Shown one piece after another: positions 1-35,040 of a stretch of 35,040 bases of DNA. The position numbers were made by a program, and so were the translations under genes. The stretch's first letter is position 1, and every line of letters begins with the position of its first letter. The DNA is from Eubacterium sp. (lineage in GTDB: Bacteria > Bacillota > Clostridia > Oscillospirales > Acutalibacteraceae), in assembly GCA_017458975.1 (NCBI GenBank), contig JAFSZK010000091.1, positions 1 through 35,040 of the forward strand, given 5' to 3'. Under the pieces are notes generated by a model. That model searched no databases, was not told the origin of the DNA, and saw only the letters and a program-made list of their open reading frames with translations.

Positions 1-2
1 CG

Positions 3-536
3 TCCCCCGAAAAGTTCAACGCGCTTATTGACGAAGCAAAGCCGGGAATCCCGACTAAAAATCCGGTTCAGGTATTAACCTTCCTGTTAGGACCTTTTAC
101 CAAGCTTACCGATTTACTGGTAAAATATCTAAAGCCGAGTGAAGAGGATATGAAGGACAGGAAGTTCTTTGAAACCTCAACTATTTTAACTATGTATACT
201 ATTGCCGGCGCAATCTGCGCGCTTGCAAATAACGACAGTATCTCAAAGCTCTCCGCTTCATACATCCCCGACGGCGATGTATGTATGGGAATTACGGACG
301 TACTTTACGTTACAATCCGTGTAAGAGACCACAAGCTTGAGCTTATTAAAGAAAAGCCCGACACTCCGAGAGCAATTATGGAATTTAAAACAATCGACCT
401 TGCCAACGGATTGTTTACGGGTACCGCTTCAACCATGGCTGAGCTTTGCGCCGGAAACATCTATATGAGCGGTATGATTAATATGATTGACAATATTAAC
501 CGAATTTTGGACAGAGTTGCTGTCTACTTAGGATAA
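3..536 (+). CDS. SCP2-like (sterol carrier fold) protein, 5' truncated
   Basis: The reading frame is open to the left edge, so the start lies outside the window; about 177 C-terminal residues are visible. The last 100 or so resemble an SCP2-type lipid-binding domain: alternating beta strands (DVLYVTIRVRDHKLELI), then a stretch with a conserved-looking acidic/hydrophobic pattern and a C-terminal helix (NIYMSGMINMIDNINRILDR). SCP2 domains bind acyl chains, sterols or other hydrophobic ligands in the cytoplasm. No signal peptide or clear membrane segment is visible in this part. The gene ends 12 bases before the aminotransferase and is very probably in the same operon. A second protein of the same type closes the operon (3781-4575). 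The family call is by eye and moderately weak; the ligand is unknown. Confidence 0.55.
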   Translation, partial: SPEKFNALIDEAKPGIPTKNPVQVLTFLLGPFTKLTDLLVKYLKPSEEDMKDRKFFETSTILTMYTIAGAICALANNDSISKLSASYIPDGDVCMGITDVLYVTIRVRDHKLELIKEKPDTPRAIMEFKTIDLANGLFTGTASTMAELCAGNIYMSGMINMIDNINRILDRVAVYLG

Positions 537-548
537 GGGGGGAATAGA

Positions 549-1820
549 ATGAGCAAATATCCTGAATATAAACACGATAAGTCAAGAGAATGGTTTGACA
601 GAGCTCTTAACGCTATTCCGTCCGGTATTTACGGACATCTCGGACCTTCCGAGGGACTCTGGCTTCCGATTACAAAATGGCCTCTTATGGGCGACCATGC
701 TAAGGGAACGTATTTCTGGGACGTTGACGGAAACAAGTATCTCGATATGATGTGCGCTTACGGACCCAACGTTCTCGGCTACTGTGACGACGATGTTGAC
801 GCAGCCGCAATGGAACAGCTGCGTATTGGCAACTGTACAACCTCACCGTCTTATAAAATGGTTGAGTGCGCGGAGATGCTTAAGGATACCGTCGCAATGG
901 CTGACTGGGCGTTCTTTATGAAGAACGGTTCGGACGCAACGACCTTCTCGGTTATGGTTGCCCGCGCCCATACGGGAAAGAAAAAGATGATGTTCTTCAA
1001 GGGATATTATCACGGCGATTTCCAGTGGTGTCAGAAGGCTGACTACCCCGGAATCTGTCCTGAAGAGGTTGCTAATAATATTATCGTACCCTGGTTTGAC
1101 CTTGAGGCAATGCAGGAAGCTTATGACGCCTGCGGCGGCGACGTTGCGGGACTTATTGCACAGCCCTATGACCACGGCAATTTCTACGATAACGTTTGCG
1201 CAACTCCCGAGCAGTGGAAAGCGGTAAGAAAATTCTGTGACGACCACGGTATGGTTCTTATCTTTGACGACGTAAGAACGGGCTTCCGTCTTGATATCGC
1301 GGGAAGCGACCATTATTACGGAATTAAGGCTGACCTTATATGCTTCTGTAAAGCGCTTGCAAACGGATATAATATGAGCTCCGTCTGCGGTCAGGAGCAT
1401 ATGAAAAACGCCGCTTCCTCGGTTGTTTATACAGGCTCCTACTGGATGAGCGCAGAGCCGTTTGCCGCTTGTCTTGCATGTATACCTAAAATGAAAAAGC
1501 TTGATATTCCGACAATGTTCAGAGAAAAGGGAATTAAGCTTACCGACGGCTTAAAGGCTGCGGGTAAGGAGCACGGCTTTAATCTTGTTGTTTCGGGTGA
1601 GCCTGCGCTGTTCTATTTAAGAATTGCAAACGACGACAGCTTAATGCTTCATCAGGAGTGGGTTGCTGAGTGCGTTTCAAGAGGACTCTTCCTTGCCTCC
1701 CACCATAACCACTTTATCAACGCTTCGCTTACGGACGACGATATTAAGCTTGCAATTGATATAGCAGAGGATGCCTTCGGCGTAGTTGCTTCAAGGCACC
1801 CGGAAATAGGACTTAAGTAA
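549..1820 (+). CDS. class III PLP aminotransferase, glutamate-1-semialdehyde aminomutase-like
   Basis: 423 residues, a normal length for fold-type I class III aminotransferases. Visible landmarks are the NGSDA phosphate-binding loop (126-130), YYHGD (153-157), the cofactor-binding LIFDDVRTGFR (D240 would hold the pyridine nitrogen) and the Schiff-base lysine in FCKALANGY (K268). This resembles HemL and related aminotransferases, but the usual DEV after the pyridine-binding Asp is DDV, and no other tetrapyrrole gene is nearby, so HemL function is doubtful. The RBS is GGGGGG/GGAAT just upstream of ATG 549. It lies between an SCP2-like gene and split transketolase genes, which suggests it aminates a keto or aldehyde product of the transketolase, or is an aminomutase. 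The substrate is unknown. The enzyme class is secure. Confidence 0.85.
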   Translation: MSKYPEYKHDKSREWFDRALNAIPSGIYGHLGPSEGLWLPITKWPLMGDHAKGTYFWDVDGNKYLDMMCAYGPNVLGYCDDDVDAAAMEQLRIGNCTTSPSYKMVECAEMLKDTVAMADWAFFMKNGSDATTFSVMVARAHTGKKKMMFFKGYYHGDFQWCQKADYPGICPEEVANNIIVPWFDLEAMQEAYDACGGDVAGLIAQPYDHGNFYDNVCATPEQWKAVRKFCDDHGMVLIFDDVRTGFRLDIAGSDHYYGIKADLICFCKALANGYNMSSVCGQEHMKNAASSVVYTGSYWMSAEPFAACLACIPKMKKLDIPTMFREKGIKLTDGLKAAGKEHGFNLVVSGEPALFYLRIANDDSLMLHQEWVAECVSRGLFLASHHNHFINASLTDDDIKLAIDIAEDAFGVVASRHPEIGLK

Positions 1821-1856
1821 TATATTATACCGAAAGGTATTGAAAGGAGTAATTTT

Positions 1857-2750
1857 ATGCCGGCAGATTACAAACCATTTGACAAAGCTGAGTGGTTACG
1901 TCTTGAAAAGAAGGCAGACCAGCTCAGAAGATTAACAATCCAAACCTCAATTTGGGGCGGCTCGGGTCACCTCGGAGGAGCGCTTTCCTGTATGGACGCT
2001 ATGACAATCCTCTATCACCGCTTTATGAAGCTTGACCCCAACGATTCCCAAATGCCTGACAGAGACCGTTTTGTTCTTTCAAAGGGTCACGCTGCAGTAG
2101 GTTATGCTCCGGTGCTCGTTGATTTCGGTTATATGCCCGAAGAGGAGCTTCATATCTTTAATCTTACAGGCGCAAAAATCGGTATGCACCTTGACGCTAA
2201 CAAGGTTAACGGTTGCGACTGTTCAACCGGCTCCCTCGGTCACGGTATCTCTCTTGCAGTGGGCTTTGCTCTTGCAGGAAGGGTTAACGGAATTGATTAT
2301 ATGAACTATGTTATAACAGGCGACGGTGAGATGAACGAGGGCTCAAACTGGGAGGCTGCAATGAGTGCGGCTCAGTTCAAGCTTTCAAATGTAGTTGTAC
2401 TTGTTGATAACAATAAATGTATGATTGACGGCCGCGTTAACGATGAAATGAAGATTGAGCCCGTTGATGAAAAATTCAAGGCTTTCGGCTTTGAGGTTGC
2501 ACGAGTTGACGGACATAATATGAAGGAACTCAACGACGCTATCGAAGCCGCAATTAAGAATCATCAGGACGGCGGCGACAAGCCCTTTGCAATCGTTATG
2601 GATACCTTCAAGGGCGCAGGCGTAGACTTTATGCAGGATAATTATCTGTGGCACTACGGCTCGCTTGACGAAGAGAAAGCCGCTCAGGCAAATGCGTCGC
2701 TTGATAAGTACTATGAAGAACGCGTAGCACGCGCAGAAAAGGAGGCATAA
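1857..2750 (+). CDS. transketolase N-terminal subunit (TPP-binding half)
   Basis: 297 residues, the length of the N-terminal half of split transketolases. It has the GGSGHLGGALS motif near residue 35, DRFVLSKGHAA (70-80), and the thiamine pyrophosphate motif starting at GDGE (155-158) and ending at the NN pair (185-186). The partner half follows after two bases, and together they should make a heterodimeric or heterotetrameric enzyme transferring a two-carbon ketol unit between sugar phosphates, or between related donors and acceptors. Start ATG 1857 is preceded by AAAGGAG. A small hairpin with a GAAA loop (1827-1840) sits just before this RBS. In many Clostridia split transketolase serves the pentose phosphate pathway; the aminotransferase and SCP2 neighbours here hint at a dedicated role, but the standard role cannot be excluded. 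Confidence 0.9.
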   Translation: MPADYKPFDKAEWLRLEKKADQLRRLTIQTSIWGGSGHLGGALSCMDAMTILYHRFMKLDPNDSQMPDRDRFVLSKGHAAVGYAPVLVDFGYMPEEELHIFNLTGAKIGMHLDANKVNGCDCSTGSLGHGISLAVGFALAGRVNGIDYMNYVITGDGEMNEGSNWEAAMSAAQFKLSNVVVLVDNNKCMIDGRVNDEMKIEPVDEKFKAFGFEVARVDGHNMKELNDAIEAAIKNHQDGGDKPFAIVMDTFKGAGVDFMQDNYLWHYGSLDEEKAAQANASLDKYYEERVARAEKEA

Positions 2751-2752
2751 TT

Positions 2753-3763
2753 ATGGGTGGTATGACATATACAATGACCGACACTACAAAGCTTTCAACA
2801 GCTGAGTGCTACGGTATCGCGCTTTGTGAGCTCGGCGAGGAGCATAAGGACGTTGTTGCTCTTACGGCTGACCTTGCCAAATCAACAAAAATCGGTATGT
2901 TCGGCGAGCAGTATCCCGAAAGATTTTTTAACGTAGGTATCGCGGAGCAGAACCTTTTCGGCGTAGCTGCAGGTATGGCTAAAAACGGACTCGTTCCCTT
3001 TGCTTCCACCTTTGCAATTTTTGCTTCCGCACGTTCTCTTGACCAGGTTCATACCGATATCTGTTACCAGAACGTTCCCGTTAAGATTATTGCTACTCAC
3101 GCAGGTACGTCCTTCGGTCAGGCGGGCTCAACCCACCACAGCCTTATTGATATGGCTTGTATGAGAACCCTTCCGAATATGACCGTTATCTGCCCCTGCG
3201 ACGGAAGCGAAACCTACCATGCAGTTAAAGCTGCTTACGATATCCCGGGTCCCGTTTATATCCGTATTAACCGCGGCTTTGACCAGGTTATTTATAAGAA
3301 CGTTGACGATTGTAAGTTCGAGTGGAACAAGGCAAGCGTTATGAACGAAGGAACGGATATTACCGTTATTGCGTGCGGCTCATGCGTATTTGAAGCGATG
3401 CAGGCTGCAAGAATGGTTGAGGCTGACGCAGGTATTAAGGTAAGAGTTATTAATATGCATACAATCAAGCCCGTTGACGAAGAGGCAATTTTAAATGCCG
3501 TTATGGATACCCGCCGTATTATCACGGTTGAGGACCATGAGATTATGGGCGGTCTCGGAAGCGCTGTTGCCGAGGTTGTAGCAAAGAGCGGTAAGGCTTG
3601 CGCGTTCAGAATGCTCGGTCACGATAATGCATTTTCAACAATCGGTCTTCAGGAGGACCTTCTTGCTCTTGCAAAGATTGACGCAAACGGTATTGCCGAA
3701 ACAATCCAAGAGGTTATGCACGCAGACTTTGAAGCAGACGACGCGTGGGATGACGAATTCTAA
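2753..3763 (+). CDS. transketolase C-terminal subunit
   Basis: 336 residues covering the pyrimidine-binding and C-terminal domains of transketolase. The catalytic glutamate that activates the TPP aminopyrimidine is in VGIAEQN (E65). Downstream are GTSFGQAGSTHHSLIDMACM, a region typical of this half, and the C-terminal Rossmann-like part with TVEDHEIMGGLGSAVAE near residue 260. The start is two bases after the stop of the N-terminal subunit, with AAAAGGAGG inside the end of that gene, so the two are translationally linked. Later in-frame ATG codons (2762, 2774) are possible but less well spaced from this RBS. A DXP-synthase-like partner is possible in principle, because this half is similar across transketolase-type enzymes. 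Confidence 0.9.
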   Translation: MGGMTYTMTDTTKLSTAECYGIALCELGEEHKDVVALTADLAKSTKIGMFGEQYPERFFNVGIAEQNLFGVAAGMAKNGLVPFASTFAIFASARSLDQVHTDICYQNVPVKIIATHAGTSFGQAGSTHHSLIDMACMRTLPNMTVICPCDGSETYHAVKAAYDIPGPVYIRINRGFDQVIYKNVDDCKFEWNKASVMNEGTDITVIACGSCVFEAMQAARMVEADAGIKVRVINMHTIKPVDEEAILNAVMDTRRIITVEDHEIMGGLGSAVAEVVAKSGKACAFRMLGHDNAFSTIGLQEDLLALAKIDANGIAETIQEVMHADFEADDAWDDEF

Positions 3764-3780
3764 TCGGAAGGAGTGATATA

Positions 3781-4575
3781 ATGCCAAGCGATGAAGTTCG
3801 TTATACTAATAAGGTATTTATGGCAGGCGCCCTGCCGCTTATGAAAACCATTGCAACGGACGTACCCGAGCTTAAAAAGAAGTTTGAGGGCGTTGACGCA
3901 ATATATCAGGTTTCGGCAAAGGTAAACGCAGAGGATAAAGAGGCGGTTCACTTTATCGTGGAAAACGGTGAGTGGAGCGTAAAGCTCGGCGAATATCTCG
4001 GTCAGAAAAAGATTGACGGTGAGCTTGCTTTTTCCTCAATGGAAAAGATGAACGCCTTTATGAAGGGAAATATGGCAAAGCTTCCTAAAATGAAGATTAA
4101 GTCCTTCGGTAAGTTCTTAAAGTTTATGCAGGTGCTTCTTAAAATGAGCGATTTGCTTAATATGACTGAGCCTCCCGAAGACGAAGCAACCCAGATTCTT
4201 CTTTGTAAGCTGTATTTCTATCTGCTTTCCTCGGGTATTTCCCAGCTTAATAAGCTCGGTCACCCCGCAATCCACGAGTGGACCTTAAAGTCACCCGACC
4301 GCTGCTATCAGTGGGAGGTTGTGGGACATCCCGAATGTACCGCCTATATCCGCATCAAAGCGGGTAAATCAAGAGCGGGCAGAGGAGAATACAAAAGAGC
4401 AAAGCCCTTCTTTAATATGAAATTCGACTGTCCTAAATCTGCGCTTTTAATCCTTCTCGGAATAGGCGATATGTTTGAAATGACTGCTAACCAGCAGCTT
4501 ATGATGGAGGGCGGACCCGAATTCGGAGTTCAAATCGGCGACTATATGATGATTGTCGGCGACCTCGCAAAATAA
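3781..4575 (+). CDS. SCP2-like lipid-binding-fold protein, last gene of the operon
   Basis: 264 residues, no signal peptide. Two stretches look like SCP2-type lobes: an N-terminal one (about residues 40-125), with strands HFIVENGEWSVKLG and a lysine/methionine-rich helical part, and a C-terminal one ending FGVQIGDYMMIVGDLAK. Such proteins bind or present hydrophobic molecules. The centre has cysteine/histidine-containing sequence (KSPDRCYQWEVVGHPEC, about residues 173-189) that I cannot assign. The RBS GGAAGGAG is ideally spaced from ATG 3781, and the gene follows the transketolase subunit after 17 bases. With the first gene of the window it brackets the aminotransferase and transketolase, implying that the pathway substrate or product may be lipid-like. 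Family assignment is by pattern only; the function is not known to me. Confidence 0.55.
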   Translation: MPSDEVRYTNKVFMAGALPLMKTIATDVPELKKKFEGVDAIYQVSAKVNAEDKEAVHFIVENGEWSVKLGEYLGQKKIDGELAFSSMEKMNAFMKGNMAKLPKMKIKSFGKFLKFMQVLLKMSDLLNMTEPPEDEATQILLCKLYFYLLSSGISQLNKLGHPAIHEWTLKSPDRCYQWEVVGHPECTAYIRIKAGKSRAGRGEYKRAKPFFNMKFDCPKSALLILLGIGDMFEMTANQQLMMEGGPEFGVQIGDYMMIVGDLAK

Positions 4576-4594
4576 ACATATATTAAATATTTGT

Positions 4595-4628
4595 TTTGAC
4601 AAATTTTACCTCCTTTCGGAATTATAAT
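4595..4628 (+). promoter_or_regulatory. spoIIG-type promoter: sigma-A hexamers with 21-bp spacer and overlapping Spo0A box
   Basis: A perfect TTGACA (4596-4601) and a perfect TATAAT (4623-4628) are 21 bp apart, too far for an unaided sigma-A promoter. TTTGACAAA (4595-4603) reads TTTGTCAAA on the other strand, matching the Spo0A box TTTGTCRAA and overlapping the -35. The Bacillus subtilis spoIIG promoter is known for a similarly overlong spacer and for activation by phosphorylated Spo0A bound at the -35. That the same logic holds here is inference from this match plus the gene downstream. Confidence 0.75.
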
Positions 4629-4650
4629 GATTTCGAAGGGAGGTATTTTT
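4607..4650 (+). terminator. intrinsic terminator whose 3' arm is the spoIIGA ribosome binding site
   Basis: TACCTCCTTTCG (4607-4618) pairs with CGAAGGGAGGTA (4634-4645), twelve pairs including one G-U, and is followed by TTTTT (4646-4650). It ends the SCP2-transketolase operon. The 3' arm contains the AAGGGAGG that serves spoIIGA, so read-through RNA would hide that ribosome binding site. The spoIIGA promoter's predicted start (about 4635) lies at the beginning of this arm, so the gene's own transcript escapes the hairpin. Confidence 0.8.
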
Positions 4651-5451
4651 ATTGTTATCTATGTTGACGTACTCTTTATTGTTAACTTTTTTATAACCTT
4701 TTTACTTCTTGAGCTTACCGCAAGGTTTACAAAAAGAAATGCAAATACATTAAGGCTTGTAATTGCTTGTGTCGTCGGAGGACTGGCTTCTCTTACAATT
4801 CTGCTTGATATTCCCGACGCTGTTTCATATATTATGAAAGTCGCCGAGGGCGCGGTAATTCTTCTTTTTGCTTTCAGGTTTTACCGTGTAAAAAGCTTTT
4901 TTATTACGCTTTTTGTATTTTTGTTTTCAAGCCTTATTTTTCTCGGCGTGATTACGGGGATATATTTTATTACAAAGAGCGGAAGAATTGCAATCAGGGG
5001 CGGAAATGTTTATTTTGATTTAAATGCAAGAGAGCTTCTGGCAGGCGCTTTTCTGGCGTACATAACAGCCTGCGTTATTGTCAGAATATACAACAAGCGC
5101 CTTTCAAAGGGCGAGGTGTATATGCTCAGAATTGAAAAAGGAGAAAGGAGCAAAACGCTTTTTGCGCTGGGTGATACGGGAAATCGCCTTCGCGAGCCTT
5201 TTTCAAACAGTAGCGTTATAGTTGCCGATAAGGAGGCTTTAAGCGGTATGTACGACGAAAGCTCTCTTCGCGTTATTCCCGCTTCAACCGTAAGCTCAAA
5301 CGGCGTTTTATACGCCTTTAAGACGGACAGGGTGTGCGTAAAATGCGAAAGCGGAGACGAGGTTATCGAGGGCGCCTATATTGCGCTTTGCGACGGTATA
5401 AAAGAGGAGGATTATTCAGCGGTTATTAATCCGGAAATTCTTTGTGTTTAG
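4651..5451 (+). CDS. spoIIGA: sigma-E processing aspartic peptidase SpoIIGA (probable ATT start)
   Basis: Membrane protease that cleaves the pro-sequence from pro-sigma-E in the mother cell after the asymmetric division septum forms. The N-terminal half is a row of hydrophobic helices (five or so up to about residue 145). The C-terminal half is a soluble aspartic-protease-like domain with GDTGN, whose Asp (residue 175 from the ATT start) is the expected catalytic residue. An ATG exists at 4627, but it lies in the -10 box of the promoter and has no RBS. GGAGG at 4639-4643 is correctly placed for ATT 4651, which gives an N-terminus (VIYVDVLFIVNF) like that of known SpoIIGA. About 266 residues. 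sigE follows after 8 bases. Confidence 0.88.
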   Translation: MVIYVDVLFIVNFFITFLLLELTARFTKRNANTLRLVIACVVGGLASLTILLDIPDAVSYIMKVAEGAVILLFAFRFYRVKSFFITLFVFLFSSLIFLGVITGIYFITKSGRIAIRGGNVYFDLNARELLAGAFLAYITACVIVRIYNKRLSKGEVYMLRIEKGERSKTLFALGDTGNRLREPFSNSSVIVADKEALSGMYDESSLRVIPASTVSSNGVLYAFKTDRVCVKCESGDEVIEGAYIALCDGIKEEDYSAVINPEILCV

Positions 5452-5459
5452 GTGATATA

Positions 5460-6164
5460 ATGATAAGGCTTTTAAACTATATAATTAATAAAATTCGCTT
5501 TAAGCAGTACTGCTTTTATATTAACGGACCCGAAACTCTGCCGCCTCCGCTTTCAAAGGAGGATGAGGAGAGAATTATGGCGGAGCTGAGAAACGGTGAT
5601 GAGAGCCACAGAAATCTGCTTGTAGAGCACAATCTGAGGCTCGTTGTGTATATTGCAAAAAAGTATGAGTGCCCGTCCGCCACCGCCGAGGATTTGGTAT
5701 CAATCGGTACAATCGGGCTTATGAAGGCGGTAAAAACCTTTGACGCTAATAAGAATATTAAGCTTGCTACCTATGCGTCAAGATGTATTGAAAATGAAAT
5801 TCTTATGTATCTGCGCAAGGCGTCAAACTCAAACGTTATGCTCTCCTTTGACGAGCCGCTTTCTACCGACTGGGACGGAAACGAGCTGACCCTTCGCGAC
5901 GTGCTCGGCAGCGAAGCCGACGCCGTGAGCCGTGAAATTGAATACGACGATGAAAAAAGACTTTTGCGCCGGGTTGTAAGCTGTCTTCCCGAAAAGGAAA
6001 AGAGTATTATGTATATGCGCTTCGGACTCGGCGGTGAAAAGGCTCATACCCAAAAGGAGCTTGCCGACGAAATGGGCATTTCACAGTCCTATATTTCCCG
6101 CCTTGAAAAGCGTATATTAAAAAAGATAAAAGCCGAAATGGAAAAGCATCTTACAGCAAGGTAG
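5460..6164 (+). CDS. sigE: RNA polymerase sporulation sigma factor SigE precursor
   Basis: 234 residues, close to the Bacillus protein. The first 20 or so residues (MIRLLNYIINKI, then basic) are the membrane-associated pro-sequence, and processing is expected around FYINGPETLPPPLSKEDEE, which closely matches the known cleavage region. Sigma region 2 is clear (LRLVVYIAKKYE, DLVSIGTIGLMKA, KLATYASRCIENEILMYLRK). Region 4 has the helix-turn-helix ELADEMGISQSYISRLEKR near the end. It directs early mother-cell transcription. Start ATG 5460 is chosen over an in-frame TTG at 5442 because AGGTGA (5450-5455) precedes it and the family begins here. sigG, which often follows sigE, is not the next gene in this genome. 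Confidence 0.96.
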   Translation: MIRLLNYIINKIRFKQYCFYINGPETLPPPLSKEDEERIMAELRNGDESHRNLLVEHNLRLVVYIAKKYECPSATAEDLVSIGTIGLMKAVKTFDANKNIKLATYASRCIENEILMYLRKASNSNVMLSFDEPLSTDWDGNELTLRDVLGSEADAVSREIEYDDEKRLLRRVVSCLPEKEKSIMYMRFGLGGEKAHTQKELADEMGISQSYISRLEKRILKKIKAEMEKHLTAR

Positions 6165-6168
6165 CTTG

Positions 6169-6197
6169 TTGACAAATTACAGATAATACTTTATTAT
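6169..6197 (+). promoter_or_regulatory. sigma-A-type promoter of the secreted Fn3 protein
   Basis: TTGACA (6169-6174) and TATTAT (6192-6197) are separated by 17 bp, just after the sigE stop. The gene's RBS AAGGAG and ATG 6228 follow. This suggests expression independent of spoIIGA-sigE. Confidence 0.65.
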
Positions 6198-6227
6198 AAA
6201 CAAAAGAATTCTTTTAAGGAGAATAAA

Positions 6228-7364
6228 ATGAAAAAGGTATTATCGCTGTTCTCGGCGTTAGTTATACTTGTCGGATGTATGGGATTAGGCTCGTTTTCCT
6301 CTTTTGCGGAAAAGAAGGAGGAAGTCCCCGAAATCGGCTTAAATGAAACAAAAGCCATTTCCGCCGTTTATACAACCGATGAGGAGAATAAGGCTGAATT
6401 TGAAAATTCATATTACTATCGCTTTACAGCGCCCTCAAACGGAAATTACTTTTTTAAATTTGATACCGCATATGCCTTAAAATCAAACGACCCTGACAAT
6501 CCGCCGAGCGCAATGGCAATGCTTATGGACTCAAAGGGTAATATGGCTGAGGTCGGTATTGCGGTTTCCTTTGCTTCCCTTGACGCTCAGACGGTTGCGG
6601 ACTATAAGGCGTACGGAGTAAAGAATAATCCCTCCTTTGTAGCTGAGCTTAAGGCTGACAATACATACTTTCTTGCCGTAACAAACGATTCCGAACAGAA
6701 ATATGTTACAAATCTCAAAATTGAAAAGCATACTCACACTATAGTTAAACAAACAAGAAAAGCCGAGGTTGTGAGCGGCTATAATTCCGAGGGCGGTATT
6801 TACAGCATTTGTTCAAATTCCTACTGTACCTACGAAAAGCTTGACGAGGAATTTCCCGCCGCTCAGAGCGTTTCAATAAGCAAGACAAAGTATACCTATG
6901 ACGGAAAGGCAAAGAAGCCCGCGGTAGCTATTGCTCTTGCAAACGGTAAAAAGCTCTCAAGAGCAAATTACTCCGTTAAGTATCTTAATAATACCAAGGT
7001 AGGAAAAGCAAGTGCGGTTATTACCTTTAAGGGCAATTATACGGGTAAGCTTTCAAAAAGCTTTACGATTATTCCCAAAAAGACGGAGCTTGTAAAGGCT
7101 ACGCCCAGGAAAAAGGCTGTTACCGTTAAGTATAAAAAGCGCAAGGCTCAGGTAACGGGCTATGAAATACAGTGCGCAACGAATAAAAAATTTACTAAAA
7201 ATAAAAAGACAACGCTTGTTAAGAAGAATAAAACTACAACAAAAACGGTTAAAGGTCTTAAGTCAAAAAAGGTTTACTACGTTCGCGTAAGGACCTATAA
7301 AAATGTGGGCTCAAAGAAATACTATTCCTCATGGACAAAAACCGCACAGGTTAGAGTAAAATAA
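6228..7364 (+). CDS. secreted protein with MBG-like and lysine-rich fibronectin type III-like domains
   Basis: 378 residues. A signal peptide is evident (MKKVLSLFSALVILVGCMGL, cleavage probably near SSFA, residue 28). Residues 35-165 form a beta-rich region of the kind seen in bacterial pre-peptidase C-terminal domains (YYYRFTAPSNGNYFFKF). A short segment with HTHTIVKQ and two cysteines (about 168-203) resembles small Cys-containing repeats of clostridial surface proteins. Residues 215-285 look like an MBG-type Ig-like module (YTYDGKAKKPAV ... YNGTG-like FKGNYTGKLSKSF). The last 90 residues are a very lysine-rich Fn3-like domain ending WTKTAQVRVK. No catalytic domain or sortase motif is seen; binding or adhesion is possible but unproven. 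Related Fn3 domains occur at 16848 and 33704. Confidence 0.75.
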   Translation: MKKVLSLFSALVILVGCMGLGSFSSFAEKKEEVPEIGLNETKAISAVYTTDEENKAEFENSYYYRFTAPSNGNYFFKFDTAYALKSNDPDNPPSAMAMLMDSKGNMAEVGIAVSFASLDAQTVADYKAYGVKNNPSFVAELKADNTYFLAVTNDSEQKYVTNLKIEKHTHTIVKQTRKAEVVSGYNSEGGIYSICSNSYCTYEKLDEEFPAAQSVSISKTKYTYDGKAKKPAVAIALANGKKLSRANYSVKYLNNTKVGKASAVITFKGNYTGKLSKSFTIIPKKTELVKATPRKKAVTVKYKKRKAQVTGYEIQCATNKKFTKNKKTTLVKKNKTTTKTVKGLKSKKVYYVRVRTYKNVGSKKYYSSWTKTAQVRVK

Positions 7365-7374
7365 ATAATTAAGC

Positions 7375-7407
7375 AAAAAACGGCTGAGTTTTACTCAGCC
7401 GCTTTTT
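7375..7407. terminator. bidirectional intrinsic terminator
   Basis: CGGCTGAGT (7381-7389) pairs with ACTCAGCCG (7393-7401) around a TTT loop, with AAAAAA before and TTTTT after. It lies between converging genes (Fn3 protein on plus, GH32 on minus) and can stop both. Confidence 0.9.
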
Positions 7408-7446
7408 AATGTGGTTTTTTAATATAAATAATTTCAGCTTGCCGAT

Positions 7447-8514
7447 TTACAGCAAGGCAGTGAAAATTTCCTCTCCGCCGTTTACGAATACCTCTAAAAA
7501 CTCTTCGTCACGTAAGCATTTCAGATTGTTGATTTCTCCTTTATATACAACCTCCTCGCGCCCCTTGCGCTTAATGCAAAAGCCGTCCGGGGTTCGCTTA
7601 ATTGCAGGGTCGCTTTCCGAAAGAAGCTGTTTAACCTCGAAAAGGGGATACGCACGAAGCTTTTTGTTTTCATATGTAATCTCACACGGAAGGGACATAC
7701 ATCCGATATCTCGCTGTTTGTAACCGACATAATCCCAACCCGGAACCCACGAAATAAGAATTGCTCTGCCCTTATTGTCACTGAAAATCTGACCGGCATA
7801 CCTGTCGGGACCTCGGTCAAGCGTGCTTTCGTTTTCCGAAATAAAGCGTCCGTTTTTAAAGGAGCCTACGGCAAGAGAAAAGCAGTGAGAGTCCTCTTTG
7901 CATACCGACGCCGCAAGCAGGTAGTTATCCGAAAGCTTAACAAAAGAGGGGCATTCGGCAAATTTTGCATTTTGCCACTCGCGCATAATTCCGTTATATT
8001 TCCAGTGCAGCAAATCCTCGCTTTCATAAAGCAATAAAACAGCCGTATTTTTCTCCCGATTGCCGGAAGCCATAACACACCAATATTTGCCCTGTGCAAA
8101 GCATACCGCAGGGTCCCTGAAATCGGGCGAACCGTCGGGAGGAAATGAAGCAATTACCGGGTTGCCTTCATACTTTTCAAAGTTGATTCCGTCAGACGAA
8201 CAGGCTACTGCGACAGCTTGCTTTCCGTCGCGAACGCATGCATAGAAAAGGTAAAGCATATCGTCCTTGACAATAGCGGTTCCCGACCAGCAGCCGTCCC
8301 GGTCGTAATCCTTGTCGGGGAATAGTGCAACGGGCAATTCCTCAAAGTGTATAAAATCCTTTGTTCTTGCGTGTCCCCAATGCATACTTTCGTGCCAAGG
8401 CGTTTCAAAATTAGGGGAATGCTGATAAAAAATATGATAATAACCGCGAAACTGAACAAGACCGTTCGGGTCGTTTATCCAACCCTTTTCGGGTCTGAAA
8501 TGATAAGCTGTCAT
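7447..8514 (-). CDS. glycoside hydrolase family 32 enzyme (beta-fructosidase / sucrose-6-phosphate hydrolase type)
   Basis: Hydrolyses terminal beta-fructose bonds, e.g. sucrose, sucrose-6-phosphate or short fructans. The five-bladed propeller is complete. WINDPNG carries the nucleophile D15, FRDP (132-135) the transition-state-stabilising Asp, and AECPSF (186-191) the acid/base E187. At 355 residues it is much shorter than usual (around 480); the C-terminal beta-sandwich is reduced to about 60 residues but still ends with EVFVNGGE. No signal peptide, so cytoplasmic. Start ATG 8514 is chosen over the upstream ATG 8553 because AGGAGG lies at 8525-8520, between them. No sugar transporter or regulator gene is adjacent. 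Substrate cannot be told from sequence. Confidence 0.92.
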   Translation of the reverse strand: MTAYHFRPEKGWINDPNGLVQFRGYYHIFYQHSPNFETPWHESMHWGHARTKDFIHFEELPVALFPDKDYDRDGCWSGTAIVKDDMLYLFYACVRDGKQAVAVACSSDGINFEKYEGNPVIASFPPDGSPDFRDPAVCFAQGKYWCVMASGNREKNTAVLLLYESEDLLHWKYNGIMREWQNAKFAECPSFVKLSDNYLLAASVCKEDSHCFSLAVGSFKNGRFISENESTLDRGPDRYAGQIFSDNKGRAILISWVPGWDYVGYKQRDIGCMSLPCEITYENKKLRAYPLFEVKQLLSESDPAIKRTPDGFCIKRKGREEVVYKGEINNLKCLRDEEFLEVFVNGGEEIFTALL

Positions 8515-8545
8515 CGCTTCCTCCTGAGCAAACAGAATTTGCACT

Positions 8546-8569
8546 GCGGACAATTAATATGCTGTCCGC
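8546..8569. repeat. inverted repeat in the GH32 leader
   Basis: GCGGACA (8546-8552) and TGTCCGC (8563-8569) form a perfect 7-bp inverted repeat with an AT-rich 10-base centre, between the GH32 promoter and its RBS. It could be a repressor operator or an mRNA hairpin. Confidence 0.5.
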
Positions 8570-8577
8570 GTCAATAT

Positions 8578-8606
8578 ATTATATCATATCATTTCCGTAA
8601 TAGCAA
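8578..8606 (-). promoter_or_regulatory. putative GH32 promoter
   Basis: On the minus strand TTGCTA (8606-8601) and TATAAT (8583-8578) are 17 bp apart, upstream of the inverted repeat and the GH32 start. The -35 matches four of six consensus bases. Confidence 0.5.
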
Positions 8607-8640
8607 TTGGGCATATAACCGTATTAACGAAATATAAATC

Positions 8641-8668
8641 GGGATACCTTCTTCTCGTAAGGTATCCC
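8641..8668 (-). terminator. intrinsic terminator after the DUF378 gene
   Basis: GGGATACCTT (8641-8650) and AAGGTATCCC (8659-8668) make a perfect 10-bp stem, followed on the minus strand by a T-rich stretch. It sits directly downstream of the small membrane protein gene. Confidence 0.75.
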
Positions 8669-8679
8669 GCAAGACTGCT

Positions 8680-8886
8680 TTAGTCGTTGAGCTCTCTCGG
8701 TCTGAATAAAAGGCTGATGCACCATACAGCCGAAAGACCTACGAGCGTATAGATGATTCGCGCAAGTACAGCGTCCTGACCGCCGAATATCCAAGCCACT
8801 AAATCAAATTTAAAAAGACCTATGAGCCCCCAGTTTATGCCGCCGATTATGTTTAAAATCAGGCACACACGGTTAATAATTTTCAT
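8680..8886 (-). CDS. small DUF378-family membrane protein
   Basis: 68 residues with two hydrophobic helices: CLILNIIGGINWGLIGLF (about 8-25), containing the GGINWGL motif that marks the DUF378 family, and IIYTLVGLSAVWCISLLF (about 44-61). The C-terminus is short and charged. The family is widespread in bacteria and has no known function. The RBS AAAAGGAGTG is strong, but it forms the 3' arm of a hairpin (8894-8928). It is the gene downstream of manA on the same strand, 53 bases away, and is followed by its own terminator, so it may be regulated separately. Confidence 0.85.
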   Translation of the reverse strand: MKIINRVCLILNIIGGINWGLIGLFKFDLVAWIFGGQDAVLARIIYTLVGLSAVWCISLLFRPRELND

Positions 8887-8893
8887 AAAAAAT

Positions 8894-8928
8894 CACTCCT
8901 TTTTAACTATTGTGAGCTAAAAGGAGTG
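8894..8928 (-). terminator. manA terminator that also holds the DUF378 ribosome binding site
   Basis: CACTCCTTTT (8894-8903) and AAAAGGAGTG (8919-8928) are a perfect 10-bp inverted repeat. Read on the minus strand it follows the manA stop by 11 bases and is followed by ATTTTTT, so it has the form of an intrinsic terminator. The 3' arm contains the AAAGGAG used by the DUF378 gene, so folding would also block translation of that gene. Confidence 0.7.
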
Positions 8929-8939
8929 GTTTTATTCAT

Positions 8940-9893
8940 TTATATTTTTGTAAGTAAAAATTCAATATTTCCGCTTATTTCATATTCGCCTAAGGAAGCG
9001 GGAACGAAGAACGAATCGCCTTTTTTTGCGTTTTTGTTTTCAATTTTTCCCTTTCCGTCAATAACAAGAATATGGTTAAAGCTTTTGTCGTCGGCAAATA
9101 GCTTTACGCTTTTGTCAACTGCGTATCTGTCAACCGTAAAAAGAGGGCACTGGCTTAGCTTTTGTGAAATATATCCGTCGTTTTTGATTTCCTCGCCGAG
9201 CGGCTTAATGTCATATTTCGGCGGCTCACAAACGGATACGTCGACCGCTTTGTCTATATGAAGCTCCCTCGGCTTGCCGTCGTTTCCGAGTCTGCCGTAG
9301 TCGTAAACGCGGTAGGTGCAATTTGAATTTTGCTGAATTTCGGCAATGAGCGCGCCCTTTCCGATTGCGTGAACCGTGCCCGCTTCTATGAAGAACAGGT
9401 CGCCCTTTTTAACCTTAACTCGGTTAAGCTTATCAAGGAGGGTGTTATTCTCAATTGCTTCTCGGAATTCCTCGCTGCTGATTTTTTCTTTAAAGCCGTA
9501 AATAAGCTCCGCGCCGTCTGTTGAATCAAGAACGTACCACATCTCGGTTTTTCCGTATTCGTTTTCGACCCTTCTTGCGTATTCGTCGTCGGGATGAACC
9601 TGAATTGAAAGATTGTCGTAGGCGTCAATAAGCTTGATTAAAACGGGAAAGTAGGGGAACCTTTCGGCGTTTTTACCCGCAAGCTTTGCAAAGCCCACTT
9701 TACTGATAACCTCGTCAAGCTTCATCTTATCAAATTCGCCGCCGCTTACGGTATTCATACCGTCCTTGTGACACGCAAGCATCCAGCCCTCGGCAGTTTT
9801 TTTAAGACCCGTATTAAATCCGAAATCGCTTACAAGCCTGTTTCCTCCCCATATATAGTCCTTAAATACGGGATTAAGCTTTAATATCTCCAT
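8940..9893 (-). CDS. manA: mannose-6-phosphate isomerase, class I
   Basis: Interconverts mannose-6-phosphate and fructose-6-phosphate using one zinc ion in a cupin barrel. Expected zinc ligands are visible: Q98 and H100 in SIQVHPDD, E117 in GKTEMWYV and H175 in GTVHAIG. About 317 residues, the normal size for the short bacterial form. An in-frame GTG at 9902 extends the frame by three codons, but ATG 9893 is preferred because AGGTGA (9904-9899) precedes it at normal spacing. It feeds mannose into glycolysis, or supplies mannose-6-phosphate for GDP-mannose. A good promoter lies at 9924-9952 and a terminator at 8894-8928, so it may be transcribed alone. Confidence 0.95.
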   Translation of the reverse strand: MEILKLNPVFKDYIWGGNRLVSDFGFNTGLKKTAEGWMLACHKDGMNTVSGGEFDKMKLDEVISKVGFAKLAGKNAERFPYFPVLIKLIDAYDNLSIQVHPDDEYARRVENEYGKTEMWYVLDSTDGAELIYGFKEKISSEEFREAIENNTLLDKLNRVKVKKGDLFFIEAGTVHAIGKGALIAEIQQNSNCTYRVYDYGRLGNDGKPRELHIDKAVDVSVCEPPKYDIKPLGEEIKNDGYISQKLSQCPLFTVDRYAVDKSVKLFADDKSFNHILVIDGKGKIENKNAKKGDSFFVPASLGEYEISGNIEFLLTKI

Positions 9894-9923
9894 AAATTTC
9901 ACCTTTTATTTGTTGATATTGCT

Positions 9924-9952
9924 ATAATAACAAATTTTATCTTCCCTTTCAA
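9924..9952 (-). promoter_or_regulatory. manA promoter
   Basis: On the minus strand TTGAAA (9952-9947) and TATTAT (9929-9924) are 17 bp apart and lie about 30 bases upstream of manA. Confidence 0.7.
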
Positions 9953-9999
9953 GTCGATTTGTAGTAAAATATATTGACTAAAATTTATTGAGGATTGAT

Positions 10000-11892
10000 A
10001 TGGCTGTTTTAGACGTCCAAAACTTAACACTCGCCTTTGGCGAAAATACGCTCTTCAAGGGCGTTTCTTTTGATGTCAAGGAGAAGGAAAAGGTTGGACT
10101 TATAGGTTGTAACGGCGCGGGAAAAACTTCGCTTTTAAAGATAATCAAGGGCGACTATGAGCCCGACGAGGGCGCCTGCTTTGTATCTAAAAACGCAAAG
10201 CTCGGCTATATGGAACAGCATACCTGCTCCGAAAACCGAAGCGTATGGGAGGAGCTTGTTTCCGTCTTTGAAGAGCTTATAAGGATTGAAAAGGAAATTG
10301 AAGAGCTAAGTGTAAAGCTTGAAAAAGGCAGCCCCTCTCAAAATGAAAACATCGAGCGTCTTGACTATCTTACCAACCGCTTTAATCTTGACGGCGGACT
10401 TACCTATAAAAGTATGACAAGAAGCGCGCTTATCGGTCTCGGCTTTTCGGAGAGCGATTTTGATATGCCTACCTCAAAGCTGTCGGGCGGTCAGCGCTCA
10501 AAGCTGATTCTTGCAAAGCTCCTGCTTTCAAGGGCAGATTTTCTGCTCCTCGACGAGCCCACCAACCACCTTGACATAAAAGCCGTTGAGTGGCTTGAGA
10601 GCTTTCTTTCGGACTTTTCGGGCGCTTGCCTTATTATTAGCCATGACAGATATTTTCTTGATAAGCTGACTGATAAAACCGTTGAAATTGAAAACGGAAA
10701 ATGCCGCTCATATCGCGGAAATTACTCAACCTTTTTAAAGAAGAAACAAGCCGAGCAAAAGGCGATTGAGGAAAAGTACGAAAACGATATGAAGGAAATT
10801 GAGCGCCTTGAGGGAATTATTGCCCAACAGCGCCAGTGGAACAGGGAAAAAAATATCAAAACCGCCGAAAGCAAGGAAAAGGCGGTTGAAAGAATCAAGG
10901 CTGGGCTTGTTATACCCGACAGCAAGCTTGAAAAAATCCGTTTTGATTTTACGCCGAAGGCTGTCAGCGGCGAAGAGGTGCTGACGGTAAACTCCCTTAA
11001 AAAATCCTTTGATAAAAAAGAGGTCTTTGATTCCGTATCGTTTAATATTAATCGCGGTGAAAGAGTATTCCTTCTCGGCGATAACGGCTGCGGAAAAACG
11101 ACTCTGTTAAAAATTCTTATGAAGGATTATCTTCCCGACGGCGGATATTTTAAATTCGGAACTAATGTATTTACGGGCTATTTTGACCAGGTTCAGGCAA
11201 AGCTTGACCTTAATAAAACCGTTATTGAAGAGATTTGGTCGTCCTTCCCGTCAATGACTGAAACCATGGTGCGCTCGTCGCTTGCAGCGTTTCTTTTTAA
11301 AGGCGACGAGGTGTTTAAAAACCTCAGCGAATGCTCGGGCGGAGAAAGAGCGAGGGTTGCTCTTTTAAAGCTTATGCTCGGAAGATTTAATTTCCTGCTT
11401 CTTGACGAGCCTACTAACCACCTTGATTCTTTTTCAAGGGAAGAGCTTGAAAAAACTCTGCTTTCATACAGCGGAACAATGCTTATCGTATCCCATGACC
11501 GATATTTTATTAATAAGCTTTCAAGCCGTATTCTTGAGCTCACGCCGAAGGGCGTTAATAAATATCTCGGCTCTTACGACGAGTATATTGAAAAGAAAAA
11601 CAGTCTTACCGAAAAGTCGGCTAAAACCGAGGCTAAGCCTGAAAAGGTTAACGAATATAAGCTTAAAAAGGAGCTCAATTCAAAAATAAGAAAGGCTAAA
11701 ACAAGGCTGACAAAGTGTGAAAATGAAATTGAGGAAACCGAAAACGAAATAACGCAGATTGAAGAAAAACTCTCCTACGTTGAATACGAGGAGCTGATGA
11801 AGCTTACCTCGCTTCTTGATGAAAAGACAAAAAGCCGCGACGCGCTTTATGCGGAGTGGGAGGAGCTTTCTCAGTTTATTGACAATAATTAA
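10000..11892 (+). CDS. ABC-F family ATPase (Uup/YdiF type)
   Basis: 630 residues with two ABC cassettes and no membrane segments. Cassette 1 has Walker A GCNGAGKT (36-43), signature LSGGQ (about 162) and DEPTNHLD (about 186). Cassette 2 has GDNGCGKT (about 361), CSGGERAR (about 445) and DEPTNHLD (about 469). A charged linker helix separates them (about 240-290), and a lysine/glutamate-rich coiled coil forms the last 80 residues. ABC-F proteins act on the ribosome, relieving stalled translation or giving antibiotic resistance. The C-terminal coiled coil points to the Uup/YdiF housekeeping side rather than a resistance factor. Start ATG 10000 with TGAGG at 9989-9993; an in-frame TTG at 9988 is rejected. 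The tail of the gene overlaps the promoter of the next gene. Confidence 0.92.
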   Translation: MAVLDVQNLTLAFGENTLFKGVSFDVKEKEKVGLIGCNGAGKTSLLKIIKGDYEPDEGACFVSKNAKLGYMEQHTCSENRSVWEELVSVFEELIRIEKEIEELSVKLEKGSPSQNENIERLDYLTNRFNLDGGLTYKSMTRSALIGLGFSESDFDMPTSKLSGGQRSKLILAKLLLSRADFLLLDEPTNHLDIKAVEWLESFLSDFSGACLIISHDRYFLDKLTDKTVEIENGKCRSYRGNYSTFLKKKQAEQKAIEEKYENDMKEIERLEGIIAQQRQWNREKNIKTAESKEKAVERIKAGLVIPDSKLEKIRFDFTPKAVSGEEVLTVNSLKKSFDKKEVFDSVSFNINRGERVFLLGDNGCGKTTLLKILMKDYLPDGGYFKFGTNVFTGYFDQVQAKLDLNKTVIEEIWSSFPSMTETMVRSSLAAFLFKGDEVFKNLSECSGGERARVALLKLMLGRFNFLLLDEPTNHLDSFSREELEKTLLSYSGTMLIVSHDRYFINKLSSRILELTPKGVNKYLGSYDEYIEKKNSLTEKSAKTEAKPEKVNEYKLKKELNSKIRKAKTRLTKCENEIEETENEITQIEEKLSYVEYEELMKLTSLLDEKTKSRDALYAEWEELSQFIDNN

Positions 11893-11907
11893 TTAATAAT
11901 ATATAAT
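11879..11907 (+). promoter_or_regulatory. perfect consensus sigma-A promoter of the BaiN-like gene
   Basis: TTGACA (11879-11884), 17 bp, TATAAT (11902-11907): an exact consensus promoter, with its -35 inside the last codons of the ABC-F gene. The predicted transcription start (about 11914) is within two bases of the ATG at 11916. Confidence 0.85.
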
Positions 11908-11915
11908 AGCGAGCT

Positions 11916-13142
11916 ATGAGTAAGAAAGTTGTAATTATAGGCGGCGGAGCAGCGGGACTTATCGCGGGTGCCGAAAGCGCAAAGCGCGGTAACGATACGG
12001 TAATTCTTGAAAAAATGCCCCGTCCCGCAAGAAAAATGATGATAACGGGAAAGGGCAGGTGCAATGTAACAAACGCCTGCTTTGATATTGAGTCGCTTAT
12101 TGAAAATGTGCCGACAAATCCGCATTTTCTCTATTCGGCGTTTTCGTCGTTTATGCCCTATGATACAATTGCACTTTTAGAGGAGCTCGGTGTTAAAACC
12201 AAAACCGAAAGGGGAAACCGCGTTTTTCCCGAAAGCGATAAAGCCGTTGACGTGGTTGACGCATTTGTAAAGTATGCAACCGAGTCAGGCGCAAGAATTA
12301 TTCAGGGAACGGCAAAGGCGTTTGATTTAAAAAACGGTAAAATTACAGCCGTAATCCTTGAGGATAAAACAAGAATAGATTGCGACGCCGTTGCAATTTG
12401 TACGGGCGGGAAAAGCTATCCGCTTACCGGCTCTACGGGCGACGGATATACTCTTGCAAAAAGCGTCGGTCACACGGTAAGCGAGCTTGAACCCTCCCTT
12501 GTACCGCTTGAAATAAGCAACAACTTTATTCCAAAGCTTCAGGGACTTTCGCTGAAGAATATTTCAATTAAGCTTTTTAAGGGAGAAAAGGAAATATATT
12601 CCGACTTCGGCGAAATGCTTTTTACCCACTACGGAGTCAGCGGTCCGGTTATTCTGTCAGCGTCCTCCCATATGAAAAAACCAAAGGAAAATAAATACAC
12701 GATAGTACTCGATTTAAAACCCGCGCTTGATGAAAACACGCTTGATTTAAGACTTCAGCGTGAGTTTAGTGAAAATAAAAATAAAGATTTTATCAATTCT
12801 TTATCAAAACTCTTGCCAAATAAGATAATTCCTGTTATAGTACGACTGTCAAAAATTGAACCGTCTGAAAAATGCAACAGTATAACAAGGGAAGAAAGAC
12901 GCTCATTTGTGAATCTTCTTAAGAATATTACGCTTGATGTAAGCGATTTCCGTCCGATTGAAGAGGCGGTTATTACCTCGGGCGGAGTGAATACAAAGGA
13001 GCTTAATCCGAAAACAATGGCTTCAAAGCTTGTACCTAATCTGTACTTTGCAGGCGAGGTAATCGACGTTGACGCATATACCGGCGGCTTCAATTTGCAA
13101 ATAGCATTTTCAACAGGTTATTTGTGCGGAAATAATATATAG
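11916..13142 (+). CDS. BaiN/YhiN (HI0933)-family FAD-dependent oxidoreductase
   Basis: 408 residues. The dinucleotide-binding motif VVIIGGGAAGLIAG begins at residue 5, followed by the family-typical ARKMMITGKGRCNVTNA (about 38-54). Near the end come VITSGGVNTKELNP, then NLYFAGEVIDVDAYTGGFNLQIAFSTG, the second FAD-contacting region. Physiological substrate unknown; BaiN in bile-acid-converting clostridia was proposed to reduce bile acid intermediates, but most homologues are uncharacterised. The start is fixed: an in-frame TAG lies at 11907-11909 and the Rossmann motif starts immediately. No Shine-Dalgarno sequence precedes it, so the mRNA may be leaderless. cmk follows after 12 bases. Confidence 0.9.
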   Translation: MSKKVVIIGGGAAGLIAGAESAKRGNDTVILEKMPRPARKMMITGKGRCNVTNACFDIESLIENVPTNPHFLYSAFSSFMPYDTIALLEELGVKTKTERGNRVFPESDKAVDVVDAFVKYATESGARIIQGTAKAFDLKNGKITAVILEDKTRIDCDAVAICTGGKSYPLTGSTGDGYTLAKSVGHTVSELEPSLVPLEISNNFIPKLQGLSLKNISIKLFKGEKEIYSDFGEMLFTHYGVSGPVILSASSHMKKPKENKYTIVLDLKPALDENTLDLRLQREFSENKNKDFINSLSKLLPNKIIPVIVRLSKIEPSEKCNSITREERRSFVNLLKNITLDVSDFRPIEEAVITSGGVNTKELNPKTMASKLVPNLYFAGEVIDVDAYTGGFNLQIAFSTGYLCGNNI

Positions 13143-13154
13143 AGGAGAAAAAGT

Positions 13155-13814
13155 ATGATTAATGTAGCAATTGACGGACCTGCAGGCGCAGGAAAAAGCA
13201 CCGTGGCAAAGGCTGCCGCAAAAGAGCTTTCATATATCTATGTTGATACGGGCGCTCTTTACAGAACAATTGCGCTGAACGCTGTAAGAAACGGCGTTGC
13301 CGACGATGAGCAGGGTATTATTGATATGCTTTCATCAACCGAGGTTGAGCTCGGTTACGAAAATGGAGTACAGAAGGTTTACCTCAACGGCGAAGAGGTT
13401 TCGGCTTTTATACGTACCCCCGAAATCTCAATGGGCGCAAGCAAGGTATCCGCAATTCCCAAGGTACGCGAATTTCTTTTAGAGCTCCAGAGGGAAATCG
13501 CAAGAAAGAATAACGTAATTATGGACGGACGCGATATTGCAACCGTAGTTCTTCCCGACGCCGACGTTAAAATCTTCCTTTTCGCTTCCCCCGAATGCAG
13601 AGCCAAAAGAAGATATGACGAGCTTATTGAAAAGGGCGAAAGCGTTATGTATGAGGATGTTCTTGCGGACGTTAATCAGCGCGATTATCAGGACTCCCAC
13701 AGAGAGATTGCTCCCCTTAAGCCGAGCGAGGATTCAATTATGCTTGATACCTCCGAGCTCAGCCTTGAGGAGTCAATTCAGGCAGTAGTTAATTGCGTTA
13801 AGGAGAATATTTAA
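13155..13814 (+). CDS. cmk: cytidylate kinase
   Basis: Phosphorylates CMP and dCMP to the diphosphates with ATP. 219 residues, standard length. P-loop GPAGAGKS (8-15), YVDTGALYRTIAL (CMP-binding start), then MDGRDIATVVLPDADVKIFL and the lid region RAKRRYDEL. RBS GAGGAG at 13142-13147. It overlaps plsC by one base (TAATG at 13812-13816), and the order cmk-plsC-ispH-rpsA is a conserved cluster in Clostridia. Confidence 0.97.
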   Translation: MINVAIDGPAGAGKSTVAKAAAKELSYIYVDTGALYRTIALNAVRNGVADDEQGIIDMLSSTEVELGYENGVQKVYLNGEEVSAFIRTPEISMGASKVSAIPKVREFLLELQREIARKNNVIMDGRDIATVVLPDADVKIFLFASPECRAKRRYDELIEKGESVMYEDVLADVNQRDYQDSHREIAPLKPSEDSIMLDTSELSLEESIQAVVNCVKENI

Positions 13815-14470
13815 TGAAGGAATTTGATTATTCAACAGTACCCGAGTATAAGTTTTACAGATTTGCCGTTAAGGTTTTCGGACCGCTTTTCAGAAAGCTG
13901 TATCATATTAACTATAAGGGTACTGAAAATATACCCACCGATACAAAGAAATACATAGTTGCCATAAATCATACCTGTGCGCTTGACCCCGTTTTTGTTG
14001 CGCTTTGTAAGAGCATTCCGAGACTTCACTTTATGGCAAAGGTCGAGCTTTTTAAAAACCCGATTGTTGCCTGGGTTATTACCCATTTATACGGCTTTCC
14101 CGTTAAAAGAGGAAAGGGCGATACCTCGGCAATCGACTATGCCGAGCTGATTTTAAACGAGGGTCACGTTTTTGCAATCTGTCCCGAAGGAAAAAGAATC
14201 AAGGATAAAAACGGTATTCCCCAGGAGGCTAAAAGCGGAGTGGCAATTATCGCAAAAAAGGCTGACGCGCTTGTGCTTCCCGTTGCAATTTGCTGTAAAA
14301 ATAAGATTACAAGAGGCGAACACGTTACCGTTCATTTTTGTAAGCCCCTTACTCTTGAAGAGCTCGGACTTAATAAGGACGAGGTTTCAAGAGAGGAATA
14401 TAAGGCGGCTGCAAATACCGTAATGAAAAGAATAAGCTTAATGAGAGAAAGTGAACTTAATGACAATTAA
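13814..14470 (+). CDS. plsC: 1-acyl-sn-glycerol-3-phosphate acyltransferase
   Basis: Adds the second acyl chain to lysophosphatidic acid in phospholipid synthesis at the membrane. 218 residues. The acyltransferase motif HX4D is INHTCALDP (H53, D58). Motif III is CPEGKR (E125) rather than the usual FPEGTR, a common clostridial variant, and LPVAI (motif IV) follows. Hydrophobic stretches (AWVITHLYGF) fit monotopic membrane association. It overlaps cmk by one base and the ispH-rpsA gene by 11 bases, so translation of the three genes is coupled. Confidence 0.93.
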   Translation: MKEFDYSTVPEYKFYRFAVKVFGPLFRKLYHINYKGTENIPTDTKKYIVAINHTCALDPVFVALCKSIPRLHFMAKVELFKNPIVAWVITHLYGFPVKRGKGDTSAIDYAELILNEGHVFAICPEGKRIKDKNGIPQEAKSGVAIIAKKADALVLPVAICCKNKITRGEHVTVHFCKPLTLEELGLNKDEVSREEYKAAANTVMKRISLMRESELNDN

Positions 14471-16772
14471 TCTTGCAAAAACGGCGGGTTTCTGCTTTGG
14501 CGTTGACAGAGCGGTTAACCTGGTTTACGAGCTTGTTGAAAAGGGTAATAAGGTCTGTACTCTCGGACCTATTATTCATAATGCCCAGCTCGTTGCAGAC
14601 CTTGAGAACAGGGGAGTTAAGATTATTGATAAGCCCGAGGACTGCCCTGAGGGCTATATGCTTGTTGTAAGAACTCACGGCGTTGAAAAAGAGGTTATAG
14701 AGGATATCGAAAAAAGGGGAATTGAGTATATTAATGCAACCTGTCCCTTTGTTACTAAAATCCATAATATTGTCAAAAAGCTTGACGAAAACGTACCCGT
14801 TTTAATCGCAGGAGACAGCAATCACCCCGAGGTTTTGGGTATTCGCTCCTACTGTAAGGGCAATTCCTACGTTTTTAAGAACGAAGAAGAACTGCAAGAA
14901 ATTATACAGAATAATGAAAGTGTAAAAAATTCGACACTTGTATGCGTATGTCAAACCACTTTTTCTCAAAAAGAATGGAAAAAATGTGAGAAAATCATAA
15001 AAAAGGTATGTACAAATTGTAAAATTTTTGATACAATATGTAATGCGACATCTGAAAGACAAAAAGAAGCGGCTGATTTATCAAAGGAAGCCGACGTGAT
15101 GATTGTTATAGGAGGTCGCCATTCATCCAATACCTGCAAACTTCAAGAGGTTTGCTCTACTAACTGTAAGTCGTATTTGATAGAGACTGCAAGCGAGCTT
15201 AAAAACATTGATTTTAGTACTTGCAAGGTAGTTGGTGTTACAGCCGGGGCTTCAACACCCTCGGTAATTATCAAGGAGGTACTCAAATCCATGTCCGAAG
15301 AAATTAAAGAAAAGGAAGTTGAAACAGCTTCAGTCGTTGCCGAAGCTGCGGAGACAGCAGAAACCGCTGAAAAAGCTGCTAAAAAAGCTGCTGTCAACGC
15401 ATCTGCTGATGGTGAGGCATCCTTTGAAGAATTACTTAATGAGTCTTTTAAGGACAACGACAACAGCAAGGTAGTAAAGGGAACTGTTGTTAACATCACA
15501 CCGACAGAGGTTTTTGTTGACGTTCCCGGAAGAAAGCAGACCGGCGTCGTAGCATTTGACGATTTAAGCTCCGAGCCTATTACAAAGGCAGAGGACGTTG
15601 TTTCAGTCGGTGATGAAATTGATTTAATCATTATGAAAACCGACGACCAGGACGGCGTGCTTAAGCTTTCAAAGCGCTTATTTGACGCTTCAAAGGGCTG
15701 GAACGATATTGTTGCAGCTAAAGAGAACGATGAAATTCTCGAAGGTACCGTAAGCCAGATTATCAGAGGCGGCGTTCTTGTAACAACAAATGATACAAGA
15801 GTATTTGTTCCCGCTTCTCTTACAGGCTTAAGAAGAAACGAAGACCTTGAAATTCTTAACGGCGCTAACGTAAGATTTAAGATTATTGACATTAATCCTA
15901 TGAGAAGAAGAGCCGTAGGCTCAATCAAGGTTGTTGCCGACGCTGAAAGAAAAGAAAGAGAAGACGCTTTATGGGCTACTCTTGAAGAGGGTCAGAAGCT
16001 TGACGGAACAGTTAAGTCTCTTACCTCCTACGGCGCATTTGTTGACCTTGGCGGAATCGACGGTATGATTCATATCAGCGAGCTTTCATGGTCAAGAATT
16101 AAGCACCCGAGCGAGGTTGTTAAGGTTGGCGATACCGTTGAGGTAACAATCAAGGCTCTCGACGAGGAAACAAGAAAAATCAGCCTTGGCTTCAAGAAGC
16201 TTGAGGACAACCCGTGGGAAATCCTTAAAAACGATTATCCCGTTGGCTCAATTGTTGACGCAAGAATTGTAAGCTTTGCATCCTTCGGTGCGTTTGCAAA
16301 TATTCTTCCGACTGTTGACGGTCTTATCCATATCAGCCAGATTAGCGAAGAAAGAATTAACGCTCCCGGCGATATCCTTAAGATTGGCGAGACCGTTCCC
16401 GCAAAGATTATAGATATTGATTTCGATAAGAAGAGAGTTTCGCTTTCCGTAAAGGAAACGCTTGACAGACCTGTTCCGAAGCCGGCTGAGGAAGAAAAGC
16501 CTGCCGAGGAGGAAGCACCTGTTGAGGAAGAAGCTCCCGCAGTTGAAGAAGCTCCCGCAGTTGAGGAGGCTCCCGCAGTTGAGGAAGCTCCTGCAGTTGA
16601 AGAGGCTCCTGCAGAGGAAGAGGCTCCCGCAGTTGAAGAGGCTCCCGCAGTTGAAGAGGCTCCTGCAGTTGAAGAGGCTCCCGCAGAGGAAGAAGCTCCT
16701 GCAGAGGAAGAAGCTCCCGCAGAGGAAGGAGCTCCTGCAGAGGAAGAAGCTCCCGCAGAGGATGCTGAATAA
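14460..16772 (+). CDS. ispH: fusion of HMB-PP reductase IspH with ribosomal protein S1-like domains
   Basis: 770 residues. Residues 1-280 are IspH, the last enzyme of the MEP isoprenoid pathway; its [4Fe-4S] cysteines are C12, C95 and C194, with active-site H40, H73, H122 and E124. A charged alanine/glutamate linker (280-335) leads to four S1 RNA-binding repeats (about 338-405, 420-490, 510-580, 595-665); the third (GTVKSLTSYGAFVDLGG) and fourth are the most typical. The tail is a long acidic APAVEE repeat. This fusion is known in many Clostridia and replaces separate ispH and rpsA. Start ATG 14460 is preferred to GTG 14451, as IspH normally begins two or three residues before this lysine-rich strand. 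Terminator at 16784. Confidence 0.96.
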   Translation: MTINLAKTAGFCFGVDRAVNLVYELVEKGNKVCTLGPIIHNAQLVADLENRGVKIIDKPEDCPEGYMLVVRTHGVEKEVIEDIEKRGIEYINATCPFVTKIHNIVKKLDENVPVLIAGDSNHPEVLGIRSYCKGNSYVFKNEEELQEIIQNNESVKNSTLVCVCQTTFSQKEWKKCEKIIKKVCTNCKIFDTICNATSERQKEAADLSKEADVMIVIGGRHSSNTCKLQEVCSTNCKSYLIETASELKNIDFSTCKVVGVTAGASTPSVIIKEVLKSMSEEIKEKEVETASVVAEAAETAETAEKAAKKAAVNASADGEASFEELLNESFKDNDNSKVVKGTVVNITPTEVFVDVPGRKQTGVVAFDDLSSEPITKAEDVVSVGDEIDLIIMKTDDQDGVLKLSKRLFDASKGWNDIVAAKENDEILEGTVSQIIRGGVLVTTNDTRVFVPASLTGLRRNEDLEILNGANVRFKIIDINPMRRRAVGSIKVVADAERKEREDALWATLEEGQKLDGTVKSLTSYGAFVDLGGIDGMIHISELSWSRIKHPSEVVKVGDTVEVTIKALDEETRKISLGFKKLEDNPWEILKNDYPVGSIVDARIVSFASFGAFANILPTVDGLIHISQISEERINAPGDILKIGETVPAKIIDIDFDKKRVSLSVKETLDRPVPKPAEEEKPAEEEAPVEEEAPAVEEAPAVEEAPAVEEAPAVEEAPAEEEAPAVEEAPAVEEAPAVEEAPAEEEAPAEEEAPAEEGAPAEEEAPAEDAE
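16515..16766 (+). repeat. 18-bp coding tandem repeat (APAVEE/APAEEE)
   Basis: About fourteen in-frame copies of an 18-base unit (GCTCCCGCAGTTGAAGAA and variants) encode the acidic C-terminal tail of the IspH-S1 protein. The units differ mainly at third positions and in GTT versus GAG at the fourth codon, showing expansion by unit duplication. Copy number may vary between strains. Confidence 0.9.
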
Positions 16773-16783
16773 TACATAAATTT

Positions 16784-16806
16784 AAAGCACCGCGTTGCGG
16801 TGCTTT
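16784..16806 (+). terminator. intrinsic terminator of the ispH-rpsA gene
   Basis: AAAGCACCGC (16784-16793) pairs with GCGGTGCTTT (16797-16806) around GTT, followed by TGTT. Confidence 0.85.
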
Positions 16807-16822
16807 TGTTATACCAAATAAT

Positions 16823-16845
16823 AAAAACCCCCGATGGGGGTTTTT
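16823..16845. terminator. second, symmetric bidirectional terminator
   Basis: AAAAACCCCC (16823-16832), loop GAT, GGGGG and TTTTT (16836-16845). The A and T runs make it functional in both directions. It ends two bases before the stop of the minus-strand gene, so it mainly serves that gene and backs up the plus-strand terminator. Confidence 0.85.
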
Positions 16846-16847
16846 AT

Positions 16848-17591
16848 TTAGTCTCTTCCGCCGGACTGATTATCAATTGCGTCGGATTCTATTCTGAAAT
16901 CAACGCTTTTGTTATTTGCGTTAATTGTTTTAGATTCTTCGTAGTTCTCGTTTACAAGCTTAATCTTTACGCTGACGCTTCCTTCATATTTCTGGCTTGA
17001 AGTATATGAATATGTTCCGCCGTCCAAAGCGATATTCTGAGTATTAACTAAACTGTCGTTAATATAAAATTCAAGCGTATCGGTATTTGCGCCCTTTGCC
17101 GGAACAACTACGTTTATTTTTACGCTTCTTGACTTGTCGTCGGGGTTGGTCGGGTCAGTCGGGTCGGTCGGAGTTACCGGGGTATCCGGCTTGCTCGGAG
17201 TAACCGGCTTAGTAGAAGGCTTTTTAGCAACTGCTTTCGTTTTACCTGCTACAACCTTTGAATACTTACCCTTTTTCTTTTTCTTAAGAGCGCGAACCTT
17301 AAAGTAATATTTCTTATTACTCTTGAGCTTTTTAATTGTAACCTTTACGGTCTTGCCCTTTTTAATGGTCTTTGCCTTTTTATAGCCCTTTTTCTTTTTT
17401 GTAGAGTAATAAACCTGATAACCGGTTGCACCCTTAACCTTTTTCCACTTAAGTGATACGCTGCTCGTTGTTGTTTTTACAACCTTTACGCTTTTAACCT
17501 GACCGACGCTTGCAGCGTATGCCGAAGCGGGTACGGCAACTGCGGTTAAAATCATAACCAGGCAAAGCGCAATTGACAATAGTTTTTTCAT
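16848..17591 (-). CDS. secreted fibronectin type III-like protein
   Basis: 247 residues. Signal peptide MKKLLSIALCLVMILTAVAV with cleavage near ASAYA (about residue 26). Residues 30-120 are one Fn3-like domain extremely rich in lysine (SVSLKWKKVKGATGYQVYYS, then KKYYFKVRALK). A Pro/Thr/Asp linker (about 125-155) leads to an 85-residue beta-rich C-terminal domain (INVVVPAKGANTDTLEFYIN) that I do not recognise. No LPXTG or catalytic motif. The high positive charge suggests contact with anionic wall polymers or nucleic acid, but that is conjecture. RBS AAGGAGG and ATG 17591 are ideal; its own promoter lies at 17624-17652. Confidence 0.8.
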   Translation of the reverse strand: MKKLLSIALCLVMILTAVAVPASAYAASVGQVKSVKVVKTTTSSVSLKWKKVKGATGYQVYYSTKKKKGYKKAKTIKKGKTVKVTIKKLKSNKKYYFKVRALKKKKKGKYSKVVAGKTKAVAKKPSTKPVTPSKPDTPVTPTDPTDPTNPDDKSRSVKINVVVPAKGANTDTLEFYINDSLVNTQNIALDGGTYSYTSSQKYEGSVSVKIKLVNENYEESKTINANNKSVDFRIESDAIDNQSGGRD

Positions 17592-17623
17592 AAATTTCCT
17601 CCTTAATTGTATATTTCAATATC

Positions 17624-17652
17624 ATTATACAATATTTAAGCAATTATTTCAA
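17624..17652 (-). promoter_or_regulatory. promoter of the secreted Fn3 gene inside the cyclophilin gene end
   Basis: On the minus strand TTGAAA (17652-17647), 17 bp, TATAAT (17629-17624). The -35 lies within the last codons of the cyclophilin gene. TTGTATA...TATACAA around the -10 is also an inverted repeat. Confidence 0.75.
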
Positions 17653-18220
17653 TAGTATCTATAATTACATCATTTACCGGTCTGTCGCCCGGCTCGGTTT
17701 CAACGCATGCAATTTTTTCAAGCGTTTCCTTTCCTTCGATAAGCTGACCGAAAACCGTATGATGAAAATCAAGCCACGGCGTTCCGCCGACCCTTCTGTA
17801 ATTCTCAACACACTCCTCGGGATAACCCTGTTCGCTGAGCTTTTCCATCTGGTTTAACATCTGCGGCGGGGCTGTGTTTGCGTGAACGATAAAGAATTGA
17901 GAGACGTTGGTGTTCGGTCCCGAATTAGCCATTGAAAGCGCGCCGTAATAATTATGAGCTTCCTCGCTGAATTCGTCCTTAAAGGGATGGCCCCATATTG
18001 ACTGACCGCCCATACCGGTTCCCGTCGGGTCGCCGCCCTGAATCATAAAGTCTTTAATAATTCTGTGGAAAATCAGTCCGTCATAATATCCGTTTGCCGA
18101 AAGCTTTGTGAAATTTTCAACCGCCATCGGAGCAATCTCGGGGAAAAGAATAAACGTCATATCGCCGAGATTTGTTTTAATTACCGCCTTAGTACCGGTT
18201 TTTAATTCTAACTGGTTCAT
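17636..18220 (-). CDS. cyclophilin-type peptidyl-prolyl cis-trans isomerase
   Basis: 194 residues. Accelerates proline isomerisation during folding. Core motifs are [22 protein letters not shown] (catalytic Arg in FHR), [19 protein letters not shown] and [10 protein letters not shown]. Compared with minimal cyclophilins there is an insert of about 35 residues ([11 protein letters not shown] ... YRRVGG) before the last motif, common in clostridial members. No signal peptide, so cytoplasmic. ATG 18220 is chosen over ATG 18235 because GGAGG lies between them. It is 24 bases downstream of the GH2 gene and probably read from the same transcript. Confidence 0.95.
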
Positions 18221-18244
18221 ATTTCCTCCGTTCATTTAGTTCTC

Positions 18245-19942
18245 TTACAGTGTTACTCTTTCGTTTATTTTCTGTAAAATCTCTTTGTCAATTTTCATAA
18301 CCTTGCGGTCATAGGTCATAATTCCGTTAAGCTCGTCCTCAACGTCGGTTACCTGGGTATAAACCGTTGCGGAAAGTCCTTTTGGAATCTGGGGAATAAT
18401 CGTTTTGTTAAACAGCTTTGAATATGCCTTTTCAAGAGTCTGCTTCGTTCTGTAAATCTTATAGCCGAACATTTTATTATTAAAGGTATGTCCCTTAACT
18501 CTTGTTGAAAGTCCGCCGAACTCGGTTAAAAGATACGGCTTGTCCCCCTGTTTAACAATAATCGGGGTAAAGTAAATATGCTTTGAGATAACGTCGGTAA
18601 CGCCCCTGTCGTGCCAGCCTGAAGCGGAATCAACCGTTCTTGTCCTGTCCCACTCTTTAAGCATTTTGTACGCCTTAGCTGAGTCAAACTGACCCCAGCC
18701 CTCGTTAAAGGGAACCCAAAGCGCAATACACACACAGTTGTAAAGCGCGTCAACCATTTCGCGAAGCTCCTTATAATAAAGCTCCCTTGCTTTTTCGCTT
18801 GTTCTGTGGAATTTTTTATAATCCGTGTCGTCGAGATTAACGCCGATAAACGGAATTGCCGAAACCTCAAGTCCGTACTGTCCGCCGCCGTTAATCATAT
18901 CCTGCCAGACTAAAATTCCGTTAACGTCGCAGTAGTGATACCATAGCATCGGCTCGATTTTAATATGCTTTCTCAGCATATTAAAGCCGCATTCCTTAAC
19001 GGTTTTAACGTCAAACTCCATTGCCTCGTTGCTCGGCGGAGTTAAAAAGCCGTCGGGATAATAGCCCTGGTCAAGAAGACCGTTATGGAAATAAGGCTTG
19101 TTGTTGAGAAAAAGCCTCGGCACGCCGTTATCGTCAACGCCCGTGGAGAACTTTCTCATACCGAAATATGATTTTACCGTATCCTTTCCGTACTTAAAGG
19201 TAACGTCATAAAGGAAGGGGCTTTCGGGCGACCAGGTTTTAACCTCGTCAAGCTTAATAACCGTATCGGTAGTGTCGGCAATAGTGTTATCGCCGTCTTT
19301 AATAATAATTTCAACCCCGTTTGCTCCGTCAAATTCAAAGCTGACCTCACTCTTGTCAAGGTCGGGAGTTATTCTGACGTTTTTAATGTACTCCTTCGGC
19401 GTTGATTCGAGCCATACGCTCTGCCAGATACCGCTTTGGGGCGAGTACCATATACCGCCTCTTTTTGTTTTCTGTTTACCGCGGGAGTATTCGTTATCCT
19501 CGCACAGGTCGCGAACTATAACGTTAAGCACGTTTTCGCCGTCCTTAAGATAATCCGTAAGCTCGGCGGTAAACGGGGTATAGCCTCCGTGGTGTTCAAA
19601 AACAAATTCGCCGTTTAAAAGAATCTTTGAAATCTGGTCAACTGCGCCGAAGTTTATAAAAACACGTCCCTTATTAAAGCCCTCGGGAAGAATAAAACGC
19701 TTTTCGTAAACAAGATATTCATTATGTGCCAATACTCTGTTTACCCCCGAAAGCGGGCTTTCCGGCGAGAAGGGTACGGTTATTCTATAATCATATTTTT
19801 CGGGTACCTCTTCGCCCTCGCAAAAGGCTAAATCCCACTCTCCGTTCAGAGTAATATAGCTGTCGCGTTTAAATTGCGGTCTCGGGTATTCACTGAGAGG
19901 GGCGTCCTTTTTTAAATCTTCTCCCCATTTTGTAAATAGCAT
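18245..19942 (-). CDS. glycoside hydrolase family 2 enzyme
   Basis: 565 residues with the GH2 order: an N-terminal jelly-roll sugar-binding domain (about 25-180, including NGEWDLAF and SGIWQSVWLES), a short Ig-like domain (185-265) and a TIM barrel (270-565). Acid/base residue E414 in WVPFNEGWGQFD, nucleophile E474 in LLTEFGG. GH2 includes beta-galactosidases, beta-glucuronidases and beta-mannosidases; the length and the barrel motif MLRKHIKIEPMLWYHYCD fit a beta-galactosidase-like subgroup often seen in gut Firmicutes, but specificity cannot be told. No signal peptide, so substrates must be imported. Start ATG 19942 overlaps the stop of the ABC exporter gene by one base. Confidence 0.92.
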   Translation of the reverse strand: MLFTKWGEDLKKDAPLSEYPRPQFKRDSYITLNGEWDLAFCEGEEVPEKYDYRITVPFSPESPLSGVNRVLAHNEYLVYEKRFILPEGFNKGRVFINFGAVDQISKILLNGEFVFEHHGGYTPFTAELTDYLKDGENVLNVIVRDLCEDNEYSRGKQKTKRGGIWYSPQSGIWQSVWLESTPKEYIKNVRITPDLDKSEVSFEFDGANGVEIIIKDGDNTIADTTDTVIKLDEVKTWSPESPFLYDVTFKYGKDTVKSYFGMRKFSTGVDDNGVPRLFLNNKPYFHNGLLDQGYYPDGFLTPPSNEAMEFDVKTVKECGFNMLRKHIKIEPMLWYHYCDVNGILVWQDMINGGGQYGLEVSAIPFIGVNLDDTDYKKFHRTSEKARELYYKELREMVDALYNCVCIALWVPFNEGWGQFDSAKAYKMLKEWDRTRTVDSASGWHDRGVTDVISKHIYFTPIIVKQGDKPYLLTEFGGLSTRVKGHTFNNKMFGYKIYRTKQTLEKAYSKLFNKTIIPQIPKGLSATVYTQVTDVEDELNGIMTYDRKVMKIDKEILQKINERVTL

Positions 19943-21636
19943 TATTTTTCCTCCATAACAATTTTTGAGTCTATAATCTGGATGTGTTTATTACAAATTT
20001 CAAGAGCTGCCTTTTTGTGAGATACAATAATGCAGGTCTTGTTTTTAAGCTGTTTAAGATTTGTAAGAAAACGCTTTTCGGTTGCCTCGTCAAGAGCGGA
20101 GGTTGCCTCGTCAAGAAGTATAACGGGCGAATTTGAAAGAAGCGAGCGAGCTATCGCAAGTCGCTGGAGCTGACCCTCGGAAAGACCTATACCTCTTTCG
20201 CCGATAACGGTTTCAATACCCTCGGGAAGCGTGTCTATAAATTCGTCGGCGCATGAAATTCTTATAGCCTCGTTAATTTCCTCCTCGCTTGCCTCGTCGT
20301 TGATAAACAACAGGTTTTCCTTAATTGTTCCCGACAAAAGGAAATTGCCCTGGGGAACATATGAAAACAGCTTTCTCGTTGAGTAATTAACGGGCACTCT
20401 GTCGTCTTCAAGAACAAGCTCAATGCTGCCGTCCTGAACAGTGAACACTCCGAGAAGGAGCTTTAAAAGAGTGCTCTTTCCGATACCCGAAATACCCATT
20501 ATTGCAACAAAATCGCCCTTATTAACCGTAAGGGAGGTGTTGTCAAGAATTATATCCCTGTCATAGCTGAAGGAGATATTGCTAAATTCAATTGATTTAA
20601 GAACAGCATAAGCCTCGTCAACCTTAATCTGAAGGCTCTTATCCTCGGTTTCGTCGGGGAGAGCTTCAATTTCCATAAGTCTTTCAGCCGACGCCAAAAG
20701 ACCGAAATATTTTGGCATAATCGACGAAAGAGAAGCAAAGGGCTGCTGAATCTGGTTTACAAGCTGGAGCATAGCGGTAACCGTACCGTAGTCAAGACCG
20801 TTAATAATACGGTAAGCGCCGAAGGTTATTGCGAAAACGTAGCCGAGACTGAACACCGTTCCGACTCCCGCGTTGGCAACAATACCGAAAAACCGTCTTT
20901 TCATTTTAGCCGTGTAGTTAACAGCCTGAAGCTCGTCCACCTTGTTTTCAATTTTATCCTCAACTACAAACGCCTTAACTACAAGCAGACTTGTAACCGC
21001 TTCCTGTACAAAGGAACGCGTGTTACCCTCGGTTTCCTGAACCGCCTTGTGCAGTCTTTTAAGCGTTTTTCTGAAAAACTGAGTACATGAAAATACGAAC
21101 AGGCCGCCTACAAGAAATACAAGCGCAAAAATCTTATCTATGATAATAAGATAGATAAACGCAAAGGTGAGCCTTGTTATAAAAAGAACAACGTTTGGCA
21201 GTATTGTCGTAAAGCCGTCCGATATAACGGTTACGTCGTTGAACATCCTGTTTTGAAGCTCGCCCGTATGATACTTCGTTATTTTTGAATAATCCTTTTT
21301 TAAAACGGTTTCAAGCATATGCTGCTTTAATATCCACTCAAGGCGGCATTTGCATTTTTCACAAACGCTGCGTCCGATAATATTAAGCGCAACCTGAGAG
21401 CCTACAACAAGAACAAAGTATATTGCGTATCTTATTACCTTTTCGAGCGATTTATCTATAACGGCGGCGTTAATAATATGCTTTGAAAAATTAGCATAAA
21501 TAATGGTGATTGCCGCCATAGCGATATTTACAACGATTAAAAATACTACGCGCCATTTCTCACTTTTACAGATTTCATACATCCATTTTAAAGTTTTTAC
21601 GTCGCCTTTTTTAAACTTCTTCTGACTTTCTTCCAC
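19942..21636 (-). CDS. ABC exporter with fused membrane and ATPase domains
   Basis: 564 residues. The first 310 carry about six transmembrane helices of the type IV exporter fold (VVFLIVVNIAMAAITIIYANF, then YAIYFVLVVGSQVALNII, and others). The nucleotide-binding domain has Walker A GISGIGKS (about 379), signature LSEGQLQRLAIARS (about 487), Walker B VILLDEATSALD and a switch histidine (IVSHKKAAL). Exporters of this form move lipids, drugs or peptides and usually work as dimers. There is no N-terminal C39 peptidase domain. The start is GTG 21636, directly abutting the TAA of the upstream S26-like peptidase gene, so the two are translationally coupled and may act on one substrate. Confidence 0.9.
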   Translation of the reverse strand: MEESQKKFKKGDVKTLKWMYEICKSEKWRVVFLIVVNIAMAAITIIYANFSKHIINAAVIDKSLEKVIRYAIYFVLVVGSQVALNIIGRSVCEKCKCRLEWILKQHMLETVLKKDYSKITKYHTGELQNRMFNDVTVISDGFTTILPNVVLFITRLTFAFIYLIIIDKIFALVFLVGGLFVFSCTQFFRKTLKRLHKAVQETEGNTRSFVQEAVTSLLVVKAFVVEDKIENKVDELQAVNYTAKMKRRFFGIVANAGVGTVFSLGYVFAITFGAYRIINGLDYGTVTAMLQLVNQIQQPFASLSSIMPKYFGLLASAERLMEIEALPDETEDKSLQIKVDEAYAVLKSIEFSNISFSYDRDIILDNTSLTVNKGDFVAIMGISGIGKSTLLKLLLGVFTVQDGSIELVLEDDRVPVNYSTRKLFSYVPQGNFLLSGTIKENLLFINDEASEEEINEAIRISCADEFIDTLPEGIETVIGERGIGLSEGQLQRLAIARSLLSNSPVILLDEATSALDEATEKRFLTNLKQLKNKTCIIVSHKKAALEICNKHIQIIDSKIVMEEK

Positions 21637-22092
21637 TTAGTTATACTCCACTTTAAATAATTTTCTTTCAATAAATCTTACAGCCCGTCCGAAAAAAATC
21701 TGAACGCCTCTTACGGGATAAAGAGCAACCCATACTCTCGAATAGAATTTATAAAGCTTATTCGTTTCAAGGTCGATATACCTTTTTCCGTTTTTGTAAA
21801 AGCCTATCAGCTTTCCGCATATCATATCGTCGGTAACGTATTCCCTTGTTTTAAGGTTGTCGCCAATAATGATATAGTGGTCGTCGTGCACCTCGCAAAC
21901 TCTGTGCATAATGTATTGAGAATTTTTTTCGTAAAGCGCAACGTCGTATTTTTTCAAACGTTCTTCGGGTTTGACAACAATAATGTTATCACGGTGATGG
22001 TGCAAAAGAGGCCACATCGAGGTACCCGAGGTGAGTGAGGTATATTTACCGTACTCGTCAAGTATCTGTCTTATTGACTTTTCTTCGTCCAT
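21637..22092 (-). CDS. S24/S26-type serine peptidase (signal-peptidase-like, Ser/His)
   Basis: 151 residues. TSGTSMWPLL contains the nucleophile S25; KYDVALYEKNSQYIMHRV follows, in which the residue expected as catalytic Lys in bacterial signal peptidases is His (H63), as in SipW/ER-type signal peptidases. IIIGDN (75-79) is the conserved GDN box. No clear N-terminal membrane anchor; the C-terminal region (about 115-145) is moderately hydrophobic with basic residues. It probably cleaves an exported peptide or a specific protein. It is the first gene of a transcript with the ABC exporter, promoter at 22123-22151. No substrate gene is seen next to it. A LexA-like role is unlikely because there is no DNA-binding domain. 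Confidence 0.82.
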   Translation of the reverse strand: MDEEKSIRQILDEYGKYTSLTSGTSMWPLLHHHRDNIIVVKPEERLKKYDVALYEKNSQYIMHRVCEVHDDHYIIIGDNLKTREYVTDDMICGKLIGFYKNGKRYIDLETNKLYKFYSRVWVALYPVRGVQIFFGRAVRFIERKLFKVEYN

Positions 22093-22122
22093 TTTGTCAC
22101 CGCCTTATATTATATCACTGTA

Positions 22123-22151
22123 ATTATAGCATATATTTATAGTTATGTAAA
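22123..22151 (-). promoter_or_regulatory. promoter of the peptidase-exporter-GH2 unit
   Basis: On the minus strand TTTACA (22151-22146), 17 bp, TATAAT (22128-22123). The -35 overlaps the gatD stop codon. RBS GGTGA and ATG 22092 follow. This separates the unit from murT-gatD. Confidence 0.75.
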
Positions 22152-22847
22152 TCTTAAAATAAGCTCGTCGTGGCATTTTTTATCGAGTGAGTCGTCAAGC
22201 GCGCTGAAATCGGCGGTTTTAATAAAGCTGTTAATTATTGCATATTTTAGCTCGGGATTTTTCACAAGCACGGGACCGTGAGCGTAAGTGCCGAAGGTGT
22301 TTTTGTATTTTACCCCCTCGCTTTTGTCCCTCCCGTTGTTTCCGTATCCGATTATAACTCTGCCGAGCGGGGAAAGGGTATCGCTTAAAAACGTTCTTCC
22401 CGCATGGTTCTCAAAGCCCGTGATTTTGCCGAAATCACTTTGAAAAACGATGTTTCCGATAAGTCTTTTTTCACCGCTCTCGGTATAAAAGGGAAGCGCG
22501 CCGCTTAGCTTTATCATTTCGTTTTCGGCGGTTTTGAAGTATTCGCCGAGCAGCTGAAACCCTCCGCAGATTGCAAGAACGGTTTTTCCGCTTTCGATAT
22601 AGAAGCTGAGCGCTTCGCTCTTTTTTCTTAAATCGTCTTTTATAATATTCATTTCCCTGTCCTGACCTCCGCCGATAAAAAGAAAGTCGAAATCCCCGAG
22701 CCTGTCGCCGATTTCAATTTTGTTTACCTCGCACCCGAAGCCGAGCCTCTCAAGCGTGTTTTTAATACAGATAATATTACCCGTATCGCCGTAAAGGGAC
22801 AGCTCGGCGGGATATAAATGGGATAGCCTTATTTTTCCTCTTTCCAA
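22143..22847 (-). CDS. gatD: lipid II isoglutaminyl synthase, glutaminase subunit GatD
   Basis: 234 residues, CobB/CobQ-like class I glutamine amidotransferase. The nucleophile is C94 in LAICGGFQLLG and the histidine H190 in TYAHGPVL. It releases ammonia from glutamine for MurT, which amidates the alpha-carboxyl of D-glutamate in lipid II, at the cytoplasmic face of the membrane. The start is TTG 22847: GAGGAGAGG stands just upstream and the N-terminus then matches the family (IRLSHLYPAELSLYGDTGNI). It overlaps murT by 19 bases, as is usual for this pair. Confidence 0.95.
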   Translation of the reverse strand: MERGKIRLSHLYPAELSLYGDTGNIICIKNTLERLGFGCEVNKIEIGDRLGDFDFLFIGGGQDREMNIIKDDLRKKSEALSFYIESGKTVLAICGGFQLLGEYFKTAENEMIKLSGALPFYTESGEKRLIGNIVFQSDFGKITGFENHAGRTFLSDTLSPLGRVIIGYGNNGRDKSEGVKYKNTFGTYAHGPVLVKNPELKYAIINSFIKTADFSALDDSLDKKCHDELILRFT

Positions 22848-24160
22848 AATTCCTCTCCTCCGAACTCATTTACAAAATACCTTCTGATATTCATCATTGC
22901 CGTATAATTTGCAAATACAATAAAATCGTTTTTGCTGTCTTTAATAAGCTTTATAAGCGCGTCGTAGTTTTCTGAGCTTATTATTTCCCGTACGTTGAGA
23001 TTGCTGTATTTGAGTCTCAGCGCCATATCCGAAGCGCGGGTGCCGAGGGCGTATATTTTTTCGCTTTTAATCCTTGAAAAATCGCAGTCCCAAATCCAGC
23101 TTATATCCCTCCCGTCGGCGGCGTTATCGTTAAGGGCAAAAACGAGCGAAGCGTCGCTGTTTACGTCACGTATCAGGTCGACGCAGTTTTGCATACCGAC
23201 AGGGTTTTTAACGAGCAAAAGCATTATTGATTTATTGTCGCTTTTAAAAATTTCACACCGTCCGAAGGCTCCCGAAAAGTCGCTTAGCTTCTCGGTTATA
23301 TCAAGCCCGAGCGCGTGAAGAATAAGCGCCGCGCAAGCAAAATTATAACAATTGTAAATGCCCGTAAGCTTACTCGAAAACGCTCTTTTTTCTCCGCATA
23401 AATCAAGCGTAAAATGAGTTGAAAAGGCGTCGCTTGAAACCGAGCTTATTTCGCAGTCGGGCTCCTCTCTTTTGTATCCGCAGCCTGAGCAGAAAAAACG
23501 TCCGAGCTGGGCGTAAATCCTGCTTTTATATTTCAATTCGTGCGAGCATACGGGACAGAATTTTATATCGCTTACCGACTCGCTTATGCGTCTTGCGTTA
23601 ACTCCGAAGGAGAGGAAATTATTATCGCATATTTTTGAAATATAATAGCTAATCGGGCAGTCGGCGTTAAGAATAAGAAGAGCGTTTTTGTTTTCGTTAA
23701 TCGCTCTTACAATCTGCGCCCTTATATAGCCTACCTCACCGTATCTGTCAAGCTGGTCGCGAAAGATATTTGTTACCGCAATAACGCTTATTTCGGCGTG
23801 CTTTGATATTTCGTAAAAGGAGTTTTCGTCACACTCGAGTATTGCATATTCCTTTTTGCATTTTCCGAATATATTACAGTTTTTTATAAACGCCGTAACA
23901 ACTCCGCTCATCATATTTGCACCGCTGCCGTTGGTGAAAAACGAAACGCCGCTTTTTCTCATTGCATAAGAGAGCAGCGCGCAGGTTGTGGTTTTGCCGT
24001 TAGTGCCGGTAACGCATATTATTTTTACGCCTTTTGAGAGTCGTCTGAGTATATCCCTTTTCAGAAACACAGCCGCTTTTCCCGGCAGAGAGGTTGCGCC
24101 CTTTCCCGAAATCCTCAGTATAAGCATAATGAGCTTTGCCAAAATTATTGAAAGATACAT
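22829..24160 (-). CDS. murT: lipid II isoglutaminyl synthase, Mur ligase-like subunit MurT
   Basis: 443 residues. Mur ligase central domain with P-loop TGTNGKTT (51-58), a four-cysteine zinc ribbon (CPVC at 202-205, CSGC at 224-227) characteristic of MurT, and the C-terminal DUF1727-type domain with LNDNAADGRDISWIWD. It activates the D-Glu carboxyl of lipid II with ATP and receives ammonia from GatD. Amidation at this site strengthens cross-linking and lowers host lysozyme/defensin sensitivity in species studied. No Shine-Dalgarno sequence precedes ATG 24160, and a TATAAT lies only 5 bases upstream, so a leaderless mRNA is possible. The N-terminus is as expected for the family. Confidence 0.95.
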   Translation of the reverse strand: MYLSIILAKLIMLILRISGKGATSLPGKAAVFLKRDILRRLSKGVKIICVTGTNGKTTTCALLSYAMRKSGVSFFTNGSGANMMSGVVTAFIKNCNIFGKCKKEYAILECDENSFYEISKHAEISVIAVTNIFRDQLDRYGEVGYIRAQIVRAINENKNALLILNADCPISYYISKICDNNFLSFGVNARRISESVSDIKFCPVCSHELKYKSRIYAQLGRFFCSGCGYKREEPDCEISSVSSDAFSTHFTLDLCGEKRAFSSKLTGIYNCYNFACAALILHALGLDITEKLSDFSGAFGRCEIFKSDNKSIMLLLVKNPVGMQNCVDLIRDVNSDASLVFALNDNAADGRDISWIWDCDFSRIKSEKIYALGTRASDMALRLKYSNLNVREIISSENYDALIKLIKDSKNDFIVFANYTAMMNIRRYFVNEFGGEEFWKEEK

Positions 24161-24165
24161 ACTAA

Positions 24166-24199
24166 ATTATATTGAAAAGAGAAAATGATATGATATAAT
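24166..24199. promoter_or_regulatory. overlapping divergent promoters of murT and the IMPase-like gene
   Basis: Plus strand: TTGAAA (24172-24177), 16 bp, TATAAT (24194-24199), driving the inositol monophosphatase-family gene. Minus strand: TATAAT (24171-24166), 5 bases from the murT ATG, with only a weak -35 near 24194-24189. The -10 of one abuts the -35 of the other, so the two probably compete. Confidence 0.55.
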
Positions 24200-24227
24200 T
24201 AACTAAAATAAAACTTTGGAGAAAGCT

Positions 24228-24992
24228 ATGCTTGAAAGAATTGTTGAAATCGTAAAAGAGGCGTGTAAGATTTATAAAAGCGCGGGAGCTGACCTCGGAG
24301 TTGAGGAAAAGGGCTCGGCGGTAAATCTTGTTACAAAATACGATAAGCTTATTCAGGATTACCTTGAAAAGGAATTAAAAAAAGTAATACCCACAGCCGA
24401 GTTTCTTGACGAAGAGGGCGACGGTGAAAAGGTAATAGGCGACGGCTACTGCTTCATAATTGACCCGATAGACGGCACTACGAATTTTATTAAGGGCTTT
24501 CAGCACAGCTCAATCTGCGTAGGTCTTGCAAAGGATAAGGAGCTTATTATCGGCGTTGTTGCCGACCCCGACCTGAATAATATATTCTATGCCGAAAAAG
24601 GGAAGGGCGCTTATCTTAACGGAAACAGAATATATGTGTCCGACTGTGATTTGCAGCACTCCCTTGCGCTTTTCGGCACCTGTCCCTATGAGCACGAGCT
24701 TGCCCACAGAACCTTTGAAATCACCGAGGAGGTATTTTATAAAGCCATTGAGGTAAGACGGGGAGGCTCGGCGGCGCTTGATATCTGCTATGTCGCCTCG
24801 GGTAAGGCTGATTTGTACTATGAGCTTATTCTGCGTCCCTGGGACTGGGCGGGCGCAACGCTTATTTTGAGAGAAGCGGGCGGTATTGCCAAAACCTGCG
24901 AGGGAGACGAGCTTGACCTCGGTGAAATCCGCTCCTACGTTTGCGGAAACGAAAAGAATTTAAAGGGATTTTATGAAATATTTAACTCTTAA
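24228..24992 (+). CDS. inositol monophosphatase-family phosphatase
   Basis: 254 residues. Metal-binding motifs are FLDEEGDG (Glu ligands, about 64-71), the signature DPIDGTTNFIKG (about 85-96) and WDWAGATLILREAGG near residue 205. The Mg-dependent family dephosphorylates inositol monophosphate, fructose-1,6-bisphosphate, NADP or PAP, and the substrate cannot be read from the sequence. Start ATG 24228 with TTGGAGA just upstream; an in-frame TTG at 24216 is rejected. It overlaps the radical SAM gene by 20 bases. Confidence 0.9.
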   Translation: MLERIVEIVKEACKIYKSAGADLGVEEKGSAVNLVTKYDKLIQDYLEKELKKVIPTAEFLDEEGDGEKVIGDGYCFIIDPIDGTTNFIKGFQHSSICVGLAKDKELIIGVVADPDLNNIFYAEKGKGAYLNGNRIYVSDCDLQHSLALFGTCPYEHELAHRTFEITEEVFYKAIEVRRGGSAALDICYVASGKADLYYELILRPWDWAGATLILREAGGIAKTCEGDELDLGEIRSYVCGNEKNLKGFYEIFNS

Positions 24993-25842
24993 TACATATC
25001 TTAAAAATCGCTTCGGCTGTAAGGTTTATAAGCTCTCGCTTGACGGGGGCTTTACCTGTCCGAACCGTGACGGTACCCTTGATACAAGGGGCTGTATTTT
25101 TTGTTCCGAGGGCGGAAGCGGAGAGTTTGCGGGAAACAGAAATAAGAGTATAACCGAACAGCTCAGGGACGCCGAAGCTCTTGTTTCAAAAAAGATAAAA
25201 GACGGAAAATATATCGCTTATTTTCAGCCGTTCACAAATACCTATGCGCCCGTCAGCGAGCTGAGAGAAAAGTATCTTGAGGCTATTAAGGACGACGATA
25301 TTGTTGCGCTTTCGGTTGCTACAAGACCCGACTGCCTCGGTAATGACGTGCTGGATTTGCTCTCTGAAATCAATAGAATAAAGCCGGTTTTTGTTGAGCT
25401 CGGGCTCCAGACAATCCACGAAAAAACCGCCGAATATATCCGCCGCGGTTATCCGCTTGAGGTATATGATAAGGCGGTTGAGAATTTACATAAAATCGGC
25501 ATAAATGTCGTTACTCACCTTATCATCGGACTCCCCGGAGAGAGTGAAAAGGATATGCTTGAAAGCGTTGAATACGTCTGCAAGGTAACCGACGGAATTA
25601 AGCTTCAGCTGCTTCATATTATTGACGGTACCGACCTTGCCGCGGAATATAAAAAGGGCAGGGTTAAAACCCTTACCCTTGACGAATATGTAGGTATTAT
25701 TAAAAACTGCGTCGGGCTTATACCCGAAAACGTCGTGGTTCACAGGCTTACAGGCGACGGAGCAAAGCGCGACCTCCTTGCGCCTCTCTGGTCGGCTGAC
25801 AAAAAAACCGTACTGAATACGATTAATAAAGCGCTAAATTAA
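24973..25842 (+). CDS. radical SAM protein of the YhcC (TIGR01212) family
   Basis: 289 residues. The iron-sulphur cysteines are in CPNRDGTLDTRGCIFC (C29, C41, C44), a spacing particular to this family. FVELGLQTIHEKTAEYIRRGY (about 137-157) and THLIIGLPGES (about 177-187) are the usual barrel motifs. The biochemical role is unknown. ATG 24973 lies within the end of the IMPase-like gene, giving coupled translation. A terminator follows directly at 25841. Confidence 0.93.
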   Translation: MKYLTLNTYLKNRFGCKVYKLSLDGGFTCPNRDGTLDTRGCIFCSEGGSGEFAGNRNKSITEQLRDAEALVSKKIKDGKYIAYFQPFTNTYAPVSELREKYLEAIKDDDIVALSVATRPDCLGNDVLDLLSEINRIKPVFVELGLQTIHEKTAEYIRRGYPLEVYDKAVENLHKIGINVVTHLIIGLPGESEKDMLESVEYVCKVTDGIKLQLLHIIDGTDLAAEYKKGRVKTLTLDEYVGIIKNCVGLIPENVVVHRLTGDGAKRDLLAPLWSADKKTVLNTINKALN

Positions 25843-25865
25843 AAGAGCCCATTGAGGCTCTTTTT
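25841..25865. terminator. bidirectional intrinsic terminator
   Basis: AAAAGAGCC (25841-25849) pairs with GGCTCTTTT (25856-25864) around CATTGA. The A-run on one side and T-run on the other serve both converging genes. The stem begins inside the stop region of the radical SAM gene. Confidence 0.88.
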
Positions 25866-25866
25866 G

Positions 25867-27057
25867 TTACCATATATAAGGCTCTTTCGGTTTGGAATTG
25901 AATTTGTCAATAACGACCTGATATCTGTCATAGGCGTTATGTATGCTTTCTTCCCACGAAATATAAATATCGTTTTGTGCCTTTTCGCCGACTCTTTTCA
26001 TAAGGTCGTTGTTTTGTATTAACCTTTCAATACTCTGAGCAATGCTGTGTGCCGATTCCTCGCATATGAAGCCCGTTTCACAGTCGATAATTCCTTCCGC
26101 AGCGCAGGAGTCCTTAACAAGAAGCGAGGGCGTTTTTGAAGCCGCCGCCTCTCTTACAACAAGTCCGTTCGTATCGAAGAGGGAGGGGAATACAAGTAAA
26201 TCCGAAGCGGCGTAGTAGAGCTGGAGCTCGCGCCTGTCATTAATCATACCCGTAAAAATAATCTTATCGTCAATCCCGATTTTTGCGCAGTATTTTTTCA
26301 TCTGCTTTTCCTCGGGTCCTATGCCGAGCATAAGAAGGCGGAAGTCCTTGTTTTTTGATTTTAGTATCCTTACCGCGTCAAAGATAAGACGGATATTTTT
26401 ATACCACATAAGTCTTCCCGCAAATATTAAAATCGGAACGCCGTCGGGAAGGTTATGCTTTCTGTGAATAATTGCCTTTTGTTCGTCGGTTGCGCTGATT
26501 TTCGGCAAGTCGCATCCGTTCGGCATAACTACGAAGTCGCCCTCGTATCCCATAATTCTCAGCGAATCGGCAGTACCTCGGCTTGTTACCCAAACCTCGT
26601 CGGCGCATTTTATATCCTTGCCTATCATAGTATAGGCTTTTTGTCTTATCGCAAGCGATTTAACCCGCGTATCAATATCGTATTCAAACTTCGTATGATA
26701 AGTTAAAACGGTCGGAATTCTCTTCATTCGGTTTACGCGCCTGAAAAAATAGCTTGTTGCAACGGGACAGTGAGAATGAAGAATATCAAAGTTGTAGTTG
26801 ATAACATCCTTTGCGAACTGCTCCTTGAACGGCCAGCCTACGGGATAGCCCTCTCCAAAGGTAAAAAGGCTCTTATATCTGTATATTTCATAAGGAAACA
26901 TATAGTCCTTTTTATTCGGGTTTTCAGGCGTGATTATAACCGCCTCGCCGAGCTCTCTGTTAATAATATCCGCATAGTATTTTGCAACCGTGCAAACGCC
27001 GTCAACAGTGGGCCAGAAGGCGTCGTTTCCTATACCTACCTTGAGCTTGTTTTCCAT
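25867..27057 (-). CDS. glycosyltransferase family 4 (diacylglycerol glucosyltransferase-like)
   Basis: 396 residues in the GT-B fold. The N-terminal domain has GIGNDAFWPTVDGVCTVAKYYA (close to the FxPxxGGv acceptor region), with HSHCPVATSYFFRR near residue 95. The C-terminal donor domain has LIFAGRLMWYKNI (about 210) and PSLFDTNGLVVREAAAS (about 290-306), the EX7E site in which the first Glu is Asp. Such enzymes add glucose or mannose from a nucleotide sugar to diacylglycerol or a similar lipid; the precise acceptor is uncertain. RBS AAGGAG and ATG 27057; own promoter at 27084-27112; terminator shared at 25841. Single-gene unit. Confidence 0.9.
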   Translation of the reverse strand: MENKLKVGIGNDAFWPTVDGVCTVAKYYADIINRELGEAVIITPENPNKKDYMFPYEIYRYKSLFTFGEGYPVGWPFKEQFAKDVINYNFDILHSHCPVATSYFFRRVNRMKRIPTVLTYHTKFEYDIDTRVKSLAIRQKAYTMIGKDIKCADEVWVTSRGTADSLRIMGYEGDFVVMPNGCDLPKISATDEQKAIIHRKHNLPDGVPILIFAGRLMWYKNIRLIFDAVRILKSKNKDFRLLMLGIGPEEKQMKKYCAKIGIDDKIIFTGMINDRRELQLYYAASDLLVFPSLFDTNGLVVREAAASKTPSLLVKDSCAAEGIIDCETGFICEESAHSIAQSIERLIQNNDLMKRVGEKAQNDIYISWEESIHNAYDRYQVVIDKFNSKPKEPYIW

Positions 27058-27083
27058 AGCAAATCTCCTTAATTGTTGCTTGA

Positions 27084-27112
27084 ATTATATCACATATAAC
27101 TTGCTTTGTAAA
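27084..27112 (-). promoter_or_regulatory. promoter of the GT4 gene
   Basis: On the minus strand TTTACA (27112-27107), 17 bp, TATAAT (27089-27084), followed by AAGGAG and ATG 27057. Confidence 0.75.
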
Positions 27113-27148
27113 CAAAACGGAATTATGTTTATTTATTATTAATAATTA

Positions 27149-27177
27149 TTGAAAATGCCTTTTTACTGTGGTAAAAT
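27149..27177 (+). promoter_or_regulatory. promoter of the YARHG-amidase pair
   Basis: TTGAAA (27149-27154), 17 bp, TAAAAT (27172-27177), 31 bases before ATG 27209. Confidence 0.65.
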
Positions 27178-27208
27178 AAAAACAACATAATTGAAAAGAG
27201 GTATAACT

Positions 27209-27913
27209 ATGAAGATTTGTAAAAACTGCGGTTCTCAAAACCCTGATAATGTCTTTAACTGTCAGAATTGCGGCGCGCCGCTTGAGGCTCCTCAGCAGCC
27301 TGTGCAGCAACAGTATTATCAGCAGCCTGCCCCGCCTTATCAGGGACAGCCTCAGTATCAGCAGCCCCAGCAAAAGGGCATACCCAAGAACACAATGATT
27401 GTTCTTGTTGTTGCAATTATCGCTATTGCGGCCGTTGTTATTGCCGCTATTGCAATTACAAAGGGTTCGGCAAAACCCGAAGAAACAACAATCGAAACAA
27501 CTACCGCGGTTACCACAACTCAGGCTCCTACAACAGCCGCACCTCAGACAACCAAGGCTGCGGATAATGACAAAAACGCAACCTTAAAGAAGGTAAGACC
27601 TTCAACAACCGCGCCGAAAAATTATAACTATACATACTATGACCCCGAGTACTACTGGCTTGATTCAAGACTTGTAACCGATGATTTCCTTTCAACTATG
27701 TCAAAGGACGAAATTGACTACTTAAGAAATGCTCCTTACGCTTGGCACGGCTATATCTTCAAGAAGGATAAGTACTGGAATTACTACTGCAACGTATCGT
27801 GGTACAACCCCTATGAAAGCAGTATGGAGGTTGCCGAAAGCAATTTCAACTCAACTGAAAAGAAAAACATTGACAGAATTGTTAAGTATCAGAAGGCACA
27901 CGGTCAGAGATAA
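27209..27913 (+). CDS. zinc-ribbon membrane protein with extracellular YARHG-type domain
   Basis: 234 residues. A cytoplasmic zinc ribbon at the start (CKNCG, CQNCG; four Cys in residues 4-21), a Gln/Pro-rich linker (25-56), one transmembrane helix (MIVLVVAIIAIAAVVIAAIAI, about 61-81), a Thr-rich stalk (about 88-135) and an outer domain of about 85 residues. The outer domain has FLSTMSKDEIDYLRNAPYAWHGYIF and NSTEKKNIDRIVKYQK, matching the YARHG family (YAWHG here). YARHG domains are found in wall-associated proteins and their ligand is not established. ATG 27209 with AGAGG upstream; in-frame TTG 27191 is rejected. It overlaps the amidase gene by one base, suggesting a shared cell-wall function. 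Confidence 0.85.
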   Translation: MKICKNCGSQNPDNVFNCQNCGAPLEAPQQPVQQQYYQQPAPPYQGQPQYQQPQQKGIPKNTMIVLVVAIIAIAAVVIAAIAITKGSAKPEETTIETTTAVTTTQAPTTAAPQTTKAADNDKNATLKKVRPSTTAPKNYNYTYYDPEYYWLDSRLVTDDFLSTMSKDEIDYLRNAPYAWHGYIFKKDKYWNYYCNVSWYNPYESSMEVAESNFNSTEKKNIDRIVKYQKAHGQR

Positions 27914-28923
27914 TGAAAAAACTTCTTATTGCAATTTCTTTTGCGGTATGTGTATCGCTAATTTTAAGCGCGTGCTCGTTGCTCAATAAGCAGGAAGAAA
28001 CAACCGCAACAAAGCCGCCCGTAAGCGAATCGCAGACGGAAAAGACAACCGTCACAACGCAGGACGATTCTCAGGGAAAAACTCTGCCCCTTGCAGACGG
28101 CTCACAAGACGATACAACAACGCAGCCAAAAAAAGAAAAATACACAAAACCGAGTCTTCCCGATACGCTTGAAACGCAGACAATAAAGTGGGATAAGTCC
28201 CTCGAATACGCGTCTTTTTCAAAAATTCATACCGACTCGCCAAAGCTTTACCGGGCTAAGAAAAGCCGAAAAAATATTGTTATTTGCGTAAATGCAGGTC
28301 ACGGTACAAAGGGAGGCGAATCCGTCAAAACGCAGTGTCATCCCGACGGCACGCCGAAGGTTACCGGAGGAAGCACCTCAAAGGGCGCTCTTAAAGCAAG
28401 CGCGGTTGCAAGCGGTATGACCTTTAAAAGCGGTATGAGCGAAGCAAAGGCTAATCTTTCCCTTGCGCTTATAGTTAAGGATATGCTGCTCGATAAGGGC
28501 TATGACGTTCTTATGATAAGGGAGGACAGCGACGTTCAGCTTGATAATATCGCAAGAACCGTTCTTGCAAATAATTATTCCGACGCGCATATTTCCCTGC
28601 ACTATGACTCGACGGGCAGCGATAAGGGATTGTTTTATCTCGGCGTTCCGAACGTTAAGTCGTATAGAAATATGGAGCCCGTAAAATCCCACTGGAGAGA
28701 GCACGAAGCGCTCGGAAAAGCGATTGTTAAGGGCGCAAGGAATAATTCGGTTAAGATTTATTCCGACGGTAATCTTCCTACCGATTTAACCCAGACCTCC
28801 TATTCAACCGTTCCCTCAATTGACGTTGAGGTCGGCGACAGAGCGAGCGATACGGACGAGGAAACACAGACGAAAATTGCAAGAGGAATAGTCGAGGGAA
28901 TAGAAATATATTTTTCAAATTAA
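27913..28923 (+). CDS. lipoprotein N-acetylmuramoyl-L-alanine amidase (Amidase_3)
   Basis: 336 residues. Lipobox LSAC (18-21) makes C21 the lipidated residue. A Thr/Ser/Lys-rich spacer (25-95) is followed by the zinc amidase domain: NAGHG (H130), GMSEAKANL (E177), ISLHYD (H230) and the catalytic SIDVEVGD (E306). It cleaves the bond between muramic acid and L-Ala in peptidoglycan outside the membrane. An insert after the first histidine (about 131-170) is rich in Gly/Ser/Lys. Translated from the ATG that overlaps the YARHG gene stop (TAATG). Possible role in growth, separation or sporulation; cannot be told. Confidence 0.93.
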   Translation: MKKLLIAISFAVCVSLILSACSLLNKQEETTATKPPVSESQTEKTTVTTQDDSQGKTLPLADGSQDDTTTQPKKEKYTKPSLPDTLETQTIKWDKSLEYASFSKIHTDSPKLYRAKKSRKNIVICVNAGHGTKGGESVKTQCHPDGTPKVTGGSTSKGALKASAVASGMTFKSGMSEAKANLSLALIVKDMLLDKGYDVLMIREDSDVQLDNIARTVLANNYSDAHISLHYDSTGSDKGLFYLGVPNVKSYRNMEPVKSHWREHEALGKAIVKGARNNSVKIYSDGNLPTDLTQTSYSTVPSIDVEVGDRASDTDEETQTKIARGIVEGIEIYFSN

Positions 28924-28930
28924 TATTGAT

Positions 28931-28963
28931 TACGGGAGGTTATTTTTCCTCCCGTATTTTTTT
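28931..28963 (+). terminator. intrinsic terminator after the amidase gene
   Basis: TACGGGAGG (28931-28939) pairs with CCTCCCGTA (28948-28956), 8-base loop, then seven T (28957-28963). Confidence 0.9.
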
Positions 28964-28972
28964 ATTTTTATC

Positions 28973-29001
28973 TTGATTATGTAGTTATCTTAATATATAA
29001 T
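28973..29001 (+). promoter_or_regulatory. promoter of the hprK-whiA operon
   Basis: TTGATT (28973-28978), 17 bp, TATAAT (28996-29001), 35 bases before the hprK ATG. No other strong promoter is seen before 33704, so the downstream genes may share it. Confidence 0.75.
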
Positions 29002-29035
29002 AGATAATGAGTTATTTTATATATAGGAGAAATTT

Positions 29036-30001
29036 ATGTCCGAAAATTATTATGTTACGTTAAAACAGATTATTGACAATCACATGCTTGAAGCGGTTTA
29101 TATCCCCAAAAAAGCGGAGGATATAAAAATAACCACTAACGAGGTTAACCGCCCGGGTATTGTTCTTACGGGTTATACCGATTATTTTGACCCGCTGAGA
29201 ATTCAGATACTCGGCTGGACGGAGCTCGGCTTTTTGCAAAATATGAGCAACGTCGAAAGAAGTAAGGCGCTCGGCTACTGGCTCGGTCTGCACCCTGCGG
29301 CTGCCGTAGTAACAAGAGGTCTTGCGATTCCCGATTATTTTATTAAGGCTTGCGAGGCGTATGAGGTTCCGCTGCTTCGTACCGACGAGGAAACCTCGAC
29401 CTTCCTTGCGGCGCTTATCGGCTTTCTTAACCGTGAGCTTGCTCCGAGAATTACGCGCCACGGCGTTCTTGTTGAGGTATACGGCGAGGGTGTTCTTATC
29501 GTCGGTGAAAGCGGAGCGGGTAAGAGCGAAACCGCGGTTGAGCTTATTAAACGAGGTCACAGACTTATCGCCGACGACGCCGTTGAAATAAGGAAGGTCA
29601 GCGATAAGGTGCTTGAGGGCTGTTCCCCGAGTAATATAAGACATTTCGTTGAGCTTCGCGGTATCGGCGTAATTAACGCAAGACGAATATTCGGTATGGG
29701 CGCGGTTAAGCTCAAGGAAAAAATTGATATGGTAATCCAGCTTGAGGAGTGGGACGCAACAAAGTCCTATGACCGTCTCGGACTTGACAATGAATTTGCA
29801 AGAATTCTTGACGTTAAGGTTCCCGTTATTACCGTACCGATTACTCCGGGCAGAAACCTTGCGGTAATTGTTGAGACTGCGGCTATGAATAATCGCCAGA
29901 AAAAAATGGGCTATAACGGTGCAAAAGAGCTAATGCACTGCCTTGGTATGGATGATATTGAGCCAAACGACAGAGAGCTCGAAATCTGGGAAAACTCATA
30001 A
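29036..30001 (+). CDS. hprK: HPr kinase/phosphorylase
   Basis: 321 residues. Phosphorylates and dephosphorylates Ser46 of HPr in response to glycolytic intermediates, the master switch of carbon catabolite control in Firmicutes. RHGVLVEVYG (H142), P-loop GESGAGKS (157-164), LIADDAVEI, and the family signature VELRGIGVINARRIFG (about 202-217). The N-terminal domain is complete. RBS AGGAGA with ATG 29036. First gene of the hprK-glcK-murB-rapZ-whiA series. Confidence 0.97.
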   Translation: MSENYYVTLKQIIDNHMLEAVYIPKKAEDIKITTNEVNRPGIVLTGYTDYFDPLRIQILGWTELGFLQNMSNVERSKALGYWLGLHPAAAVVTRGLAIPDYFIKACEAYEVPLLRTDEETSTFLAALIGFLNRELAPRITRHGVLVEVYGEGVLIVGESGAGKSETAVELIKRGHRLIADDAVEIRKVSDKVLEGCSPSNIRHFVELRGIGVINARRIFGMGAVKLKEKIDMVIQLEEWDATKSYDRLGLDNEFARILDVKVPVITVPITPGRNLAVIVETAAMNNRQKKMGYNGAKELMHCLGMDDIEPNDRELEIWENS

Positions 30002-30031
30002 ATTATATAAAAAATCTAAAGGAGAAATATT

Positions 30032-30982
30032 ATGTATACAATAGGAATTGATTTAGGCGGAACAAACATTGTAGCGGCTGTGGTTGACAGCGAATACAAT
30101 ATTATTGCAAAGGCTAAAACCCCGACGGCAATGCCGAGAAAGCCCGAAGAAATCTTTAACGATATTGCCAAGATTTCAAAACAGGCTATGATGAACGCGG
30201 GCGTTACGATTAACGATATTCAGGCAATCGGTCTCGGTACCCCCGGTACGGTTAATAAAGAGGGAATTATTGAATACGCAAATAATCTCGGCTTTGACCA
30301 TATCCCCGCTAAGGATATGCTTATTGAAAGACTCGGCGACGTTCCCGTATTTATTGAAAACGACGCAAACTGCGCCGCTCTCGGTGAAGCTTATGCCGGC
30401 TGCGGTCACGGCTCAAAGAATTTTATTGCCGTAACCCTGGGAACGGGCGTAGGCTCGGGAATTATTCTTGACGGAAAAATCGTATCGGGCGTTAATAATG
30501 CAGGCGGAGAGTGCGGCCATATGGTAATTAACGTTGACGGCGTGCCCTGTACCTGCGGAAGAAGGGGCTGCTGGGAGGCATATGCTTCCGCAACCGCTCT
30601 TATTAATCAGACCAAGGCGGCTATGGAGGAGCACCCCGACAGCATTATGCACGAGCTTGCAATGGAAGAGGGTAAGGTTTCAGGAAGAACTGCTTTTGAC
30701 GCTATGAGGAGAAAGGACGCCGCTGCAATTCAGGTTGTTGAGGATTACATAAAATACGTTGCTGCGGGTATAACAAATCTCGTAAACGCGCTTCAGCCCG
30801 AAATAGTTTGCGTAGGCGGCGGAATCTGCAATGAGGGCGAAACCCTTTTAAGACCGCTGAGAAGATATCTTGAAAGTGAAAGATACAGCGTTTACTCCGA
30901 GGTTCAGACAAAGCTTATGAAGGCAGAGCTCGGAAACGACGCGGGCGTTATCGGCGCTGCAATTCTTAATACTGTTCAGTAA
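30032..30982 (+). CDS. glcK: ROK-family glucokinase
   Basis: 316 residues. Phosphorylates glucose to glucose-6-phosphate. Phosphate motif IGIDLGGTNIVAAV (4-17), VFIENDANCAALGE (about 106-120), GGECGHMVI and the ROK zinc motif CTCGRRGCWE (about 179-188). No DNA-binding domain, so a kinase rather than a ROK repressor. RBS AAAGGAGA and ATG 30032, 30 bases after hprK. Placing it next to HPr kinase links glucose entry with catabolite control. Exact sugar is inferred from the family. Confidence 0.93.
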   Translation: MYTIGIDLGGTNIVAAVVDSEYNIIAKAKTPTAMPRKPEEIFNDIAKISKQAMMNAGVTINDIQAIGLGTPGTVNKEGIIEYANNLGFDHIPAKDMLIERLGDVPVFIENDANCAALGEAYAGCGHGSKNFIAVTLGTGVGSGIILDGKIVSGVNNAGGECGHMVINVDGVPCTCGRRGCWEAYASATALINQTKAAMEEHPDSIMHELAMEEGKVSGRTAFDAMRRKDAAAIQVVEDYIKYVAAGITNLVNALQPEIVCVGGGICNEGETLLRPLRRYLESERYSVYSEVQTKLMKAELGNDAGVIGAAILNTVQ

Positions 30983-30986
30983 ATAA

Positions 30987-31005
30987 CGGGCGGTTTATCC
31001 GCCCG
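30987..31005 (+). other. GC-rich hairpin between glcK and murB
   Basis: CGGGCGG (30987-30993) pairs with CCGCCCG (30999-31005) around TTTAT. No T-run follows, so it is not a standard terminator. It may set mRNA stability or attenuate read-through into murB. Confidence 0.55.
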
Positions 31006-31025
31006 AAACTATATAGGTGAATAAT

Positions 31026-31925
31026 TTGGAAAAACTTATCAGCTTTATTAAAGAAAACAAAATCAATTATCTTGAAAATGAGCCGATGTCGGCGCATACC
31101 ACCTTTAAAATCGGCGGTAACGCAAGGCTTCTTGTTCTCCCCGAAAGCGAGGAGGAAATCGCTCTTATAATTAAAAAGTGCAACGAGGAGGGCGTGCGCT
31201 TTATGACCGTGGGCAACGGCTCAAATCTTCTTGTTGACGACGGCGGAATAGACGCGTGCGTTATTCTTCTCGGTAAGGGCTTTGACGATGTAAGGCTTCT
31301 TGACGAAACGACGATTTACGCCGAGGCGGGCGCTCAGCTTATCAAGGTTTGTACCTTTGCGCTTGAAAACGGACTTACGGGTCTTGAATTTGCTTACGGC
31401 ATACCGGGCTCGTGCGGCGGCGCGGCGTTTATGAACGCGGGCGCATACGGCGGTGAAATGAAGGACGTCCTCTATAAGTGCGACCATATTGATAAAAACG
31501 GCAATAAGGGAAGCCTTGAAGGAGACGCGCTGGAGCTGTCCTACCGTCACTCGGCTTACTATAATAATTCCTGCAGCGTAACGGGTCTTTATATGAAACT
31601 CAAAAAGGGCGACAGAGAAGAAATCAACGCTAAAATGAAGGACCTTCTCGGACGCAGAAAGGCAAAGCAGCCGCTTGAATATCCGTCGGCGGGCTCAACC
31701 TTTAAACGACCCGAAGGATATTTTGCAGGCGCCTTGATTGAAGAGTGTAATCTGAAAGGTGTATCTGTCGGCGGAGCGCAGGTCAGCGAAAAGCATGCGG
31801 GCTTTGTTATTAATAAAGGCGGCGCAACCTGCGAGGACGTTCTTAACCTTTGCAAAAAGGTAAGCGATACCGTGCTTAAGGAAAAGGGCGTAAAGCTTGA
31901 AATGGAAATAAGAGTAACTAAATAA
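31026..31925 (+). CDS. murB: UDP-N-acetylenolpyruvoylglucosamine reductase MurB
   Basis: 299 residues. FAD/NADPH enzyme making UDP-MurNAc in peptidoglycan synthesis. FAD-binding MTVGNGSNLLVDDGG, then GIPGSCGGAAFMNAGAYGGEM, the active-site serine region SYRHSAYYNN and C-terminal EKHAGFVINKGGA. The start is TTG 31026, with AGGTGA at 31015-31020; a GTG at 31017 lies inside that RBS and is rejected. Part of the hprK operon. Confidence 0.95.
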   Translation: MEKLISFIKENKINYLENEPMSAHTTFKIGGNARLLVLPESEEEIALIIKKCNEEGVRFMTVGNGSNLLVDDGGIDACVILLGKGFDDVRLLDETTIYAEAGAQLIKVCTFALENGLTGLEFAYGIPGSCGGAAFMNAGAYGGEMKDVLYKCDHIDKNGNKGSLEGDALELSYRHSAYYNNSCSVTGLYMKLKKGDREEINAKMKDLLGRRKAKQPLEYPSAGSTFKRPEGYFAGALIEECNLKGVSVGGAQVSEKHAGFVINKGGATCEDVLNLCKKVSDTVLKEKGVKLEMEIRVTK

Positions 31926-31944
31926 CAAATAACAGGAGAACGGG

Positions 31945-32805
31945 ATGAAAGAAATTATTTTACTTACGGGCGTATCCGGCGCAGGTAAATCAACGGCAAT
32001 GGGCTTTATGGAGGACATTGGTTATTACTGTATTGATAATATGCCTGCCGAGCTTATTTCAACCTTTATCTCCCTTATGGAAAAGTCGGAGCAGTACAGC
32101 AAGATTGCCATTGTTGCCGACGTCAGAACCGAGGGAGTATTCAATGCGTTTCGCGAGGCTGTTAAGGATTTGGAAAAAACCGACTATACGGTTAAAACAA
32201 TCTATCTTGATATTAAAGACCACGTTGCGCTTAAAAGATATAAGCTGACCCGAAGAAAACACCCGTTTGCGGATAAATTTAACGGTAATACAAGCGAGGC
32301 TCTCGTTTACGAAAAGAAACAGCTTGAGCCTATTTTACAAAATGCGGATTACGTTATTGATACCTCGGATTTATCGTCAAACGAGCTGAGAAAAAGACTT
32401 ACCCAGATTCTGCTCGGCGAGGACAGGGACGCTATGAATATCCATATTATGTCCTTCGGCTTTAAACACGGTATACCGACCGACGCGGATTTTGTTCTTG
32501 ACGTAAGATGTCTTCCCAACCCATACTGGATTGAGGCTCTTCGTACAAAAAGCGGACTTGATAAAGAGGTTTACGATTACGTATTCAGCTTTGACGAAGC
32601 AAACGAGCTTTTGGAAAAGCTTATTGCCTTACTCGATTATTTAATTCCTCTTTATGTTAAAGAGGGAAAAAGTCAGCTTGTTATAGCAATCGGCTGTACC
32701 GGCGGTAATCATCGCTCTGTTGCGTTTGCCGAAACGCTTTGCGAGCATTTTAAGGAAAAATGGGATAACGTAACTACTAATCACAGAGATATTGAACGAA
32801 GGTAA
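31945..32805 (+). CDS. rapZ: RapZ/YvcJ nucleotide-binding protein
   Basis: 286 residues. P-loop GVSGAGKS (9-16), GYYCIDNMPAELI, and C-terminal MSFGFKHGIP and AIGCTGGNHRSVAFAE. In enteric bacteria RapZ controls GlmS through small RNA decay; in Firmicutes (YvcJ) it is a GTP/ATP-binding protein with a less clear role. RBS AGGAGA with ATG 31945. The yvcK gene that usually stands between rapZ and whiA is missing: whiA starts 5 bases after this stop. Confidence 0.96.
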   Translation: MKEIILLTGVSGAGKSTAMGFMEDIGYYCIDNMPAELISTFISLMEKSEQYSKIAIVADVRTEGVFNAFREAVKDLEKTDYTVKTIYLDIKDHVALKRYKLTRRKHPFADKFNGNTSEALVYEKKQLEPILQNADYVIDTSDLSSNELRKRLTQILLGEDRDAMNIHIMSFGFKHGIPTDADFVLDVRCLPNPYWIEALRTKSGLDKEVYDYVFSFDEANELLEKLIALLDYLIPLYVKEGKSQLVIAIGCTGGNHRSVAFAETLCEHFKEKWDNVTTNHRDIERR

Positions 32806-32810
32806 AAGCA

Positions 32811-33704
32811 TTGTCATTTTCATCAAAGGTTAAAAACGAGCTTGTTAAAAATGAATACGCAAATAATTGCTGTAAGAAGAGTCTTCTTTACGGTATGGCT
32901 TTGTTTTCCAAAAAATTCTCCTTTGATAAAATCCTTTTCCAAAGTGAAAATAAAAACACCGCAAGGCTCTTTAAAATGCTGTTAAAGGAGCTTTGCAATA
33001 TTAAATGCGATATTACGGTTTCCCCCTCGGGAAAGAATTTTTATATTGAAATAGAGGATAAAAGCATTTGCTCAAAGCTAATGACCTTTTTCGGTCACAG
33101 CGGCGATGAGCGAAGCCTGAAAATCAATTTTTCAAATTTCATCTGTGACGCTTGTCACAATGCTTTTCTTGCGGGGGTGTTTCTTTCCTGCGGAACGGTA
33201 TCCTCTCCCGAGAAGGATTACCATATGGAGTTTATCGCTCCGTTTTTAAATCTTACAAAAAGCTTTGTAACCTTCCTCAGGGAAATGGAGCTTGAGCCAA
33301 AGCTTACTAACCGAAAGGGTTACCATATTATCTATTTCAAGGGAAGCGAAATGATAGAGGACTGTCTTTATATTATGGGCGCTTCGGCTTCAATGTTTGA
33401 AATGATGAATATAAAAATTGTTAAGGAAATAAGAAACAGCGCAAACCGAAGGGCAAACTGCGAAACCGCTAATATTGAAAAAACGGTTGCTGCGGCTGCA
33501 CCTCAGATTGCCGCAATTATGAAAATAAAAAAGAAAAAAGGTCTTAAATTCCTTTCGCCCTCGCTGCGCGAAATGGCTGAAATGAGGCTGCAAAACCCCG
33601 ACGTCTCGCTTTCGGAGCTTGCCGAAATGTTCAATCCGCCGATTTCCCGAAGCGGCGCAAACCACAGACTCCAGCGTATTATGAAAATAGCGGAGGAAAT
33701 GTAA
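32811..33704 (+). CDS. whiA: WhiA DNA-binding protein
   Basis: 297 residues. N-terminal LAGLIDADG-homing-endonuclease-like domain (about 1-200) without the catalytic acids in recognisable form, and a C-terminal helix-turn-helix (SLSELAEMFNPPISRSGANHRLQRI, of which the SGANHRL part is typical). Involved in cell division and chromosome segregation, sporulation in actinomycetes. Start TTG 32811, as MSFSSKVKNEL is the family N-terminus and AAGGT precedes it. It overlaps the secreted nuclease gene by one base. Confidence 0.96.
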   Translation: MSFSSKVKNELVKNEYANNCCKKSLLYGMALFSKKFSFDKILFQSENKNTARLFKMLLKELCNIKCDITVSPSGKNFYIEIEDKSICSKLMTFFGHSGDERSLKINFSNFICDACHNAFLAGVFLSCGTVSSPEKDYHMEFIAPFLNLTKSFVTFLREMELEPKLTNRKGYHIIYFKGSEMIEDCLYIMGASASMFEMMNIKIVKEIRNSANRRANCETANIEKTVAAAAPQIAAIMKIKKKKGLKFLSPSLREMAEMRLQNPDVSLSELAEMFNPPISRSGANHRLQRIMKIAEEM

Positions 33705-34939
33705 TGAAAAAGCAAAGTAAAATAACGGCAATTCTTTTAATGCTGCTTATTCTTTTAACGCCGTTTTGTGCGTCTGCGCAGGACGTTTTTCAGTCGACGA
33801 TAAACGAGATTAGCTACAACGGCTACTATATCCCCAAGTACAACGGCGAGCTTGCGGTTGAAATCAACGGCAACAACCCGAAGTTTACCAACAGCGAACT
33901 CAATCAGACTATATATGCAAACTACAGCAACAACACCCTTGACGGTCTCGGAAGAGTTGGCGTTTGCAGCGCAAACATAGACCAAAGCCTTATGCCAACC
34001 AAACCGAGAGAATCAAGTATAACATACAATCCGACGGGCTGGCAGCAGAAGAACTACTCCTGTATTCCGAGCGGCGGATGGCTTTATAACCGTTCCCATT
34101 TAATCGGTTATCAGCTGACGGGGCAGAACACAAATAAGTACAATCTTATGACGGGAACGCAGAGCTTCAATCAGGTTGGAATGCTACCTTATGAAAACGA
34201 GGCTGCCGAATACGTGAAAGAAGACGCTGAAAACAATATTCTCTACCGCGTAACTCCCGTTTTCACAGGTGACGACCTTCTTGCAAAGGGCGTAATAATG
34301 GAAGCCGAATCCGTTGACGATACGGGCGCAAGCGTTAAATACTGTGTGTTTGTTTACAATGTTGAAAACGGAGTAAGCATTGATTATTCAACGGGAAACA
34401 GTATTGAAACGGGTAAGAAAACCGATATTTCAAACGCTTATATATGGCTTAAGGCGTTGAATTATCAATATACGGGAAAGCCTGTTAAACCGCTTGATTA
34501 CGTTAAAGTCGGCGGTAACGTCCTGAAGCAGGGAACGGATTATACCGTACAGTATACTAATAATATTAAAGCGGGTACCGCAAGGGTAACGGTTTACGGT
34601 ATCGGCGCTTATTCGGGTTCATGCTCAAAGACCTTTAAAATTTATAACCCCAAACCGAAAAAGCCCTATCTTTCAAAGCTGACTGCGGGTAAAAAGAGCT
34701 TTACCGTAAAATGGAAAAAGGTATCGGGCATATCGGGCTATCAGCTTCAGTACTCAGCAAAAAAGAATTTCAAGGGCGCAAAAATGCTGACTGTAAACAG
34801 TACGAAAGCCGTATCAAAAAAGGTTAAATCCCTTAAATCAAAAAAGCTTTACTATGTAAGAATAAGAAGCTACAAAACAGTAGCCAAAACAAAATTCTGT
34901 TCCGACTGGAGCAAAACGAAAACAATTAAAACAAAGTAA
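33704..34939 (+). CDS. secreted EndA-like DNA/RNA non-specific endonuclease with MBG and Fn3-like domains
   Basis: 411 residues. Signal peptide MKKQSKITAILLMLLILLTP with cleavage near CASAQ (about residue 26). Residues 35-240 are a beta-beta-alpha metal nuclease of the EndA type: WLYNRSHLIGYQLTGQN holds the general-base histidine H132 (NRSH in place of the classic DRGH), and GTQSFNQVGMLPYENEAA has the metal-binding Asn156. Then an MBG-type Ig-like module (about 255-318) and a lysine-rich Fn3-like domain (about 325-411). It would degrade extracellular DNA/RNA for nutrition, or help DNA uptake. It overlaps whiA by one base (TAATG), an unexpected operon partner. The added C-terminal modules probably anchor it to the surface or to a polymer. 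Confidence 0.88.
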   Translation: MKKQSKITAILLMLLILLTPFCASAQDVFQSTINEISYNGYYIPKYNGELAVEINGNNPKFTNSELNQTIYANYSNNTLDGLGRVGVCSANIDQSLMPTKPRESSITYNPTGWQQKNYSCIPSGGWLYNRSHLIGYQLTGQNTNKYNLMTGTQSFNQVGMLPYENEAAEYVKEDAENNILYRVTPVFTGDDLLAKGVIMEAESVDDTGASVKYCVFVYNVENGVSIDYSTGNSIETGKKTDISNAYIWLKALNYQYTGKPVKPLDYVKVGGNVLKQGTDYTVQYTNNIKAGTARVTVYGIGAYSGSCSKTFKIYNPKPKKPYLSKLTAGKKSFTVKWKKVSGISGYQLQYSAKKNFKGAKMLTVNSTKAVSKKVKSLKSKKLYYVRIRSYKTVAKTKFCSDWSKTKTIKTK

Positions 34940-34952
34940 TAAGCAATATAAT

Positions 34953-35029
34953 GGGTGCGGGTGTCCTTCTTGCAGAACGGCAGACCCTTTTGTCACTTCG
35001 TGACATTTCCCCTAACAGGGGAATCACCC
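34953..35029. repeat. structured, probably dispersed element at the right edge
   Basis: GGGTG (34953-34957) and CACCC (35025-35029) bracket three smaller hairpins: GGGT/ACCC (34959-34962, 34984-34987) with inner TTCT/AGAA, TGTCAC/GTGACA (34991-34996, 35000-35005) and TTCCCCT/AGGGGAA (35007-35013, 35017-35023). The result is cloverleaf-like. No coding sequence is evident. I recall similar sequence being repeated in gut Clostridia but cannot check this. The element may extend past the window. Confidence 0.5.
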
Positions 35030-35040
35030 GAAACTATTCA

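What the first reader, a model, noticed from the sequence alone, without database searches (positions are those of the whole stretch)
1..4575. Uncharacterised operon: two SCP2-like proteins around a class III aminotransferase and a split transketolase
The gene set is unusual. A lipid-binding-fold protein comes first and last, with a GSA aminomutase-like PLP enzyme and a heterodimeric transketolase between, all spaced by 2 to 36 bases. A reasonable hypothesis is that the transketolase makes a ketol or ketose product that the aminotransferase aminates, on a hydrophobic or lipid-linked substrate carried by the SCP2-like proteins. The alternative is a plain pentose-phosphate transketolase with unrelated neighbours. 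The operon starts upstream of the window.
Basis: partly seen in the sequence, partly recalled or inferred. Interest (0 to 1): 0.72.

Follow-up and report, generated by a model that had tools for sequence, protein, structure and literature searches.

The report
Transketolase–aminotransferase route to sphingosine-like lipids
Gut bacteria related to Eubacterium coprostanoligenes carry a conserved five-gene cassette in which a split transketolase with an altered active site and an aminotransferase sit beside two proteins predicted to have a lipid-carrier fold, and which would likely make (or, run backwards, break down) sphingosine-like lipids without serine palmitoyltransferase, the usual first enzyme.

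The parts
3..536 (+). SCP2a: C-terminal 177 aa of a protein that is 254 aa in E. coprostanoligenes; predicted tandem pair of SCP2 modules; cut by the contig start
549..1820 (+). class III PLP aminotransferase (423 aa), nearest to FumI; catalytic Lys268 conserved
   Evidence: PF00202 127.5 bits; best solved relative aminopentol aminotransferase 6hbs, 272.9 bits versus 153 for the best GSA aminomutase; Lys in 67 of 67 rows longer than 380 aa
1857..2750 (+). transketolase N-terminal (ThDP-binding) subunit, 297 aa
   Evidence: PF00456 153.2 bits; GDG motif in 71 of 71 rows and active-site histidines kept
2753..3763 (+). transketolase C-terminal (Pyr + TKC) subunit, 336 aa; positions equivalent to E. 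coli R358 and D469 are both Ala; catalytic Glu kept
   Evidence: PF02779/PF02780; residue counts
3781..4575 (+). SCP2b: 264 aa, predicted tandem pair of SCP2 modules, a paralogue of SCP2a

Best explanation
The cassette likely encodes a two-step pathway in which the split transketolase would join a two-carbon ketol unit to a long-chain aldehyde and the aminotransferase would then aminate the resulting 2-ketone to a sphingosine-like 2-amino-1,3-diol, each enzyme predicted to be served by its own SCP2-fold lipid carrier. Shown by calls: the genes; their conserved linkage in two separable halves (SCP2a + aminotransferase; transketolase + SCP2b); Ala at the positions of E. coli R358 and D469; FumI as closest solved aminotransferase; no detected alpha-oxoamine synthase (the serine palmitoyltransferase family) in the own genome; and a separate split transketolase. 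Predicted: the SCP2 fold of both outer proteins. Inferred: the lipid nature of the aldehyde, the products, alanine as amino donor (by analogy with FumI), the one-carrier-per-enzyme pairing and the direction. I lean to synthesis, because in the breakdown direction the acceptor would be a hydroxylated sugar phosphate, for which the lost residues are the usual ligands (recalled). I put the chemistry in either direction at about 0.57, of which synthesis is about 0.35.
For: Gene order: of 80 named loci 65 canonical, 4 permuted, 10 with fewer genes where under 4.1 kb is held upstream of SCP2b, 1 (L114) with only the transketolase-SCP2b half. In the class of G445, 8 of the 11 matching genomes have all five genes in order, 2 are cut by a contig end and 1 (G218) has the two halves on two contigs, at 27-37% SCP2 identity to the named set. 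Transketolase site: the D469 position is Ala in 73 of 73 and the R358 position is Ala in 72 of 73 rows (the exception, L113, is a shortened ORF that aligns poorly there). Cassette copies from other lineages have Ala at D469 and A, G, S, K or T at R358, whereas the other split transketolases that I fetched have Asp in 10 of 10 and Arg in the 8 of 8 that cover the site (three remoter hits and two stand-alone copies not counted there, see full report). E. coli D469A raises the propionaldehyde/glycolaldehyde activity ratio from 0.04 to 0.20, and D469 variants accept linear aliphatic aldehydes (PMC3657141, passages); R358 and D469 are among the positions whose mutation improved activity on aromatic aldehydes (PMC7661550, passages). 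FumI removes the C2 amino group of hydrolysed fumonisin B1 with pyruvate as acceptor (PMC2933618, passages); the window enzyme is 36.3% identical to it over 397 columns. Both SCP2 models match lipid-binding SCP2 structures. No alpha-oxoamine synthase in the own genome, with the control ringing in 11 of 14 genomes; in 19 genus genomes 7 have only weak matches, 17.5-31.8 bits. Coupled transketolase-transaminase reactions making 2-amino-polyols are established in biocatalysis (PMC5813273, passages).
Against: No substrate is shown. Three phosphate-site residues (S385, H461, R520 equivalents) are kept, and the genus's other split transketolase even has Ala where the cassette enzyme has the S385-type Ser (7 of 8), so a phosphorylated partner is still likely. 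In the genus neither a LuxC-type acyl reductase (1 weak hit, 21.8 bits, in 20 genomes) nor a DUF2229 protein, the family of plasmalogen synthases as I recall it, was found (0 of 20, though 8 of 8 other cassette or half-cassette genomes have one), so the source of a fatty aldehyde is unknown. SCP2-like domains also occur in Eis-type acetyltransferases, which appear among the weaker fold matches, so the fold alone does not prove lipid binding. SCP2a + aminotransferase occurs without a cassette-type transketolase in G277 (whole genome) and without one nearby in G579 and G690. In G218 the transketolase half has Arg at R358. Two other cassette genomes (G217, G363) do have strong alpha-oxoamine synthase hits. 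FumI works in the deaminating direction. No acyltransferase or head-group gene is consistently linked.
Confidence: 0.35

Rival explanations
1. Same chemistry run the other way: the cassette breaks down or detoxifies free sphingoid bases. The aminotransferase deaminates the base to a 2-ketone and the transketolase cleaves off the two-carbon head onto a sugar phosphate, releasing a fatty aldehyde.
For: The closest solved relative FumI is a deaminating, detoxifying enzyme. SCP2a + aminotransferase stands without the transketolase beside a permease-like gene in G277, G579 and G690, and in G771 the aminotransferase has a 134-aa ORF and an alanine-dehydrogenase-like gene before it (only the G277 permease was profiled). 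A TetR-like gene is close downstream of the cassette in G217, G363 and G555 (Pfam for G217 only). LuxC and DUF2229 proteins are absent or nearly so in the genus. [quoted passage not shown]
Against: The acceptor would be an alpha-hydroxy sugar phosphate, for which R358 and D469 are the usual ligands (recalled) and both are lost. No ceramidase in the genus (0 of 20); no conserved transporter, aldehyde dehydrogenase or regulator in the cassette.
Confidence: 0.22
2. The transketolase uses a small non-hydroxylated aldehyde, for example formaldehyde giving dihydroxyacetone, which the aminotransferase turns into serinol or a similar short amino alcohol; the SCP2-fold proteins are scaffolds or bind an acylated later product.
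For: Loss of D469 only suggests that the acceptor lacks a 2-hydroxyl, not that it is long. A methanol-to-serinol cascade through dihydroxyacetone transamination has been engineered (PMC12666128, title and abstract in search listing).
Against: Two SCP2-fold proteins, one tied to each enzyme half, are hard to explain for a small polar product; FumI similarity points to long chains.
Confidence: 0.15
3. The aminotransferase acts on an amino-sugar or cell-wall intermediate and the transketolase on its keto-sugar; the SCP2 proteins bind an isoprenoid-linked form.
For: In one distant family a MurT-like gene lies near the cassette on its upstream side in five genomes (G445, G188, G471, G477, G472; Pfam for G445 only), with DUF362 and PIG-L genes nearby in G445 and G469 (Pfam for G469).
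Against: None of these neighbours recurs in the 80 named loci (by clusters not named one by one); the aminotransferase is nearer FumI than the listed sugar aminotransferases (272.9 versus at most 106.8 bits).
Confidence: 0.08
4. Plain pentose-phosphate transketolase with unrelated neighbours.
For: Catalytic residues, ThDP motif and three phosphate-site residues are kept.
Against: Another split transketolase of 40-46% identity is present in 20 of 20 genus genomes searched (in G030 and G031 with stop codons in the scored frame, in G035 cut at a contig start); four genus members, 92-97% complete, lack the cassette copy; the acceptor-site residues differ; linkage is conserved.
Confidence: 0.03

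Closest known systems
FumI, aminopentol (hydrolysed fumonisin B1) aminotransferase, PDB 6hbs
   Same: Class III fold, best solved relative (272.9 bits, 36.3% identity over 397 columns); acts on the C2 amine of a long-chain sphinganine analogue
   Different: FumI belongs to a fumonisin-degrading gene cluster and works in deamination; the substrate of the window enzyme is untested
Split transketolase of Carboxydothermus hydrogenoformans, PDB 6yaj/6yak
   Same: Two-chain transketolase, closest solved relative of both subunits (273.5 and 210.4 bits)
   Different: Keeps the Arg and Asp that the cassette enzyme lacks (alignment); characterised as a transketolase active on a range of aldehydes (PMC7661550, abstract and passages)
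Engineered transketolase-transaminase cascades (for example to 2-amino-1,3,4-butanetriol)
   Same: Same two reactions in sequence giving 2-amino-polyols; D469 variants widen the acceptor to aliphatic aldehydes
   Different: Man-made combinations; no carrier proteins; short chains
Serine palmitoyltransferase route to sphingoid bases, including the PKS-linked SgaAB variant (PMC12134224, passages)
   Same: Proposed product class (long-chain 2-amino-1,3-diol)
   Different: Uses an alpha-oxoamine synthase on serine plus an acyl thioester and then a ketone reductase; no such synthase detected in the own genome
UbiJ-type SCP2 proteins of ubiquinone synthesis (role recalled)
   Same: SCP2-fold proteins that serve enzymes acting on a lipid; UbiJ-SCP2 is among the fold matches
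   Different: Single SCP2 module; here each protein looks like two modules and each is tied to one enzyme half
PigD/PigE of prodigiosin synthesis (recalled, no call)
   Same: A ThDP enzyme plus an aminotransferase acting on a fatty aldehyde
   Different: PigD is a different ThDP family and its product cyclises

Membership tests
Transketolase (split, two-chain) | Transketolase_N and Transket_pyr/Transketolase_C domains over the curated cut-offs | tested here: met
Transketolase (split, two-chain) | Catalytic Glu, ThDP GDG-N motif and active-site His kept | tested here: met
   Glu in 72 of 73 (one X); GDG and Asn 71 of 71, four His 67, 69, 71 and 71 of 71 with only gaps otherwise
Sugar-phosphate transketolase of the pentose phosphate pathway | Arg (E. 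coli R358) and Asp (E. coli D469) in the acceptor site | tested here: not met
   Ala at both; Ser, His and Arg of the phosphate site are kept
Class III aminotransferase | PF00202 over cut-off and catalytic Lys | tested here: met
   127.5 bits versus cut-off 30.5; Lys in 67 of 67 rows over 380 aa (6 shorter rows of 73 left out)
Glutamate-1-semialdehyde aminomutase | HemL equivalog cut-off (TIGR00713, 527.3 bits) | tested here: not met
   175.3 bits
GntE guanitoxin transaminase | NF041362 cut-off (525 bits) | tested here: not met
   207 bits
FumI-type long-chain amine aminotransferase | Activity on 2-amino-3-hydroxy long-chain substrates | not testable with these tools
   sequence similarity only
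SCP2 family (PF02036) | Pfam SCP2 profile over cut-off | tested here: not met
   No Pfam hit for the window proteins at 1e-3 nor an SCP2 hit for E. coprostanoligenes SCP2a at E up to 1; a divergent positional homologue passes (28.4 bits versus 21.3)
SCP2 fold | Structural match over a whole SCP2 domain | tested here: met
SCP2 lipid carriers | Binding of a lipid in the cavity | not testable with these tools
   no ligand data
Canonical sphingoid-base synthesis | Alpha-oxoamine synthase (serine palmitoyltransferase family) in the genome | tested here: not met
   TIGR01822: 0 matches in the own genome, about 90% complete; 7 of 19 genus genomes with weak matches, at most 31.8 bits, 0 over cut-off

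The most novel reading that the evidence does not exclude
A natural, serine-palmitoyltransferase-free pathway to sphingoid bases in gut Clostridia: a transketolase condenses a two-carbon ketol with a fatty aldehyde and an aminotransferase finishes the 2-amino-1,3-diol, with a dedicated double-SCP2 lipid carrier for each step.
Probability: 0.3. Interest if true: 0.92.

Novelty: new variant of a known kind. Interest (0 to 1): 0.72.

Why it matters
Gut sphingolipids are tied to host immunity and metabolism, and their bacterial making is ascribed to serine palmitoyltransferase (PMC12134224, passages). A second, unrelated route to (or from) sphingoid bases in common, mostly uncultured gut Clostridia would change where such lipids are looked for. 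One clostridial gut species, Flavonifractor plautii, is reported to make phytosphingosine, measured by UPLC-MS/MS (PMC11914097, abstract, passages and sections 9 and 24), with no gene for it named in the parts I read; whether it has this cassette was not tested. The pathway would also be a natural counterpart of an engineered biocatalytic cascade, with a transketolase already altered at the very positions that engineers change for non-natural aldehydes.

Tried and rejected
Pentose-phosphate housekeeping role: judged very unlikely. GSA aminomutase: rejected. Missing conserved upstream genes: none seen, SCP2a is the first conserved gene. Shared pathway neighbours: none conserved beyond the five genes across the named loci. 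Ceramidase as a pointer to sphingolipid degradation: 0 of 20 genus genomes, 5 of 13 others, control 0 of 14; the one near the cassette (G484, L206) scores under the cut-off in pieces and over it as a whole protein (38.3 versus 32.1 bits); not used as evidence. DUF2229 and LuxC as aldehyde sources: 0 and 1 (weak) of 20 in the genus. Plasmalogen as aldehyde source: lost cholesterol-reducing Eubacterium strains needed plasmenylethanolamine, but E. coprostanoligenes ATCC 51222 grows without it (PMC8468837, passages), so no link is claimed. Whether named Oscillospiraceae such as Flavonifractor carry SCP2b: the last protein search listed 120 of 1302 proteins, most without a name, and no name shown was Flavonifractor; this settles nothing. 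Literature: (open PMC papers, listings only) showed no paper whose title or abstract start describes this gene set or a transketolase route to sphingoid bases.
Full report
What is there. The window begins at base 1 of contig C44 of a 1.85 Mb, 117-contig genome, about 90% complete. Five ORFs on + fill 3-4575 with gaps of 12, 36, 2 and 17 bases. Pfam identifies a class III aminotransferase, a Transketolase_N subunit and a Transket_pyr/Transketolase_C subunit; the first and last proteins hit nothing at E 1e-3. The cultured relative in my search is Eubacterium coprostanoligenes ATCC 51222 (L071), where the first protein is 254 aa and the upstream gene, about 380 bases away, is unrelated. By that length the window lacks the first 77 codons of SCP2a.

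Conservation among named records. A scan of genome contigs with a 17-row alignment of the last protein found 275 confirmed places, of which the best 80 were returned. By tblastn of the five proteins, 65 of the 80 have all five genes in the window's order, 4 have all five in a permuted order, 10 have fewer genes and hold under 4.1 kb upstream of SCP2b, and 1 (L114) shows only transketolase plus SCP2b in 16.8 kb. The ORF map shows the permutation as TKn-TKc-SCP2b-SCP2a-aminotransferase in L097-L100 (only L099 is printed). Flanking genes differ between lineages.

Conservation in whole genomes. Of 60 relatives (own genome included) 27 have the aminotransferase at E 1e-40: the own genome and 26 of 36 others of the genus, and none of the 23 genomes of other families of the order. 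Among genus genomes at least 90% complete it is 20 of 24. In an even sample of the phylum 12 of 398 match at E 1e-60; five of these (E about 1e-64, 31-32% identity) are a different aminotransferase with no cassette gene beside it in the stretches held, about 7-8 kb on each side for four of them (less where a contig ends) and 1.5 kb for G106. In the class of G445, 11 of 97 genomes match at 1e-90: 8 have all five genes in order (G445, G471, G477, G472, G484, G524, G494, G491), G188 and G469 are cut by a contig end, and G218 has SCP2a + aminotransferase on one contig and TKn + TKc + SCP2b on another. In the order of G277, 5 of 246 match: G555 has the five-gene cassette, G277, G579 and G690 have SCP2a + aminotransferase, and G771 has the aminotransferase with a 134-aa ORF that matches nothing. 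G277 has no cassette-type transketolase in its genome (best hit 32% identity); the other three were looked at only around the gene.

Two halves. The permutation, the two contigs of G218, the SCP2a-aminotransferase pair alone in G277 and the transketolase-SCP2b pair in L114 all show that the cassette is made of two units, each an enzyme with its own SCP2-like protein. That each SCP2 protein serves its neighbouring enzyme is an inference from this. SCP2a and SCP2b are paralogues: queries with one hit the other at 22-27% identity in several loci.

Aminotransferase. Its best solved relative is the aminopentol aminotransferase 6hbs, 272.9 bits, well ahead of the best GSA aminomutase at 153 bits; identity is 36.3% over 397 columns. 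It misses the curated cut-offs for HemL and for GntE by far. The catalytic lysine is present in 67 of 67 rows longer than 380 aa. FumI moves the C2 amino group of hydrolysed fumonisin B1 to pyruvate (PMC2933618, passages); fumonisins are classed as sphinganine-analogue mycotoxins (PMC7711896, title and abstract in search listing).

Transketolase. The genome has another split transketolase on C108 (192.5 bits) and a 618-aa weaker hit, probably DXS. All 20 genus genomes searched have this other split transketolase (in G030 and G031 with stop codons in the scored frame, in G035 cut at a contig start), and four of them (G007, G028, G031, G035, 92-97% complete) lack the cassette copy. By alignment to human and C. 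hydrogenoformans transketolase (E. coli and human residue numbers and roles are recalled, in part borne out), the cassette enzyme keeps the catalytic Glu and the Ser, His and Arg of the phosphate site but has Ala at the R358 position in 72 of 73 and Ala at the D469 position in 73 of 73. The exception at R358 is a shortened ORF that aligns poorly (L113). In other lineages the D469 position is still Ala, and R358 is A, G, S, K or T in whole cassettes; the split-up copy in G218 has Arg and Ala, and a stand-alone copy in G188 has Arg and Gly. The other split transketolases whose loci I held have Asp in 10 of 10 and Arg in 8 of 8 that cover the site (several rows there are one gene held in two loci; three remoter hits, L003, L181 and L189, are of other ThDP families and were left out of the count; one search lists further such genes that were not fetched). 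Against a simple loss of phosphate binding, 7 of those 8 have Ala at S385 where the cassette enzyme has Ser. In E. coli, D469A shifts the propionaldehyde/glycolaldehyde activity ratio from 0.04 to 0.20, and the propionaldehyde product named there is 1,3-dihydroxypentan-2-one (PMC3657141, passages).

Mechanism. Joining the parts: an aldehyde without 2-hydroxyl + a ketol donor gives a 1,3-dihydroxyalkan-2-one (transketolase); ketone + amino donor gives a 2-aminoalkane-1,3-diol (aminotransferase). With a C16 aldehyde this is C18 sphinganine. The two reactions in series are known in biocatalysis with short chains (PMC5813273, passages). The own genome has no alpha-oxoamine synthase hit, while the control rang in 11 of 14 genomes; of 19 genus genomes 7 have weak matches of 17.5-31.8 bits, which I take for other fold-type I enzymes, and 12 none; two cassette genomes outside the genus, G217 and G363, have strong hits of 397-403 bits. 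So in the genus a sphingoid base could hardly come by the usual route.

Direction. For synthesis: acceptor site opened for the lipid aldehyde rather than for sugars, strong retention in the genus, no conserved transporter or regulator, no ceramidase. For breakdown: FumI's direction, aminotransferase units without transketolase, alanine-dehydrogenase-like and permease-like neighbours in the G277 group, a TetR-like gene downstream in three genomes, no detected aldehyde-making enzyme of two families in the genus, and the antimicrobial action of free bases (search listing). I lean to synthesis, weakly.

Limits. Novelty is judged from listings of open PMC papers only.

Noticed in passing
window 4627-6164: SpoIIGA (PF03419) and a sigma-factor-like ORF follow the cassette 51 bases downstream on the same strand; a similar pair of ORF clusters follows it in only a few relatives (such as L049 and L050), so it is probably a chance neighbour.
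   Followed up: partly
L097-L100: The cassette is permuted to TKn-TKc-SCP2b-SCP2a-aminotransferase in these gut and rumen MAGs, which splits it into two natural halves.
   Followed up: yes
L146 and L186 (G218): The two halves lie on two different contigs of one genome; the transketolase there has Arg at R358 but Ala at the D469 position.
   Followed up: yes
L143, L211, L214 (G277, G579, G690): Genomes of 6.4-6.8 Mb carry SCP2a + aminotransferase beside a permease-like gene and a large regulator-like gene, with no cassette transketolase or separate SCP2b nearby.
   Followed up: partly
L213:7364-10185 (G771): An alanine-dehydrogenase-like gene, a 134-aa ORF without Pfam match and the aminotransferase in a row; would fit alanine/pyruvate as amino partner.
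   Followed up: no
L206:14582-15931 (G484): A protein with a neutral-ceramidase-family match (PF04734, 38.3 bits) lies a few genes from the cassette; no hit to that family was found in the 20 genus genomes searched.
   Followed up: partly
L144, L145, L203-L205: In one distant family a MurT-like gene lies on the upstream side of the cassette, with DUF362 and PIG-L genes downstream in some genomes.
   Followed up: no
L187:8647-12283 (G188): A stand-alone split transketolase with Arg at R358 and Gly at the D469 position sits beside alcohol-dehydrogenase-like and short-chain-dehydrogenase-like genes; another variant of the acceptor site.
   Followed up: no
L071:9215-9547 and G000:C58:22622-22876: A separate canonical 110-aa SCP2 protein (PF02036, 49-52 bits) is present in the genus, in E. 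coprostanoligenes just downstream of the cassette on the other strand.
   Followed up: no
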